A stretch of 64,000 nt of DNA from Parabacteroides sp. (GTDB taxonomy: Bacteria > Bacteroidota > Bacteroidia > Bacteroidales > Tannerellaceae), in the NCBI GenBank assembly GCA_017481945.1, contig JAFUOJ010000022.1, positions 32,274 to 96,273 on the forward strand, given 5' to 3'. This document shows positions 1 through 64,000 of the stretch, piece after piece. A program made the translations under genes and the position numbers. The notes below the pieces were generated by a model, which made no database searches, was not told where the DNA came from, and saw only the letters and a list, made by a program, of their open reading frames with translations. Every line of letters starts with the position of its first letter. Positions within the stretch are counted from its first letter, which is position 1.

Positions 1-98
1 AAATAATTCCCAATCATCGGAATAGTAACACGCCCTCGGAAGTCTGATAAATAAGGCTCAGTAACAAACTGAAATTCTCCTACTTTAGTCTTTTCCAT
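1..98 (-). CDS. Acyl-ACP thioesterase-like protein, N-terminal fragment
   Basis: The first 32 codons are visible; the gene runs off the window edge. The readable N-terminus (MEKTKVGEFQFVTEPYLSDF and onward to GRVTIPMIGNY) resembles the start of the acyl-ACP thioesterase family with a hot-dog fold, which in Bacteroides commonly follows ilvN inside the ilv operon. Its ATG overlaps the TAA of ilvN by one base (TAATG), indicating the same mRNA and translational coupling. The family would release fatty acids from acyl carrier protein in the cytoplasm. No catalytic residues lie in the visible part, so the call rests on the N-terminus and gene order. Confidence 0.6.
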   Translation of the reverse strand, partial: MEKTKVGEFQFVTEPYLSDFRGRVTIPMIGNY

Positions 99-655
99 TA
101 TGCTTTATTTTTTTCTTGCAACTTCCGTTCCATCTCAGCCAACATATCACTTAGACGTTCAACCGGACTTTTTGTAATAGCGACACGACCTGAACGAATA
201 AACTGCAATACGCCTATTGTTTCACTTAATTCTTTAAACAAAGCCTGTGTTTCATCATAATGTCCACTCTTTTCCAACACGACACAGGTTTCATTCATCT
301 CAAGAATACGAGCATTGTATTTACGAATCAAATCTTCAACAGTTCCCATCTTTATAAATAAATCTGTACTTAATTTATAAAGAGCAATCTCTTGGAATAC
401 CAAATCTTCATCCGTATTATAATAAGCTTTCAGTATATCCACCCGTTTGTCAATTTGTTTTACAACCTTATCAATCATATTTTCATCTGCATAGGTTGTA
501 ATCGTAAACTTATGGATTCCTTGTATAGCAGAAGGAGAAACGGAAAGCGTCTCAATATTTAACTGTCGACGCGTAAAGATAATTGTAATCTGATTCAGAA
601 GACCTACGGTATTTTCTGAAAAGATAATAACAGTATATAATTTCTTTGTTGTCAT
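98..655 (-). CDS. ilvN: Acetolactate synthase small (regulatory) subunit
   Basis: Regulatory subunit of acetohydroxyacid synthase, the first shared step of valine, leucine and isoleucine synthesis; it normally binds the end product valine and activates the large subunit. The 185-residue length fits. Residues about 5-80 form an ACT domain (YTVIIFSENTVGLLNQITII, then RRQLNIETLSVSPS), and the C-terminal half is the ALS_ss_C type domain. It lies 18 bases after ilvB and overlaps the next gene by one base, so it sits inside the ilvD-ilvB-ilvN operon governed by the attenuator upstream of ilvD. The last residues (ERKLQEKNKA) are a charged tail. Confidence 0.95.
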   Translation of the reverse strand: MTTKKLYTVIIFSENTVGLLNQITIIFTRRQLNIETLSVSPSAIQGIHKFTITTYADENMIDKVVKQIDKRVDILKAYYNTDEDLVFQEIALYKLSTDLFIKMGTVEDLIRKYNARILEMNETCVVLEKSGHYDETQALFKELSETIGVLQFIRSGRVAITKSPVERLSDMLAEMERKLQEKNKA

Positions 656-673
656 AAACTATTCTCCTTCTTT

Positions 674-2368
674 TTATTCTCCCATCAAGATATTAGTAAT
701 CGTTGATCCTGCAGGAACCATTGGATAAACCATTCCTTGTTCTTCAACATCTGCTACTAACAAGTAAGGACCATCATGTTCTAACATTTCACGAATAGCC
801 TCATCTAATTCTTCTCGTTTTAACACCTCACGTGACGCAATTCCATACGCTTTAGCAATTGCCACAAAGTCCGGATTCTCCATCACTGTTGAAGAATAAC
901 GTTTATGGAAAAACAACTCTTGCCACTGACGAACCATTCCAAGGAAATTATTGTTCAACATGATAATCTTCACATTCAACTTTTCCTGCATGATTGTTCC
1001 CAGTTCCTGAATCGTCATTTGTAAACCACCGTCACCGGTAAAGAAACAGACTGTACGGTCCGGTGCTCCCACTTTTGCACCAATAGCAGCTGGCAAACCA
1101 AATCCCATTGTACCCAAACCGCCAGAAGTTACAACACTACGAGTCTGTTTATATTTAAAATAACGGACTCCCATCATCTGGTTCTGTCCCACATCCGTTA
1201 CCAATACAGCTTCATTATTTGCCGCTTCTGATACTTTACGAATGACTTCTCCCATCTTCAAGTATCCCTCTTTCGGATGTAATTCTTTATCAATCACCTT
1301 TACATACTCTTCTTGAGAGTCAGGTTCAAATTCAGCATTCCATTCCGGACGTTTACGAGTTTCCAACAAAGCTGTAATCATAGGTATTGTCTGCTTCGCA
1401 TTACCCAATACTTTTACATCAACAGCTACATTTTTCCCTATCTCTGAATTATCAATATCCAAATGAATTACTTTCGCTTGTTTAGCATACGTATTCAAAT
1501 CTCCCGTTACCCGATCATCAAAACGCATACCAATCGCTATCAAAACATCACATTCATTCGTCTTACGGTTAGGACCTACATTCCCATGCATACCTAACAT
1601 ACCCTTATTCAACGGGAAATCTGTTGGTAAAGAGGACAAACCTAAGGTTGTACACCCAGCCGGTATATCATTCTTTAATAAGAACTCTTTCAATTCCTCC
1701 TCGGCATTACCCAAGATTACGCCTTGTCCTACCAGACAGAAAGGTTTACTTGCCCCGTTGATCAAAGCAGCCGCTTCTTTAATACGCTCCATCTTAATAT
1801 CTGGCTCAGGCTGATAGCTACGAATATAATCCACTTTTTCATATTCAAAATCTACCAAGCCAACTTGAGCGTCTTTAGCGAAGTCAAGTACTACAGGTCC
1901 TGGACGTCCAGTTGAAGCAATATAAAAAGCACGAGAGACCGCCCAAGCAATCTCTTCCGGTTTACGGATCTGATAAGCCCATTTGGTAATTGGTTGTGTA
2001 ATACCAATCACATCAATTTCCTGAAAGGCATCTGTTCCCAACAATGGAGAAGCGACCTGTCCTGTGATTACAACTAATGGTGTACTATCCATCATTGCGT
2101 CTGCAATACCTGTCAATGTATTAGTTGCTCCAGGTCCAGAAGTAACTAATGTCACCCCTACTTTACCGGAAACACGTGCATATCCTTGAGCCGCATGAGT
2201 TGCCCCTTGTTCATGGCGCACCAAAATATGCTTCAATTTATCTTGATAATCATACAAACAATCATAAACAGGAATCACTGCTCCACCAGGATAGCCGAAG
2301 ATCGTATCAACATCTTCCGCGATCAGCGATTTCAGCAAAGCTTCCGAACCAGTAATTTTTTGTTTCAT
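674..2368 (-). CDS. ilvB: Acetolactate synthase large (catalytic) subunit
   Basis: ThDP- and FAD-dependent enzyme that condenses two pyruvates, or pyruvate with 2-oxobutyrate. Visible features are the catalytic Glu (E53 in RHEQGATHAAQGYAR), the ThDP/Mg site (GDGGLQMTIQELGT followed by LNNNFLGMVRQWQ), and the three-domain length of 564 residues. The reading frame stays open upstream to position 2395, but the start at 2368 (MKQKITGSEALL) matches family N-termini and has an AGGA element about eight bases upstream. The longer version would begin just before the ilvD stop. It is 19 bases downstream of ilvD and is co-transcribed. Confidence 0.95.
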   Translation of the reverse strand: MKQKITGSEALLKSLIAEDVDTIFGYPGGAVIPVYDCLYDYQDKLKHILVRHEQGATHAAQGYARVSGKVGVTLVTSGPGATNTLTGIADAMMDSTPLVVITGQVASPLLGTDAFQEIDVIGITQPITKWAYQIRKPEEIAWAVSRAFYIASTGRPGPVVLDFAKDAQVGLVDFEYEKVDYIRSYQPEPDIKMERIKEAAALINGASKPFCLVGQGVILGNAEEELKEFLLKNDIPAGCTTLGLSSLPTDFPLNKGMLGMHGNVGPNRKTNECDVLIAIGMRFDDRVTGDLNTYAKQAKVIHLDIDNSEIGKNVAVDVKVLGNAKQTIPMITALLETRKRPEWNAEFEPDSQEEYVKVIDKELHPKEGYLKMGEVIRKVSEAANNEAVLVTDVGQNQMMGVRYFKYKQTRSVVTSGGLGTMGFGLPAAIGAKVGAPDRTVCFFTGDGGLQMTIQELGTIMQEKLNVKIIMLNNNFLGMVRQWQELFFHKRYSSTVMENPDFVAIAKAYGIASREVLKREELDEAIREMLEHDGPYLLVADVEEQGMVYPMVPAGSTITNILMGE

Positions 2369-2387
2369 ATTTATTCCTAATTGCCAA

Positions 2388-4220
2388 TTAATCAATAATT
2401 CTCACTCCCCCTTTATCAGCAGAAGTCACCATCTTTCCATAAGCCCGAAGTGCCTTTGAAACTATACGTTGACGATAAGGCGGTGTAAATGCTTTTTCTC
2501 CCCGAGCCTCTTCCGCTTTACAACGCTCTGCCAATTCTTCATCACTTACTTTCACATTAATCGTACGCTCCGGTATATTAATTGCGATCAAATCACCATC
2601 TTTCACCAAACCGATTGCACCACCTGCAGCAGCTTCAGGAGAGATATGACCAATAGAAAGCCCAGATGTACCACCACTAAACCGTCCATCTGTAATCAAT
2701 GCACATTCTTTTCCTAAATGACGACTTTTAATATAAGAAGTCGGATATAGCATTTCTTGCATACCAGGTCCACCTTTAGGTCCTTCATGTGTGATGACAA
2801 CAACGTCACCTGAAACGACCTTTCCTCCTAAGATACCTTCACAAGCTGAATCTTGTGAATCAAACACTTTGGCCGGCCCTGTAAATTTCCAGATACTCTC
2901 GTCAACACCAGCAGTCTTAACAACACAACCATCCAAAGCAATATTTCCTTTTAACACAGCCAAACCGCCATCCTTTGAATAAGCATGTTCAACATCACGA
3001 ATACAACCGGTAGCACGATCTGTATCTAATTCTTTATAATAAGTTTCCTGTGATCCCATCTGAATACTGAAACGACACGCAGGAGCACTCTTATATTTCT
3101 GAATAGCTTTGTCTATTACATTTGGGGAAGTGATTGCATATTTGTCTACCGCTTCTGCTAACGTCATACCATCCACCCGTTTCACACTTCCATCCACCAA
3201 ACCGGCTTTCAATAATTCATTCATGATTCCCATGATACCACCAGCACGGTTAACATCTTGTACATGGTATGTATGTGTATTAGGAGCCACTTTACACAAG
3301 CAAGGAGTCTTGCGTGAAAGCATATCAATATCATCCATAGTAAAATCGGCTTCTGCCTCTTGTGCAATCGCTAATAGATGAAGTACCGTATTTGTCGAAC
3401 CACCCATAGCAATATCTAAAGACATCGCGTTCAAAAATGCCTGACGAGTAGCAATACTACGAGGAAGCACAGATTCGTCTCCGTCACGATAATACTTATA
3501 AGCATTCTCTACAATCTGTTTTGCTGCGTCTCGGAATAACTGAGTTCGATTTACATGAGTAGCAACAATTGTACCATTTCCTGGAAGAGCTAAACCTATA
3601 GCCTCATTCAAACAGTTCATGGAGTTAGCAGTAAACATACCTGAGCAGCAACCACAACCCGGACACGCATGGCGTTCAACTTGTGCAATTCGTTCGTCTG
3701 CAACAGTTGTATCAGCAGATTCAATCATAGCGTCGATCAAATCCAAATGACAATTATCCAATTCTCCTGCCTCCATTGGCCCACCAGAGACAAAAATCGT
3801 CGGAATATTTAATCGCATTGAAGCCATCAACATTCCCGGAGTAATCTTATCGCAGTTACTGATACAAACCATAGCGTCAGCCTTATGTGCATTTACCATA
3901 TACTCCACACTGTCTGCAATAATATCGCGAGAAGGAAGTGAATAAAGCATTCCGTCATGTCCCATCGCTATACCATCATCAATCGCTATCGTATTAAACT
4001 CTGCAGCAAAACAGCCTAACTTTTCAATCTCCGCTTTTACCTGCTGTCCGATTTCATGCAAATGAACATGCCCCGGGACAAACTGAGTAAATGAATTCAC
4101 TATGGCGATAATCGGTTTACCAAACTGCTCCTCTTTCATGCCGTTTGCACGCCACAAGGCACGGGCTCCTGCCATACGTCTGCCCTCTGTGCTGAATGAA
4201 CTTCTTAACGGATTCTTCAT
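2388..4220 (-). CDS. ilvD: Dihydroxy-acid dehydratase
   Basis: Fe-S dehydratase of the third step of Val/Ile synthesis, converting dihydroxy acids to 2-oxo acids. Cluster-binding cysteines are seen in [13 protein letters not shown] and [17 protein letters not shown]; the C-terminal IlvD/Edd barrel contains [20 protein letters not shown] start at 4220 ([20 protein letters not shown]), since residues further upstream (MFFKIKKNM) look like leader DNA. It is the first structural gene of the operon and follows the attenuator at 4315-4449. The gene order ilvD-ilvB-ilvN is typical of Bacteroidales. Confidence 0.95.
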
Positions 4221-4314
4221 CATATTCTTTTTTATTTTAAAGAACATCTTATCAAAATGCTCTTATTTTAACCAAAGGTACGCTAAGCGTATACCTTTAT
4301 TATATTATATAATT

Positions 4315-4347
4315 AAAAAAGCCCTTCTCTATCATGGAGAAAGGCTT
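4315..4347 (-). terminator. ilv attenuator terminator hairpin
   Basis: Read on the minus strand, an 11-bp stem (arms 4337-4347 and 4319-4329, one G-U pair, 7-nt loop) is followed by a U run. It lies about 40 nt after the leader-peptide stop and about 95 nt before ilvD, so it would end transcription before the structural genes unless the alternative pairing at 4336-4389 forms. Confidence 0.85.
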
Positions 4348-4389
4348 AAGATATTTTTATATGAACCAAGTTCTTGCACACCTTTCTCC
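4336..4389 (-). promoter_or_regulatory. ilv antiterminator pairing
   Basis: The minus-strand segment GGAGAAAGG at 4389-4381, starting just after the leader stop codon, is perfectly complementary over nine bases to CCTTTCTCC at 4344-4336, which is the 5' arm of the terminator. The two structures are mutually exclusive. A further five-base match (TCCTT within the Val-Leu codons against AAGGA around the stop) could act as the 1:2 protector stem of classical attenuation. Ribosome stalling at the Ile/Leu/Val run would free GGAGAAAGG and let transcription continue. Confidence 0.75.
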
Positions 4390-4449
4390 TTACCTACTAA
4401 TGCTTAGAAGGACCACCACGAGAATAATATGCAATACACTGTTCATCAT
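4390..4449 (-). CDS. ilv operon leader peptide (19 aa, Ile/Leu/Val-rich)
   Basis: A 19-codon reading frame with the translation MMNSVLHIILVVVLLSISR and a TAA stop lies between the promoter at 4483-4513 and the terminator at 4315-4347. Eleven of the 19 residues are branched-chain amino acids: 3 Ile, 4 Leu and 4 Val, nine of them in an almost unbroken run after His7. This is the hallmark of a ribosome-stalling leader peptide that senses charged tRNA(Ile/Leu/Val). A second in-frame ATG is adjacent, so translation may start at 4449 or 4446. It is too short for normal gene callers. The function is inferred from composition, position and the folding elements downstream. Confidence 0.85.
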   Translation of the reverse strand: MMNSVLHIILVVVLLSISR

Positions 4450-4482
4450 ATTTCTAACCTTTTCGTTTTTTATTTAACGCCG

Positions 4483-4513
4483 CAAAGGTAGAACAATAAT
4501 TTATTTCACCAAA
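4483..4513 (-). promoter_or_regulatory. ilv operon promoter (Bacteroides type)
   Basis: On the minus strand TTTG (4513-4510), a 19-nt spacer and TACCTTTG (4490-4483) match the Bacteroides -33/-7 consensus TTTG/TAnnTTTG. Initiation would fall near 4475, giving a leader of about 25 nt before the leader-peptide ATG. Confidence 0.8.
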
Positions 4514-4632
4514 GAATTTAAAAGAAAAATATCACTTTCGCTTACACTTTTCAATATTCCACAGAATTAGACTTGCAAATTCACACCTTCTATTCCTTTT
4601 TTATAATAAATATACAGCAAAATAGAGTCATT

Positions 4633-4666
4633 AAAAAGCCCCATGCAATCTATCTTGCATGGGGCT
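4633..4666 (-). terminator. Terminator after the phosphoesterase gene
   Basis: A perfect 12-bp stem (4637-4648 with 4655-4666, 6-nt loop) is followed on the minus strand by a U run. It lies about 50 nt after the stop codon of the gene at 4715-5839 and separates it from the ilv promoter. Confidence 0.85.
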
Positions 4667-4714
4667 CTTCCATCAATCGACTGTATACACCCTTTTATTA
4701 GCTACCTAAAAATC

Positions 4715-5839
4715 TTATCTCAACTTAAAAGTCTGAGTAATCTTTTGCGAATCTCCTCCGTAGAAATCTACTTGTACATGACGCTTCGTCACTGTCATTT
4801 TATAAGAACCTGCAGCCTTAGAACTCTTATAAATCTTAACACCCGGACGATATTCATCAAAAAGAGCTTTTTCATGATCCTTTACCTCTTCCCGACCTAA
4901 AGCGAACTTACCATATTCTTCAGGTTTTTCAGCTATCAACTCATAATTAGCCAACTCATCCTTTGACCATACACTATTCATTGTCATCTGAGTTATGCGA
5001 CCTCCATCACCATACCAGTCCAATAAGTCTGTACGATGTGTATGTCCACAAAGACAAATCGTATTACGACGTGCAAACTCTTTACGGAAATGTCTACGAG
5101 CTGTATTATTTCTTTCATTATTTCCTCCATACAAGAACCATCTGCAGCTTCCTCCGTCACAAGGGAATGCAGGACCATGTGTTACCAAAAATGTATGTCT
5201 AGCTCCCTCCGTTTCACGTAATGCATTCTCTAATACCTCATCATCCGGTTTATTAAAATCCACAAACAGATAGACATCATCACCGATATTAAAATAAAAA
5301 GTAGTCTTTGGTATCGTTAAACCTAATTCCTGACTAATTCTCTTTGGCATATATTCATGATAAACCTTCTCTGCATCAACACCTCTAATATCGTGGTTAC
5401 CGACTACAGACACAAACGGTAATCCTCCTAACTCTGCTTTAAAATGGTTCATCACATCTTCCAACATCTTTTGATGTACTTCCCCTTTTCCACAGTCTCC
5501 CTGAACAAGGTCTCCCATCTGGAAAATCATACGAGTCTTTTTGTCTACCAACTCTGCAGCTCTACGTAACAAACGGGGACAACGTTCCCGCCACATTTCT
5601 CCATTACGAGCAAATTCAGCTCGTTGTACCTTATTCAACCATTCTATCTTTTCATTATAATTAGAATGGTACACACTGGCTGGTTCCGTATCAAAATGAG
5701 TATCACCCAAAATAACAATAGAATATTTATCATCTGCACCAAGTTCTTGTGCATTAAGTGGTGATAATTTGCTACAACTACAAAGCGCAAGGTCTAATGC
5801 TCCTGCTGACGATAGTAAAAGAAAATCTCTCCTGTTCAT
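4715..5839 (-). CDS. Exported calcineurin-like metallophosphoesterase
   Basis: A 374-residue phosphoesterase with the metal-ligand motif series of the calcineurin fold: GDTHFD (about residue 45), GDLVQGD, GNHDIRG, THGPAFP and GHTHRTD. These bind two metals and hydrolyse phosphomonoesters or diesters; the substrate is unknown. The N-terminus MNRRDFLLLSSAGALDLALC has a twin-arginine-like RRDFL motif and a Cys-rich stretch (LALCSCS) that could be a lipobox, so it is probably exported, perhaps as a lipoprotein. It is monocistronic with its own terminator at 4633-4666. The 281-bp gap to the divergent patB shows only a lone TATATTTG -7-like element at 6088-6095. Confidence 0.85.
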   Translation of the reverse strand: MNRRDFLLLSSAGALDLALCSCSKLSPLNAQELGADDKYSIVILGDTHFDTEPASVYHSNYNEKIEWLNKVQRAEFARNGEMWRERCPRLLRRAAELVDKKTRMIFQMGDLVQGDCGKGEVHQKMLEDVMNHFKAELGGLPFVSVVGNHDIRGVDAEKVYHEYMPKRISQELGLTIPKTTFYFNIGDDVYLFVDFNKPDDEVLENALRETEGARHTFLVTHGPAFPCDGGSCRWFLYGGNNERNNTARRHFRKEFARRNTICLCGHTHRTDLLDWYGDGGRITQMTMNSVWSKDELANYELIAEKPEEYGKFALGREEVKDHEKALFDEYRPGVKIYKSSKAAGSYKMTVTKRHVQVDFYGGDSQKITQTFKLR

Positions 5840-6120
5840 ATAATTAGATTATCAGTTGTTTATTTCCTGCAATATTAATATTTTTTCTCAAAACCATCAA
5901 GTTTAAATCCAAGTTAATTACCTTAATATATATTTTTCAAAAGGATAACCACTTTCTCGATAGCCTATCTATACCCTTGAAACCTGAAATTCCAACAGAA
6001 ATATGAATCAAACCGGATCATATACTGCAAACAGGTTAGAAAAGGACGGAAACAGACTAAATATAGTATTTTTATTGGAACAATTTGTATATTTGCCGCC
6101 AAGACTGAAAATTAATTACA

Positions 6121-7296
6121 ATGAAACACTATAACTTCGATGAGGTGATTGAACGACGCGGTACAAACTGCGTAAAGTTCGATGCAGTTAAAGAGCGTAC
6201 CGGAGGAAAAGACCTATTGCCTTTGTGGGTAGCAGACATGGATTTCCGTACACCGGACTTTATTGTTAATGCACTTAAGAAACGCTGTGAACATGAGATT
6301 TTTGGTTATACCTATGCTTCAGACTCCTACTATAAGAGTATTATAGATTGGGTATTGTATAAACATAACTGGAGAATCCAAAAAGAATGGATTAGCTACA
6401 TTCCCGGTATAGTTAAAGGAATTGGATTCGTACTCCAATGTTTTACACAGCCGGGCGACAAAGTGATTATCCAACCACCCGTTTATCATCCATTCCGTCT
6501 CGTTCCAGAGCACATGCACCGCGAAGTAGTTTACAACCCGCTTCAATTAATTGACGGTGTTTATCAAATGGATTTTGAGAACTTAGAATCTGTTATTGAT
6601 GAAAAGTGTAAGGTGCTAATTCTTAGTAATCCGCACAACCCCGGAGGAATGGTGTGGGAAAAAGACACGTTAATCAAATTAGCAGAAATCTGCGCTCAGC
6701 ATAATATATTAGTCATTTCAGATGAAATCCATTCAGAGATGGCCTATCCTCAATACATCCATCTCCCGTTTGCCAAAGTATCTGAAACAGCTGCCAATTG
6801 TAGTATTACATTCATGGCACCCAGCAAAACGTTCAATATTGCCGGAATCGTATCATCCTATTCCATTGTTCCGAATGAGACTTTGCGCAAAAAGTTTTAT
6901 GAATTCTTGGAAGCAGGAGAGCTAAATGCTGGAACCATCTTTGCCTATACAGCTACAGAAGCGGCTTATACGTATGGCGCAGAATGGTTACAACAAATGC
7001 GTATCTACATTATGGAGAACGTTCGTTTTGTGGACGATTTCTTAAGAAACAACATCTCTCAAATCAAAGTATATCAGCCGCAAGCCTCTTTCTTGGTATG
7101 GTTGGACTGTCGTGGTTTAGGACTATCTCAACCCCAATTGGTAGAGCTTTTTGAAGACAAAGCCGGTCTATTCCTGAATGACGGTAGTATGTTTGGACCA
7201 GGCGGAGAAGGGTTCATGCGCTTAAATATCGGTTGTCCTCGTTCTACATTGGAAACAGCGATGAAAGCCCTAAAGAAAGCGGTTGGGACCTTGTAA
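6121..7296 (+). CDS. patB: MalY/PatB-type PLP C-S lyase or aminotransferase
   Basis: Fold-type I PLP enzyme, 391 residues, of the MalY/PatB group of cystathionine beta-lyases that release homocysteine and pyruvate from cystathionine. The N-terminus contains LPLWVADMDFRTP, characteristic of the group; the PLP Lys is K236 in APSKTFNIAG, and the Asp that contacts the pyridine nitrogen is in ISDEIHSEM. The C-terminal domain ends with GEGFMRLNIGCPR. It stands alone before a slyD-like gene with a 90-bp gap. Activity as a general aminotransferase cannot be excluded from sequence. Confidence 0.85.
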   Translation: MKHYNFDEVIERRGTNCVKFDAVKERTGGKDLLPLWVADMDFRTPDFIVNALKKRCEHEIFGYTYASDSYYKSIIDWVLYKHNWRIQKEWISYIPGIVKGIGFVLQCFTQPGDKVIIQPPVYHPFRLVPEHMHREVVYNPLQLIDGVYQMDFENLESVIDEKCKVLILSNPHNPGGMVWEKDTLIKLAEICAQHNILVISDEIHSEMAYPQYIHLPFAKVSETAANCSITFMAPSKTFNIAGIVSSYSIVPNETLRKKFYEFLEAGELNAGTIFAYTATEAAYTYGAEWLQQMRIYIMENVRFVDDFLRNNISQIKVYQPQASFLVWLDCRGLGLSQPQLVELFEDKAGLFLNDGSMFGPGGEGFMRLNIGCPRSTLETAMKALKKAVGTL

Positions 7297-7386
7297 TTTG
7301 GAACTGTTTAGGCTAACTAAATGATATATCGGAAATAAATTCGTAAATTTGTCCTCGTTTTATTTACTACTAATACGATTTACAGA

Positions 7387-7965
7387 ATGAAGATTACAGC
7401 AAATAAGTTCGTAGCGGTCGTTTATGACCTAAACGTGGGAGACGACGAAGAACGCGAATTAATGGAAAGAGCAACCAAGGAAAATCCGTTGAAATTCATT
7501 TTTGGTATAGGCTCAATGATTCCTGCTTTTGAAAATGCATTAAAAGGATTAGAAGTCGGTGACAAGTTCAGTTTCTCTATCGCCCCTGCTGACGCTTATG
7601 GCGAATATGTAGAAGAACATGTATTGGAACTTTCTAAAGACATCTTTAAAGTAGATGGAAAGTTTGATGCAGAAATGATCAAAGAAGGAAACACCGTTCC
7701 TATGATGGATTCAAATGGCAACCGTATGAATGGTTCCGTTTTGGAAGTAAAAGAAGATGTAGTCGTAATGGATTTCAATCATCCATTGGCAGGCGAAACT
7801 TTACACTTCGACGGTGAAGTTTTGGACGTACACGAACCTACAGCAGAAGAGATCGCAGCATTGACAGCTCCGGCTGGCGGATGTGGAGGCGGTTGTGACG
7901 AATGTGGAGGCGGTTGTGGCGATCATTCTCACGATAGCGGTTGCGGTTGTGGCGGATGTCATTAA
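7387..7965 (+). CDS. slyD: SlyD-like FKBP peptidyl-prolyl isomerase with metal-binding tail
   Basis: The FKBP fold (residues 1-70 and 120-145) is interrupted by the insert-in-flap (about 70-120) as in SlyD, a prolyl isomerase and chaperone of the cytoplasm. The last 27 residues are a Gly/Cys/His tail holding seven Cys and three His (motifs CGGGCDECGGGC, HSHD, CGCGGCH), resembling the nickel-binding tail of E. coli SlyD. A possible -7 box TAAATTTG is at 7344-7351. It is followed after 22 bases by aroC on the same strand, so the two may share a transcript. Confidence 0.9.
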   Translation: MKITANKFVAVVYDLNVGDDEERELMERATKENPLKFIFGIGSMIPAFENALKGLEVGDKFSFSIAPADAYGEYVEEHVLELSKDIFKVDGKFDAEMIKEGNTVPMMDSNGNRMNGSVLEVKEDVVVMDFNHPLAGETLHFDGEVLDVHEPTAEEIAALTAPAGGCGGGCDECGGGCGDHSHDSGCGCGGCH

Positions 7966-7987
7966 GAAATAACCAATTGAATATAGT

Positions 7988-9064
7988 GTGAATACATTCG
8001 GTAATATATATAAACTTACCTCTTTTGGGGAATCACATGGACCGGGTATCGGAGGTGTAATTGATGGCTGTCCGGCTGGTATTGAGCTGGACATGGCATT
8101 TATACAAAGCGAATTAAACCGTCGCAAACCGGGACAATCCAAACTAACAACACCTCGAAAGGAAGATGACGAAGTTCAATTCCTTTCAGGTATTTACGAA
8201 GGAAAGACAACGGGTACACCGATTGGATTTATCGTTTGGAACAAGAATCAACATTCATCTGATTATGATAACATGAAGAGTGTCTACCGACCTTCTCATG
8301 CAGACTATACCTATCAGATGAAATATGGTATTCGAGATCCACGAGGAGGAGGTCGTTCATCGGCACGCGAAACCATCTCCCGTTGTGTAGCTGGTGCTAT
8401 CGCCAAGCAGATTCTTCAACAAAAAGGGATTACGATTCAGGCTTTCACATCTCAAGTAGGCGATGTTAAACTGCCCGGCTCCTATCAAGACTATGATTTG
8501 AGTCAGACGGAAGAGACCGCTGTACGTTGTCCCGACAAGGATACAGCTATAAAGATGGAAGCTCTTATTGCTGAAGTAAAAGCACAAGGAGATACTATCG
8601 GTGGTGTAATTACCTGTGTAGCCAAAGGGGTTCCTGTTGGTTTGGGAGAGCCGGCATTCGGTAAACTACATGCTGCGTTGGGACATGCCATGTTAACCAT
8701 TAATGCCGTAAAAGGATTTGAGTATGGGGACGGTTTTGACGCTGCACTTTATCGAGGTTCTGAACGGAACGACCATTTCTTTAACGACAACGGACGCATC
8801 AATACTCACACCAACCATTCCGGAGGTATTCAAGGAGGTATTTCCAACGGACAAGACATTTACTTCCGGGTCGCATTCAAATCGGTCGCTACGCTTTTGA
8901 TGGAACAGGCAACCGTCAACATGGCGGGGGAAGACACCATTCTAAAAGCCAAAGGCCGACACGATCCTTGCGTGTTACCTCGAGCCGTACCGATTGTAGA
9001 ATCGATGGCTGCTATGACATTATTAGATTATTTACTCATACAAAAAACGAGGGAAGACTTTTAA
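7988..9064 (+). CDS. aroC: Chorismate synthase
   Basis: Last step of the shikimate pathway: converts 5-enolpyruvylshikimate-3-phosphate to chorismate with reduced FMN. Signature motifs are [18 protein letters not shown] at the N-terminus, [11 protein letters not shown] in the middle and [14 protein letters not shown] near the end; 358 residues is full length. The start is GTG at 7988: it gives the conserved [18 protein letters not shown], and no upstream ATG in frame fits. The stop codon lies within the loop of the terminator hairpin at 9051-9084. Confidence 0.97.
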
Positions 9065-9084
9065 AGGTCTTCCCTTTTCTTTTG
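9051..9084 (+). terminator. aroC intrinsic terminator overlapping the stop codon
   Basis: An 8-bp stem GGGAAGAC (9051-9058) with GTCTTCCC (9067-9074) encloses the aroC TAA and is followed by TTTTCTTTT. The gene end itself thus encodes the terminator's 5' arm. Confidence 0.8.
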
Positions 9085-9118
9085 CAACAGATTCCGAAAA
9101 ACAGACTTTCGAGGGGGC

Positions 9119-9214
9119 CTCCGACATCTCGAGCTGATCTCCTTGGACACCTCGGGCTGATGTCTGTAGACATCTCGGGCAGATCTCTCCCGACATCTGC
9201 CCGAGATGTCGGAG
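9119..9214. repeat. GC-rich 23-bp tandem array with long inverted repeats
   Basis: Three 23-bp units begin at 9123, 9146 and 9169 (core GACATCTCGGGCWGAT with minor changes) and a fourth copy turns back on itself from 9192. The array contains a perfect 16-bp inverted repeat (9169-9184 with 9195-9210, 10-nt gap), a 9-bp hairpin (9190-9198 with 9204-9212), and an enclosing 13-bp inverted repeat (9119-9131 with 9202-9214). It lies between the convergent genes aroC and the dehydrogenase and is visibly richer in G+C than its surroundings. No coding role is seen. Confidence 0.85.
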
Positions 9215-9234
9215 CCGGTCTTTATGAGGTTTTT

Positions 9235-10191
9235 CTATACAGCTACATTATTTATGCAATCACCTGTCTGATAAGACTTCAGATTATTTACTGCGATTTG
9301 CATTAATCGGGTACGTGCTTCCAAAGTTGCCCATGCAATATGAGGGGTAATGTAACAATTACGAGCGGTCAACAGAGGATTATCCGCTTGAGGCGGTTCC
9401 GAAGAAAGAACATCCACACCTGCTGCCCGAATTTTGCCTTCATTCAATGCCTTCGCCAAATCTTTCTCATTTATAACAGGTCCGCGACTGGTATTAATCA
9501 CCACAGCTGTTGGTTTCATCCAAGCCAAGGTATCTGCACAAACCAATCCTTTGGTTGCCGGTGTCAGAGGACAGTGCAAGGTTAAGACATCACTTTGTCG
9601 GAAGAGTTCCTCCCGACTTACCGGTGAAATACCTTCCGGAAGTTCCTCTTTCTTCTTAGAGGTCAAAGCGATTACTTTCATACCAAAAGCCAAAGCAATT
9701 CGCGCAACGGCTTGCCCTATATTTCCCAATCCTACAATTCCCAAGGTCTTACCACTCCATTCCAACAAAGGGGTATTCCAATAAGCGAAATCCGGGCTTT
9801 GAGTCCAAGCCCCTGATTGGATTTCCTGTGTATAATGTGCCACCTGATTGGATATGGTCAGCAAATGAGCAAAAACAGTTTGAGCTACCGAGTCGGTACT
9901 ATACGCCGGAATATTGGTAACGACAATGCCTCGGCGTTTCGCTTCATCCACATCAACAACATTATACCCGGTAGCAAATACACCGATGTATTTCAAATCG
10001 GGCAAAGCAGCCATGACCTCTTTGGAAAGGATTACTTTATTTATCAAAATTGCTTCTGCTCCTTGCGCACGTGTAACCACCTCTTCAGCCGGTGTACGGT
10101 CATAAAAAGTACAGTCGCCCAACGCCTTTAATGCGTCCCAAGAAAGATCTCCCGGATTCAACGCATATCCATCTAATACTACTATTTTCAT
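9235..10191 (-). CDS. D-2-hydroxyacid dehydrogenase (hydroxypyruvate reductase-like)
   Basis: NAD(P)-dependent 2-hydroxyacid dehydrogenase, 318 residues. The Rossmann motif is GIVGLGNIGQAVAR (about residue 148), followed by the catalytic-domain signatures HCPLTPATKGLV, NTSRGPVINEKDL (active-site Arg) and ITPHIAWAT (active-site His). The N-terminus MKIVVLDGYALNPGDLSWDA resembles proteins annotated as glycerate dehydrogenase or hydroxypyruvate reductase (HprA) in Bacteroidales; the exact substrate is not certain. It starts 26 bases before the next gene upstream terminates (rlmH, same strand), so it is probably the second gene of an rlmH-led pair. Confidence 0.85.
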   Translation of the reverse strand: MKIVVLDGYALNPGDLSWDALKALGDCTFYDRTPAEEVVTRAQGAEAILINKVILSKEVMAALPDLKYIGVFATGYNVVDVDEAKRRGIVVTNIPAYSTDSVAQTVFAHLLTISNQVAHYTQEIQSGAWTQSPDFAYWNTPLLEWSGKTLGIVGLGNIGQAVARIALAFGMKVIALTSKKKEELPEGISPVSREELFRQSDVLTLHCPLTPATKGLVCADTLAWMKPTAVVINTSRGPVINEKDLAKALNEGKIRAAGVDVLSSEPPQADNPLLTARNCYITPHIAWATLEARTRLMQIAVNNLKSYQTGDCINNVAV

Positions 10192-10203
10192 ATTCTTTTA
10201 TGA

Positions 10204-10677
10204 TTACTCATGATGATACGGTTCATTATTCAAGATTGTCATTGCTCGATAGATTTGTTCAATAAATATCAAACGAATCATCTGATGAGAGAAGGTCATC
10301 TTACTTAAAGAGATCTTCTCTGCCGCTGCCTTATAGACTGCTTCACTAAATCCATACGGTCCTCCGACAACAAAGACCAGACGTTTGGGGACCGTATGCA
10401 TTTTCTTCTCTATATAGGTAGAAAATTGCATGGAGGTAAACTCCTTCCCTTTCTCATCCAACAAAACTAAATAATCACCGGATTGTAAAGTCTTCAGGAT
10501 TAGCTCTCCCTCCTTCTCTTTCTGTTGAGCCTCAGAAAGGTTCTTTACATTTTTAATATCCGGTATCACTTCCATCTCAAAAGGGATATAATGAACCAAA
10601 CGATTTTTATACTCATTAATCGCCTCAACAAAGTATTTGGCGTCAGTCTTGCCTATTACCACTAATGCAATTTTCAT
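10204..10677 (-). CDS. rlmH: 23S rRNA pseudouridine-1915 N3-methyltransferase
   Basis: SPOUT-class methyltransferase that modifies helix 69 of 23S rRNA on the assembled ribosome. The 157-residue length is typical. Visible SPOUT features are the C-terminal knot region VVGGPYGFSEAVYKAA and the conserved ending SLSKMTFSHQMIRLIFIEQ followed by QIYRAMTILNNEPYHH. It is divergent from nadC (94-bp gap). Confidence 0.97.
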   Translation of the reverse strand: MKIALVVIGKTDAKYFVEAINEYKNRLVHYIPFEMEVIPDIKNVKNLSEAQQKEKEGELILKTLQSGDYLVLLDEKGKEFTSMQFSTYIEKKMHTVPKRLVFVVGGPYGFSEAVYKAAAEKISLSKMTFSHQMIRLIFIEQIYRAMTILNNEPYHHE

Positions 10678-10771
10678 CCGTTCATATTTTAAAGATTGAG
10701 GACGCTAATTTACAGGAAAAAATACATACCTTTGCGGATAATACTCAGAAATCGTGTAAACTACAAAAGAT

Positions 10772-11629
10772 ATGAACTTACAAGAGACAAAAGAACAACT
10801 GATTGCGGAACTTATCCGTTTAGCATTTTCTGAAGATATTGGTGACGGTGACCATACGACATTATGTTGTATTCCAGCAACAGAGATGGGAAAGAGTCAA
10901 CTAATCGTAAAAGAAGATGGTATATTGGCTGGTGTAGAAATGGCAGAACGCATTTTCCACACGTTTGACCCAGAATTAAAGATGACTACATTCATCCACG
11001 ATGGAGCAGAAGTCAAAAAAGGAGACATTGCTTTCGTTGTAGAAGGGAAAGTTCAGTCTTTACTGCAAACAGAACGTTTAATGCTAAACATCATGCAGCG
11101 AATGAGTGGTATCGCTACCAACACTCGCAAATATGTAAAGGCATTAGAAGGAACCAAGACACGTGTTTTGGATACCCGTAAGACAACACCCGGATTGCGC
11201 ATGATTGAAAAAGAGGCTGTCAAAATCGGAGGTGGAGTGAACCATCGTATCGGTTTGTTCGACATGATCCTTTTGAAGGATAACCATGTAGACTTTGCAG
11301 GTGGTATAGAGGCTGCTATCACTCGTTGTCACCAGTACTTGAAAGAAAAGAACAAAGATTTGAAGATAGAAATAGAAGTTCGCAACTTTGATGAATTGCA
11401 GGAAGCTATGCGAGTAGGCGGTATTGACCGTATCATGTTGGATAACTTCACTCCTGAAAACACAAAGAAAGCGGTAGAGATGGTTGTCGGACGATATGAA
11501 TTAGAATCTTCTGGCGGTATCACGTTTGATACTTTGCGTGATTATGCTGAATGCGGCGTAGATTATATTTCTGTCGGAGCTTTAACACATTCCGTTAAAG
11601 GATTAGACATGAGCTTCAAAGCTTGCTAA
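10772..11629 (+). CDS. nadC: Nicotinate-nucleotide pyrophosphorylase (carboxylating)
   Basis: Quinolinate phosphoribosyltransferase of de novo NAD synthesis; joins quinolinate and PRPP with CO2 release. Diagnostic stretches are EDIGDGDHTT near the N-terminus, TRKTTPGLRMIEKEAVKIGG, HRIGLFDMILLKDNH and the ending GVDYISVGALTHSVKGLDMS; 285 residues is full length. A TACCTTTG -7-like box is at 10727-10734. A flavoprotein gene follows after six bases, so the two are probably an operon. Confidence 0.97.
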   Translation: MNLQETKEQLIAELIRLAFSEDIGDGDHTTLCCIPATEMGKSQLIVKEDGILAGVEMAERIFHTFDPELKMTTFIHDGAEVKKGDIAFVVEGKVQSLLQTERLMLNIMQRMSGIATNTRKYVKALEGTKTRVLDTRKTTPGLRMIEKEAVKIGGGVNHRIGLFDMILLKDNHVDFAGGIEAAITRCHQYLKEKNKDLKIEIEVRNFDELQEAMRVGGIDRIMLDNFTPENTKKAVEMVVGRYELESSGGITFDTLRDYAECGVDYISVGALTHSVKGLDMSFKAC

Positions 11630-11635
11630 ATAAAT

Positions 11636-12181
11636 ATGGCAAAGAATATTTTAATACTATCAGGCAGTCCTCGTAAAGGAGGTAATTCAGACACCTTGTG
11701 CGATGAATTTATGAGAGGTGCACAAGAAGCAGGACATTCTGTTGAAAAGATTTGGGTACAGGGTAAGAAAGTAGCTCCTTGCTTAGCCTGTTATTACTGT
11801 AAGGATCATGCAGGCGAATGTGCTATCAAGGACGATATGAAAGAGATATTAGACAAAATGCTCGCTGCTGATGTGATAGTACTTTCGTCACCTGTTTATT
11901 TCTACTCAATTTCAGCACAACTCAAAGCGGTGATTGACCGTACAGTCGCTCGCTGGTTGGAGTTCAGAGACAAAGAGTTCTACTATATCATGACTGCTGC
12001 AGAAGATACTGACACTGTGATGGATTGTACTTTAGGATGTATGCGTGGATTAGCAGAATGTCTGGAAGGTTCTGTAGAAAAAGGTGTAATTTATGGCAAA
12101 GGCGTATATGAGAAGGGCGAAATTAAAAATCATCCTGCCATGCAACAAGCCTACGTCATGGGCAAAAGTATAATAGGCTAA
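11636..12181 (+). CDS. Flavodoxin-fold NAD(P)H-dependent FMN reductase/oxidoreductase
   Basis: A 181-residue flavodoxin-like protein. The FMN phosphate loop is SGSPRKGGNSD (residues 8-18), followed by PCLACYYCKDHAGECAIKDD, a Cys cluster typical of the iron-sulfur flavoprotein/NADPH-FMN reductase group, and SSPVYFYSISAQLKAVIDR lining the flavin. It may reduce quinones or other small electron acceptors in the cytoplasm. It lies six bases after nadC and ends before a bidirectional terminator. Confidence 0.85.
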   Translation: MAKNILILSGSPRKGGNSDTLCDEFMRGAQEAGHSVEKIWVQGKKVAPCLACYYCKDHAGECAIKDDMKEILDKMLAADVIVLSSPVYFYSISAQLKAVIDRTVARWLEFRDKEFYYIMTAAEDTDTVMDCTLGCMRGLAECLEGSVEKGVIYGKGVYEKGEIKNHPAMQQAYVMGKSIIG

Positions 12182-12198
12182 CAATAAATTTAGATATT

Positions 12199-12251
12199 AA
12201 GGCAGACGAAAAGTAGAATCCACGATTCCTCCTTTTTTCGTCTGCCTTTTA
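12199..12251. terminator. Bidirectional terminator between convergent operons
   Basis: A perfect 14-bp stem (12199-12212 with 12235-12248) has T-rich flanks on the plus side and an A-rich arm giving U residues on the minus side. It sits between the nadC operon (plus) and the sigma-factor operon (minus). Confidence 0.85.
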
Positions 12252-12257
12252 TTTTCT

Positions 12258-13145
12258 TTAGTAGAACAACGTCAGCCCGGTAGACAATCCTGAAAAATCA
12301 GGACCAAAATCTGTATTCAAGACTTTACAAGGACTGTACTTCACATAAACACCTACTGCACTCACCTTAAACGTAGCAAATAGGTCAACCGTTACACGGG
12401 ATTGATGAATGTTATTGTCTGTTAGTTTCACATTCTCACCTTCCAACTTATAATGCGTCTTCAAGCTGGCATGTGTATTGAAGTTAACAATCGGGCCTAC
12501 CTTAAAACTCACTTTACGAGTAAACTTGTATGTATATAATAAAGGTAATGTCCAACTAAAGACCTTCAACCGAGAGAACTTTATATCTGCCTCTTCCGGA
12601 TAGGTACCCAACACCACATTTTGCTTTTCTTTCACAAAACAGTTTCGCCCCGTCATCCGATAATTCTTCCAAGCGATACCTAATCCTATAGCAAAGGAGT
12701 TCTTTCCTCCTGTCAGACAATATTCCCATTCCAAAATGGAAGGAGCCATTATTTCATAAGACGCCCCCATATCTACATTCATGTCGTTCGGGGCATTTAA
12801 AGCAGTCACCAATCCTACCCCAATACCTCTCATATTAAAATTATGATGGGCTTTCTGCTTGATCTCCTCTTTCTTAAATGGAATCTGGAAATCCCAATCC
12901 CGTTGTTTCTCTTTCTTCACGACTGGGACATCCGAAGCCAATACGGCTTGGTGTGAATAACGAAATTCCGGATTTCCCTCTTTGCCTTCAACCTGTACTA
13001 TTATTGTATCACCGCTATTGTTTATGACTACTCGCTGCGGACGTTCTATCACCATCACATCTTTTGTCTGTCCCCAAATAGAACCTGAAATTAAGGTCAT
13101 CAAAACCGACAAGAATAACACTTTTCCTTTCATATCCCTATACAT
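12258..13145 (-). CDS. Putative outer-membrane beta-barrel protein
   Basis: A 295-residue secreted protein of unrecognised family. A hydrophobic signal peptide (KGKVLFLSVLMTLISGSIWG) precedes a polar, linker-like stretch to about residue 100. After that come alternating amphipathic strands (GIGVGLVTAL, FAIGLGIAWKNYRM, FSWTLPLLYTYKF, VSFKVGPIVNF, VGVYVKYSP) and a C-terminal aromatic (LTLFY), as in integral outer-membrane barrels. It is the last gene of the sigma/anti-sigma operon and may be its output. An alternative start is at 13133 (MKGKV); 13145 lies four bases after the upstream TGA. Structure is inferred; function is unknown. Confidence 0.6.
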   Translation of the reverse strand: MYRDMKGKVLFLSVLMTLISGSIWGQTKDVMVIERPQRVVINNSGDTIIVQVEGKEGNPEFRYSHQAVLASDVPVVKKEKQRDWDFQIPFKKEEIKQKAHHNFNMRGIGVGLVTALNAPNDMNVDMGASYEIMAPSILEWEYCLTGGKNSFAIGLGIAWKNYRMTGRNCFVKEKQNVVLGTYPEEADIKFSRLKVFSWTLPLLYTYKFTRKVSFKVGPIVNFNTHASLKTHYKLEGENVKLTDNNIHQSRVTVDLFATFKVSAVGVYVKYSPCKVLNTDFGPDFSGLSTGLTLFY

Positions 13146-13149
13146 TATT

Positions 13150-13590
13150 TCATTTAAACATTTTCTTTAATTCATCCAAAGTAGCATAGCCCTCCATATA
13201 GACTACCGTTACTTCCTGTTCTCCTCCCTCTTTCAAAGAGGCATTCCGATAGAAGAGATACCGGTTTCGTTTCTTCAAAGGAGCGAAACAATAGAAACCA
13301 TAATACAAGTCCTGTCCCAACAAACCGACCTCTTTATCTATTGCCACTTCGGCGTCAGCCTGTACCAACCTCTCTATCTCTTTAAAAGTCTTCGGTTCGT
13401 CCTTTAAGGTCAAACTCCGGAACAAGGTTAAATGATAAGAGGCCAACTTATCTCCTTTCACCAATACTTCTATCGCGTTATGGTTCTTCTTATAACGTCC
13501 ATCGAATAGAGAGGCAACCTGTAACCCCTCTTGTGCCCATGCGCCCAAAGATTGAAGCAATAAGAATACTATAACTATGCTTTGTTTCAT
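13150..13590 (-). CDS. Small secreted protein of a sigma-factor operon (DUF6108-like)
   Basis: A protein of about 146 residues with a clear signal peptide (MKQSIVIVFLLLQSLGAWAQ). The mature part includes ASLFDGRYKKN, a SYHLTLFRSLTLKD stretch and YLFYRNASLKEGGE. It resembles a family of Bacteroidales proteins found next to ECF sigma factors (DUF6108 by memory, not verified). The frame opens further upstream (13617, overlapping the previous gene); I start at 13590 because a GGGAAAG sequence precedes it and the signal peptide begins there. The ATG at 13599 is equally possible. Role unknown; envelope localisation is inferred. Confidence 0.55.
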   Translation of the reverse strand: MKQSIVIVFLLLQSLGAWAQEGLQVASLFDGRYKKNHNAIEVLVKGDKLASYHLTLFRSLTLKDEPKTFKEIERLVQADAEVAIDKEVGLLGQDLYYGFYCFAPLKKRNRYLFYRNASLKEGGEQEVTVVYMEGYATLDELKKMFK

Positions 13591-13600
13591 CTTTCCCATA

Positions 13601-14065
13601 TTATTCATTTGTATCACTCAATGTTTGAAATATGGAAGACAATTGATGATCGACTGTTTCTTCCACCTCTTCATACTGTAAGTTCTTCAGAGAAGTTTCC
13701 ATCTCTGACAAAACCCGATTCGGGTCTGTAAACCGTTCTCCATAGACATAAGCTACACACAAATTCTGCTGGCGATTGAATTCATATCCTCCCCAAGTCA
13801 TCATTAACAGTCCAGCAATTACCGCAGCTGCCAAGCGTCCATATTTTCTCCAAGAGAAAACAGTTCGCGGCTTTGCATACTCCTCTTTGCCAACAGAAAA
13901 GTAGCCCATAACCGCACACAACTCATCAAACTCTGCCCCTTGTGCAAAAGGGGAAGCTAAGAAGCGAACTAATTCCGCCTCCTCTTGGTCCGTTGTCTCC
14001 GCTTCAAAATAACGCTCTGCCAACGTCAACCAATATTGCTTATCCTCATATCGACTTGCTTTCAT
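13601..14065 (-). CDS. Putative membrane anti-sigma factor
   Basis: A 154-residue protein with an acidic N-terminal cytoplasmic region rich in helix (YWLTLAERYFEAETTDQEEA), one transmembrane segment (about residues 75-92, AAAVIAGLLMMTWGG) and a short periplasmic tail. Its ATG overlaps the sigma gene's TGA by four bases (14062-14065), the usual arrangement for a sigma factor and its antagonist. No canonical zinc anti-sigma HxxxCxxC motif is present. The anti-sigma role is inferred from topology and coupling. Confidence 0.6.
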   Translation of the reverse strand: MKASRYEDKQYWLTLAERYFEAETTDQEEAELVRFLASPFAQGAEFDELCAVMGYFSVGKEEYAKPRTVFSWRKYGRLAAAVIAGLLMMTWGGYEFNRQQNLCVAYVYGERFTDPNRVLSEMETSLKNLQYEEVEETVDHQLSSIFQTLSDTNE

Positions 14066-14568
14066 ATTCCTTTCTGTTTAAGATAACACATTCGTACCTG
14101 TTTTCTGGCACGGGATAAGTTTACCCGTACTGTTGCTTGTTGCATATTCAGCTTTTCAGCAATTGATTCAATACTTTCATCTTCATACTCCTTCATCTTT
14201 AGGATCTGCTTCTGCAAATCAGATAGTTCACTTTCAATAATGGACTCAATCGCATGAAATTGCTCTCTTCGTTCCAGCTCATCGGCAACCGAATCGGTAA
14301 TAGCAGCGTCTCGTTCCACATCCAACTCAACCATCTTGACCCGCTCTTCCCGCCTCAACGTATCAATACAGAGATTACGAACGGTTGTAACCGTCATCGC
14401 CTCCACCTGCTGTTGCGTTTGCAGCTCATTAGCCCTCGGCCACAGTCGGCAGAACGCCTCTTGCAATGCGTCTTCTGCGTCCGACTCTGAAGGTAACAGC
14501 TTCAACGCAACCCGTTGGAACTTCCTATGCAGTTTCGTAAATACTGATGTCAATAGCTCTTCGCTCAT
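14062..14568 (-). CDS. ECF RNA polymerase sigma factor
   Basis: A 168-residue sigma-70 family member with only regions 2 and 4. Region 2: residues about 10-75 (SESDAEDALQEAFCRLWPRA, then VRNLCIDTLRREER). Region 4: about 115-160 (LQKQILKMKEYEDESIESIA, with the HTH NMQQATVRVNLSRARKQVR). It heads a four-gene minus-strand operon with the putative anti-sigma, a secreted protein and a barrel protein, so it probably controls an envelope response, perhaps its own operon. Confidence 0.9.
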   Translation of the reverse strand: MSEELLTSVFTKLHRKFQRVALKLLPSESDAEDALQEAFCRLWPRANELQTQQQVEAMTVTTVRNLCIDTLRREERVKMVELDVERDAAITDSVADELERREQFHAIESIIESELSDLQKQILKMKEYEDESIESIAEKLNMQQATVRVNLSRARKQVRMCYLKQKGI

Positions 14569-14663
14569 GAATCCGTTCTTCTCTTTTTAACTCTGTTCAT
14601 AAAGGAATACGAGAAAGGAATGATTTTGTAACAAGGAAAAGTAGAATATTTTTCAATCTATCA

Positions 14664-14691
14664 TAAAAAAAGGCGAACCGAATCGCCTTTT
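14664..14691 (-). terminator. Terminator of the acetyltransferase gene
   Basis: Stem AAAAGGCGA (14668-14676) with TCGCCTTTT (14683-14691) and a six-base loop, followed on the minus strand by seven U residues. It ends the unit containing 15279-15983 and 14701-15276. Confidence 0.8.
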
Positions 14692-14700
14692 CCCTCCTAT

Positions 14701-15276
14701 CTATAAGACTCTTTTTACTTGATTATCCTGTAATACATAGCGTTGCCCGCTTTCCGGACAGACAGCTGTCTGCTTTTCATCGAACACTAACCGATGTCCA
14801 TATTCGCTTACCCAACCTATCTGCTGCGAAGGATTCCCAACCACCAGTGCATAGGGAGGTACATCTTTTGTCACGACTGCCCCGGCACCAATCAACGCAT
14901 ACTCGCCAATCGTATGTCCGCAAACAACTGTCGCATTGGCTCCAATCGTCGCCCCCTTCCCTACATGCGTTTTCAAATACTGCTCTTTACGGGGAACTGC
15001 ACTTCTCGGATTGATTACATTGGTGAATACACACGAGGGACCTAAGAATACATCATCTTCACAAGTCACTCCGGTATAGACAGAGACATTGTTCTGTACC
15101 TTTACATTATTTCCTAAAACGACATCAGGAGAAATCACCACGTTCTGCCCTATATTACATCCCTTTCCGAGGGTACACCCTGCCATAATGTGGGAAAAAT
15201 GCCAGATACGGGTTCCTTCACCAATCGTACAGCCTGCGTCAATCACTGCAGTCTCATGTGCTTGATATGCTGCCAT
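14701..15276 (-). CDS. Left-handed beta-helix sugar N/O-acetyltransferase (WbpD/WlbB-like)
   Basis: A 191-residue hexapeptide-repeat acyltransferase. Repeats of the [LIV]-G-x4 type run from about residue 10 to 140 ([60 protein letters not shown]), followed by [18 protein letters not shown], the end of the acyl-CoA binding region. It most resembles WbpD/WlbB-type enzymes that acetylate the 3-amino group of UDP-diacetamido-uronic acid, a step in surface polysaccharide precursor synthesis. It follows the methyltransferase gene by two bases on the same strand; no other polysaccharide genes are nearby, so the precise substrate is uncertain. Confidence 0.8.
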
Positions 15277-15278
15277 CC

Positions 15279-15983
15279 TTACTTATAAATTAAAAAGATT
15301 GTCGGTTTCTTACTTAAGTCCGGCACCTTCCCGGCCCACTCTTTTACAGGGCGAGTATGTATATATTCATCCTCGCAAGTGATATTGGAAGCGATACAAA
15401 GCTTCGTCGAAGAGCGACACGTCCGAATCAACTCTTCCGCCAGCTTATTATTGCGGTAAGGAGTCTCGATGAACAATTGCGTCTGGTTCTCCGCATAGAT
15501 GCGTCCCTCTAACTTCTTGATCATATTGGTTCGTTCCGAAGCGTCGATTGGTAAATAGCCATGAAAGGCAAAACTCTGTCCATTGAAACCGGAACCCATC
15601 ACTGACATCAGTATCGAAGAGGGACCAACCAGAGGAACCACCTTGTAATTCTTTCGCTGTGCAATCGCCACGACATCTGCACCGGGGTCAGCAACCGCCG
15701 GGCAACCGGCTTCAGAGATTACACCGACCGATTCCCCTTTTGCCAACGGTGCCAAGTAGCCTGCAACCGCTTCCGGAGAGGTTCGTTTGTTTAATTCATA
15801 GAAAGTAAGGTCGTCAATCACAATTGAGGGCTCTACTTTCTTCAAGAAACGGCGCGCTGTACGCACGTTTTCAACGACGAAGTGTTTGATCGAAAGAATG
15901 ACTTCTCGATTATATTCGGGAAGGACGCGGCGATGTTCCGTATCGCCCAGCGTGACCGGTATGAGATAAAGTGCTGCTTGCAT
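15279..15983 (-). CDS. RsmI-like SAM-dependent (tetrapyrrole methylase fold) methyltransferase
   Basis: A 234-residue member of the RsmI/YraL group, whose best-known member 2'-O-methylates C1402 of 16S rRNA. The signature [19 protein letters not shown] and the following [20 protein letters not shown] are the SAM-binding region of the tetrapyrrole methylase fold, with [11 protein letters not shown] further on. It lacks the long C-terminal part of E. coli RsmI and has a different N-terminus ([20 protein letters not shown]), so it may be a paralogue specific to Bacteroidetes. It is divergent from the rsmF-like gene through the palindromic -7 boxes at 16033-16049. Confidence 0.8.
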
Positions 15984-16032
15984 AATCTATAAATCGGAAT
16001 GAATCGGCCCGACTACCGTTTTTTATTCGACA

Positions 16033-16049
16033 CAAAAGTAGTACTTTTG
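16033..16049. promoter_or_regulatory. Back-to-back palindromic -7 boxes for divergent methyltransferase genes
   Basis: CAAAAGTA-G-TACTTTTG is a perfect 17-bp palindrome with one central base. Read outward on each strand it gives TACTTTTG, a match to the TAnnTTTG -7 element, facing both the RsmI-like gene (minus) and the rsmF-like gene (plus). No good -33 element was found at the expected distance in either direction. Confidence 0.45.
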
Positions 16050-16069
16050 CACCAAACAAGCAGAATCAG

Positions 16070-17467
16070 ATGGCACTTCCAATCGATTTTATCACTCGCA
16101 CACGCGTATTATTAGGAAAAGAGTTCGACTCTTTAGAAGCCGCGTTACAAACTGACGCACCCGTCAGCGTCCGTATCCATAAAAAAAGATTAACTCCCCT
16201 TCCACACTCGTCAGCCGCGAAATGGCAGATTCCCTGGTGTAAAACAGGCTATTATTTGCCAGAACGACTCACTTACACCTTCGACCCGCTGTTTCATGCG
16301 GGAGGTTACTACGTGCAAGAGGCCTCTTCCATGTTCTTGGAGCAGGTCATAGAGCAGTATGTGACCACTCCCGTCAGGTGTTTAGACCTATGCGCTGCTC
16401 CAGGGGGTAAATCCACTCATCTTTTGAGCCTTTTACCCGAAGGTAGTCTACTCGTCAGCAACGAGGTGATACGTACACGCAGCCATGTCTTGGCTGAAAA
16501 CATTATAAAATGGGGAGACCCGAATTGTATCGTTATCAACAACGACCCGGAAGAGATTGGGCAGCTGACACATCTCTTCGACATCATCGTCACTGACGTT
16601 CCCTGCTCCGGAGAAGGGATGTTCCGGAAAGATATAGACAGTACCGGGGAATGGAGTGTGGCCAACGTCGAACTTTGTGCCGCTCGCCAACGACGCATTA
16701 TCCACGACATTTGGAATGCGCTGAAGCCCGGAGGGTTATTAGTCTACAGCACCTGCACATATAACACTGAGGAGAATGAAGAAAACATCCACTACATTCA
16801 GGAAGAGTTAGGCGCTGAAGTATTACCTATTGCCACTCACGAAAGCTGGCAAATCACAGGCGCACTCAAATATAACCACCCCGTCTACCGCTTTTTCCCG
16901 CATAAAACCAAGGGAGAAGGTTTCTTCTTGGCTCTTTTGCGCAAAGCAGAGGGCGAAATCAAGACGCTCCGTCCTAATTGCAAAAGCAAAAAGGAGAAAG
17001 GAAAAGCTGCGTCCGCTATTCCGGAAATTGCCAAGAGATTTACCTACGAAAAGGAGGGAAATACCTTGAGTTGGGACGGCAATAAGCTCATCTTGCGACC
17101 GGAATCCGTCAGCAAAATCTATCCTTTCTTTCAAGACCGCTTCCATATCCTCTCTGCAGGTGTTCCTATCGGAGAGTTGAAGGGGAAAGACCTCGTTCCG
17201 ACACAGCAATTGGCACAGTGTTTAATACTTAACTCGGGTACATTCCCTTCGGTCGAACTGTCCTTGGAAGAAGCAATTAAGTATTTGAAGAAAGAGACAC
17301 TTGTCCTGCCAGATCGTATCGAGAAAGGCTACATCGTCGCTCGGTATAACGGTTTTCCTCTGGGGTTTGTCAAGAATTTAGGGAATCGGGCCAACAATTT
17401 ATACCCGCAAGAGCGTAGAATCCGAACCAGTTACACTCCTGAAAAGATTACAGTCTATAGATGTTGA
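16070..17467 (+). CDS. rsmF: rRNA (cytosine-C5-)-methyltransferase, RsmF/NOL1-NOP2-Sun family
   Basis: A 465-residue m5C RNA methyltransferase. SAM-binding motif DLCAAPGGKSTHLL (near residue 107), motif IV TDVPCSGEGMFRK with the PC cysteine, and motif VI YSTCTYNTEENE with the catalytic TC cysteine are all intact. The C-terminal 170 residues contain the PUA-like/RsmF additional domain (GVPIGELKGKDLVPTQQLAQ and the ending VKNLGNRANNLYPQ). It probably modifies 16S rRNA. The stop codon is directly followed by the 42-bp repeat array. Confidence 0.9.
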   Translation: MALPIDFITRTRVLLGKEFDSLEAALQTDAPVSVRIHKKRLTPLPHSSAAKWQIPWCKTGYYLPERLTYTFDPLFHAGGYYVQEASSMFLEQVIEQYVTTPVRCLDLCAAPGGKSTHLLSLLPEGSLLVSNEVIRTRSHVLAENIIKWGDPNCIVINNDPEEIGQLTHLFDIIVTDVPCSGEGMFRKDIDSTGEWSVANVELCAARQRRIIHDIWNALKPGGLLVYSTCTYNTEENEENIHYIQEELGAEVLPIATHESWQITGALKYNHPVYRFFPHKTKGEGFFLALLRKAEGEIKTLRPNCKSKKEKGKAASAIPEIAKRFTYEKEGNTLSWDGNKLILRPESVSKIYPFFQDRFHILSAGVPIGELKGKDLVPTQQLAQCLILNSGTFPSVELSLEEAIKYLKKETLVLPDRIEKGYIVARYNGFPLGFVKNLGNRANNLYPQERRIRTSYTPEKITVYRC

Positions 17468-17694
17468 GTTACATTATTAGCATGTACTCATACAAGTTCA
17501 TAATGTAAGTTTACATTATCCGATTGCACCCCTGCAAGTAGATAATGTAAACTTACATTATTAGTTTGTACCCATGCAATCCCATAATGTAAGTTTACAT
17601 TATTAGGTTGCACCCTTACAAAGTCATAATGTAAAGTTACATTATTAAGATGTACCCCTACAACCTCATAATGTAACTTTACATTTATATAATC
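17468..17694. repeat. 42-bp tandem array of two alternating hairpins
   Basis: Four complete 42-bp units (17500-17541, 17542-17583, 17584-17625, 17626-17667) are flanked by a partial unit on each side (17468-17499 and 17668-17694). Each unit starts with a palindrome, ATAATGTA-NNNN-TACATTAT, whose 8-base arms are perfectly conserved while the central four bases vary (AGTT, AACT, AGTT, AAGT, ACTT). It then has a second small stem TTGYA-CCCC-TRCAA. Between units the second stem shows compensatory change (C-G in unit 1, T-A in units 0 and 4). It fills the whole convergent gap between rsmF and the DUF4837 gene. No coding potential or cas genes; not a CRISPR. Confidence 0.95.
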
Positions 17695-17699
17695 ATCGC

Positions 17700-18704
17700 T
17701 TACTCAAACTGAAAAGTATGTAACGAAGCCTCTCCCCGTCTTAGGAATTTGGCTTTGGTAGTGTTCGGAGCATATACGAAGGTCTCGACTACGACAATGC
17801 GCTGATTCTTTTTGTCTAAGTAGGTATGAGACACGAAAGGACCGCCCATCATATCACCAACCATCTCCCAAAGTCCCCGAATGACAGCGCAATATTCGCC
17901 ATTGCGGGTTATCGCTTCGTATGTGGGAGTGATTTGTTTCGCAGTCGTCATGTAAGAGTTGGGAAAAGCACCTTTGATATGCTCTCCCAAGATGGAATCC
18001 CGCTTTCCAATCAGATAATTGAGGGAAAACGTCTGTTCATCGGTGTAAGGAAAGCTGTAGAGCACCAGATCCGTCCGTCCATTCCGCCCGTGATCCGTCG
18101 CCCAGAAGAAATCAGTCGTGTCGTTGAATGAGCAAAGCTCCTCAGAAGCCAATAGCCGGGCATGAAACTGTTCGTGTACGCTCTCTTTCACCCTTTGGCT
18201 ATGGGAATCTTGCAAATAGACGAGGTAGCGTTCCCGTTCCTTGTCGCCTAAATAGTCTACCAACTGTTTGCCCTGCTCTTTCAGATAGTCCATCAGTAAT
18301 TGGGAAGAGGGGGCGTTCAATGTAATCACCTCTTGGCCGGAAGCCCAGACGTCAGATTCCTTTTTAACAGTTACTTTCGTGTAAACAGACTCATCGATCC
18401 GTACTTGAATGATGTTGCGGACATATCGCAACAGACCGTCGAACTGATTCGGCTCGGCATAGGTCACTCGCATTTTCGGTTCGTGCTGAGGAAGCCCGGG
18501 AATCGAAGCAGTCAGTTGATCATATAGGGAACGACCGGCTTCACCCTCCCACGCTGTTTTGTCCATCACGACTAACACCTCATAAGCGAATCCTGTAGCT
18601 TTCTTAATGAAGATTGACCGCTTTGAAGACTTGCCGCCTTGATTACAAGCAATTCCTCCCACCAGTAGCAGGAGGAATGCAAAGATTACAGATTGTGTTT
18701 TCAT
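17700..18704 (-). CDS. DUF4837 family lipoprotein
   Basis: A 334-residue lipoprotein (signal peptide MKTQSVIFAFLLLLVGGIAC, lipobox GGIAC at C20). It resembles the DUF4837 family common in Bacteroidetes: GFAYEVLVVMDKTAWEGEAG, GLPQHEPKMRVTY, a central YLVYLQDSHSQRVKESVHEQ and a C-terminal YEAITRNGEYCAVIRGLWEM. The function of the family is unknown to me; an envelope location is inferred. It is monocistronic as far as can be seen, with about 190 bp of unassigned sequence between it and the next upstream stop. Confidence 0.85.
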   Translation of the reverse strand: MKTQSVIFAFLLLLVGGIACNQGGKSSKRSIFIKKATGFAYEVLVVMDKTAWEGEAGRSLYDQLTASIPGLPQHEPKMRVTYAEPNQFDGLLRYVRNIIQVRIDESVYTKVTVKKESDVWASGQEVITLNAPSSQLLMDYLKEQGKQLVDYLGDKERERYLVYLQDSHSQRVKESVHEQFHARLLASEELCSFNDTTDFFWATDHGRNGRTDLVLYSFPYTDEQTFSLNYLIGKRDSILGEHIKGAFPNSYMTTAKQITPTYEAITRNGEYCAVIRGLWEMVGDMMGGPFVSHTYLDKKNQRIVVVETFVYAPNTTKAKFLRRGEASLHTFQFE

Positions 18705-18893
18705 ACTGTTTATCGATTTGGTTGCTTAAAAATTAAACTTACACGGAGCAAAGTTAGACTTTGAATCCGAGATTACGAAGGAATCAACCCGGACAACGCA
18801 TTTTATCGATAACCAGCTGTTCTGCAACGGATAACCATCGCTTTTTGGACGGACAGTTATCCCTTTGGCGGACAATCGGCAGCGGATTTTGAA

Positions 18894-19568
18894 CTAATAA
18901 AGACGAAGAAAAGCGTCTAATTCGCTGTTTTCATCGAGTTTTAGTTTCTTTTTCATACGGTTTTTAGACTTCGTCAGAGCTTCAGAAGTGTTATTGAAAA
19001 GAGCTAACTGCTCTTTGCGCGAGAAATTCCATTTCACCAAGCAGGCAATCTCTTGCTCGTGGCGTGTAATAGAGTATTTCTCCTTCAGTTCCGTCAATAC
19101 GTTGTTGAAAAGAAGATCCGTCAGTTTAAACAGCTCGCTCCACTCATCTCTTGTCAGGTTTGTATGCAGAGGATCCCCTTTTACCTGAATCAGTAGGGAC
19201 AACAGATTGGCGTCAGCAAGCTCTCTGTATTCTTCCGAGAGGACGTCAATCATGAGTTTGCTCTCGATAAACTGCCGTTGACAGAAAGCTAACTCGGAGG
19301 AATCCTCCTCGTATTGTTCCATACTCTCTGCCGGTTGTTTCAGTACATTCTCCAGCAGTTCTATCCTCTCAGCATAATAATCTCGCTCACACTTCAGACG
19401 AAAGATGAAAGCTGTATCCCGTTTAAGCCTCTCCTTGGCCTGTTCAAATCGTTCTTGTTTTTTTCCACTCCGATAACCGATCAGATATCCCAATACGGCA
19501 GCTGAAATTCCGAGAATACAAACGGCATAAAACATCATAAAATCCCATGAATTAAAAATGTCCATCAC
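18894..19568 (-). CDS. Membrane-anchored protein with LuxR-like C-terminal HTH
   Basis: 224 residues: an N-terminal transmembrane segment (about 10-31, MMFYAVCILGISAAVLGYLI), then a basic, coiled-coil-like linker (about 33-110), and a C-terminal domain (140-224). The C-terminal domain reads like the DNA-binding end of Bacteroidetes TPR-HTH regulators: DEWSELFKLTDLLFNNVLTE, then ITRHEQEIACLVKWNFSRKE, TKSKNRMKKKLKLD and a FLRLY ending. It lacks the TPR sensor of those proteins. Its start overlaps the ppk stop by four bases (ATGA), so the two are translationally coupled. Probably a transcription regulator tied to the membrane; inference only. Confidence 0.6.
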   Translation of the reverse strand: MMDIFNSWDFMMFYAVCILGISAAVLGYLIGYRSGKKQERFEQAKERLKRDTAFIFRLKCERDYYAERIELLENVLKQPAESMEQYEEDSSELAFCQRQFIESKLMIDVLSEEYRELADANLLSLLIQVKGDPLHTNLTRDEWSELFKLTDLLFNNVLTELKEKYSITRHEQEIACLVKWNFSRKEQLALFNNTSEALTKSKNRMKKKLKLDENSELDAFLRLY

Positions 19569-21640
19569 TTTATATTTTTTCTTTTTAAGTATTCATAAAT
19601 TGCTAACTGGGCACGCACTTTTACAGGGTTATTGTCCCGTTTAAAATGGTTGACCAGCTGTTCGTCTAATGAGCAAGCCTTCACATTGTCCCGTAATTGG
19701 ATATTCAAGATGTCCAATATGCGCTGCTTAATCTCTGCGTCCCAAATGGGGAAAGCCGTCTCTATTCTCCGATTCAGATTTCGACGCATCCAATCGGCTG
19801 AGGTAAGAAACAAATCTTCCTGTCCGTCATTATAGAAATACCAGATACGAGAATGTTCCAAAAACATATCTACCAAACGAGTCACGCGAATATTGGCACT
19901 GTAGGATTGGTTCGGCACTAAGCAACAAATGCCCCGCACAATCAAATCAATCTCGACACCGTTCTCGCTGGCATAATAAAGTTCATCAATCATATTTTGA
20001 TCGTGAAGACCGTTCATTTTTAAAATAATGCGTCCTTTACGTCCCGCTTTAACGTGCTCTATTTCCCGATGAATCATTCGTGTCAGCTCCGGTACCATAT
20101 TAAAACGGGCTACCAGGAGATGATGAAATGTAGGCTCATGCAATCGGCCTTCCAATACGGCGAATACCTTATTGATATCCTTAATCAACTCTGCATTAGA
20201 GGTGAGTAAAGCCATATCGGAATAGATTCGTGCCGTTTTTTCATTGAAGTTACCGGTGCTTAGATAAGCAAAGTCTCGTCGTTTGCTTCCGTCTTCGCTA
20301 TCTTTCCGTAATATCACAGCTACTTTGGCATGTACTTTCAATCCAGGAATGCTATAGATAATTCGAATCCCCGCTTGCTCCATACGTTCAGCCGTACTCA
20401 TATTATTTTCCTCATCAAAACGGGCTTTTAGCTCCACAAAGACGGTTACTTTCTTTCCGTTCTGGGCGGCACTGATAAGCGTATTGATTACTGCGGAGTT
20501 TTCAGCTACGCGATATTGAGTAATCTTAATCTCATCCACCTTCGGATCAAAAGCAGCTTCCATTAGGAAGCGAATCAGGTAGTCGAAAGATTGATAAGGG
20601 AAATGCAGCAAAATATCCCGCTTCTTTACAGCCTTAAAGACCGATCCGGTTTCATCCAAAAAAGGAACACGCATGGGAGAAGGGATAGTCTGTTCCAATT
20701 CCTTCCCTTTGGGATTGGGAAACTTTGCTAAATCCTGCAAATTATTATAACGACCGCCTTGCACTAAATCGTCCGCCGTAATGCCAAAAGCCTGACAGAT
20801 AAATTGAAGGAAGTCTGCAGGCATACTGCTATCATACATAAAGCGGCTCAAGGCTCCAATCTTACGTTTTTTTACCTTCTTGCGGATCTTTTCCAGAATA
20901 TTCCCGCCTTTCTCATCCTCTAAATAAATATCAGCGTCTCGTGAGATCTTTATACTGTAACTGCTTTCTACCACATAGCCGGGGAAGACATTGGCTAAGT
21001 TTGCACGAATAATATCATCGATAAACATGATGTAGTGCTTCCCCTCATGCGTAGGAAGTTCAATGAAACGGGGAACTTTGGAATAGGGTATCTTCATCAA
21101 AGCATAATGATATTCCGGGACATAATCGAGTTCTTCCAATCGTTTGCTCTTCTTCACCATCCGAATTACCAAGTAAAGGCGACGGTCCCTAATAAAGGTC
21201 CGAATATCTCCTGCCTGAATCATTACCGGAGAAAGAAAAGGAAAAACCTCTTCGTTAAAGAAGTTTTGAACAAAAACTTCGTGGAAAGGTTCCGGGCTAC
21301 TGTTTTGATAAAGATAAATATCCTGCCGATTCAATTCCTGCAATACTTTGGAAAAGATTCGGTAATACTCACGCTGTTGTCGATTTACCTCTTCAGTTAT
21401 TTCTGCTAATACCTCTTCTGCTTCCGCACCACTCTCCTCGGTGAAATTCTTTTTCATTATTACACCCCGATGTTCTGCGACTCGTATTTCATAGAACTCT
21501 TCTAAATTGGAAGAATAGATCGAAAGAAATTTGATACGCTCATAGATAGGAAGCGTATCATCCTCCGCTTCCAACAATACGCGATAGTTAAAAGACAACC
21601 AACTTATATCCCGTTTAAAGTATTTCCGTGCTGTTTCCAT
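19565..21640 (-). CDS. ppk: Polyphosphate kinase 1
   Basis: Catalyses reversible transfer of the ATP gamma-phosphate to polyphosphate at the membrane. Family motifs are KRDISWLSFNYRVLLEAED at the N-terminus, FPYQSFDYLIRFLMEAAFDP, ITQYRVAENSAVI, the autophosphorylated His region IPGLKVHAKVAVI, and YLSTGNFNEKTARIYSDMAL. The C-terminal domain contains RNLNRRIETAFPI. The frame is open to 21688, but the ATG at 21640 (METARKYFKRDISWL) gives the usual N-terminus. The gene downstream, coupled by a four-base overlap, encodes a membrane HTH protein. Confidence 0.95.
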   Translation of the reverse strand: METARKYFKRDISWLSFNYRVLLEAEDDTLPIYERIKFLSIYSSNLEEFYEIRVAEHRGVIMKKNFTEESGAEAEEVLAEITEEVNRQQREYYRIFSKVLQELNRQDIYLYQNSSPEPFHEVFVQNFFNEEVFPFLSPVMIQAGDIRTFIRDRRLYLVIRMVKKSKRLEELDYVPEYHYALMKIPYSKVPRFIELPTHEGKHYIMFIDDIIRANLANVFPGYVVESSYSIKISRDADIYLEDEKGGNILEKIRKKVKKRKIGALSRFMYDSSMPADFLQFICQAFGITADDLVQGGRYNNLQDLAKFPNPKGKELEQTIPSPMRVPFLDETGSVFKAVKKRDILLHFPYQSFDYLIRFLMEAAFDPKVDEIKITQYRVAENSAVINTLISAAQNGKKVTVFVELKARFDEENNMSTAERMEQAGIRIIYSIPGLKVHAKVAVILRKDSEDGSKRRDFAYLSTGNFNEKTARIYSDMALLTSNAELIKDINKVFAVLEGRLHEPTFHHLLVARFNMVPELTRMIHREIEHVKAGRKGRIILKMNGLHDQNMIDELYYASENGVEIDLIVRGICCLVPNQSYSANIRVTRLVDMFLEHSRIWYFYNDGQEDLFLTSADWMRRNLNRRIETAFPIWDAEIKQRILDILNIQLRDNVKACSLDEQLVNHFKRDNNPVKVRAQLAIYEYLKRKNIK

Positions 21641-21707
21641 CGTATTATTTCTTCGGTCGGTAAATATAGATAATTTTTCGCGGTTCACAAGCTATTTGTA
21701 GGGATAC

Positions 21708-21741
21708 AAAAAAAGGACAGTACTAAAAAAGCACTGTCCTT
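21708..21741 (-). terminator. Terminator of the SusCD/phosphatase locus
   Basis: A nine-base stem (21713-21721 with 21733-21741) is followed on the minus strand by seven U residues, 37 nt after the stop codon of the gene at 21778-22767. Confidence 0.85.
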
Positions 21742-21777
21742 CCATTTTCTGAATCCTGCCTTACAGGATAAATATCA

Positions 21778-22767
21778 TTACTTCTTCAAATCAAAATCAA
21801 CCAATATCGGACGATGGTCTGACGGATGCCAGAAGTTTGAAAGCTTCTGTGGGTCACGCACAGGTTTCGTATAGTCATCCGTAATTACATCTGCTGCCAC
21901 AATCTTTTTAGACAAAGCCGGAGTGCAATATACAAAATCGATACGCGATTCACCGCCCGTTGTTGTCTTAAACTGTCCTGGATACTTTTCGGCAATCACA
22001 TCAACGTAAGGAGTATTTCCTCTGATATAGTCATGCACCAAGAAACGAGTATCGTCCTCTGCATATTTATAAAAGAAGTTATCTACACGTGTCCGTGAAT
22101 TGAAGTCTCCCATCATTGCCCACAACTGATCAGCTGCACCCGGAACAGTAGCAATCGTATGTTTACAAATATACTCCATCTCTTTCAGACGATAGTAATC
22201 ACCTCCATGTTCAGCTTTACTTGCGTCTTTATCTTCAGCACGATAAGCGTATCCCATCGGCCAAGTATGTAAAGTTACCAGATTAAGAGTCTGCCCTTCG
22301 ACCTCAACCTGTGCCCAAGCTGCACCATGAGTGACTACACTGTCTGGTTCCGCACCGACAATACGTGATACATCTTTTATCGGGTATTTAGAAGTAATCA
22401 CCTGAGGATAATTATCCCGATGGCCTCCTACATACCAATAAGAATGTCCATATCGTTTTGCCAATTCGCCCCAATTATCGACCAAATAACGTTTCGAAGC
22501 CTCCATAGGATCCGCAGTACCCGTTGTGTAAATGGTTTGAGCTTCACACCAGACGCAAACATCCGGGTTCTGAACTTTTACCCATTCAACAAACTGATCA
22601 TAATTATCACCTTGTCCAGACCACATACCATTTTGGATATTCCAATACAGCAAACGTAGCTTTCCCTTATCACTACCTCCACTACAGGAAGTCATCAAGC
22701 AAGAAAGAATTCCTACAATGACAAGCATACAAACGGTATGCCCTTTATGAATAAATTGATTTCTCAT
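21778..22767 (-). CDS. Endonuclease/exonuclease/phosphatase-family lipoprotein
   Basis: A 329-residue lipoprotein (lipobox LMTSC, C28) with the DNase I/phosphatase fold: LLYWNIQNGMW (Asn of the first motif), CVWCEAQT (metal Glu), LVTLHTWPMG, MGDFNSRTRVDN (catalytic Asp and Asn), SRIDFVYC, and WHPSDHRPILVDF (final Asp-His). Such proteins hydrolyse phosphodiesters or phosphomonoesters (nucleic acids, sphingomyelin, inositol phosphates). It is the third gene after SusC and SusD with a gap of 42 bases, so its substrate is probably what that SusCD pair captures. The specific activity is not deducible. Confidence 0.8.
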   Translation of the reverse strand: MRNQFIHKGHTVCMLVIVGILSCLMTSCSGGSDKGKLRLLYWNIQNGMWSGQGDNYDQFVEWVKVQNPDVCVWCEAQTIYTTGTADPMEASKRYLVDNWGELAKRYGHSYWYVGGHRDNYPQVITSKYPIKDVSRIVGAEPDSVVTHGAAWAQVEVEGQTLNLVTLHTWPMGYAYRAEDKDASKAEHGGDYYRLKEMEYICKHTIATVPGAADQLWAMMGDFNSRTRVDNFFYKYAEDDTRFLVHDYIRGNTPYVDVIAEKYPGQFKTTTGGESRIDFVYCTPALSKKIVAADVITDDYTKPVRDPQKLSNFWHPSDHRPILVDFDLKK

Positions 22768-22809
22768 ATAAGACTCTGCTTTATGTTTAACTTTTCTCTA
22801 TTCAAAAAA

Positions 22810-24321
22810 TCAATCAGCTGATGTATAACCCGGATTTTGATCTTTTGCTTGATCCATAGCTTTATTGTAGTTGAACTCTGAATCTGGAATCTTCCACAAA
22901 TAATGTCTTTCCTGAATTTCAGTCCATGAGCCGTCAGTTACATTATAATATTTACCTACCAACTCTTGAGCTTTACCCAATCGAACAATAAAGTCCCAAT
23001 GTTTTCCTTCATTAAAGTGTTCATAAGTTTCCTCCTTAATCAGCAAATCAATGAAACTATCCATTGTACTATAATCAGACAATTTGTAATCTAATTCAGC
23101 ATTAGGCACTTTTGGATCATATCCGTAAGCACGACGACGAAGTTGATTCAACATTTCTATAGACTCGTTAGTCGGTGCCCCTGCTACACGTGCTGTAGCT
23201 TCTGCATAAATAAACATTGCGTCCGGATAACGAATCAAAGGTATAGAAACATTAGCCTTACTTCCCTGAGCATTAGGATCCCAATATTTCGTCAATAAAC
23301 AAGTATACTCCCCGTAAGCATCAGCACCAAACACATAGAATCCGACATTCAACCCATAACGTAGGTCATTTGTATCCCATGAAGCAATTATATGATTTCT
23401 TAAATCAGTGTAATGGGTGTAATAACCATTTCCATTCAACATCAACTTACCCGGTTCAATTTCGTATTTTGGATGTGCCGTATAAGAAAGATAATCCCAG
23501 GTCTTACTATCTGTACGTGAAGTCTTGATATAAAAGACTTCTTCTGTAGATGTAGTCAAATCAGCACCAAAAACATTATCAAAATCTCTGGATGTCTTTA
23601 CTTGCACCAATGAATAAGCCTCACTATTAACTACTTCGCCAGCCAATGTTTTAGCTTCTGCGTAATTTCCAGTATGCATATAGACATCTGCCAAACATAC
23701 TCTTACAGCATGTTTACACGGCGTTGCTAAATACCTTGCTTTATCAGGACAATTCTCCAATGCATATTTCAAATCTTCAATAATAAAGGCATAGACTTCT
23801 TCTTTAGAGCTTTTAGGAACATCCCATGTCGCAATATTCTTTTCTGTTTTCAAAGGGACTCCACCCCAATATTTCACCAAAGTAAAATAGTTAAATGCTC
23901 TCAAGAATCTTAATTCTGCCAGATAAGATTTTATTTCAGACTCTGTCATTTCAGTTGCCTCTGGAAGCTTTTCTATAGCCGTATTACAATACATAATCGC
24001 CTTATACAAATTAGCCCAGTTAGAAGCACTTCGTGTAATATGAGTAGCATTGACAAAACCATTATATTGTCTATATGTCTGATAAACACCTTTCGGATAA
24101 CAATATTCCGTGTTTATCTCCAAAGTAGCAAAATAATTTGCATTGTAAGCAGACCTCATAATATTCAGTGGAGCTAATACTGCAGCATTTGCTTCATCCG
24201 AAGTATTATAGAATGTCTCACTTGACATTGAATACGTATATTCAGTTTCGTCTAAGCAATCATCACAAGCCCAAAATATAGAGCTACAAACTAATATCGA
24301 TAATAATAATTTTGTTTTCAT
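22810..24321 (-). CDS. SusD/RagB-family nutrient-binding lipoprotein
   Basis: A 503-residue surface lipoprotein (lipobox FWAC, C19) that forms the lid over a SusC channel. SusD/RagB signatures: residues about 50-150 helical TPR-like region (ANWANLYKAIMYCNTAIEKL, ELRFLRAFNYFTLVKYWGGV), and the C-terminal RagB region (IPLIRYPDAMFIYAEATARV, LNQLRRRAYGYDP, HFNEGKHWDFIVRLGKAQEL). It lies 12 bases after the susC-like gene and is co-transcribed with it. Confidence 0.95.
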   Translation of the reverse strand: MKTKLLLSILVCSSIFWACDDCLDETEYTYSMSSETFYNTSDEANAAVLAPLNIMRSAYNANYFATLEINTEYCYPKGVYQTYRQYNGFVNATHITRSASNWANLYKAIMYCNTAIEKLPEATEMTESEIKSYLAELRFLRAFNYFTLVKYWGGVPLKTEKNIATWDVPKSSKEEVYAFIIEDLKYALENCPDKARYLATPCKHAVRVCLADVYMHTGNYAEAKTLAGEVVNSEAYSLVQVKTSRDFDNVFGADLTTSTEEVFYIKTSRTDSKTWDYLSYTAHPKYEIEPGKLMLNGNGYYTHYTDLRNHIIASWDTNDLRYGLNVGFYVFGADAYGEYTCLLTKYWDPNAQGSKANVSIPLIRYPDAMFIYAEATARVAGAPTNESIEMLNQLRRRAYGYDPKVPNAELDYKLSDYSTMDSFIDLLIKEETYEHFNEGKHWDFIVRLGKAQELVGKYYNVTDGSWTEIQERHYLWKIPDSEFNYNKAMDQAKDQNPGYTSAD

Positions 24322-24333
24322 TGTTTTTCGCTT

Positions 24334-27300
24334 TTAGAATTTAACACTCAAACCCATTGAAATTGTCTTACTATTAGGATAAGTCAAATGGTCAATTCCG
24401 CTATTGACATCACTTGCTTTTGAACTTACTTCAGGATCAACCCCATTATATTTTGTAAAGGTCAACCAATTCTGAGCACTTACGAACAAACGAAGAGCAC
24501 TAATCCAATTTCGAGTACTCCATTTTTCGCAAGGGAAGTTATATGCTAAACAGATATTTTTCAGACGCAAATAAGATCCATCCTCGATGAAACGATCTGA
24601 GTACTTTAAAGAACCTACAGCTTCAACTTTCGGATAATGAGCATTTGAATTATCTTGTCCTTCTCTCCAGCTTTCATAATAAACCTTACGTTCAATATTC
24701 ATACCTTGACCATAAGAATAATTTCTCATCTCACTCAAGTTGAAAACATCATTACCTTGACTTCCTTGGAAGAAGAAGTTAAGATCCCAATTCTTATATC
24801 GGAAACCACAGTTCAAACCGTAAGTAAAATCAGGGAAAGGAGAACCGGCAATATATCTATCCTCTGTATCTGTATACTGTCCATCACCATTCATATCTAC
24901 ATAAGAAAGAGAGCCCTTTTCATTTAATCCAGCGTCTTTATATACATAAAATGCACCTAAAGGTTCACCTTCTCGAATGATTGTAATAGAACCAGAACCA
25001 TAATTGCTATAAGTTGTTCCTAAGATATCATTACCATCTGCCAATTCTTCAACTCTATTCTTATTGTGAGCAATATTAAATTGAAGTGTAAATCCAAAAT
25101 CTTGTTTTTGTATTACATCCGCTTCAACTAATAATTCAATACCCTTATTACTCATACTACCAATATTCCGAACAGTAGACGTATAACCTGAAGAAGACGG
25201 TAATGAAACTGTATTCAACAAATCAGTTGTTTTCTTATAATAATAATCAGCTGTAATACGTAAACGTTGATTAAATAAGCCCAAATCAAGACCTGCGTCC
25301 CACTGTGCAGTTGTTTCCCACTTCAAATCTTCTGGGAAAGTACTACTTGGCGCATAATAAGGAACATTCTCACTTCCTGTTGCTGTCTTACCTGTAGTCA
25401 ATAAGTTTTGTGTCATATATGGATCAATTGCCGTAGAACCTGTTCGGCCATAACCAACACGAAGTTTTAAATTCGAGATTTTATCAAATTGTTTCATAAA
25501 CGGTTCTTCTGAAATTCTCCATGCTAAAGCTCCAGAAGGGAAATATCCCCAACGTGAACCTTCAGAATAACGGCTCGAACCATCGGCACGGAAACTTGCA
25601 GTAAGCAAATATTTTCCTTTCAAAGAATAATTAATACGACCTAAATAAGACATCAAAACCCATTTAGAATAAGATGTAGAAGGAGTATTCACAGTCCCAG
25701 CTGAAGATAAATCATTAGTCATCTGAGTATCACTTAAGAATGTATTACCAGACGCAGATAAAGACTTATATACATTCTGCTGATAAGTAAAACCTCCCAT
25801 TATATTAAAGGAGTGAATTTTATTCAGTGTAAAATCATAAGTTGCAATATCTTCATTAATTACAGTTGTAGAACGTTGATGATTAACAGAAGCTGAATTA
25901 TTCTGATAAATATACTTCTGAGTCGTATAAGCATCATAGCGAGCATCTGAACCTTCCATACCGAAAGTAGCTTTTATTGAAAGCCCTTTAATCGGTTGAA
26001 AATTTAATGCTGCATTAAGGTTTGTCATATTTGTAACCGTTTTATATGTAGATTCATAAGCCATACAAAACGGGTTTTTAATTTCATGAGATGACCAAGA
26101 AAACCAAGAACGCAAATCTTTATAATTTCCATTTTCATCATATGGATAAAAGATTGGTGAAGCAGAGAAAGTTGCTCCAATCATAGAAGAACCTCCATTA
26201 CCACCACCGTCAGACTGATTCATCTTATTGATCAACGAATATCCCATATTTAAAGAAGCACTAACAATCGGACTTACTTTTAAATCAAAACTTGAACGCA
26301 GATTGTATTTATCGTATGAACTATTATGAATCAAACCATCTCTCATCATCGCAGATCCACTTATAAAATAGCGAACATTGTCTGAACCTCCAGAGACATT
26401 AATATTATGATTCTGAACAGGTGCATTTTGAAAAACTTCCTCCTGCCAATCTAAACCTTTTCCCATAGCAGCTATATCTGCTTCAGAGAAAGGAGCCTCT
26501 GTCAAAACATTTGCATTAACCAAATATTCATTGTAGAATCTTGCCCATTCTTGTGCATCCATCAAATCCAACTTCTTGATTTGTTGTTGAATGCCATATT
26601 CAAAATCATAAGAGACTTTTACTTTACCAGATTTACCTTTTTTAGTTGTAATCAAAACAACACCATTTGCTCCACGAGATCCATAGATAGCAGTAGCTGA
26701 AGCGTCTTTCAAAATTTCCATAGATTCTATATCATAGGTATTGATAGAGCTTGTACTTGCAGGTATTCCATCAATAATATAAAGAGGAGAGTTATCTCCC
26801 TTTATGGAGTTAACGCCTCGAATACGAATAGAATAATCACCGGAAGGGTCTCCCGTATTTTGAGAAAGAACAACACCCGGAACACGGCCTTGCAAAGCTT
26901 GAACAGGATTAGAAACAGTAAAAGCAGTAAGTTCTTCAGCTTTCACCGTTGACACTGCCCCTGTCAAATCTTTTTTCTTCATTGTTCCATAACCGACAAC
27001 AACAATTTCATCCAAGTCTTGTGAATCTTCCTTTAACACAATTGTTACATCTTTTTCTCCTTTATACAAATAGTCCGTTGATTCATATCCAATAAAAGAG
27101 ACAACCAATGTGGTATTGGATTTAGTAACTGTAAAGGAGAATTTTCCATCTGCATCAGTAATAGAACCATTTGTAGTCCCTTTTTCAACAACGTTAGCTC
27201 CGACTATCGGTTCTCCGGAAGTATCTTTAACAACTCCTGAAACCGTATGCTGAGCATAAGCAACCGTCGTGGTTGTAAATAAGAAAAACGAAAAGAGCAA

Positions 27301-27363
27301 TAAAATAAAATGCTGTCGCTTAACTGCGGATTTAGTGAAACTCATGGTAAATAACATACTCAT
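24334..27363 (-). CDS. SusC/RagA-family TonB-dependent outer-membrane transporter
   Basis: A 1009-residue outer-membrane active transporter. Signal peptide (FILLLFSFFLFTTTTVAYAQ), a carboxypeptidase-D-like domain (about 40-115, HTVSGVVKDTSGEPIVGANV), a TonB box region LDEIVVVGYGTMKKKDLTGA, plug domain, the SusC signature SIEDILKDASATAIYG-like (here SMEILKDASATAIYGSRGAN), then the 22-strand barrel. There is no STN domain, so it does not signal to a FecR-type regulator, and no regulator lies in this small locus. The start could be at 27363, 27357 or 27345 (MSFTKSAVKRQH); all keep the signal peptide. Confidence 0.95.
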   Translation of the reverse strand: MSMLFTMSFTKSAVKRQHFILLLFSFFLFTTTTVAYAQHTVSGVVKDTSGEPIVGANVVEKGTTNGSITDADGKFSFTVTKSNTTLVVSFIGYESTDYLYKGEKDVTIVLKEDSQDLDEIVVVGYGTMKKKDLTGAVSTVKAEELTAFTVSNPVQALQGRVPGVVLSQNTGDPSGDYSIRIRGVNSIKGDNSPLYIIDGIPASTSSINTYDIESMEILKDASATAIYGSRGANGVVLITTKKGKSGKVKVSYDFEYGIQQQIKKLDLMDAQEWARFYNEYLVNANVLTEAPFSEADIAAMGKGLDWQEEVFQNAPVQNHNINVSGGSDNVRYFISGSAMMRDGLIHNSSYDKYNLRSSFDLKVSPIVSASLNMGYSLINKMNQSDGGGNGGSSMIGATFSASPIFYPYDENGNYKDLRSWFSWSSHEIKNPFCMAYESTYKTVTNMTNLNAALNFQPIKGLSIKATFGMEGSDARYDAYTTQKYIYQNNSASVNHQRSTTVINEDIATYDFTLNKIHSFNIMGGFTYQQNVYKSLSASGNTFLSDTQMTNDLSSAGTVNTPSTSYSKWVLMSYLGRINYSLKGKYLLTASFRADGSSRYSEGSRWGYFPSGALAWRISEEPFMKQFDKISNLKLRVGYGRTGSTAIDPYMTQNLLTTGKTATGSENVPYYAPSSTFPEDLKWETTAQWDAGLDLGLFNQRLRITADYYYKKTTDLLNTVSLPSSSGYTSTVRNIGSMSNKGIELLVEADVIQKQDFGFTLQFNIAHNKNRVEELADGNDILGTTYSNYGSGSITIIREGEPLGAFYVYKDAGLNEKGSLSYVDMNGDGQYTDTEDRYIAGSPFPDFTYGLNCGFRYKNWDLNFFFQGSQGNDVFNLSEMRNYSYGQGMNIERKVYYESWREGQDNSNAHYPKVEAVGSLKYSDRFIEDGSYLRLKNICLAYNFPCEKWSTRNWISALRLFVSAQNWLTFTKYNGVDPEVSSKASDVNSGIDHLTYPNSKTISMGLSVKF

Positions 27364-27860
27364 TGATTTTAATTATTATAAACTCAGTTAGAGAGTCCTG
27401 GGCAAATGTGTAATAGACAGATAAAAAACGTGGACTCTTGTATTTATCATACGATACGTTTTTATATCTTAAAACGTCTTTTCAAAAGTTTTATCTCATA
27501 GGCATTCTTTTTTAAGTTATAGTTTTTTAATTAGATATGCCAAATATAAGGAAATAATTTTAATTCTTGTTATCTATTCTACAAAGCTTTTAAAATACAT
27601 CAGCGTTCTGCTTAGCTAAAGAAACAGCTAAGCAGAACTTAAAATCACTGATTTTAACAATAAATAATTTTATCAAAACTCAAGTAATAAAACATTTACG
27701 AAAGTTCTTTGTTTTTAAAAGATAACAACACCATTATACTTCCATTTAAAAATTTCCCTTAAAAATATGTTTTAAAACAGATTAAAATAGTTTAGTTTAT
27801 GAGTTTCTATCAATATTCAAAAAACATTTTCTTACTTTTATCCCCACAAAAGACAACATT
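27364..27860. other. Divergent gap upstream of SusC locus and YfcE-like gene
   Basis: 497 AT-rich bases without a gene. Visible items are a perfect 12-bp hairpin at 27606-27637, a minus-strand TATATTTG -7-like box at 27548-27541 with no matching -33 at the right distance, and a weak AT-rich inverted repeat (AAAAACGT 27424-27431 with ACGTTTTT 27456-27463). If the -7 box is used, the susC mRNA would have a leader of about 170 nt. Confidence 0.5.
27606..27637. repeat. Perfect 12-bp inverted repeat upstream of SusC
   Basis: TTCTGCTTAGCT (27606-27617) and AGCTAAGCAGAA (27626-27637) with an 8-base loop. No U run follows on either strand, so it is not a standard terminator. An operator or an mRNA structure is possible. 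Confidence 0.55.
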
Positions 27861-28355
27861 ATGCGTAAGATTGGACTTCTTTCTGATACCCATGCTTGGT
27901 GGGATGATAAATATGCAGAGTACTTTGCGGAGTGTGACGAGATTTGGCATGCCGGAGATATAGGGTCAGAAGAGCTGGCTGTAAAATTAGCGACATTAAA
28001 ACCATTACGGGCAGTTTGTGGAAATATCGACGGACAATCACTCCGTCTACAATATCCATTAGTAGTGCACTTTCAAGTGGAAGAGGTAAAAGTAATGATG
28101 ACACATATCGGTGGTTATCCAGGCCGTTATTATCCACCTATTCGGAAAGAATTATATGATACGCGCCCCAATCTTTTCATAGCTGGACATTCGCATATCC
28201 TAAAGGTCGTTTACGACCGGAGTCTAAACTGCTTACATATCAATCCGGGAGCCGCCGGAAAAAGTGGTTTTCATCAAGTACGAACTTTAATCCGCTTCAC
28301 CATTGACGGGAAGCAGATTAAAGACTTAGAAGTTATAGAATTAGGGCATCGGTAA
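27861..28355 (+). CDS. YfcE/MJ0936-family metallophosphodiesterase
   Basis: A 164-residue single-domain calcineurin-like phosphoesterase of the YfcE/MJ0936 type. Metal motifs in order: LLSDTHAWWDD (residues 5-15), WHAGDIGSEEL, VCGNIDG, MMTHIGG, IAGHSHILKV and NPGAAG. It is cytoplasmic, and the physiological phosphodiester substrate is unknown for most members. Convergent with the P-type ATPase gene, with 17 bases between the stops; AAGGGAC..TATCCCTTTC at the junction could act as a shared weak terminator. Confidence 0.9.
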   Translation: MRKIGLLSDTHAWWDDKYAEYFAECDEIWHAGDIGSEELAVKLATLKPLRAVCGNIDGQSLRLQYPLVVHFQVEEVKVMMTHIGGYPGRYYPPIRKELYDTRPNLFIAGHSHILKVVYDRSLNCLHINPGAAGKSGFHQVRTLIRFTIDGKQIKDLEVIELGHR

Positions 28356-28372
28356 CAAAGGAAGGGACTAAA

Positions 28373-31057
28373 TTATCCCTTTCTTGTTCTTTCAATCCAT
28401 CGTCCAATTTCTCCTATCCAAAGGACAAGAGATGTCGATCCGATTATCATTCCCCAATCTTTCAACGGAAGCGGAACCACATTAAACATTTCTCCTCCAA
28501 ACGTCACGATCAAATACTGACCTACAATAATTAACAGAGCAACAGACAAGAAGCTCTTACAGCCTTTCAAATTGGCAAAAGCCGAGCGCCCCTCCATAAA
28601 GGCTTTCGCATTAAACATGTTCCAGAACTGCAACATCACGAAGAAGGAAAAGAAGAAAGAGAGATCATGCGGCGTCAATCCATCTTGTGCATGGAAATGT
28701 AATAATAACCCCATCAAAATTATAACAAACGCCAATCCCACTCCAAAAATATTATAAGCCATCGGACGAGTAATAATAAAATCTCCTCCCTTACCACTCT
28801 TACGGGGTTTATCTTTCATTACAACTTCATTGGGTGGCAACGAAGCCAAAGCTCCTGCTGCAAACGTATCCATAATAAGGTTCACCCAAAGCATTTGAGT
28901 AATGGTCAACGGAGATTCTGTACCCAATAAAGAGCCCAATAATACGATCAAACAAGCTGCCACATTAATCGTAAGCTGGAAAAGCAAAAACTTCTGAATG
29001 TTCCGATAAAGCGAACGCCCCCACATAACTGCACGAGTAATACTACTAAAGGAATTATCTATAATCGTAATATCACTTGCCTCTTTAGCCACAGAGGTAC
29101 CATCCCCCATAGAAAGCCCCACTTGTGCTGCTTTTAGAGCAGGAGCGTCATTGGTTCCATCCCCTGTTACTGCTACTACAGCGTCTTTCTGCTGTAATAA
29201 TTGTACTAAACGTTGCTTATCTGTTGGACGAGCACGACACATTATCTTTAAATCCAAAACACGATCCAAAGCCTCTTCATCACTCAACGCTTCAAAACCA
29301 GGTCCGGTAATGATATTACGTTCCGTATCTTCAGCTTTCCAAATTCCTATTTGTCGTCCTATCTCTTTTGCAGTCCCCGGAGTATCTCCTGTTACAATTT
29401 TCACTCCAATACCGGCATTCAAACAGCTTTGCACTGCCGCTGGAACATCTGCACGAACCGGATCGGAGATAGCCACAATACCCACATAAGTCAAATCCGT
29501 ATTATGTAAACGACCATTCACAAAGAAAGTAGTTTCTTCTCCTTCCTCAACAATCTGATAAGCAAATCCCAAAGTACGCATAGCCTGATTCTGATAAGCC
29601 AACAACTGCTTTTCAATCGTTTCTTTACAAGCTGCCACCGGTTTATAAGTTCCATCAATAGCAACTCGATTACTATTTGCCAAAACAATTTCAGGTGCTC
29701 CCTTTACATATAATATACGTTTACCAAGCAAAGGAGACTTTACTACAGTTGCCATATATTTCCGCTCCGTCGAGAAAGTCAATTGTTCCAATACAGGAGC
29801 ACTCTCCCGTAAATCTAAATAATTCTGTTGTTGACTATTTAACCATAATAACAAAGCTGCCTCTGTCGGGTTCCCTAATGTCTTGATTTTTTCTTCGGAG
29901 AAATCCAAAAAAGCAGTTGAATTTACAGAAATTCCCTCTTTAATCAGGTTACTCAATTCATCATCTCCCAACTGCTGGTTACTAAGGTTGTAGAATTTAG
30001 TTTCATGTACTTGCATTTGATTCTGCGTAAGGGTTCCTGTTTTATCCGTACAGATAACAGTAGTTGCTCCCATCGTCTCACAAGCATGCATCTTCCGAAC
30101 AAGATTATTCGTCTTCAGCATACGATTCATACTCAATGCTAAACTCAACGTAACGCTCATCGGCAATCCCTCCGGCACTGAGACAACAATTAAAGTCACT
30201 GCTACCATAAAGATATTCAAGATATGCGAAATCAAATCCATTAACGGCATATCTGAAGAAGAGAGCAATACCTTTGTTAATAGAGCAATAAAGGTAATCG
30301 CAGCAATTGTGTACCCCGCCTTACTAATCACATTTGCCAATCCAGCCAACTGCATTTGTAATGGAGTATCAATATTATTGTCGATCTGTGATCCCTCATA
30401 TACCTTTCCATATCCGGTTTCGTCCCCTACTTTCTCTACCTGCATAACGCCATGTCCATCTACTACAGTCGTTCCACGCATAACAACATTAGAGGGATAG
30501 GTTGCTTCTCTGTCGAAATCAGCTTCATTCGTTGTCTTACTAATAATCGGTTCTCCGGTCAAGGTTGATTCATTGATCTGCAAAGAGATTGCTTCTAACA
30601 ACTGACCATCCGCCGGAACCTCTTCGCCTGTTTCCAAAACGACAACATCCCCTACCACGACCTCTTTACGAGGAACTTGGCAAATATTACCTTCCCGAAT
30701 GACCTTAACCAATATATCATCATTCACCGTATTCAATACGTCAAATGCTTTATTGGCTTTTACTTCAAAAAAGAATCCTACGCAAGAAGCCAACATAATC
30801 GCAAAAAAGATACCGATCGGTTCAAGAAAAGCGGTAAAGCCTTTAGCCTCCGGTCCCCAACAATGCACCCCTGCGATGACCATTGATAATAGCCAAGCAA
30901 CCAATAAAATCTTAATAATAGGATCGTCGAATTTCTCTAAAAACTGGCTCCACAAAGAGGCTTTTTCTGGAGGTGTTAAAATATTCTTACCATGCAAACG
31001 TCTACTTTCTTCGACCTCTTGCTTAGTTAGTCCTTGATACTGATGTTTTTGTTCCAT
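28373..31057 (-). CDS. Ca2+-translocating P-type ATPase (PMCA-like)
   Basis: An 894-residue P2-type ATPase. Ordered domains: cation ATPase N-domain (HQYQGLTKQEVEESRRLHGK), two TM pairs, actuator domain with TGE (STLTGEPI), phosphorylation motif CTDKTGTLTQNQM, nucleotide domain (KGAPEIVLA), hinge VTGDGTNDAPALKAAQVGLS, then C-terminal TM bundle. The PEGLP motif in TM4 (SVPEGLPMSVTLSLA) fits calcium pumps of the plasma-membrane type. No calmodulin tail is present. It probably exports Ca2+ to the periplasm. Confidence 0.92.
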   Translation of the reverse strand: MEQKHQYQGLTKQEVEESRRLHGKNILTPPEKASLWSQFLEKFDDPIIKILLVAWLLSMVIAGVHCWGPEAKGFTAFLEPIGIFFAIMLASCVGFFFEVKANKAFDVLNTVNDDILVKVIREGNICQVPRKEVVVGDVVVLETGEEVPADGQLLEAISLQINESTLTGEPIISKTTNEADFDREATYPSNVVMRGTTVVDGHGVMQVEKVGDETGYGKVYEGSQIDNNIDTPLQMQLAGLANVISKAGYTIAAITFIALLTKVLLSSSDMPLMDLISHILNIFMVAVTLIVVSVPEGLPMSVTLSLALSMNRMLKTNNLVRKMHACETMGATTVICTDKTGTLTQNQMQVHETKFYNLSNQQLGDDELSNLIKEGISVNSTAFLDFSEEKIKTLGNPTEAALLLWLNSQQQNYLDLRESAPVLEQLTFSTERKYMATVVKSPLLGKRILYVKGAPEIVLANSNRVAIDGTYKPVAACKETIEKQLLAYQNQAMRTLGFAYQIVEEGEETTFFVNGRLHNTDLTYVGIVAISDPVRADVPAAVQSCLNAGIGVKIVTGDTPGTAKEIGRQIGIWKAEDTERNIITGPGFEALSDEEALDRVLDLKIMCRARPTDKQRLVQLLQQKDAVVAVTGDGTNDAPALKAAQVGLSMGDGTSVAKEASDITIIDNSFSSITRAVMWGRSLYRNIQKFLLFQLTINVAACLIVLLGSLLGTESPLTITQMLWVNLIMDTFAAGALASLPPNEVVMKDKPRKSGKGGDFIITRPMAYNIFGVGLAFVIILMGLLLHFHAQDGLTPHDLSFFFSFFVMLQFWNMFNAKAFMEGRSAFANLKGCKSFLSVALLIIVGQYLIVTFGGEMFNVVPLPLKDWGMIIGSTSLVLWIGEIGRWIERTRKG

Positions 31058-31167
31058 GTGTTTATCTAATCTCTTACCAAAAATGAAACGGCAAATAAAC
31101 GAAAGTTAATGTGAATACGCAAATATCCTGTGTTAATGTTTAATAGTAAGAAAAGATGCATCATCTA

Positions 31168-31197
31168 TTGCGCATTTATGGATCATTCGTATATTTG
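31168..31197 (+). promoter_or_regulatory. Promoter of a small transcript unit
   Basis: TTG (31168-31170), a 19-base spacer and TATATTTG (31190-31197) match the Bacteroides promoter consensus. It faces the gap between the ATPase and the radical SAM gene, where no conventional plus-strand gene lies. Confidence 0.7.
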
Positions 31198-31203
31198 CGA
31201 TAT

Positions 31204-31449
31204 ACAAAAAGACAATTAAACAAATATTGAAATATGAAGACACAATTATGTAAAATCAGAAATTTGTTCATCCTTTCATCTCCGACAGTCACTGTTTGAA
31301 TCCGCAATTTAATGACGACATATTGAGTTTCCGTCTGTGGGAACTGGTTGAAAAATAAGAAAAGATTAAGGTAGTGCAAAAGAATAGCTGCCGAGGAAAT
31401 TTTTATCCGATAAGCAGGGAAGAAATTTTTTCTCGGCAGCCATTTTTTG
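31204..31449 (+). ncRNA. Candidate small RNA or short-ORF transcript
   Basis: A promoter (31168-31197) and a strong terminator-like hairpin with a T run (31387-31449) bracket about 245 nt. Inside, ATG at 31234 opens a 21-codon frame ending at 31299 (begins MKTQLCKIRNLF). Another frame without its own start reads on to a TAA at 31356-31358 with a protein-like composition (ends DDILSFRLWELVEK). A frameshifted remnant of a roughly 40-residue protein is one reading; a small RNA is the other. The overlapping minus-strand frame 31176-31379 has no plausible composition. The transcript boundaries are inferred. Confidence 0.45.
31387..31449 (+). terminator. CTGCCGAG-type terminator element, copy 1
   Basis: GCTGCCGAG (31387-31395) pairs with CTCGGCAGC (31432-31440), and the adjacent GAAATTTTT/AAATTTTTT stretches can extend the stem. 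CATTTTTT follows on the plus strand. The outer arms and the adjacent GAGGAA sequence are shared with the terminator at 49725-49775 read in its own direction. It may also serve the radical SAM gene on the other strand less efficiently. Confidence 0.75.
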
Positions 31450-31457
31450 TTGGATGC

Positions 31458-32381
31458 CTATCGAAATAAACGTCCTTGCCTTGCGTTTCGTTCGGAAATA
31501 TGCTTATTTACTTTTGCGGTAAACTCAAAATTCTTCAATCCCCAATCAGGAGCGATTAACAACTCTTTCGGAGACTGGGACACGAATCGTTCTACCACAA
31601 TCTGTGGATTCAATCGTTCTATAAAATCAATCACCAACTCTATATATTCATCTGCTGTATATAGATGAAATTGTTCAGGGTGTTCGGTATATTCCTTAGC
31701 CATGCGGGTATTCCGAATCAGTTGCAGCTGATGAAGTTTTAACGTAGTAACAGGTAAAGCAGAAAGGACCTCCGCATGATGCAATATTTCTTCCCTACTT
31801 TCCCCCGGCAAACCCAAAATCAGATGAACACCGGTATAAATTCCTTTTGTTGCTGTCCGCCTAATAGCGTCCTCAGATTCGGCATGAGTGTGTCCGCGAT
31901 TAATACGAACCAAAGTACGGTCTAATGTACTCTCTAATCCGTATTCAATCATAACAAACTTTTCTTTCGAAAGAGCCGCGAAATAGTCTAACAGATTATC
32001 TGGCATACAATCCGGTCGGGTACCGACAATCAACCCTACTACCCCCGGATAAGCAAGCGCCTCCTCATACTTCGCAATCAAAGAATCAATCTCATCATAA
32101 GTATTTGTATAAGCCTGAAAGTAGGCCAAATATTTCATTTCCGGATATTTACGTGAGAAAAAGCGGATTCCCTCTTCCAGCTGCTCTGTAACAGTCTTTT
32201 CTGTATGGCAATATTCGGGGCTGAATGTCTGATTGTTACAATAGGTACACCCACCAAAACCTTTCGTACCGTCACGATTCGGACAAGTGAATCCGGCATT
32301 AATTGAAATTTTCTGTACTTTGCAAGGGAAAACCTCCTTTAGAAATGTTCCAAAATCACGATAGGGCTTATTACTTTCCAT
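31458..32381 (-). CDS. TIGR01212/YhcC-type radical SAM protein
   Basis: A 307-residue radical SAM enzyme with cluster cysteines C33, C45 and C48 (FTCPNRDGTKGFGGCTYC), the variant spacing of the YhcC/TIGR01212 group. Further family stretches: YFQAYTNTYDEID, GTRPDCMPDNLLD, EYGLESTLDRTLVRINRGHT, HLILGLPGESREEIL and LKLHQLQLIRNTRMAKEY. The reaction of this family is not established as far as I know. A single gene, divergent from dpp4. Confidence 0.9.
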   Translation of the reverse strand: MESNKPYRDFGTFLKEVFPCKVQKISINAGFTCPNRDGTKGFGGCTYCNNQTFSPEYCHTEKTVTEQLEEGIRFFSRKYPEMKYLAYFQAYTNTYDEIDSLIAKYEEALAYPGVVGLIVGTRPDCMPDNLLDYFAALSKEKFVMIEYGLESTLDRTLVRINRGHTHAESEDAIRRTATKGIYTGVHLILGLPGESREEILHHAEVLSALPVTTLKLHQLQLIRNTRMAKEYTEHPEQFHLYTADEYIELVIDFIERLNPQIVVERFVSQSPKELLIAPDWGLKNFEFTAKVNKHISERNARQGRLFR

Positions 32382-32572
32382 AGTGGCAAAGGTAATTTAT
32401 AAAAGCTAAAACACAAGGTCAATCAGTTAATTATTTGATAAAAGAGGCTCATCCGACAACTTTTCTATTAAAAAAAGCATTATTCTTTGCTTGAATCCAA
32501 TACAATACGCAAAGAAAATAGTATTTTTGCAAAGTATTAAACATCTAAAACCAGGCGAAAAGAGCTTCCTCG

Positions 32573-34747
32573 ATGAAATACATAAGATTTAAAATTTTAC
32601 TTTTATTACTCTGTGCCGGTAATCTTTCCGCACAGAATGCAAGTAAGCAGGTCAACCTGAAAGAAATTATAGACGGGCAATTCCGTCAAGTGACAAACAC
32701 TGGCGAAATGCGTTCTTTGTCTGATGGTGAACACTATACGGCAATGAATGACGCTCGCACTATGATTATAAAATACTCCTATCGAACCGGCAACCCGGTA
32801 GATACATTATTCAACACGCAGACGGCTCGTGAGTGTACGTTCGATAAGTTTGATGGCTATACCATTAGTAGTACAGGGCATCACATCTTAGTCTGGCGTG
32901 ATACAGAACGTATTTACCGTCGTTCTTTCCGAGCAAACGTTTTTAATTATGACGTACGTCGTAATTATGTGAAACCAATCTCCGATTCAAAAAGTAAACA
33001 GATGATCCCAACCTTTTCGCCGGATGGCAGAATGGTGGCTTACGTTAGTGATAACAACATCTGGATTCGGAAATTTGATTACGATACAGAGGTACAAGTA
33101 ACCAAAGATGGGGAATTTAATAAGGTATTAAATGGAATTACAGATTGGGTGTACGAAGAAGAGTTTGCCGTTACCAACCTTATGGCTTGGTCACCGAATA
33201 GCGAACAATTAGCGTTCGTACGCTTTGACGAATCCGAAGTACCGGAATTTTCCATGCAGATGTACGGAAGTGAATTATATCCTACCTATTACAATTATAA
33301 ATACCCAAAGGCAGGAGAAAAAAATTCTAAGATCTCTTTACATTCGTATGACATAGCAACCAAGGATACAAAAACATTAAATGTACCCATTGACGCTGAG
33401 AGCTACATACCTCGAATCGTATTCACTAAAAACTCAGACCAGTTGGCAGTAATGACGCTTAATCGTCATCAGAATGTTTTCAACATGTATTATGCCAATC
33501 CGAAAAGCGGTGTTTTCCGTTTGATTTTGCGTGATGAGAATAAGGCATACGTAGATTCAGAATGGTTAAATTCCATCCATTTTTATAACAATAGTTTCTC
33601 GTATGTAAATGAACAGGATGGATACGCTCATATCTACCTCTATTCTCCGACAGGCGTTCTGCAACGTCAAGTCACAAAAGGGAACTGGGACGTAACGGCA
33701 TTCTTAGGTTATGATGAAACGACAAAGACTGTTTATTATGAATCAGCAGAGGAAAATCCGACTCGTCGAGCTATTTACAAGATAGACGCTAAGGGGGTAA
33801 AAACAAAATTATCTACACAAGTAGGAACAAACAATGCTGTTTTTAGTGATAATTTTGCTTACTACGTAAATAAGTACTCCAATGCGAACACTCCGATGAA
33901 GATTACAGTCAATGAGACTAAATCAAATAAAGTTCTACGGGTATTGCAAGACAATGCTCGCCTGATTGATAAGTTAGCTGGATATTCATACGCAAAGAAA
34001 GAATTTATCAAAGTACACACTGCGTCTGATTATGAGCTAAACGCATGGATTGTAAAGCCGATTGATTTCGACGAATCTAAGCAATACCCTGTATTAATGT
34101 TCCAATACAGTGGTCCAAACTCGCAGAAAGTATTGGATTCTTATAGCTTTGACTGGGAGCAGTACTTGGCGACACAGGGAATTATCACCGTTTGTGTAGA
34201 TGGTCGTGGTACAGGAGCACGAGGTGAAGCATTCCGCAAATGTACCTATTTACGTATGGGAGAATTGGAATCCAGAGACCAAGTAGAGGCTGCGCAAGCA
34301 TTAGGGAAATTACCTTTCGTTGATAAGAACCGTATGGCTATATGGGGATGGAGTTTCGGAGGATACAATACTCTAATGGCTATGAGTGTAGGTAACGGAA
34401 CCTTTAAGGCAGGAATTGCAGTTGCTCCTCCTACTGATTGGAAATACTATGACACAGTATATACAGAACGTTTCATGCGTACCCCAAAAGAAAATTTTGA
34501 AGGATATGCAGCAACATCTCCTATTCGTTTGGCAAAAAATTTGCAAGGAAAATTGTTATTAGTACACGGTACAGCTGATGACAATGTGCATTTCCAACAA
34601 ACAATGGACTATGCAGAAGCGTTAGTACAAGCGGGTAAACAATTTGATATGCAAGTTTACAAAGACCGCAACCACGGTATCAGTGGAGGAAATACTCGTT
34701 ATCATTTGTACACCCGAATGTCGAATTTCTTATTTGAGAATTTGTAA
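32573..34747 (+). CDS. dpp4: Dipeptidyl peptidase IV, S9B serine peptidase
   Basis: A 724-residue exported prolyl dipeptidyl peptidase that removes X-Pro dipeptides. Signal peptide MKYIRFKILLLLLCAGNLSA; an eight-bladed propeller (about 50-480) carrying the double-Glu substrate motif WVYEEEFAVTNLMAWSPN; and a C-terminal alpha/beta hydrolase with catalytic S594 (GWSFGGY), D669 (HGTADDNVH) and H701 (DRNHGIS). Related to the periplasmic DPP IV of Porphyromonas gingivalis, used to feed on peptides. A TATTTTTG -7-like box precedes it (about 32521). The TAA overlaps the ATG of lipA by one base. Confidence 0.95.
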   Translation: MKYIRFKILLLLLCAGNLSAQNASKQVNLKEIIDGQFRQVTNTGEMRSLSDGEHYTAMNDARTMIIKYSYRTGNPVDTLFNTQTARECTFDKFDGYTISSTGHHILVWRDTERIYRRSFRANVFNYDVRRNYVKPISDSKSKQMIPTFSPDGRMVAYVSDNNIWIRKFDYDTEVQVTKDGEFNKVLNGITDWVYEEEFAVTNLMAWSPNSEQLAFVRFDESEVPEFSMQMYGSELYPTYYNYKYPKAGEKNSKISLHSYDIATKDTKTLNVPIDAESYIPRIVFTKNSDQLAVMTLNRHQNVFNMYYANPKSGVFRLILRDENKAYVDSEWLNSIHFYNNSFSYVNEQDGYAHIYLYSPTGVLQRQVTKGNWDVTAFLGYDETTKTVYYESAEENPTRRAIYKIDAKGVKTKLSTQVGTNNAVFSDNFAYYVNKYSNANTPMKITVNETKSNKVLRVLQDNARLIDKLAGYSYAKKEFIKVHTASDYELNAWIVKPIDFDESKQYPVLMFQYSGPNSQKVLDSYSFDWEQYLATQGIITVCVDGRGTGARGEAFRKCTYLRMGELESRDQVEAAQALGKLPFVDKNRMAIWGWSFGGYNTLMAMSVGNGTFKAGIAVAPPTDWKYYDTVYTERFMRTPKENFEGYAATSPIRLAKNLQGKLLLVHGTADDNVHFQQTMDYAEALVQAGKQFDMQVYKDRNHGISGGNTRYHLYTRMSNFLFENL

Positions 34748-35592
34748 TGTCAGAGCATTTGAGAAAGCCGGATTGGTTAAAGATCCGGTTACGTGGAAAC
34801 GAACAGTTCACTCGAACTAAAAGCATAGTAGAGTCCCATTGTCTACACACAATCTGTACCAGTGGGAAATGTCCCAATATGGGAGAATGCTGGAGTCGAG
34901 GGACTGCTACTTTCATGATTGCAGGAGACATTTGTACCCGTTCTTGCCGATTCTGTAATACATTAACGGGAAAACCTTTTCCTTTAGATCCTAAAGAACC
35001 GGCAAACGTGGCTGAAAGTATTCGGTTAATGAATTTAAAACATGCTGTTATCACTTCCGTAGATCGGGATGACTTACCGGATTTAGGCGCACAACATTGG
35101 GCAAACACCATACAGGCAATTAAAGCGATAAATCCTGAAACAACAGTAGAAGTTTTAATACCGGACTTTCAAGGACGACTGGAATTAGTAGACTTAGTGG
35201 TTGACGCAGCACCAGAAATTATCTCCCATAACATGGAGACAATTCGCCGAATCACCCCCGAAGTCCGTAGTGCAGCAAAATATGATGTAAGCCTTTCCGT
35301 ATTAGCCCGTATTGCAGAGCGTGGAACAGTTGCCAAAACGGGAATTATGGTTGGGTTGGGAGAGACAAAAGAAGAAGTTTACGAACTAATGGATGACGTA
35401 AAAGCAGTGGGTGTATCAGTTCTGACAATCGGGCAATACTTACAGCCCAGCCGGAAAAACATTCCTGTAAAAGAGTATGTCACTCCTGAGCAGTTTGAAC
35501 TTTACAAAACTATTGCTTTAGAAAAAGGTTTCAAGCATGTAGAAAGTGCACCGCTTGTACGTTCTTCTTACCACGCAGAGAAGCATGTTTAA
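34747..35592 (+). CDS. lipA: Lipoyl synthase
   Basis: Radical SAM enzyme that inserts two sulfurs into octanoyl-E2/H protein. Both clusters are visible: auxiliary CTSGKCPNMGEC and radical SAM CTRSCRFCNT, and the family's C-terminal RSSYHAEKHV with the conserved Ser of RSSYHA. 281 residues is full length. Its start overlaps the dpp4 stop by one base (TAATG), so the two unrelated activities are translationally linked. Confidence 0.97.
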   Translation: MSEHLRKPDWLKIRLRGNEQFTRTKSIVESHCLHTICTSGKCPNMGECWSRGTATFMIAGDICTRSCRFCNTLTGKPFPLDPKEPANVAESIRLMNLKHAVITSVDRDDLPDLGAQHWANTIQAIKAINPETTVEVLIPDFQGRLELVDLVVDAAPEIISHNMETIRRITPEVRSAAKYDVSLSVLARIAERGTVAKTGIMVGLGETKEEVYELMDDVKAVGVSVLTIGQYLQPSRKNIPVKEYVTPEQFELYKTIALEKGFKHVESAPLVRSSYHAEKHV

Positions 35593-35647
35593 ACCCAATA
35601 CCTATTTTTTACATTTTTAATCTTATTCAAATGAGAAGGGGTCCAAC

Positions 35648-36778
35648 ATGAACAATCTGAAGAGAGGCATAAATAATCAAGCGCTCGGGTTACTTCCTTG
35701 GTTACTATTCATATTTTTGAATGACCATTTGCCGTGCACTTTATCTTTTATTGCAAGTATAAGTATCTGTATTGTGTGTCTTTTTCTTTATCAAGCCTTA
35801 AACAAAAAAAAAATTTATCATCATCTCTTATTACCTGTAGCAGTATCCATTTTTCTTTATACACTGATTTTAGGATTTCACAGTAGTTTCTTATCTTATC
35901 TCTATTTACCACTTATAATGGAAATATTGCTCATGATAAGTCTTACGTTTGTCTTGCTTTCCAAAAGAATAATCTTTAAAAGATTTAGATCCTCTCAGCA
36001 ACCTGCAGATAAACGAATCTTATTACGTGTCTCTTTAGATGAGTTTTTCTTTGTAAATCGATTATTATTGGGAGTCTATACATTTCATATCTTTATTTTA
36101 TTCGCTTACCGATTGATACCCGAAGAGGCGCGTATGTACGTTTTAGAACAATTCCTTTTTCAAAAGCTAGGATTGGTATTAGGTTTCCTTCTGATCCTAT
36201 ATGAACAGATACGGGTTTCATGGATAAAAAAAAATCTCCGCTTAGAAATTTGGTTACCTGTTCTGGATGAGAAGAAAAAGGTTATAGGTCGCATTGCTCA
36301 TTCGGTAAGCGGTACATTATCAAAAAAGTATTATCACCCAATCGTACGTATAGCGGTCATTTATAGAGGTATGCTCTATTTAATCCATCGAAGTAAAGAG
36401 ACCTTTCTATTACCGGATACTATTGATTATCCCTTTTGCGGGTATATTTTATATCAGTATGGCGTAAAAGATACCGTACAGGATTTATTAGAAGATTTCA
36501 GTGAATATAAAGAACTGAATCCTCAATTCCAAATCAATTATACATTTGAAAACGAGAAGGTAAAACATTTAGTCTATCTATACACTTTACGTATAAAGAC
36601 AGAAAAAGTGATGGAAGCCATCAGCCGACTCGGTGGAAAACTTTGGACTATCAAGCAAATTGAGGAGAATCTAAAATCCGGTATCTTCAGTGAACATTTT
36701 GAACAAGAATTTGACTATCTACAAAATACTATTCTGTTAGCCGACTCCTTTTATAACACCAAAGAACTTCAACCATAA
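35648..36778 (+). CDS. Polytopic membrane protein with degenerate Nudix-like C-terminal domain
   Basis: 376 residues. Residues 1-190 hold about six transmembrane segments (roughly 11-26, 32-50, 60-77, 83-105, 137-155, 172-187). Residues 199-358 read like a Nudix domain of the YfcD/isopentenyl-diphosphate-isomerase-like type: LEIWLPVLDEKKKVIGRIA, YHPIVRIAVIYRGMLYLIHR, FENEKVKHLVYLYTL, LGGKLWTIKQIEENLKSGIF and FEQEFDYL. The Nudix box (about 265-287, GYILYQYGVKDTVQDLLEDF) has lost the metal-binding Glu residues of GX5EX7REUXEEXGU, so it should be catalytically dead. It follows lipA after 55 bases, perhaps in the same transcript. The domain assignment is mine, from pattern matching. Confidence 0.55.
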   Translation: MNNLKRGINNQALGLLPWLLFIFLNDHLPCTLSFIASISICIVCLFLYQALNKKKIYHHLLLPVAVSIFLYTLILGFHSSFLSYLYLPLIMEILLMISLTFVLLSKRIIFKRFRSSQQPADKRILLRVSLDEFFFVNRLLLGVYTFHIFILFAYRLIPEEARMYVLEQFLFQKLGLVLGFLLILYEQIRVSWIKKNLRLEIWLPVLDEKKKVIGRIAHSVSGTLSKKYYHPIVRIAVIYRGMLYLIHRSKETFLLPDTIDYPFCGYILYQYGVKDTVQDLLEDFSEYKELNPQFQINYTFENEKVKHLVYLYTLRIKTEKVMEAISRLGGKLWTIKQIEENLKSGIFSEHFEQEFDYLQNTILLADSFYNTKELQP

Positions 36779-36813
36779 AAAAAGAGCAAAGCTCTAATTA
36801 AAGAACTTTGCTC
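36775..36813 (-). terminator. Terminator of the GH84/SusCD locus
   Basis: GAGCAAAG (36784-36791) pairs with CTTTGCTC (36806-36813), followed on the minus strand by seven U residues. It ends the long minus-strand locus and lies tail to tail with the membrane Nudix-like gene. Confidence 0.8.
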
Positions 36814-36844
36814 CTTCGTAACAATAAAATAATCATGTATATCC

Positions 36845-37837
36845 TTACATCGGTTGATGTAACATATAATTCTCAATAATAGTTGCCATTTCTGTAGCCG
36901 GAACCTTTTCAATCAAACGAATATGCTTACCCTGTTCGCTCGGAGTCCAATCATTAGCCCCCTTTTCATTTACTACTCGAACTGTTCCCCTTTCGATTGA
37001 ATAATAGGGTTCATAGCCTTTAATTGCTACCAAAACAGCAGTCTGGTCCCAACTCATGCGCCCCTCAAAATCGCCCTCCGCTAAACAAAGAGAATAAGCT
37101 TCCTTCACCGGACTCTTTTCTACATCCATCTGAATCACTTTCTTTCCCGTTAGAATCGCCTTCCCTATTTCAAAACCACTAAAGACAATCTCTGTCGGCC
37201 ACTGTTCAAAAACGACTTGAGAAGCAGGAGTATCACAGTAAACATTAAATTCTCTACCTTCCGGAAAACCTGCCGCCATAGAGACCAAACGTTTTACTTT
37301 CTTAGCAACTAATTCACGACCTGAAAGAGGGCTATATTCATCCCCTTCTGTTAATAAAAGATCTTTCAAGTTCGTAAAAAAGCCAACAGTACAAATCACT
37401 ACACTATTGTCTGGCTGTGCACTTAACACTTGGCGATAAACCTTTGCGGCGTCAGGTGCATCTGATGTTTTAGCAGTCTTATGTGGATAATTTGCCGGAA
37501 GTGCTTCTGTCCATTTCACCTTATGCCAACTTGTCAAAGAAACTCCACCTTCGCTTTTTGGAGCGCCAACAGGAATATTCGGACGCTTGAAATAGGTATT
37601 TAAAACCTCTATGCAAGGAACCACCCGTTCATCTTTATTGGAGGACAAAGTCGCCAAAATATTTACCTGACCGCTATCTGCCAAAGCATGCATTAAAGTC
37701 ATTGCTCCTACATCATCATAATCCGGGCCTAAATCAGTATCAAAAATTAAATTAACAGGCTCCGACTTGTCTATCTGATTTCCTGTGCATGCCACAAACA
37801 AAGTGACTAAACAAATCCATAGAAATGACTTTTTCAT
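36845..37837 (-). CDS. Nucleoside hydrolase-like lipoprotein
   Basis: A 330-residue inosine-uridine-type nucleoside hydrolase carrying the calcium-binding N-terminal motif DTDLGPDYDD and the later AAGFPEGREFNVYCDTPASQVVF region with FNxxxD-type residues, then SWDQTAVLVA. The N-terminus MKKSFLWICLVTLFVAC is a lipoprotein signal (C17), so it acts outside the cytoplasm. Family members cleave the N-glycosidic bond of nucleosides, but Bacteroidales exported members may act on other ribosyl compounds. Last gene of the locus, six bases after the MBL gene. Confidence 0.85.
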   Translation of the reverse strand: MKKSFLWICLVTLFVACTGNQIDKSEPVNLIFDTDLGPDYDDVGAMTLMHALADSGQVNILATLSSNKDERVVPCIEVLNTYFKRPNIPVGAPKSEGGVSLTSWHKVKWTEALPANYPHKTAKTSDAPDAAKVYRQVLSAQPDNSVVICTVGFFTNLKDLLLTEGDEYSPLSGRELVAKKVKRLVSMAAGFPEGREFNVYCDTPASQVVFEQWPTEIVFSGFEIGKAILTGKKVIQMDVEKSPVKEAYSLCLAEGDFEGRMSWDQTAVLVAIKGYEPYYSIERGTVRVVNEKGANDWTPSEQGKHIRLIEKVPATEMATIIENYMLHQPM

Positions 37838-37843
37838 AAACTA

Positions 37844-38884
37844 TTATTTTACATTATACCATTCACCCCATCCCATTACAACATACGGAGTTGTGATCTG
37901 TTCCATCTTTTGAAAAGTCAACCAAAAAGCTTCACGGTGGTCAATTGTATGTCCCATCTCATTCTCATGTCCGGTAATAACGACTTTAGGATTGAAACCT
38001 GCTATCACATCACTCATTCGATGAGTCCAACAGTTAATAAACAAAGCATTCAATTTCGGAACATCATTCTTCGCATTGGCAATCCATTCCATATCTTCCT
38101 TATTGTATTGGTCTCCCGCATGTGCAATAGTTAGTTTTTCAGGAGTAGTCACTGCATAGATATTATTAATCAATTCGCTCTGATGTCCTGGGAAAATAGT
38201 TACCAAAAGTTCTTTTCCATTTGCTAACTTAAGTGTTTCCTTGGTTACCTTATCTGAACGACGGTGCAAAATATCCGTTTTTTTCTTTAAGATATTAGCT
38301 GTTGCCATGACAGGTTTCCCTGCTTTCAAAAACATATCTACAACGACCGGATCCACATGGTCTGGATGATTATGCGTAAGGAACATCACATCACATTGAT
38401 CAACAATTTTCTGAATATCCTCATCAGAGAATATTTGGTTTGTCTTTATCTTTCTCCGTACAATATCAAATGCGATTGTTACAGATTTTGTACGAGCAAC
38501 AACACATTCATTATACAGCTTATAAACTCTCATTCCCTTTTTTACCGGCTTTTGAAGATCCGCAATCACCTTATCAATACGAGACTTCACAAACGTATTA
38601 AATGGTTCTGTATAATCATACTTGGTTTCATGCACAATTGCATCAAAATTATACAAAGCTAACTTCCGGGTCATCGGAGCTCCTGCAACTGGAGGATTTT
38701 CATCCAGTGCCTGATCTACTAAATTAAGCATTACAGAAGCTTGTTTCTGTAAATAGAGATCCGATTTACCCCAATAGGCAGTCTTCTCCGCTGTCTTTTT
38801 CTCTTGTGCTTGAACTGTACTTGGAACTACTGTCGAAAGTGTTATTCCTCCTACACATACTAACGTGCAAAATAGTCTTTTCAT
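37844..38884 (-). CDS. Exported MBL-fold metallohydrolase
   Basis: A 346-residue protein with a signal peptide (LFCTLVCVGGITLSTVVPST, then VQAQ) and a metallo-beta-lactamase fold. Metal motif LTHNHPDHVD (HxHxDH), later IFPGHQSEL, IAHAGDQYN and VITGHENEMGH supply further ligands. It is most like UlaG-type hydrolases, including lactonases, but the substrate is unknown. It sits between the GH84 gene (23 bases) and the nucleoside hydrolase (6 bases) within the operon. Confidence 0.75.
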   Translation of the reverse strand: MKRLFCTLVCVGGITLSTVVPSTVQAQEKKTAEKTAYWGKSDLYLQKQASVMLNLVDQALDENPPVAGAPMTRKLALYNFDAIVHETKYDYTEPFNTFVKSRIDKVIADLQKPVKKGMRVYKLYNECVVARTKSVTIAFDIVRRKIKTNQIFSDEDIQKIVDQCDVMFLTHNHPDHVDPVVVDMFLKAGKPVMATANILKKKTDILHRRSDKVTKETLKLANGKELLVTIFPGHQSELINNIYAVTTPEKLTIAHAGDQYNKEDMEWIANAKNDVPKLNALFINCWTHRMSDVIAGFNPKVVITGHENEMGHTIDHREAFWLTFQKMEQITTPYVVMGWGEWYNVK

Positions 38885-38907
38885 GGTGAACTAACTTTTA
38901 TTAATTA

Positions 38908-41094
38908 TTACTTGTTTCTCTCTGTTAATACTGCAAATCTACCAATTCCAATTGACATATCCGCATTTGATTGGTTCAAACAACGGATATAACGAACCCG
39001 AGTATCATGAATTGGAATTGTATCTATGCGGTTTGCAGCCTCTTTCGGGAAGGTAAACCATACTTTTCCATCAATAGAGCCCTGTAACGCACGTCCTTTA
39101 GCTTTACTTTTACGTAAATCATATACCAAAGAAATCGGCTGTTTACTATCTTCCATCTTAAACCCAAAGTATTCTCCCGGTGCAATTGTTACCAATGGGA
39201 AATGAGGGACTAAACCAACCACATCATCTTCAGTATAGCAAGCCAATTCCTCGAATGCTTTAGAACCTGCCAATACTTCCGGACGTTCTTTAGGTTGTTC
39301 TTCTGGTAACAACGTATTTTCTACATGTACTAACATATTTTGTATAAAGGGTAGCAAGACTTGAGAACCACTACGTACTCCATCTTGTTCTCCCCGACGA
39401 TAAGGACGACTGAAATCAGCGATTGTTTCCAATGCTTTTTTCACCTCTTTATATGCTGTACGACAGGCCTCTTTATCTTTTTTATTCGCAGCTTCAATCA
39501 TCTTCATTGTCGCTTTACCAGCCATTGCCACATTACGTGTCTGTGTCAGCCAAGGTTGAATCTCCCGGATCAATTCACGATTAGCTGATTTTTCTTGAAC
39601 CTCTCCTGGTGCTTTTTCTATCTGCTCAAATAACGCTGTTATTTCTTTTGCCTCTTTAGGTAAATAAGTTCCTCCTAATAAAGATTGCTCAAACTGGCGA
39701 ATCAAATCAGCTGAACGGAAAGACTCTTGACGATAATACATCCAAGTATTAGGACCTATATCTGCATTATGTTCACAAAAGATACGAAAAGCTTCTGGGG
39801 CTTCCGGAACTAATGATTCACAAGCCAAGCTCCAGCTCTGTTCTGGTTCAAACTTAGCCATATTCCAAGTAAATTGGGAAACACTCCAAAGTGCAACTTT
39901 ACTTGCCTCTGCAAACTCCATTGGATTAGAAACAAATGCATGCATATCTGAAACAGCATTATTATCCAATCCATACACCGGTCCCATTAACAAATGAGCT
40001 AAACAATAGTCACTTACAGGGAAATTCCACCAAACATAACAAGGGCGTTTAATTCGCTTATTCACCCATTCCAAGCCTTCATGTGTAATATCACTTACCA
40101 CTTTATCCCCCGTCCACATGATATGAATGAACGGATCTAAATGATCCCCTAAAATATCTAAGTAATCTGTCTTCGCCCAATCCTTATTGTATTCAGTCGG
40201 ACAAAGAATCAATTGCTGAATATCTCCTTTCTTATCGACAAACTCACTTTTTAAATAGTTCATAAAAGCCGCTTGTTTCGTAGCGTCCGTACCCTCTCCT
40301 TCAATATCATCAAAGAAAACAGCAAAAGCACGAACTCCTAAATCATACATACTTTCCAACTTCTTAATTGCTGCTATTCGATCTGCTTCATTCCAACGAA
40401 TATCCATTCCAGGGTGCATAGCCCAAACAAAATCAACTTTATTCTTTTGAGCTTCCGCCAACAATTGACGTATGTTCTGAGCCTGATCTTCCGGATAAGG
40501 TTCACGCCAATAAGGAGAACGATGATACGGATCATCTTTGGGACCAAAGATATAAGTATTCATCTTCATACGTCCATAAAAACGAAGTTGTTCCACTCGA
40601 TTTTCAAAAGACCAAGGTATCCCATAGAACCCCTCAACAACACCTCGGAATACGACATCTGGATAATCTTTTATAGAACAAACAGGGAGTTTTTTCCCCT
40701 CTTGAGCTAATAATTGTTGCAAGGTCTGAGCTGCATAAAAAAGCGAACGATTATCATAAATTTCAATTTGAATTCCTTCTTCTGAAACATCTAATGTGTA
40801 AGCACCCGAACGTTGCATTTTAGGATCAGACTGATCTAATTGTTTTACCAAGATTTCTTTTCCTCCTTGCTCCGTAATAGGGAGGTTATTTCTTAACACC
40901 TCAACAGCGTCAACATCTAACTCTCCATTCCCCTTCAGTTGGAAACCTTCTGTAGGAAGAGTAATCCATTTACCCGCTAATTCCATTTGTTGTGGAATTG
41001 GATACACATGAACATCTACGTTCTTTTCTCCTATACAGGAAGACAACGCCACAATTATAGTCAAACTACAACACCAATTAATAAGTTTATTCAT
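38908..41094 (-). CDS. GH84 beta-N-acetylglucosaminidase lipoprotein
   Basis: A 728-residue glycoside hydrolase of family 84 (O-GlcNAcase/NagJ type). Lipobox ALSSC (C20); an N-terminal beta/alpha domain (about 28-145, YPIPQQMELAGKW); a TIM barrel starting at FRGVVEGFYGIPWSFENR with the catalytic Asp pair D262-D263 in FFDDIEGEG; substrate-binding WWNFPVSDYCLAH; then a helical domain and a C-terminal beta-sandwich-like region. It would remove terminal beta-GlcNAc by substrate-assisted catalysis at the cell surface or in the periplasm. Part of the sigma/FecR/SusCD locus. Confidence 0.92.
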   Translation of the reverse strand: MNKLINWCCSLTIIVALSSCIGEKNVDVHVYPIPQQMELAGKWITLPTEGFQLKGNGELDVDAVEVLRNNLPITEQGGKEILVKQLDQSDPKMQRSGAYTLDVSEEGIQIEIYDNRSLFYAAQTLQQLLAQEGKKLPVCSIKDYPDVVFRGVVEGFYGIPWSFENRVEQLRFYGRMKMNTYIFGPKDDPYHRSPYWREPYPEDQAQNIRQLLAEAQKNKVDFVWAMHPGMDIRWNEADRIAAIKKLESMYDLGVRAFAVFFDDIEGEGTDATKQAAFMNYLKSEFVDKKGDIQQLILCPTEYNKDWAKTDYLDILGDHLDPFIHIMWTGDKVVSDITHEGLEWVNKRIKRPCYVWWNFPVSDYCLAHLLMGPVYGLDNNAVSDMHAFVSNPMEFAEASKVALWSVSQFTWNMAKFEPEQSWSLACESLVPEAPEAFRIFCEHNADIGPNTWMYYRQESFRSADLIRQFEQSLLGGTYLPKEAKEITALFEQIEKAPGEVQEKSANRELIREIQPWLTQTRNVAMAGKATMKMIEAANKKDKEACRTAYKEVKKALETIADFSRPYRRGEQDGVRSGSQVLLPFIQNMLVHVENTLLPEEQPKERPEVLAGSKAFEELACYTEDDVVGLVPHFPLVTIAPGEYFGFKMEDSKQPISLVYDLRKSKAKGRALQGSIDGKVWFTFPKEAANRIDTIPIHDTRVRYIRCLNQSNADMSIGIGRFAVLTERNK

Positions 41095-41105
41095 AATCTA
41101 TATTT

Positions 41106-42725
41106 TTATTTTAGATAAAAGTAAGAAACTACACTTGCATGATCGGACGGCCACAAGATTGGATGACGATCTATCTTCTCCGAACGATATAACTTTAAAT
41201 CTTTTCCTCTATAATAGATATAATCAACTCGATTCCAACCTTTACTTTTCTCTAATGCTGTATTATTCATTGGAGACCAAGTATATCCTTGAAACATCTT
41301 TGAATCCTTATTCATCTCACGAAAACTATCACTAAATCCCAAATTGTTAACCATCACCTTAGAAGGCCACGCTATTTTAGGATCAGTACTTATCCTTACC
41401 GGGAACTGATCTAAATGAGAATTTGAATTAAAATCACCAACAACTATTACTGGAACCTTATCCGATTTAGCTGCATATTTTCCTAACACATCATCAATTG
41501 CCTCTATATCCGCAGAGCGATAATCATCCGTTCTCCAATCCAACCAAATATCAAAAAAGGCCAACTTCTTATTGTTTGATAAATTAAGAATCGCACCTCC
41601 TGAACGGAAAGATTTATATAACTGAATTGTTGATTCTATCGGATAACGACTTAAAATACTCAAATTATCACTTATCAAATAATAATAATATTGCAAAGAA
41701 TCCGCGATCACAGCTCCCGATCCATAAGTTTCTACCAACCCTATCAAATCCGCTTTTTCTTGTTTCAACACATCAATTACTCGCTGCAATCCAACATAAT
41801 ATCCAGAGCGACGACCTCCATGCCAAATATTCCATACTTGTACCTTTATTCGATCAGGAGTATCAAACTTTATAATATCTTTTTTATTAGGATTATAGTC
41901 CATATATTCCTTCTCTACAGAAGTCGATGTGATTACCGAATTCCAAAATTTCACTTCATCGATACGACCATTAAAAGCCGTCCATTCTCCCCGAGAATGG
42001 TGCATTCCTTTCTCGGCGAACTCATCAGCTCCTCCAAGTACCGTAGTACGGCTATTGATAGCAGGAGTCAAATCTTCCACATTATATATCGCTACATTTT
42101 TCCCATCAAAATACAACCAAAGTTCTTTTTTCCCCCAATCCAAACTCATTGCTAAATGGTGCCACAAACCATCATTGATACGTTGCCTTTCAGCTGTAGG
42201 GAAATATGTATATGTATTCTTTCCATCACTTATATAGAAATACCATCCACCCATTTCTGTCGTTCCCAACAAAAAGCCCGGAGCCTTAGATTCATCGACA
42301 AAGTTTTGATCATCTGTTACCTGCCTATTTTCAGAATGAGACTGTAAACGGGGACAATAATTTTTCTTATTACCAAGTATTGCTGTTCCTTGATAAGCAC
42401 CTGGTTTTGTTTGCACCCAGACGCTAAAAGAAAAGTTTTTAGAATAATCCGGTGTTTCCTCTTTCTCAACCCATACAGGAGTACGTACAGCAATATCATC
42501 TGTTAAATCCAATGCTTTTCCCCTGACACCCGTACAATAGGTAGGCATAAAACAATCACGCGATATTTTCGATTTAGAAACTCGAACCTCTACTGAATCA
42601 AAACTAATAGATTCATTATCGAATGATTTATGTAAAACTAAATTTTTTTCTTGGGCTATCAATCCAAAAGAAAATCCAAACAATCCTACTATTATTATCC
42701 AAAGAGGAGACCACTGTTTTCTCAT
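41106..42725 (-). CDS. LamG-domain plus endonuclease/exonuclease/phosphatase fusion
   Basis: About 539 residues: signal peptide (PLWIIIVGLFGFSFGLIAQ), a concanavalin/LamG-like domain (about 40-260; NFSFSVWVQTKPGAYQGTAI, DGLWHHLAMSLDWGKKELWL, RIDEVKFW), then a DNase I-like phosphatase fold (about 280-539; VQVWNIWHGGRR, LIGLVETYG, VVGDFNSNSHLDQ, RVDYIYYRG, WPSDHASVVSYF). The lectin-like half probably binds a glycan while the catalytic half cuts a phosphoester. The frame is open to 42824, but the signal peptide begins at 42725. It lies 139 bases after susD, with a stem-loop in the gap. Confidence 0.82.
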   Translation of the reverse strand: MRKQWSPLWIIIVGLFGFSFGLIAQEKNLVLHKSFDNESISFDSVEVRVSKSKISRDCFMPTYCTGVRGKALDLTDDIAVRTPVWVEKEETPDYSKNFSFSVWVQTKPGAYQGTAILGNKKNYCPRLQSHSENRQVTDDQNFVDESKAPGFLLGTTEMGGWYFYISDGKNTYTYFPTAERQRINDGLWHHLAMSLDWGKKELWLYFDGKNVAIYNVEDLTPAINSRTTVLGGADEFAEKGMHHSRGEWTAFNGRIDEVKFWNSVITSTSVEKEYMDYNPNKKDIIKFDTPDRIKVQVWNIWHGGRRSGYYVGLQRVIDVLKQEKADLIGLVETYGSGAVIADSLQYYYYLISDNLSILSRYPIESTIQLYKSFRSGGAILNLSNNKKLAFFDIWLDWRTDDYRSADIEAIDDVLGKYAAKSDKVPVIVVGDFNSNSHLDQFPVRISTDPKIAWPSKVMVNNLGFSDSFREMNKDSKMFQGYTWSPMNNTALEKSKGWNRVDYIYYRGKDLKLYRSEKIDRHPILWPSDHASVVSYFYLK

Positions 42726-42788
42726 ATATTTATTACTTTTTATTATATTAGAACAGATACAAATATAAAACTTAATGTCCACATTTAC

Positions 42789-42821
42789 AAAGGAAGAAGT
42801 GGATAATCCACTTCTTCCTTT
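42789..42821 (-). repeat. 33-bp near-perfect palindrome between susD and downstream enzymes
   Basis: AAAGGAAGAAGTGGAT (42789-42804) and ATCCACTTCTTCCTTT (42806-42821) form a 16-base inverted repeat around one base. On the minus strand it is followed by TTTGTAAATG, not a clear U run. It may stabilise the susCD part of the mRNA or partly terminate it. Confidence 0.65.
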
Positions 42822-42864
42822 CATCTAAATTAGTAATAAAAACGTTCATTCTATTGACCAAGAA

Positions 42865-44607
42865 CTATTCCCATCCTGGATTTTGAGTTAAATTTGGATT
42901 TCTTTCTAACTCTACTAATGGAATAGGCCAAAGTTCATGACGAGGTTGATATTCACGAGTATACATCAAATCACCCATAATATCTTTTGCGTCCTTAACA
43001 GTTGATTGAAGTAAGCCCCAACGACGAAGGTCCCAATAACGCTGTCCCTCACCCACTAATTCATAAGCTCGTTCATCACGAATACGTTGTGTCATTTCTT
43101 CCTTACCGTTAACAGCTAACCAAGAAGGTCCCGAATTTAAAGCTGGCATATTTACACGAGCACGAATTTTGTTTACTTCAACGATAGCTTTATCCGTTTG
43201 ACCAGTTTCATTATACGCTTCAGCTAACATCAAAATAACATCACCTAAACGAATCAATGGGAATTCATAAGGAGTACGTGTATATTCACCCCAATAACCA
43301 TCCATATTTCCTTCAGGAATCCATTTACGCCAGAAATAAGAATCCCAACCTTCTGAATTAGGAATAAAAGACTGTGCTTCCATAGGTGAACCTTCACTAC
43401 GAGAATCAACCAATACAAACCATTTATCACGAGGATTTGAACCTGCGTCTGTCCCTAAATAATGAGAAAATGGAGTAATAACATTCCAACACAAACGAGG
43501 GTCACGCTTACGATAAACATCTTGTACTTTTGTTGAATCGCAATCCAAAAGATCTATAATTTCTGTACTTTCTGAATTAATCGATACACACAAAACTTTT
43601 TGACGAAACTCGATATCCCCATTGTTATAACCAGGATATACATCATCCCAATTAAACTTCGAACCATCCAAATTCTCATACATATCCACCATCTTTACAG
43701 AAGGAACAATCTTATTTCCTGCTATCAAACGCATTGTAGCCTTATTTCCATAATATCCTACAATATTAATAGCTTGATTAGCCACATTTCCATCCATGTT
43801 CTGGATTGCAAAAATCATCTCATTACTGCGCTTACCATTATATAAACGGAACAAGCTTTCATAATCTGGATGTAAAGCATATCCATAGTTATTATTTTTA
43901 TTATACACAACTTCCTCAAAATCAGCAATTGCTTTTTCCCATTCTTGATTGAAAAGATATACCTTTCCACGAAGCGAATAAGCAGCACCTTTTGTCACAC
44001 GACCATAATCACTGCTAGGCCATGCCACAGGTAATTTAGCAATAGCTTCCGTTAAATCATCCAATACATGCTTACGGATCTCTTCGACTGAACTACGAGG
44101 AGATTGAACTGTTGCAAATTCCTTATCAATCTCGCAAGTTTCATCATAATAAGGAACACCACCCCACGCATTCATCATACGGAAGTAAACCATAGCACGC
44201 ATGAACTTCGCCTCACCTGTTACTTGGTCTATAGTCTCTTGATCAATTGGCATGGTTGCCACATTACGAATTACAGTATTGGAACGATGAACCAATTCAT
44301 ACAAATATTGCCAATGATTTTGTACACCACTACTATTTGAAGCCCATGTATTTCCACGACAAATATCAGACCATGGACTATTTCCATCTGCCAAATCTGT
44401 ACACATTTCAAAAGTAAACTCCAACCCAAAACAGTAATTAGTTCTCATTGCTGCATACAAACCAACAGCTGCTTGTTTGGCATGTTCCTCTGTTTGCCAA
44501 AATGTATCACTTGACATTTGAGTAGGAGGTGTATAATCTAAACTTTCACAACTACTAAGCAAAAAAGCAGACCCTAAAAGTGCTGAAATTATATTTTTAC
44601 TATTCAT
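42865..44607 (-). CDS. SusD/RagB-family nutrient-binding lipoprotein
   Basis: 580 residues with lipobox LLSSC (C20). SusD/RagB hallmarks: FWQTEEHAKQAAVGLYAAMR, YLYELVHRSNTVIRN, EAKFMRAMVYFRMMNAWGGV, GAAYSLRGKVYLFNQEWEKA, IRLGDVILMLAEAYNETGQT, VNKIRARVNMP, RDERAYELVGEGQRYWDLRR and the C-terminal WPIPLVELERNPNLTQNPGW. It is the partner of the SusC protein 28 bases upstream in the operon. Confidence 0.96.
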   Translation of the reverse strand: MNSKNIISALLGSAFLLSSCESLDYTPPTQMSSDTFWQTEEHAKQAAVGLYAAMRTNYCFGLEFTFEMCTDLADGNSPWSDICRGNTWASNSSGVQNHWQYLYELVHRSNTVIRNVATMPIDQETIDQVTGEAKFMRAMVYFRMMNAWGGVPYYDETCEIDKEFATVQSPRSSVEEIRKHVLDDLTEAIAKLPVAWPSSDYGRVTKGAAYSLRGKVYLFNQEWEKAIADFEEVVYNKNNNYGYALHPDYESLFRLYNGKRSNEMIFAIQNMDGNVANQAINIVGYYGNKATMRLIAGNKIVPSVKMVDMYENLDGSKFNWDDVYPGYNNGDIEFRQKVLCVSINSESTEIIDLLDCDSTKVQDVYRKRDPRLCWNVITPFSHYLGTDAGSNPRDKWFVLVDSRSEGSPMEAQSFIPNSEGWDSYFWRKWIPEGNMDGYWGEYTRTPYEFPLIRLGDVILMLAEAYNETGQTDKAIVEVNKIRARVNMPALNSGPSWLAVNGKEEMTQRIRDERAYELVGEGQRYWDLRRWGLLQSTVKDAKDIMGDLMYTREYQPRHELWPIPLVELERNPNLTQNPGWE

Positions 44608-44635
44608 AATCTTCTAATTTAATTGTTTTACATGT

Positions 44636-47600
44636 TTAGAATGATACATTAAGCCCCAAAGAGAATTGGCGAGTCAACGGATAACCAACTTTTGCTCCTA
44701 CTTCAGGATCTAATCCTGGGAAACTTGTGATCGTAAACAAGTTATCAATACTTGTATATACCTTCAACGACTCTACAAAGAATTTCTTCGTGATTTCACT
44801 AGGGATTGTATACCCTAACTGAATGTTCTTACAACGAAGATAGGCAGCATTATGAACAAAGGCATCACTAGCTTTATTATTCTTTGTATTAGAACTATTA
44901 CGTAAAATCGGATATTTAGAATTATATGGATTTTCAGGAGTCCAAGCATTGTCCGTAATATCTTTTATCAATGAATGGCCTAAATTTGTCGTAAAACGGA
45001 ATGCTTGATTATTATAATAAACATCATAATCACCTACACCCTGAAGAAGTAAGCTGAAATTGAAATTATTCCAAGCTAAACCTAAATTTGCACCATATGT
45101 AAACGTAGGTGCATTCCCATGCCCAATTTCAATACGGTCATCAGCATTCAAATTTCCATCACCATTTGTATCAGCAAACAAAAAGTCGCCTAATTCAGGA
45201 CGCTGATACGTACCAAAATAATCAGGATTTTTATCAAGCAAAGATTGTACATAATCTAAATCAGCTTGGTCACGAACAATACGATCTACATGTAATACAT
45301 ACAATTGATTAATTGGTTTACCTTCTTGTGTTTTATAAACTCCACTAATAGAAGATACATCGCCTTGGAATTTTGTTACTTTATTACGAACATATCCCAT
45401 ATTAAAGCCAACATTATAATCTACTTTACCAATACGATCAGACCAATTAATATCTAAATCAAAACCGAGGTTTCTTACTTCACCTGCATTCTGATTCGGA
45501 GCAGTAGCTGTACCGTGTTCCAATGGAACAGGAAGAGTAATTAAAATATCTTTAGTTTGTCTATTAAACCATTCAACTGAACCATTTAAGCGATTATTAA
45601 AGAATCCATAATCTACCCCTATATTAGTCATATACGTCTTTTCCCAAGTTAAATTAGCATTCGAAAGAGATGTCTGAGAAAGCCCGCTAACAATCGCATT
45701 GTTTAAAACATAATTTGTGGCAGAGAAAACAGATTGATACATATAATAACTATCTGTTGCGTTATTTCCCAATGTACCATAAGAAGCACGAAGTTTTAAC
45801 TGACTTAACCAATCTGAATGATCTTTCATAAAACCTTCTTCTGAAAGACGCCAACCTGCAGAAACAGAAGGGAAATACCCCCAACGATTATCCTTAGAGA
45901 ATTTAGAAGAACCGTCTATACGCATATTAGCTTCCAACATATATTTATCATCCCAAGTCAAATTAACACGTCCAAAATAAGAACGCATTGCCCATTCATT
46001 GTAATAACCTCCTGTCGGTCTTTCTACAGTAGCTGCATCTAAAGCGGTCAATGATTCATCTACTAAATCATATTTTCCAAAATAGTCATAAATATATTTA
46101 TTATATTCCTGACTAGCACCAACCATTACAGATCCATCTAATTTACTTACCTTAAAATCATAACGAGCCGTAATATCGCCTGTACGGAATATATTTTCAT
46201 AATTATATTTTCTAATATAAGTTCGAACCGTTCCTTCACGAAGTAATACCGGACCATCTTCCGTAAAGCGATACAGATTTCGGTCTGTAATATGTTGTTC
46301 CACATTACGATCCCAGTGGTTATAAGAATAAGAAGCGTCAATTGTTAACCCCTTAACAGGTTTCAAACGACCATACATTTTAGCAACTTGACGACGAGTC
46401 TTGGTTGGGAAATCATCTTTATAGAACCACATACGACGGTATGGGTTAAAATTTGTAACATTCTGTTCTTCGGGGTTTTGAGTACCTCCATACAAACCTG
46501 TTTCTTCGTCATAAAGTGTCATACCCGGAACAGTATTAAATGCTCCTGATCCCCAGATAACATCACCACCTTCAGCTGCAACCGTTGCAGACGGATGGTT
46601 CTTATCTACATAACCATAAATATTCGTACCAATTGTTAGCCAAGGTTTAATATCCAATTCTAAATTACTACGTAATTGGAAACGTTCATAATTTGTATGA
46701 TAAATCATACCCGGATTGTTTACATACCCAAAAGATAGATTCCAGCGTGCCGTCTTTGTACCACCTACAGCAGAAAGATTATGATTCTGAACAACAGATG
46801 GATTACGGTAAATATGATCTTGCCAGTCAGTATTTGGATATACAGTCGGGTTCTGTCCTGCGTCATTCCGCCATGCGTCTATCTTTTCTTGAGAAAAACG
46901 AGCTGCCTGTCCATTTGCTAACAAACCCGCATTCTGAATTTCCATATAATCAGCGTAATCTGTTACTAAATTCAAACGTTTCGCTACTTTTTCAAAAGAG
47001 ACATTTCCACTATAAGTTATACGAGAAGAACCTTCCTCCCCTTTTTTAGTCGTAATCAAAATAACACCATTAGCTGCACGAGAACCATAAATAGCAGAAG
47101 AAGCTGCGTCTTTCAAAATAGAGATACTTTCAATATCTTGTGGGTTAATATCACTAATAGATACATTAGTCATACCATCAATTACAATCAACGGATCTGA
47201 ATTATTCAATGTACCTGTACCACGAATACGAATAGTCTGTGCTTCATATCCCGGTACATTACCTCCAGAGTTTGTAACAGACAAACCTGCTGCTAAACCA
47301 GCCAAAGCATTTGTAGCATTGGTTATTGGACGATCTTCCATTGCGTCTACTTTGACAGTAGAAACAGCACCTGTCATATTCACCTTTTTCTGGGTACCAT
47401 AACCAACAACTACCACCTCATTCAATAATTCACTATCTTCATACAAAACAATGGATACTTGTCCTCTCACATTTGTTTCAGATTCTTTATAACCTATATA
47501 AGAGAATACTAACACACCATTCGCAGGCGCATTCGGTAATTCAAACTTACCATTCTCATCCGTCATTGTACCAATAGTCGTTCCTTTCACTATAATATTA

Positions 47601-48049
47601 ACACCAGGCAACGGTAGACCTGCTGCATCTGTAACTGTTCCCCGGACAGTTACAGAGTTCTGAGTCACAGAAGTACTTCTGTCAGCTACAATATTTGTAT
47701 GATTATTCTTTACAATAACCTGTCGACCTTTGATTGTATAAGAAAGGCCATTCGCAGAAAAAACTTCCTTAATAATCTCTTCTACTGACTTATTAGAGAT
47801 ATTTACATCAACCATTCGGTTTAAGTTTATATCTCCTTCATAGATAAATACATAATCACTATTCTTTTCAATATAAGAAAAGACATCTTTTATTGATCTA
47901 TTTTGCATTGTCACGCTCAAAACTTCTCTTGATGAATCTACGGAAGTTGATGCACTGACATTAAAAGGCAAAGACATTATCAATGTCGATACACATACTA
48001 ATTTAAAATAATTAATCTTTTTCCGATTAATTGTCATGATATTTTCCAT
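44636..48049 (-). CDS. SusC/RagA TonB-dependent transducer-transporter with STN domain
   Basis: 1137 residues. After the signal peptide comes an STN (secretin/TonB N-terminal) domain at about 40-115 (VTMQNRSIKDVFSYIEKNSD, ISNKSVEEIIKEVFSANGLS), which in this family contacts FecR across the periplasm. A carboxypeptidase-D-like domain follows (VRGTVTDAAGLPLPGVNIIV), then NEVVVVGYGTQKKVNMTGAV, the plug with SISILKDAASSAIYGSRAAN, and the barrel ending QFSLGLNVSF. It imports the ligand and reports it to the FecR/sigma pair encoded just upstream. The start may be 48049 or 48037 (MTINRKK). Confidence 0.96.
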   Translation of the reverse strand: MENIMTINRKKINYFKLVCVSTLIMSLPFNVSASTSVDSSREVLSVTMQNRSIKDVFSYIEKNSDYVFIYEGDINLNRMVDVNISNKSVEEIIKEVFSANGLSYTIKGRQVIVKNNHTNIVADRSTSVTQNSVTVRGTVTDAAGLPLPGVNIIVKGTTIGTMTDENGKFELPNAPANGVLVFSYIGYKESETNVRGQVSIVLYEDSELLNEVVVVGYGTQKKVNMTGAVSTVKVDAMEDRPITNATNALAGLAAGLSVTNSGGNVPGYEAQTIRIRGTGTLNNSDPLIVIDGMTNVSISDINPQDIESISILKDAASSAIYGSRAANGVILITTKKGEEGSSRITYSGNVSFEKVAKRLNLVTDYADYMEIQNAGLLANGQAARFSQEKIDAWRNDAGQNPTVYPNTDWQDHIYRNPSVVQNHNLSAVGGTKTARWNLSFGYVNNPGMIYHTNYERFQLRSNLELDIKPWLTIGTNIYGYVDKNHPSATVAAEGGDVIWGSGAFNTVPGMTLYDEETGLYGGTQNPEEQNVTNFNPYRRMWFYKDDFPTKTRRQVAKMYGRLKPVKGLTIDASYSYNHWDRNVEQHITDRNLYRFTEDGPVLLREGTVRTYIRKYNYENIFRTGDITARYDFKVSKLDGSVMVGASQEYNKYIYDYFGKYDLVDESLTALDAATVERPTGGYYNEWAMRSYFGRVNLTWDDKYMLEANMRIDGSSKFSKDNRWGYFPSVSAGWRLSEEGFMKDHSDWLSQLKLRASYGTLGNNATDSYYMYQSVFSATNYVLNNAIVSGLSQTSLSNANLTWEKTYMTNIGVDYGFFNNRLNGSVEWFNRQTKDILITLPVPLEHGTATAPNQNAGEVRNLGFDLDINWSDRIGKVDYNVGFNMGYVRNKVTKFQGDVSSISGVYKTQEGKPINQLYVLHVDRIVRDQADLDYVQSLLDKNPDYFGTYQRPELGDFLFADTNGDGNLNADDRIEIGHGNAPTFTYGANLGLAWNNFNFSLLLQGVGDYDVYYNNQAFRFTTNLGHSLIKDITDNAWTPENPYNSKYPILRNSSNTKNNKASDAFVHNAAYLRCKNIQLGYTIPSEITKKFFVESLKVYTSIDNLFTITSFPGLDPEVGAKVGYPLTRQFSLGLNVSF

Positions 48050-48062
48050 ACCTTTGAAAATT

Positions 48063-48139
48063 AATTCTTAAACATTTAAGGATTACAATCTCTCTCAACA
48101 AGCTCGGATCAATGCGCCAACAAGGGTCCGGGCTTTTTT
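48063..48139 (+). ncRNA. Candidate antisense RNA in the FecR-SusC gap
   Basis: On the plus strand, opposite the operon, TACCTTTG (48049-48056) is a perfect -7 box. A hairpin with a U run lies 45-80 nt downstream: AGCTCGGATC (48101-48110) with GGTCCGGGCT (48125-48134), T6. Its two wobble pairs are G-U only in plus-strand RNA, which argues for that strand. The predicted RNA is about 77 nt and antisense to the susC leader. Similar cis-encoded repressor RNAs (DonS) are known in Bacteroides polysaccharide-use loci. A good -33 element is missing (only TTG at 48031-48033, spacer 15). Confidence 0.6.
48099..48139 (+). terminator. Plus-strand terminator between fecR and susC
   Basis: A ten-pair stem with a 14-base loop and a run of six T residues on the plus strand. 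No plus-strand protein gene precedes it, so it should end a noncoding transcript. Confidence 0.75.
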
Positions 48140-48214
48140 AGTGTCTATTTTATTCCTTTTCCATAGGCTCTTCTGTTTTTTAATGTTAATACTTGTTTTT
48201 TCAATCTCTCATTT

Positions 48215-49282
48215 TTACTTCAAGAAGCGGAATCCTCCTCCTTCTATCTTCTCGGCCCGTAATGAAGCCGATTCTTTTACGATGTCCATCACTGCGTCTA
48301 TGGATTCACACAAATCCAATTTCCCTGACAATTTGCGGTCTGCGACGCTCTTGTCACACCAAATGGGAACACCATAATAAAGAGATAACCTATCCAAAAC
48401 TTTTCCCACAGACTCATTATCTAATAACATCAAATTATCTTTCCAACAAATGTATTTCTCAACATTCACTTCTTGTTTTTCCAACATTCCCTCTTTCAAA
48501 CAAACCATTTGAGAAGGGGACATTTTCATCTCTTTTGCTGAAGATTTCACTTCCACGCTTCCTTCCACCAATACAACCGAAATCTCCTGCTCTTTATAAG
48601 CCGACACATTAAAAGTAGTACCTAATACCTTTACGTCTAACCCTTTTGTCTTTACTATAAAAGGAGCTTTCGGATTATGAGCGACTTCCAAATAGACCTC
48701 TCCTTCGACAGCAATCTCACGCTTCTTTTCATTAAACACAGAAGGATAAATCACATGGCTGGCTGCATTCACATACATCTTTGTTCCGTCAGAGAGTGTA
48801 ATATGCGTTCGCTTTCCCTTAGGGACAATGATATGGTTCAAACGGCTCTCTTGTACTGTCTTCTCTTCTTCGACCTGCAAACATTGCTGGTTGTTTACAG
48901 TCAGCGAACCTTTCTCATCATAATTGATTACAGATTCATTTTCTAACTCCATCTGATGTTCTTCTGCCACGACCAAACGGATTTGATTCAAGCTATCTAT
49001 AGGTGTTGAATGTTTTCCTAACTGAGAAACAAACGACTGTTCCACCGGACGGAAAGAGTAAAAACCGACTGCCAAAAGAAGGGCAATCGAAGCTGCTGTG
49101 GACAATCCGATCCATAAATAGCGCAAATTCCTCTTCTGATTTTGCTTTGAAACGATTCGATTCACCTCCTCCCAAGAAGCGCGAACTTCCGAATCCTCGA
49201 TCTGTTCACGTCTCTTAATAAACGAGACGAATTCTTTCAATTCCTCATTAAACTTTGTATTTTGTCTACTATTTTTAGCCAT
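48215..49282 (-). CDS. FecR-type anti-sigma factor
   Basis: 355 residues: cytoplasmic N-terminus (about 1-68, with the sigma-binding helices EELKEFVSFIKRREQ and VRASWEEVNRIVSK), one TM segment (about 72-92, LWIGLSTAASIALLLAVGFY), a periplasmic FecR domain (about 145-245; VPKGKRTHITLSDGTKMYVN, YPSVFNEKKREIAVEGEVYL, FNVSAYKEQEISVVLVEGSV) and a C-terminal DUF4974/STN-like domain (about 275-355). It receives the signal from the SusC STN domain and releases the sigma factor. It is separated from sigma by 609 bp and from susC by 165 bp, unusually wide for such loci. Confidence 0.93.
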   Translation of the reverse strand: MAKNSRQNTKFNEELKEFVSFIKRREQIEDSEVRASWEEVNRIVSKQNQKRNLRYLWIGLSTAASIALLLAVGFYSFRPVEQSFVSQLGKHSTPIDSLNQIRLVVAEEHQMELENESVINYDEKGSLTVNNQQCLQVEEEKTVQESRLNHIIVPKGKRTHITLSDGTKMYVNAASHVIYPSVFNEKKREIAVEGEVYLEVAHNPKAPFIVKTKGLDVKVLGTTFNVSAYKEQEISVVLVEGSVEVKSSAKEMKMSPSQMVCLKEGMLEKQEVNVEKYICWKDNLMLLDNESVGKVLDRLSLYYGVPIWCDKSVADRKLSGKLDLCESIDAVMDIVKESASLRAEKIEGGGFRFLK

Positions 49283-49337
49283 ACTATCTGCGTAATTTTA
49301 TAATTATAACATTTCAGTCCTCCACTCGGTACTCACA

Positions 49338-49370
49338 CAAATTTTGATTTAACATTTACCCCCCCCAATT
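49338..49370 (-). promoter_or_regulatory. Possible fecR promoter with a G8 tract in the spacer
   Basis: On the minus strand TTG is directly followed by a G run (G8 at 49366-49359, its first G belonging to TTG) and then AAAATTTG about 20 nt later, a seven-of-eight-type match to the -7 consensus TAnnTTTG (only the first T differs). The fecR ATG is about 55 nt further on. Length change in the G run would alter promoter spacing. Confidence 0.35.
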
Positions 49371-49724
49371 TTAACTTCCATTAACCAGAATACTAATCAC
49401 TATGCCATTTTGACAGCATCTACTTTATCCTTTTTCCTATTTTGTCTAAAAATCGAACACTTTTGCAACTATATTTTTGTCAAGGTAATTTTATTTTAAC
49501 TGACAAGAGATAAAAATCCCCTGCGTAGGCTGTTGAAACCTTCAATCTTTTTGTTTGTTCTTTCTCCTATTTCTTGACAAATTGAAAAAGCTAAACTTCC
49601 GGAGAATCTCATATTTCAAAAAAACAGAGGGAAGGGGTAGGAATACACAAAAGAAAAAGAGGGTATTTTTAGCCATTCAGGAGGAATTTTGAATTTAATA
49701 GGCAGACAATTTTTATTCCCTACC

Positions 49725-49775
49725 TACCAAAAAAAATTGGCTGCCGAGAGAATAAAATATTCCTCGGCAGCCAAT
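49725..49775 (-). terminator. CTGCCGAG-type terminator element, copy 2 (sigma gene)
   Basis: A perfect 13-bp outer stem (49736-49748 with 49763-49775) plus an inner five-base stem (GAATA/TATTC) is followed on the minus strand by U8. It lies about 115 nt after the sigma stop codon. The sequence CTGCCGAGGAA..ATTTT..CTCGGCAGCC matches the element at 31387-31449. Confidence 0.85.
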
Positions 49776-49891
49776 AGCAATTACTCACCTATTCATTTCT
49801 ATTTTTTTAGTCAGAAATTCAAAAATGAGACAGTTTTTCCTCTTTTTTCTTCGAAAAGGGAATTTATCATCTGTCAAAATGACATAAACAA

Positions 49892-50458
49892 CTAATCTTC
49901 AAGACTCCAAGAAGGATCCGCAAGGAGTAAATCCCGCAATTTAGAGATAGAACGGAACAGGAGGTTCTTGCTGGACTGATAGTTGATATTCAGAATAACA
50001 GCAATCTCCTCATGAGTTAGTTCTCGAATGTAATAGAGATATAAAATCTCCTGTTGTTTGGAGGAAAGTTTCTTGAAAGCCGCACTAATCAAGATATTGT
50101 TCGGAGTCAGTTCATCTTCATTTAAAACATTCTCGGCATGCACAGTCATCACCTCGTCGGTGTAACCCGTAAATACATCGTTACGAATCTGCTCTGACTT
50201 CAGTTCATTATACAACGTATGACGAAAGGCCTTCAATAAATAGCCGGAGACCGAAGTAGTCTCCGACAGAGAAGTATGTTTAGTAATAAGCTTCACGAAA
50301 AAATTTTGAATGCAATTCCTTATAAAATCAGGATCTTGGGAAAAAAGCTTCCCATAGTTGAATAAGACGGGATAAAACTTCCGGTACAAAGCCTCGAACG
50401 CCTGCCGATCACCTTGTAAACAAAGTCTCCATATTATTTCATCTGATTCCCGTAACAT
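49892..50458 (-). CDS. FecI-like ECF sigma factor
   Basis: A 188-residue Bacteroidetes-type ECF sigma. Region 2 at about 8-80 (DRQAFEALYRKFYPVLFNYG, DFIRNCIQNFFVKL) and region 4 at about 125-178 (LSSKQQEILYLYYIRELTHE, EIAVILNINYQSSKNLLFRS). It is expected to drive the SusCD locus downstream after release from FecR. It has its own terminator, so sigma and fecR are probably separate transcripts. Confidence 0.93.
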   Translation of the reverse strand: MLRESDEIIWRLCLQGDRQAFEALYRKFYPVLFNYGKLFSQDPDFIRNCIQNFFVKLITKHTSLSETTSVSGYLLKAFRHTLYNELKSEQIRNDVFTGYTDEVMTVHAENVLNEDELTPNNILISAAFKKLSSKQQEILYLYYIRELTHEEIAVILNINYQSSKNLLFRSISKLRDLLLADPSWSLED

Positions 50459-50610
50459 ATTAAACTTTAAAGCATTAAAGAGTAAACATTAGTAAATTCA
50501 TTCTCAAAAAGCCTGACTTGTGGTCGCAAATTTAAAAAATCAATTATATAAAAATAAGGTTTTCCATATTAAATTTATATTTCATCGAATCAGTCGCACA
50601 CCAGTATCTA

Positions 50611-53600
50611 TTACTGTGCAAGAGAGAATCGCAGACTAATTCCGTAATTAGAATTAGAAGTCGGATAAGAAGCATTTGAGATCAGTGGTTCGTTAATTTG
50701 CAAGTCGTAGAAAGCACGAATCGTCAACGCACGACTCAATCCATAATCAGCCGAGAACTGAATTGTCTTAGCGATATTTCCGCTGGTTGCCTGCGTCAAC
50801 TGAGTGTCTATCTTACGAATCAACGATTGCATTTTATTGTATGAGAAGTCCAAACGAACTGTTAAGTCATTGCTAAAATCACGTGTTTTCTTCGTCTTCA
50901 AAACCTTATTAAACTCTGCGAACTTATATCCCAAACCGATAGTCATCTTTCTTGAAAGTGCCTCAACCAATTGATAGGAGGTTGTATTCAAGCTTAGGTT
51001 TCGAGTCGTTGAATAATCGGCACGAACGGTAACATTATTCAGCAACGTTGCGTCTGCGCCCAACAATGGATTGAAAGCTTCTGTTATACTTACCGAAGAG
51101 ATGTCGTAAGGAGAAGAAGGGGTCGGATTGTCATTCAAAATAGACTGAATGTAACCCAATCCGTCTTGTCCTGCGTCTACCCAATTTAAGAAAGAGCTAA
51201 ACGCACCTACCGTATAAGAACAACGGTATTGATGGCTCAAAGTCACGTTCTTGAAATACTTCTTGATCGCAGGAATCTTGATCAAACCATCATACGTAAT
51301 ACGCCAGTTCGGTAGCATACTCTTTAGGGAAGGGAATGCCGTCAAACCTACTTTACCCGGGTCTTTTCCTGTATACGCAGCCAAGAAAGCAGGAATCAAA
51401 ACATCCGCAGAGTTCCGATTAATACCATTTTCATTGCCACTACCCGGATTATAAGGTTTACCTCCCAGACCCATCTCATGGATAAAGCCAGCGTCCGGAT
51501 AGTTCATCGCAGCATATTTACTTTCATATCGCTGTGCTATAACCTCTCGGTAAGCCAAGAAGTTATCAAAAGCTTTAGAGGAATAGTTATTCATAGCATT
51601 TCCGCTTCCTCCAAAGGCACTACCCAAAGCAATCGTGGTCATCGTAAAGTTTCCCCCCATGATTTCAGGCATGCCATTATACATATACTGGATTTCAGTG
51701 TTACGGGTATCATTCCGCAATGCGTTCAAATCAATCTTCAACCCGGTAATCGGCTCCAAAGTGGCGCGGACCGTCAGATTCTTTGTTCCAGTTATCACAG
51801 CTGGTTCCAAGTTACTTTCTGTACTTTCCACTAACCAGCCTCTCTCAGAAGCGTCATCAATATAACTACGATTTACGCTACCAAAAGCAAATCCCAATCC
51901 CGGTGAAAGTCCAAAAGAAGAACGCCCCTGCCCAAAGACATCGCCTATTTCCGGACGGAATCCCGGCAACATCATACCGGCGGAGTTTGTAAACTGTACA
52001 TTAAAGCGGCGCACCATCATCAAAAAACGTATGCTATACTCAAGAGCTTGAGTCAAATAGTTTTCAGTAGGAGCTGCACCCGGAACAATGGTTAACTTCA
52101 AATGAGCTGTATCTTGATTCGTAATCAAAACTTGTGCTAAGTTCAGAGGTTTATATTTTACTCTATAGACACGTCCATCAGCCCCACGAGCGGTGATATA
52201 AACCTTCTTCGTGAACATACCATGCTCTACTACAGTTCCGCTATCCGGATTCAAAGTGATCTCCTTTTCCAATTTCACTTTTTTCTTTCGCTCCGGTCGT
52301 TTCGCTGTATTTCGGGTATTATTGGTAAACTTCTGATTTATCTTCTTCAGATATTTATTCTTGTTATAAAGATTCAACAGATTGAAGCTTCCTTGGAAGT
52401 CAAACTGGCGTTGGTTCTTTATCACATTACCTAATTCCAAATCTTCACTTACCGTAGCACCACGTTCCCAATTATAGGTTGCATTATAACTCAAGGAAGC
52501 ATTGGTCCAATCCAATACCGGAATGCTTTGTAGAGGTAACTGCCAAGTCACCATAAACTGTTGGTCATATTTCATTGGTGTACCCAAATCTGCAATACTT
52601 TTCTTCACCGAATCTTTCCACAACTGGTAATCATCCGGATTAAGCTCCCTATTCACCTGTACATAGGGTTCCTCTATTCGAGCATTAGTTCCCGAGTTAA
52701 ATGTAATATTTAAGTTATTGGTAAATGCCCAATTCAAACTAAATGCACGATCCCAATAGAAGTTCTGACTGAATGTAACCGGAATGTCATTAGATACTCC
52801 CGTAGTTAAACCCGTCAAATCACGTAACTTAATCTCATAGTAGTTACGCATCATAGCCGTTTGGAAGTTAATTGAAGGAAGCAGATTCAATGACAACTGC
52901 TTCGCATAACGCGTATAGCCATTATCCTTCTTCAACATCTTATCAAACGGACGAAGCGGTTTCATATACGGGACATAACTATAAGCAAAGTTGGCTCTGT
53001 AATCTTTTGTTGTCTCGTATTCTGTTTCTGGATTTTGTTTGTCATTAATGCTGTACGAATAACCGAACGAGAAGTTGGCCGGGTCATAAGGCATAGGGTT
53101 CTTACTCTTAATATTCACACGCACATTATTGACGGAAATACTTTTAATAACCGTTCGATCCTGTGAATAACTCCGAATAGAGTCTTTTTCTTCCTTCGTT
53201 TCAGCACTATTGATTGCGTCTTTTAACTCCACGTCCTGATCCAAAGGATTATATTTCGGGTCGTATGTTTCTTTTGAATAAGCATAGTAGAAAGGAATAC
53301 TAACCTGAGCTTTCTCTGGGAATAGTTTACCTAACTCCAAAGAGGTAGATACGCTATACTGTTTAAAGTCTTCCATACGACGTTCGTTCAAAGACTGATC
53401 TAAACCACCAAAGCCTGCAGTCTCAATACGTCCCGCTACATTTACAGTTCCTAAATCAGACAACGCTACATTCAAATTAGCATTGGCAGCCCAACCACCC
53501 TCTTCGTTGAAGTCTGTCAAACGCAATTCGTTCACCCAAACCTCCCCACTCTTGAGGTCTTTGGAGTTATTTCGGACACCTATCATAATGGTCTTTACTT

Positions 53601-56600
53601 CAGAGAGACTTGGATTACCTTTAATGCGAATGGTATTCCGTTCATTATCCGGGTCTGTTCCTGAAAAGACCGTTTGGAAAGAGACTCCATTTTCACCTGC
53701 TCGTTTTTGGCGATTACGTTCCAACTTAAGATCTGTCAAAACCTCCAAACGGAAGTTCAACATATTCTCCGCAGGCCATACAGTTTCTTGGTCATCCGAA
53801 TTATTTTTACTGTATTCTCCATGTGGAGTCAATTTCAATGGGACTTCATATTCATAATAGTTATTCCTATAGTCAGAACCCAAACGAATGAAGACCGATA
53901 GGTCACCACTTGACAAATTATAAATATCCAAGTTCGGAGCCTCGGCGTGCGTAAACAACTGAATACGTTTGTACTGACGTAAATCATAATTAGTGTTTTT
54001 ATAAATAGCGCGCGCATCCATAGCTGCCAAATCTGTTACCTTCAACGAAACTGACTGTTCGTTTTCCTGACGTATTTGTGGCTGACTTGGATCCAACACA
54101 CGAGTGACTCCCGGAGGAAGCACGTAGTTCACCGGATCACGGTCACTGTTTTCTTCTATATTTACCGTTGATACTTCCAAGGTTCCGTTTACCGTTGGAG
54201 GCATTTTAGGATCGGACAAATCTTGTGCATACGTTCTCCATTCACTACGTACTAACTGCAACGTTCCGAAACGTAAAACGACAGGCTCACGGAATCCGGT
54301 CATGTACATACGCATAAAACGAATCGTTTTAAAGTCGCTGATGGCGCCAACTCTGCGTTGGTACTGCTTAACAGGAATCTTAAATTGATACCAGGAAACA
54401 GTCGTTGACTCTCCATTGGCTAAACGAACACGTGCAGTACGTTTATCCGCAATAAAGTTTTCTCCGACAATCGTATCTTGAGGTGTAATTGAGACTTTAT
54501 ATTCAAAATACTTCTCATTCTCATTCAACGTATTGTCTTGATTTATATCTTCAATATCAGGGATCGTCTTAGAAGAAGTACTATACCGTTCCTCCGAATC
54601 ATTAATATCTTTAGAGTTTCCTTCCGTCCCATTATAACGTTTATAACGAGTCAAAATATCAATCTCCTGCGCATCATAATCAGAACCTCGGAAGTAATGA
54701 AATTTATCCCCTGCAGGATCAAAGAAAGGAGATAGTTTCAACGGATCTCTCTCCATACTATCCAATGTTGCAGCATTCAACTTCAGACGCAATTTATTCA
54801 AATATTCCTGATAAGTAGAATACTCCATTTCCTCTTCCGATGAAAGCCCGTTCAAACCAACATCTTGTAAAGAACGTGCTCCAGCCGTATTATCGAATGC
54901 ATACACCGTACTTTGTTGAGTCGGAACTTTACCCCAAACTGTATATTCATACTTTGTTGAATCTCCATCTATCGGCAGACCATTTTCAAAATATTTCTTT
55001 TCATCCTTCAATATATCCTCAGAAATATCCCCCAAGTTAAAATACAACTCACCACCGGCTGCTTGCGGATTATCAATGAATGGGTCTAACATCCAGAATT
55101 CTATGTACTCAATATTGGCTGTTTCAAAGTCGCTTTGTTCTATCTTGCGCATCATACCTCCAAATCGCTGTTCTGGATTCTGCAAAGAGCCATCAGGATT
55201 GATATAATCAGCGTCCAGATTATAGGGACCACGTTCCGTAGGATAATAAGCCAAGTTTAGTACATTCAACGTATTACTTTCGGTTGTACTCTGCTGACGT
55301 TCAGGGAATAATTCATCCGAATAGATAGCACGTACATAATGATTGGATAAATCATCTTTGGTAATATACTTTGGACGTATTGATGAATTTTGACGAGTAA
55401 ACAGTCCATCAATTCTATACCAAGCCAACAAAGCACGACTTTTTCCATAATCAATATTATTAACCAAATCTGCACCCGGGAATAACTGATTTCCATCATT
55501 ATAAGGGACACTTGACAATTGCCAAGGATATGGATCGGAAAGGTCTATATCACTTTGTGTCGACTCAAAGTCATCTAAGTAAGAATATCCTCCTGTATTT
55601 GAATTCTCGTAATGTCCGGCTATTAAATGTGCAAACTCCGCATTAAAAGAGATTTGACTCGGCTTCGTCAGAGTCAGTAATGGTAATTTATCAAACATGT
55701 TAGTCAGCCATTGACTCTCTCCTTTATAAGATAAATTAGCACCCCACAGTGTATTTTTTATTGCCTCATCTCCCATGGTAGTTTTAGTAGTCAATGGCAT
55801 TTCAGACAAGTGCATAATGGTCGCTCCCATCATGAAATTTGGATTAAATTGATAATTCAAATCTAAACCCATCATGGTCTTACGTTGCATACTATAAGAA
55901 GACTGATTTTCTAAAGAGACACTGACCGGTGTACCAGAAGAAATGATACTTTCATTCAATATAGTTACGGTTCCCGATGTATAATCAACTGTATAATCGA
56001 CATTCTCTGTCAAAATAGCACCACCTGCGGTTACTTTCACAGAGCCTCGTGCAACATTTGAGGCTCCCAACTGAATCTCTGCTCCTGAGGACGCCTTATA
56101 TTCGCCTTGCAAAAGGAATTTATTCTTTTCTGCAATCTGACGAGCTATAGTTAACGTTGAGTCATATAATTCTTGGAAAACGTATTTATCTGCAATCGCG
56201 TCATTATTAATCTTTTCCCGCAAATAAGAACCAAATGGTTCGACACAAGGGAAAATAATCTTTCCATTCTCAGAAAGTACAGTATATCCTTCCACAAAGT
56301 CAAAGATACCATCAGCATGACGTTCATTATTAGAATCAAGATTATCTAAATTCAAGACTCTCAATAGAATCTGATTTGCAATCGCTCCTTCTGATATATA
56401 ATTAACATAAGTACCAGTAGTATCACTCTGATACATCACATTTAACCTGAACTTTTCCTTTTGCACAGAGTAAGCCCCCAAAGAATACACATTCTTCATC
56501 ATTAAATCCCAAAACGGCATATTGGGAGACATAGAGGTCCCTTTCAATAATTTCACGTATAAACAAGAGTTTGCAGACGAGGGATTATCTGTAGAGAATT

Positions 56601-58068
56601 CACCCACTTGATAAATTTGCCCATCTGAATAGGTAAAATTATAGGCAACAGCTAATACTTCATCTGCTTGTAACTGTGTTTTCAGTGAGATGCACCCCAA
56701 CTGCGTATTAACTGTATATTCGGAAGCATCCAACAAACGAGCACTTTCCACCTTTTCATACTCCAAACCATTCACAAAATCATTACCAATAGCCTGGTTA
56801 ACAGTACTAATATCCCGCGCAGAGGTATATTGTTGTACCAACGTATTATATAATGTATTCGTATTGTTATAAGGAATAGACTTAGCACCCGATGGAGTAA
56901 CCATTACCTTGTTATAGATATGGCTCTGCTCATGTTCTGCCAAGTCAGAGAAAGCTACAATATTACGAGACTGGTCATAATTACCACGTTTATTGGTAAT
57001 CCATACTTCCACTTTGCTAATCTTAATAGGAGAAGAAATAGAAGGTAAATTTTTCACAGCTTCATCATAACGATCTCTAAAATAGTGAGAAAGAAAGAAG
57101 TGTCGGTTCTCATCATATTGGTCAATCGTTAATTCAAATGGTTTTGTTTGGACTCCACCTTTAGAGCTAACTGTTTTTGATTCCGATTCTTGTTGTGCAA
57201 ATAAAGTATTTACTCGTAATTTACCAAATTGTAAATCTGCTTTCATACCAAACAAAGCTGCACCTCCATTAATCAAGGAGTTACTGGTATTCATACTTAC
57301 ATTACCAGCTTCCAACGATTTAATGATTTCATCTTCCTCACCTGTATAAGCTAATTTTAATTTCTTTGAGTCAAAGTCAAAAGAGGTTTCAGTATTGTAA
57401 TTCATATCAAAGTTTACCTTGCTTCCAACCGATGCCTGTACGTTCAATTGTACACTCTCATCGAAATTGAAAAAGGTGCGGTTCCGTGCTCGCTCCGGTA
57501 AGGAGGGATTTTTGGTTTTGTTTTGTTTTAATCCTAACTCGATCTCTGCCGAACCTTGTGTCTTTACTCGTACGCCACCAGGACCAAAGATACGTTCAGC
57601 AGCACCGATGTTAAACTGCATATCAGTCAGATTAAATTCTTTATTTGCAGCCTTTTGAAATTCTTCTTCATTCTTCTGCCGATAATAAGACTGAACTGAC
57701 TTTTGGAAACTATAATCTTGATATTCCTCGGGAGTCAAAGAGATAGGAGTTGTCAAATCTACATCGCCTAACTTTGTTCGAACGACGTAAACTCCCGTCT
57801 TAATATCATACTCTATTGTCGTCTTTACATTATCAGGCGTTTTTAAATCAGCTGGGGATTGCTGTAAAATGTCTTGGTATTCTTCAGGTACAGTTTTGGC
57901 TACCGGATAACGCGTCTTAACCTTCCGAATCGTATCTTCCGGTGGAGTCTGCAATTCAAACTCAGGCAAAGAGGTTGTATAAGCCAAGAAATCCGCATTC
58001 AACGAATACAGACCCACGCCAAACAGTAGAATTGTTATCCAAAGTATATATTTAAACTTTCTTCTCAT
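50611..58068 (-). CDS. sprA: Type IX secretion outer-membrane translocon SprA/Sov
   Basis: 2485 residues, close to the size of P. gingivalis Sov and Flavobacterium SprA. N-terminal signal (RRKFKYILWITILLFGVGLY); conserved stretches such as MQFNIGAAERIFGPGGVRVK, FDMNYNTETSFDFDSKKLKL and YTGEEDEIIKSLEAGNVSM in the N-terminal SprA domain; long beta-strand-rich barrel sequence; NSGFRPEIGDVFGQGRSS-like region (here GMMLPGFRPEIGDVFGQGRS); and a C-terminal strand NYGISLRFSLAQ. SprA forms the giant 36-strand pore for proteins carrying T9SS C-terminal signals. It follows ruvA by 62 bp, an arrangement common in Bacteroidetes. Confidence 0.97.
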   Translation of the reverse strand: MRRKFKYILWITILLFGVGLYSLNADFLAYTTSLPEFELQTPPEDTIRKVKTRYPVAKTVPEEYQDILQQSPADLKTPDNVKTTIEYDIKTGVYVVRTKLGDVDLTTPISLTPEEYQDYSFQKSVQSYYRQKNEEEFQKAANKEFNLTDMQFNIGAAERIFGPGGVRVKTQGSAEIELGLKQNKTKNPSLPERARNRTFFNFDESVQLNVQASVGSKVNFDMNYNTETSFDFDSKKLKLAYTGEEDEIIKSLEAGNVSMNTSNSLINGGAALFGMKADLQFGKLRVNTLFAQQESESKTVSSKGGVQTKPFELTIDQYDENRHFFLSHYFRDRYDEAVKNLPSISSPIKISKVEVWITNKRGNYDQSRNIVAFSDLAEHEQSHIYNKVMVTPSGAKSIPYNNTNTLYNTLVQQYTSARDISTVNQAIGNDFVNGLEYEKVESARLLDASEYTVNTQLGCISLKTQLQADEVLAVAYNFTYSDGQIYQVGEFSTDNPSSANSCLYVKLLKGTSMSPNMPFWDLMMKNVYSLGAYSVQKEKFRLNVMYQSDTTGTYVNYISEGAIANQILLRVLNLDNLDSNNERHADGIFDFVEGYTVLSENGKIIFPCVEPFGSYLREKINNDAIADKYVFQELYDSTLTIARQIAEKNKFLLQGEYKASSGAEIQLGASNVARGSVKVTAGGAILTENVDYTVDYTSGTVTILNESIISSGTPVSVSLENQSSYSMQRKTMMGLDLNYQFNPNFMMGATIMHLSEMPLTTKTTMGDEAIKNTLWGANLSYKGESQWLTNMFDKLPLLTLTKPSQISFNAEFAHLIAGHYENSNTGGYSYLDDFESTQSDIDLSDPYPWQLSSVPYNDGNQLFPGADLVNNIDYGKSRALLAWYRIDGLFTRQNSSIRPKYITKDDLSNHYVRAIYSDELFPERQQSTTESNTLNVLNLAYYPTERGPYNLDADYINPDGSLQNPEQRFGGMMRKIEQSDFETANIEYIEFWMLDPFIDNPQAAGGELYFNLGDISEDILKDEKKYFENGLPIDGDSTKYEYTVWGKVPTQQSTVYAFDNTAGARSLQDVGLNGLSSEEEMEYSTYQEYLNKLRLKLNAATLDSMERDPLKLSPFFDPAGDKFHYFRGSDYDAQEIDILTRYKRYNGTEGNSKDINDSEERYSTSSKTIPDIEDINQDNTLNENEKYFEYKVSITPQDTIVGENFIADKRTARVRLANGESTTVSWYQFKIPVKQYQRRVGAISDFKTIRFMRMYMTGFREPVVLRFGTLQLVRSEWRTYAQDLSDPKMPPTVNGTLEVSTVNIEENSDRDPVNYVLPPGVTRVLDPSQPQIRQENEQSVSLKVTDLAAMDARAIYKNTNYDLRQYKRIQLFTHAEAPNLDIYNLSSGDLSVFIRLGSDYRNNYYEYEVPLKLTPHGEYSKNNSDDQETVWPAENMLNFRLEVLTDLKLERNRQKRAGENGVSFQTVFSGTDPDNERNTIRIKGNPSLSEVKTIMIGVRNNSKDLKSGEVWVNELRLTDFNEEGGWAANANLNVALSDLGTVNVAGRIETAGFGGLDQSLNERRMEDFKQYSVSTSLELGKLFPEKAQVSIPFYYAYSKETYDPKYNPLDQDVELKDAINSAETKEEKDSIRSYSQDRTVIKSISVNNVRVNIKSKNPMPYDPANFSFGYSYSINDKQNPETEYETTKDYRANFAYSYVPYMKPLRPFDKMLKKDNGYTRYAKQLSLNLLPSINFQTAMMRNYYEIKLRDLTGLTTGVSNDIPVTFSQNFYWDRAFSLNWAFTNNLNITFNSGTNARIEEPYVQVNRELNPDDYQLWKDSVKKSIADLGTPMKYDQQFMVTWQLPLQSIPVLDWTNASLSYNATYNWERGATVSEDLELGNVIKNQRQFDFQGSFNLLNLYNKNKYLKKINQKFTNNTRNTAKRPERKKKVKLEKEITLNPDSGTVVEHGMFTKKVYITARGADGRVYRVKYKPLNLAQVLITNQDTAHLKLTIVPGAAPTENYLTQALEYSIRFLMMVRRFNVQFTNSAGMMLPGFRPEIGDVFGQGRSSFGLSPGLGFAFGSVNRSYIDDASERGWLVESTESNLEPAVITGTKNLTVRATLEPITGLKIDLNALRNDTRNTEIQYMYNGMPEIMGGNFTMTTIALGSAFGGSGNAMNNYSSKAFDNFLAYREVIAQRYESKYAAMNYPDAGFIHEMGLGGKPYNPGSGNENGINRNSADVLIPAFLAAYTGKDPGKVGLTAFPSLKSMLPNWRITYDGLIKIPAIKKYFKNVTLSHQYRCSYTVGAFSSFLNWVDAGQDGLGYIQSILNDNPTPSSPYDISSVSITEAFNPLLGADATLLNNVTVRADYSTTRNLSLNTTSYQLVEALSRKMTIGLGYKFAEFNKVLKTKKTRDFSNDLTVRLDFSYNKMQSLIRKIDTQLTQATSGNIAKTIQFSADYGLSRALTIRAFYDLQINEPLISNASYPTSNSNYGISLRFSLAQ

Positions 58069-58130
58069 ATTTTAGTCGACAGTTTACAGCTAAAAGTTTT
58101 TTCTAACTGTGAATTGTAAACTTTCAATTG

Positions 58131-58724
58131 CTAAAGCATTCTTAATGCAGTCTTGATAACCTGCTCTACAGCTAAAGTGGGAGATCCCTTCAAAATGACA
58201 TGAACCGCCTTTTGTGAAGCAGCCTTTTGGAATCCTAACATTACCAAAGCAGCCACAGCTTCTTCCGCAATTGCACTGCTTGGTATTGAAGAAGAAACTC
58301 CTTTGGAAGTAGCAACACCTTCCATAGACTTCACTTTACTCTTTAAATCCACCAAGATACGTTGGGCAGTCTTCAACCCAATTCCTTTCACAGCTGTCAA
58401 CGCAGTTTCATCTTTATCTGCAATCACACGAATCAAATCAGAAGAGGACAAAGAAGAAAGAATCATCCGAGCCGTATTAGGCCCTACACCAGATACAGAG
58501 GTAAGCAATAGGAACAATTCTCGCTCGAGTTTCTCTGCAAAACCAAACAGCAGATGAGCGTCTTCACGTATAACTTCATACACGTAAATCTTTCCGGTTT
58601 GCTTCCCATTAAAAAAAGTATATGTATTCAGGGATATATTGAGTTCATAACCAATACCCGCACACTCTAATATCATCCGTGTCGGTGTCAACTCAATAAT
58701 TTCTCCCTTAATATATTCTATCAT
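58131..58724 (-). CDS. ruvA: Holliday junction DNA helicase subunit RuvA
   Basis: 197 residues. Domain I OB fold (MIEYIKGEIIELTPTRMILE), domain II with two helix-hairpin-helix motifs (LLLTSVSGVGPNTARMILSS and LTAVKGIGLKTAQRILVDLK), an acidic/flexible linker, and domain III (AVAALVMLGFQKAASQKAVH), which binds RuvB. Part of the dxs-trkA-trkH-ruvA-sprA strand-group; ruvB and ruvC are not in the window. Confidence 0.97.
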   Translation of the reverse strand: MIEYIKGEIIELTPTRMILECAGIGYELNISLNTYTFFNGKQTGKIYVYEVIREDAHLLFGFAEKLERELFLLLTSVSGVGPNTARMILSSLSSSDLIRVIADKDETALTAVKGIGLKTAQRILVDLKSKVKSMEGVATSKGVSSSIPSSAIAEEAVAALVMLGFQKAASQKAVHVILKGSPTLAVEQVIKTALRML

Positions 58725-58815
58725 CTTCTATTTCATCTAAAATGATTCGTATCTATTATAACGTAAATTTAAGCAAAAGCGTATATTCCCCTAAAGAAAT
58801 ATTTAAAACAAGAGG

Positions 58816-60270
58816 TTATTGTTTCCAAAATCCTGGCAGTAAAATAGTAAGTACTGTAAAGATTTCCAAACGTCCGATCATCATCAACATCGCTAAGAAC
58901 CATTTAGAAACCACCGGAACTTCTGCATAATTTCCAACAGGGCCTAAACTTCCTAATCCAGGCCCAATATTACCAATTGCAGAAACAACTGCCCCCGTTG
59001 CGTCTATAAATGTCATACCATCCAAGGTCAAAACAATACAACTCACAAATATCAATGCTGCATAAACAAAAGCAAAAGCTAAAACACGATGCACTACATC
59101 TCTCGAAATAGCATGCTCATTCATTCGAACAGGAAGAATTGCATTAGGATGAGTCTGCTTTTTAAATTCATTCAATAAATTCTTAACGAGAATAACAAAG
59201 CGTCCCATTTTTAAGCCACCGCTGGTAGAACCTGCACAACCACAGATAATCATTAGAGCCAATGCGATAAGCCAGAAAAAAGCACCCCAAGGGATATAAT
59301 CAATCGTAGTAAATCCACAAGTAGAGATCAATGTAACAACTTGAAAGATCGACTGTCTAAAAGCCTCTTCAAAACCACTGACAAAACCTTTACTCATAAC
59401 CAAAAGCACCGTTGCCGCAGTTACAACCACTATTATCCAAAAGTACCAACGGGTTTCTTCGTCTTTGAACAATTTCTTAGGTTTGCCATTTAAACAGAAA
59501 TAAATAAGAGTAACATTGGTTGCTCCGATAAACATAAAGAGCGTAACAATATATTCAATATAGGCTGAATTCCAATAAGCAATACTGGTATTCTTCGTTG
59601 AATATCCTCCTGTAGCAATACAAGTAAGTGCATGATTAACAGCATCAAACAAATCCATCGGACCTACCCATAACAGTCCTATCAAAATAAAAGTCAACAA
59701 CAGATATACTCCCCATAAGCGCTTTGCCACCTGAGTAATACGAGGAAGAAAACGTTCATGAGTAATTCCCGGCATTTCCGCATTAAACATCTGAATAGCC
59801 CCACCTCCAATGATAGGCAACAATGCTACCGTAAAAACGATGATACCCAAACCTCCCTGCCACTGTGTAAGACTTCTCCAAAAAAGAAGTCCATGAGGAA
59901 GAGCCTCTATATCTGTTAAAACAGAAGAGCCCGTAGTCGTAAAACCAGACATCGTCTCAAAATAGGCATCCGTCACATTATCAATATAACCACTTAAATA
60001 AAATGGAAGCATTCCAAATAAAGAGAAAAAAAGCCAGGTAAGAGTCACTATCAACATACCTTCTCGACGTCCTGCCGTATGCTCATTTGCTTTAACACCA
60101 ATCAGAGTAAAAAGGATACCAGTTCCAAACATAAGAGCACTTGATTGAAGAAAAGGATAAAAATCGTCCTCTTTGTATCCAAAGGAAACGGCTGTTGCTA
60201 ACAGCATAAATAATGTCTCAAGGATGAACATCACCCCTAACATCTTTATTATAAAACGGACATTCAACAT
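58816..60270 (-). CDS. trkH: TrkH-family potassium uptake permease
   Basis: 484 residues of the Trk/Ktr channel-like superfamily with four M1-P-M2 repeats. Selectivity-filter regions: TTTGSSVL (YFETMSGFTTTGSSVLTDIE), TCIATGGYSTKNT, STCGFTTIDYIP and AIGNIGPGLGSLGPVGNYAE. Inner-membrane K+ uptake, regulated by TrkA, encoded two bases upstream. Confidence 0.95.
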   Translation of the reverse strand: MLNVRFIIKMLGVMFILETLFMLLATAVSFGYKEDDFYPFLQSSALMFGTGILFTLIGVKANEHTAGRREGMLIVTLTWLFFSLFGMLPFYLSGYIDNVTDAYFETMSGFTTTGSSVLTDIEALPHGLLFWRSLTQWQGGLGIIVFTVALLPIIGGGAIQMFNAEMPGITHERFLPRITQVAKRLWGVYLLLTFILIGLLWVGPMDLFDAVNHALTCIATGGYSTKNTSIAYWNSAYIEYIVTLFMFIGATNVTLIYFCLNGKPKKLFKDEETRWYFWIIVVVTAATVLLVMSKGFVSGFEEAFRQSIFQVVTLISTCGFTTIDYIPWGAFFWLIALALMIICGCAGSTSGGLKMGRFVILVKNLLNEFKKQTHPNAILPVRMNEHAISRDVVHRVLAFAFVYAALIFVSCIVLTLDGMTFIDATGAVVSAIGNIGPGLGSLGPVGNYAEVPVVSKWFLAMLMMIGRLEIFTVLTILLPGFWKQ

Positions 60271-60272
60271 AT

Positions 60273-61610
60273 TTAATTAAAATAATCCTCTAATTTACGC
60301 ATAGCTGTATCTAAACAGAATACAACAACATGGTCATAGGCTTGGATATGCGTATCCCCTTTAATCATCATCGGTTCTCCATTTCGAATTAAACCACCCA
60401 ACGTCATATCCTTAGGGAGATTCAAATCTTTTACCTGTTTCCGAGTTATCTTTGAATCAGGGCGTGCCACAAGCTCTGCGACTTCAGCATTCGCAAATGT
60501 AAGACATTTTACATTGGAAACATCAGCGTCCAACAAAAATTGATAAATATAACTAGCCGCAATTAGCTTTTTATTGATAACCGAACCGATATCCATACTC
60601 TCTGCTAAAGGTATATAATCTATATTTTCAATTTTAGCGATAGTTTTAAAGACCCCGGCTCGTTTTGCAGCAAGACATGCCAAAATATTTGTACTAGAGT
60701 TTTCTGTTAATGCGATAAAAGCTTGTGCGTCCTTAATTCCCTCCTGCATAAGAAGTTCCGTATCACGACCATCCCCATTAATTATTAAGACATTTCCAGG
60801 AACAACTTCTGCTATACGATGACTTTTTTCTTTATTAGGCTCAATAATTTTCACGCGAATATTACTCGGTAGATATTGACAAGTACGGATAGCAATACGA
60901 CTCCCCCCCATAATGATTACTTTCTTTACCTCCGGATCGGGCTTACCAGCCAACAAACGAACATCCTCCACATGTTCTCTTGTTGTAGTAAAGAATACAA
61001 TATCACCGGCTTCCACACGGTCCATACCACGAGGAATTATCGTTTCATTCTGGCGTTTGATTGCTACAATATGATATAACTTTTGTTCATTTAATAGTTC
61101 TGAGAGTTGTTTATTTACTAACCGAGAATTATCACGGATCTTAACACCTATCAAAATCAATGCACCTCCAAACAGTTCCCAATATTGACGAGTCCATGGT
61201 CGTTTTACAGCTGAAACAATCTCTTTTGCCGCCAACATTTCAGGATAAATCATGGAATTAATTCCCATTTTCTCAAACAATTCCTTATTCTTAGGCAGCA
61301 AATACTCATAATTATTTATACGGGCTAAAGTTTTACGGACGCCTAATTTAGAAGCTAAAATACTGGCTGCAATATTAGTTGTTTCTTCTGGAGTAACACT
61401 AACAAATAAATCAGCCTTATGGATTCCAGCTTCTTCCAAATCTCTGATAGAAGTAGGATTTCCTACTATAGGTAAAATCTCCATACTTGAATTAGTAAAA
61501 TTCAAGCGTTCCTCACTTGGATCCATTAAAATAATATCCAATTTCTCCTGTGATAACATTTTAGCTAAATGAGTTCCAACTTCACCAGCTCCAGCTATAA
61601 TGATTTTCAT
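60273..61610 (-). CDS. trkA: Trk potassium transporter regulatory subunit TrkA
   Basis: 445 residues with two RCK units, each an NAD-binding Rossmann part (MKIIIAGAGEVGTHLAKMLS at the N-terminus; VIIMGGSRIAIRTCQYL at about 230) plus a TrkA-C part (LLNEQKLYHIVAIKRQNETI; KDMTLGGLIRNGEPMMIKGD). It is a peripheral cytoplasmic regulator of TrkH. Co-transcribed with trkH and 24 bases after dxs. Confidence 0.96.
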   Translation of the reverse strand: MKIIIAGAGEVGTHLAKMLSQEKLDIILMDPSEERLNFTNSSMEILPIVGNPTSIRDLEEAGIHKADLFVSVTPEETTNIAASILASKLGVRKTLARINNYEYLLPKNKELFEKMGINSMIYPEMLAAKEIVSAVKRPWTRQYWELFGGALILIGVKIRDNSRLVNKQLSELLNEQKLYHIVAIKRQNETIIPRGMDRVEAGDIVFFTTTREHVEDVRLLAGKPDPEVKKVIIMGGSRIAIRTCQYLPSNIRVKIIEPNKEKSHRIAEVVPGNVLIINGDGRDTELLMQEGIKDAQAFIALTENSSTNILACLAAKRAGVFKTIAKIENIDYIPLAESMDIGSVINKKLIAASYIYQFLLDADVSNVKCLTFANAEVAELVARPDSKITRKQVKDLNLPKDMTLGGLIRNGEPMMIKGDTHIQAYDHVVVFCLDTAMRKLEDYFN

Positions 61611-61633
61611 ATTACAAAATATGTATAGAGAGA

Positions 61634-63541
61634 TTATTCTCCCTTGATAACCATTTTTCTAATCTCTTTTGCGATACTCTTTGAATCTATACCGCATAAA
61701 CAATACAATTCTGGAACAGAACCATGTTCTATAAACGTGTCAGGAATACCCAATCTTCGAACACTTGGAGTATACCCTTTATCCGCCATAAATTCCAAAA
61801 CCGCACTACCTAATCCACCTTTAACTACACCATTCTCTATAGTAATTATACGAGAGAACTGTTGCCCTACCTCATGCAACAATTCCTCATCAATAGGCTT
61901 CAAATAAATCATATCATAATGAGCGACAGAAATTCCTTCTTCTGTGACCTCCTTTATAGCTTTGATTACTTCATTACCGATAGGACCTAAAGACAGAACA
62001 GCGACATCAGTCCCATCTTGCAGTTTTTTACCCTTCCCTATAGGTAAAATTGACATCTCATTCTTCCAATCTGCAACCTCTCCTTTTCCGCGAGGATAAC
62101 GAATAACAAAAGGACCACAATTCTCTTTATATCCCGTGTACATCAGATTACGCAAATCCCACTCATTCAAAGGAGATGAAATAATCAAATTGGGAATCGG
62201 ACGTAAATAAGCTAAATCAAAAGCTCCATGATGAGTCGCTCCATCCTCGCCAACTAACCCTGCACGATCCAAGCAAATAACCATGTGTAAATTTTGCAAA
62301 GCGACATCATGAATCACCATGTCATATGCCCTTTGCATAAACGAAGAGTAAATATTACAAAATGGTATCATCCCCTCTTTTGCCAATCCTGCCGAAAATG
62401 TTACTGCATGTCCCTCTGCAATTCCCACATCAAAAGCTCGTTTAGGAAACGCCTTCATCATATAAGTCATGGAACAACCGGTCGGCATAGCAGGAGTAAC
62501 TCCTACAATTTTCTCATCCTGTTCAGCCAGTTCTACCAATGTATGACCAAAAACATCTTGATATAGTTGTGGTTCATTTAATTTGTGAACAATTATTCGT
62601 TCTCCGGTCTCTTTATTAAACAAACCTGGAGCATGCCATTCCGTAGCAGACTCCTCTGCAGGTTTAAAACCCTTACCTTTCTTTGTTTTGATATGCAAGA
62701 GTTTAGGTCCCTCCATATCTTTTATGTCTTTTAAAACCTTGATCAAATAATCGACATCATGTCCATCAACAGGTCCAAAATAGCGTATACTAAAGCCCTC
62801 GAATAGGTTATGTTGTTGAGTTAACAATGCCTTCAAGCTATTATTAAAACGAAGTATATTCTCTCTACGTTCATTATTTATTAACTTCATTTTACGCAAG
62901 CCTTTATAAAAATCATAACGCATTTTATTATACGTCTGACTTGTTGTTATATCCACCAAATACTGACTTAGCCCACCGACTGGGCGATCAATAGCCATGT
63001 CGTTATCATTTAGGATAATCAACAAATTATTAGGATTTGCAGAAGCATTGTTTAAACCTTCAAAAGCCAGTCCGCCAGTCATAGCTCCATCTCCAATAAC
63101 AGCAATCACATGTCTATCTTTTTCCCCTTTTAGAGATGAAGCAACAGACATACCCATTGCGGCAGAAATAGAATTTGACGAATGTCCTGCAATAAAAGCG
63201 TCATAAACACTTTCTTGAGGATTCGGGAAACCACCGATTCCTTTAAACTTACGTAAGGAAGGAAAAATGCCCCTACGTCCTGTTAAAATTTTATGCCCGT
63301 AAGCTTGATGTCCAACGTCCCAAACAATACGATCATATGGAGTATTAAAAACATAATGAAGAGCGACTGTCAATTCAACAGTACCAAGACTTGCCCCTAA
63401 ATGTCCCGGAGTTTCAGAGAGTATATCTATTATATATTGACGCAACTCTGCACATACTTGTTCCAATTTATCAGGAGATAACTTTCGCAAATCCTCCGGA
63501 TAATCAATAGTGTTCAATATGTGCTCATCCTTGCATTCCAT
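61634..63541 (-). CDS. dxs: 1-deoxy-D-xylulose-5-phosphate synthase
   Basis: ThDP enzyme that starts the MEP isoprenoid pathway from pyruvate and glyceraldehyde 3-phosphate. Motifs: [55 protein letters not shown] (Mg-ThDP), [20 protein letters not shown] and [14 protein letters not shown]. 635 residues from the ATG at 63541 (MECKDEH); the frame is open nine bases further. A TACATTTG -7-like box on the minus strand is at 63571-63564, suggesting the start of the dxs-trkA-trkH unit. Confidence 0.97.
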
Positions 63542-63674
63542 CATAATCACTATATTTTTGTGGCAAATGTAAAGAATTAACGGGATATAAAATAGTTTTA
63601 GTTCATCATTCTAATAGATAAACCAACAAAATCAGAGACTCACAATCAAATAATCCATCTATTTATATCCTCTA

Positions 63675-63716
63675 AAAGACAACAGCCGAAGATTTGTTTC
63701 CAAATCTTCGGCTGTT
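63675..63716 (-). terminator. tRNA-Pro terminator
   Basis: A 16-bp perfect stem (63681-63696 with 63701-63716, four-base loop) begins directly after the tRNA discriminator base and is followed on the minus strand by GTCTTTTAG. Confidence 0.85.
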
Positions 63717-63718
63717 TG

Positions 63719-63792
63719 TCGGGGTGAGAAGACTCGAACTTCCGACCTCCACGTCCCGAACGTGGCGCGCTAGCCAACTGTGCTACACCCCG
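63719..63792 (-). tRNA. tRNA-Pro (anticodon CGG)
   Basis: 74 bases folding as a tRNA: acceptor CGGGGTG/CACCCCG, D arm with AGTTGGCTAG, anticodon stem CCACG/CGTGG with loop TTCGGGA (anticodon CGG, reads CCG), T arm with GGTTCGAGTC-type loop (here AAGTTCGAGTC), discriminator A. CCA is not encoded. Confidence 0.95.
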
Positions 63793-63808
63793 TTTTTGAT
63801 TACGGGTG

Positions 63809-63838
63809 CAAAGGTACAACTTATTTTCAATTCGCAAA
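63809..63838 (-). promoter_or_regulatory. tRNA-Pro promoter
   Basis: Minus strand TTTG (63838-63835), 18-base spacer, TACCTTTG (63816-63809): a good Bacteroides-type promoter, with initiation about 10 nt before the tRNA 5' end. Confidence 0.75.
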
Positions 63839-63916
63839 TACTTTTACTATTTTTTTTAGTCCTAATTCCATTTTTTCATCATTCAGAAATTTCTTTTGAA
63901 AAAACATCTCAAAAAA

Positions 63917-63947
63917 TTTGGAGTATAACAAATAATGCTTACCTTTG
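63917..63947 (+). promoter_or_regulatory. tRNA promoter at the right edge
   Basis: TTTG (63917-63920), a 19-base spacer and TACCTTTG (63940-63947): the full Bacteroides consensus. It points at the tRNA beginning at 63966. Confidence 0.85.
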
Positions 63948-63965
63948 CACCCGTAAAACAAACAC

Positions 63966-64000
63966 GGTGCCATAGCTCAGTTGGTAGAGCAAAGGACTGA
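63966..64000 (+). tRNA. tRNA, 5' part only, probably tRNA-Phe (GAA)
   Basis: The first 35 bases are visible: acceptor 5' arm GGTGCCA, D arm GCTCAGTTGGTAGAGC, anticodon stem AAGGA and loop CTGA, where the window ends. The anticodon begins GA; the D-loop length and stem favour Phe (GAA), but Ile, Val or Leu cannot be excluded. Confidence 0.8.

Follow-up and report, generated by a model that had tools for sequence, protein, structure and literature searches.

What controls transcription of the branched-chain amino acid genes in this Parabacteroides sp.? In the window, by which we mean the whole 64,000-nucleotide stretch that was analysed, ilvD, ilvB and ilvN lie together on the minus strand. Beyond the window, ilvN is followed by a thioesterase-like ORF, ilvC, a 391-codon ORF and a terminator; leuA comes after the ilv operon with a leader of its own. 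On the upstream side, a terminator-like hairpin ends a phosphatase-like gene, so the ilv leader is set apart with its own promoter. We placed leuA, hisG and the homoserine dehydrogenase domain of thrA by family searches, while other gene names were read from the sequences. The setting of the operon is as follows.

2388..4247, minus strand: ilvD, the first structural gene; an ORF with a likely start at ATG 4223/4220 (longest ORF start 4247), named from its sequence
674..2395, minus strand: ilvB (acetolactate synthase large subunit), an ORF named from its sequence
98..655, minus strand: ilvN (acetolactate synthase small subunit), an ORF named from its sequence
4637..4666, minus strand: terminator-like hairpin 3' of the upstream phosphatase-like gene, read from the sequence

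The enterobacterial ilvGMEDA, ilvBN, his, leu and trp leaders each have an ORF with codons for the pathway, the helices 1:2, 2:3 and 3:4, and the structural genes directly after. The window's leader shares all of these with the enterobacterial ilv leaders, including the adjacent structural genes, but differs from them in its Bacteroidota-type promoter, a covarying hairpin inside the ORF and ilvD as the first gene. We know of no sequence likeness between the two. We consider it very probable that the ilvD-ilvB-ilvN-(thioesterase-like)-ilvC operon is controlled by a ribosome-mediated transcription attenuator of the classical type. Read along the minus strand from 4513 to 4315, the leader holds in order a Bacteroidota-type promoter, the leader ORF, an antiterminator strand, a terminator and a U run.

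4483..4513, minus strand: promoter, with TTTGG (-33, from 4513) and TACCTTTG (-7, 4490-4483), read from the sequence
4390..4449, minus strand: leader ORF MMNSVLHIILVVVLLSISR and TAA stop, 19 codons, read from the sequence
4420..4434, minus strand: segment 1 (TTGCATATTATTCTC, codons 6-10), the 5' strand of the protector stem, from the fold and covariation
4393..4411, minus strand: ORF hairpin (CCTTCTAAGCATTAGTAGG, codons 13-19), located within the loop of 1:2, from covariation and RNAalifold
4371..4389, minus strand: segment 2 (GGAGAAAGGTGTGCAAGAA), starting right after the stop codon, with segment 1 (via 4388-4374) or segment 3 as partner
4336..4351, minus strand: segment 3 (TCTTAAGCCTTTCTCC), the antiterminator partner of segment 2, overlapping the terminator 5' arm
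4319..4347, minus strand: terminator hairpin of 11 bp (AAGCCTTTCTC / GAGAAGGGCTT), with arms 4347-4337 and 4329-4319
4315..4320, minus strand: terminator U run, read from the sequence

Isoleucine, leucine and valine make up 11 of the 19 leader codons, and eight of these are consecutive (codons 8-15, I I L V V V L L). From the first base after the stop, GGAGAAAGG (4389-4381) forms a perfect 9-base match with CCTTTCTCC in the terminator 5' arm (4344-4336), which was equalled by 1 of 300 dinucleotide shuffles of the spacer. An earlier note on this DNA had described a consensus promoter, a 19-codon leader with 11 Ile/Leu/Val codons, a terminator with a U run and this perfect alternative pairing. 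Each is indeed present: TTTGG and TACCTTTG on the minus strand, the ORF at 4449-4390, the 11-bp arms with the U run at 4320-4315, and the pairing itself. The same note placed the four parts in order within 200 bp before ilvD. Their order holds and the element is 199 bp long, but the distance to ilvD was put loosely, as the U run ends about 92 nt upstream of the conserved ilvD start. The note's listing omitted the strand and two conserved helices, the 1:2 protector and the hairpin inside the ORF. Both appear in an unguided fold of the RNA from 4470 to 4305, where 4434-4420 (codons 6-10) pairs with 4388-4374 in segment 2 and the small ORF hairpin sits in the loop. The energy of this fold is -44.3 kcal/mol, compared with -29.6 +/- 3.3 for shuffled sequences (z = -4.48; 0 of 200 shuffles as low).

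The anatomy and its conservation are observed; from them we infer a transcription start, translation, termination and a response to starvation. RNA polymerase would start near 4477 and make the leader, and a ribosome would translate its 19-codon ORF. With charged tRNAs available for Ile, Leu and Val, this ribosome would reach the stop codon and cover segment 2, helix 3:4 would form and transcription would end at about 4315. When isoleucine, leucine or valine is scarce, the ribosome would wait in the I/L/V codons and cover segment 1, leaving segment 2 free. Segment 2 could then pair with segment 3, blocking the terminator so that the operon is read. Without translation, 1:2 would form and the terminator would form too, leaving the operon off.

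For mask folding, the RNA covered by the ribosome was masked under an assumed footprint from the A site to +11; a passage of PMC4833913 puts the footprint as far as 12 nt past the stop codon. For an A site at codons 12-17 (tested at 12, 14, 15 and 17), helix 2:3 reaches about -15 kcal/mol as soon as segment 3 has emerged. At codon 18, codon 19 and the stop, it weakens to -8.2, -2.4 and -2.2 kcal/mol, respectively. Under the +11 assumption, segment 2 is predicted to be free whenever the ribosome waits at an I/L/V codon, and hidden only once the ribosome has reached the end. For stalls at codons 10-17, the complete RNA favours the terminator at equilibrium, so antitermination would have to rely on timing, with 2:3 forming first.

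IlvD is present in 109 of 123 Tannerellaceae genomes at E<=1e-200. We collected 150 upstream regions: the best 30 family rows (L001-L030, all same genus), 40 of 81 other family rows (L111-L150, four same-genus) and 80 named loci (L031-L110). Regions with no IlvD start (L058, L087, L091, L094, L110), with a false start (L047) or too short (L008, L097, L102) were dropped. With a corrected terminator finder, an ORF and a terminator lie upstream of ilvD in 96 of the 141 testable loci and in 1 of 1410 dinucleotide shuffles, a count that includes repeats (L118 shares the L031 contig; L012-L014, L028/L143 and L121/L122 have identical leader segments). The 96 comprise 29/29 from L001-L030, 31/40 from L111-L150 and 36/72 named loci. 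This recurrence, together with the covariation seen in both 1:2 and 2:3, which are mutually exclusive, makes it extremely unlikely that the element is a constitutive terminator or processing site with the ORF and the complement there by chance. The branched-chain-rich ORF whose conservation the earlier note proposed to test is kept, with its terminator, in all 33 testable same-genus loci (29 from L001-L030 and four from L111-L150, the window's own locus included), and in 27 of the 36 loci from other genera of Tannerellaceae. Among named loci classed by record title, 36 of 60 from Bacteroidota carry the ORF and terminator compared with 0 of 12 from outside the phylum (eight Desulfobulbales-type, two spirochaetes, one Fibrobacter, one Acidobacteria). 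The match at L077 looks like chance. A phylum-wide IlvD search at E<=1e-150 matched only the window's own genome among 198, and is therefore uninformative on leaders in other classes.

The first terminator finder (92/141 ilvD loci vs 7/2820 shuffles) was replaced; it overlooked hairpins in which an A-rich foot is paired to the U run, that of leuA included. By eye, seven of 12 printed misses of that finder have a leader (L034, L035, L042, L043, L046, L114, L135); L035 and L043 are counted in the 96, and the other five stand outside every count. Nine of the 36 other-genera family loci are misses; in the five of these inspected by eye, a leader is seen in L114 and L135 and none in L129, L136 and L146. 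L129 and L146 have coding-like sequence up to ilvD and look like true absences. Eight of the 10 Prevotella- or Prevotellaceae-titled loci tested lack an ORF and terminator match, and attenuation has possibly been lost in part of this lineage. Of the loci so titled, L057 and L065 have no leader and a promoter-like site adjoining ilvD, while L042, also a miss, has a leader by eye.

Two variants were seen among the leaders. Loci titled Marinifilum, Labilibaculum and Marinifilaceae (L093, L103, L107) have two Ile/Val-rich leader ORFs in series within 520 nt upstream of ilvD, each with its own terminator, as tandem attenuators; tandem attenuators are reported for Salmonella mgtCBR (PMC3641672). At four other loci (L024, L029, L111, L147), the leader ORF continues past segment 2 (e.g. 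...VVGQAGERYARR), and a translating ribosome would traverse that segment before stopping.

The leader ORF was compared across 17 distinct 60-nt genus ORFs, drawn from the 25 exactly-60-nt leaders among 29 genus leaders. Single-base codon differences number 372 synonymous and 226 non-synonymous, a non-synonymous to synonymous ratio 0.18 of expectation when related pairs are counted repeatedly. By this measure, the leader ORF evolves like coding sequence. The peptide might instead be an arrest peptide that directly senses a branched-chain amino acid and stalls the ribosome, rather than a series of codons at which the ribosome waits. Conservation does extend beyond I/L/V, with N, H, S and R positions recurring in Tannerellaceae. 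However, pairing of segment 1 can account for the His codon and the ORF hairpin for the VISR tail, both at the RNA level, and other Bacteroidales keep the I/L/V richness while the rest of the peptide changes. We regard an arrest peptide as very unlikely and favour attenuation by codon waiting.

The promoter is conserved as well. TTG-N18..24-TAnnTTTG occurs within 90 nt upstream of the leader ATG in 55 of 60 family leaders (16/3000 base shuffles) and before 21 of 28 named leaders (10/1400 base shuffles); TAnnTTTG is the consensus promoter element quoted in a passage of PMC9723704. Another TACCTTTG lies at 4280-4273, downstream of the terminator and ahead of ilvD. It might have been an unattenuated promoter, a reading we rejected because TAnnTTTG is found there in 1 of 60 family leaders and in 2.2% of shuffles. 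The palindrome TACGCTTAGCGTA (4291-4273, minus strand) overlaps this lone TACCTTTG, probably by chance.

We then aligned 56 distinct family leaders out of 60 first-finder matches (alignment A1); family repeats were removed solely for this alignment. In helix 1:2, 93.3% of cells are paired and 24 cells show changes on both sides, compared with 2.2 +/- 3.0 in shuffles, which in this and the following comparisons do not remove relatedness among leaders. Its best position is column 33, where a synonymous Leu-codon base tracks its partner after the stop (A-U 18, G-C 17, G-U 12, unpaired 3). Helix 2:3 is 89.1% paired, with 20 both-side-change cells vs 7.7 +/- 2.3 shuffled, although 106 of 500 shuffles have as many pairs with changes on both sides. 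Its nine-pair core (97.8% paired) hardly varies, and the outer extension (69.1% paired) has both-side changes at all four pairs. In helix 3:4, for which the leaders had been chosen for having a terminator, 97.9% of cells are paired and covariation is weak (4 both-side-change cells vs 0.7 +/- 0.7). Of the covariation in both stems that the earlier note proposed to test, that in 2:3 is borne out by cells above shuffles; 3:4 holds as a helix but covaries weakly in rows selected for it. The hairpin inside the ORF is 84.3% paired in the same leaders, with 23 both-side-change cells vs 5.6 +/- 1.7 shuffled. Unaided, RNAalifold picked this hairpin together with 2:3; it left out 1:2 and 3:4, both of which are incompatible with 2:3.

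Slid controls were lower on pairing and on covariation score for all four helices, but not on every measure. Three controls for 1:2 exceed the true register in pairs with both-side change (5, 5 and 6 vs 4), and two for 3:4 exceed it in both-side-change cells (5 and 6 vs 4). When the 2:3 match alone was assessed by spacer shuffling in 95 leader-terminator pairs, p<0.05 was reached in 60 and p<0.01 in 42, in a test blind to a segment 2 more than 15 nt upstream of the stop; L011 and L026 each had two overlapping ORFs, of which the stronger was used. In distant lineages, 2:3 is matched by other bases: AAGAAGAAAGGT (L045), TGAGAATGGTTT (L081) and GGAAGGGC (L071). Judged from the sequences, the leader appears to combine the marks of an attenuator: a pathway-codon ORF, coding constraint, a terminator, an antiterminator that excludes the terminator, and the protector 1:2.

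The ORF hairpin is possibly an RNA polymerase pause hairpin, a role that we infer. If the polymerase paused 10-12 nt past the end of this hairpin (4393), it would stand within segment 2, and the pause could determine the timing. A more tentative idea, which we hold to be possible but doubtful, is that the Bacteroidales ilv attenuator is a five-part variant: segments 1-4 plus the ORF hairpin as a programmed pause that lets a ribosome without Shine-Dalgarno guidance catch up, in an order that relies on coupled ilv, leu and his leaders. It would follow from this reliance that transcription and translation are tightly coupled there.

Two further operons of the same genome have leaders that fit their pathways. 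Before leuA lies a Leu-rich leader, MGKELLNSLITSLSILLLWERDRK, with a terminator (L151; ORF about 140-215 nt upstream of the FDTTLRDGEQ motif), and before hisG a His6 peptide, MKRIVLHHHHHHYNEQ, with a terminator (L155:1199-1322). Their folds have z = -6.75 and z = -2.70, respectively. We extended this to the order by drawing most families once, taking 30 of 42 HisG and 30 of 33 LeuA matches. A His-rich ORF followed by a terminator precedes hisG in 22 of 29 testable loci, the window's own included (shuffles 0/580; L180 has no gene start), and a Leu-rich leader with a terminator precedes leuA in 5 of 30 loci (shuffles 0/600). The first terminator finder had given 2/30 for leuA and 10/15 for hisG; the 22/29 for hisG also used a looser gene-start motif. 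These pathway-matched leaders, together with ORF conservation, helices 1:2 and 2:3 and the synonymous-leaning codon change, support the ribosome-mediated attenuation that the earlier note had proposed.

The terminator and the alternative fold in this structured leader would also fit a metabolite riboswitch or T-box RNA that controls the terminator, with the ORF incidental. Against this, the ORF is under coding constraint and codons fit the pathway in three operons, and neither the ilv leader nor any of 20 scanned loci (three from the window's genome) has an Rfam match above the gathering score. At this threshold, a tRNA is the only Rfam match in the whole 64-kb window. A permissive scan of 4200-4720 gave six weak matches far below cut-off, of which PyrR lies over the leader (22.8 bits vs 54). 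The chance that such an RNA explains the locus is extremely small, and we retain the ribosome-mediated attenuator. Bacteroid-trp RNA (RF01692), presumably associated with trp as its name says, has no match to the window's ilv leader above the gathering score and none in the permissive scan. A passage of PMC2864571 lists it as a probable cis-regulatory RNA of Bacteroidetes.

Separate from ilv, the region before thrA offers a more unusual lead. Here, a uORF ends ...TP or ...TPWG(V) over a hairpin ACCCC-YTRG-GGGGT (L218 from the window's own genome, L254-L282, L220-L244, L248). Of 59 Tannerellaceae matches, 30 loci were examined and 25 of them carry the hairpin; across the order, it occurs at 10/29 loci vs 2/1450 base shuffles. 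The peptide YxTWAL...TPWG occurs in 24 of the 25 hairpin-bearing Tannerellaceae loci, and the window's own reads TWTF. A strict pattern matched a single site in each of 6 out of 119 genomes, upstream of thrA in five and of a thrB-like gene in the sixth; it is absent from the window's genome, and a reversed control pattern matched once. In the printed sequences, the hairpin has no adjacent U run, and ten thr loci scanned gave no Rfam match. Rather than counting codons as an attenuator does, the thrA uORF may act as a sensor through its conserved peptide.

The mechanism we propose for ilv is textbook and well understood, and has already been suggested in Bacteroidota, as passages of PMC9723704 show. 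They report strong clues for leader-peptide attenuation before amino-acid biosynthesis operons of Flavobacterium psychrophilum, a member of this phylum, and name neither the operons nor the leaders; the present analysis adds an alignment of the segments, with tests, across 56 leaders. In Corynebacterium glutamicum, ilvBNC has an attenuator with three hairpins (PMC11857589), likewise before a branched-chain amino acid operon but actinobacterial and with another operon order. A passage of PMC7366714 mentions sORFs reminiscent of leader peptides in B. thetaiotaomicron 5' UTRs. As far as the retrieved passages go, a literature search on leader peptides and coupling found no Bacteroidales ilv leader; Vitreschak 2004 is among the papers that may describe one. 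Its abstract reportedly names Bacteroidetes/Chlorobi.

If the leaders work as drawn, the ribosome would be the sensor of isoleucine, leucine, valine and histidine in gut Bacteroidales. According to a PMC9723704 passage about Flavobacterium, the phylum lacks Shine-Dalgarno sequences. A 2026 paper on runaway transcription, in the part consulted, assigns runaway or coupled transcription by phylum-level prediction (PMC13323073), and its main text, as retrieved, has no word beginning 'Bacteroid'. If true, our reading would give indirect evidence of transcription-translation coupling in a phylum said to be without Shine-Dalgarno sequences, and the ilv, leu and his leaders would be ready-made reporters for testing coupling.
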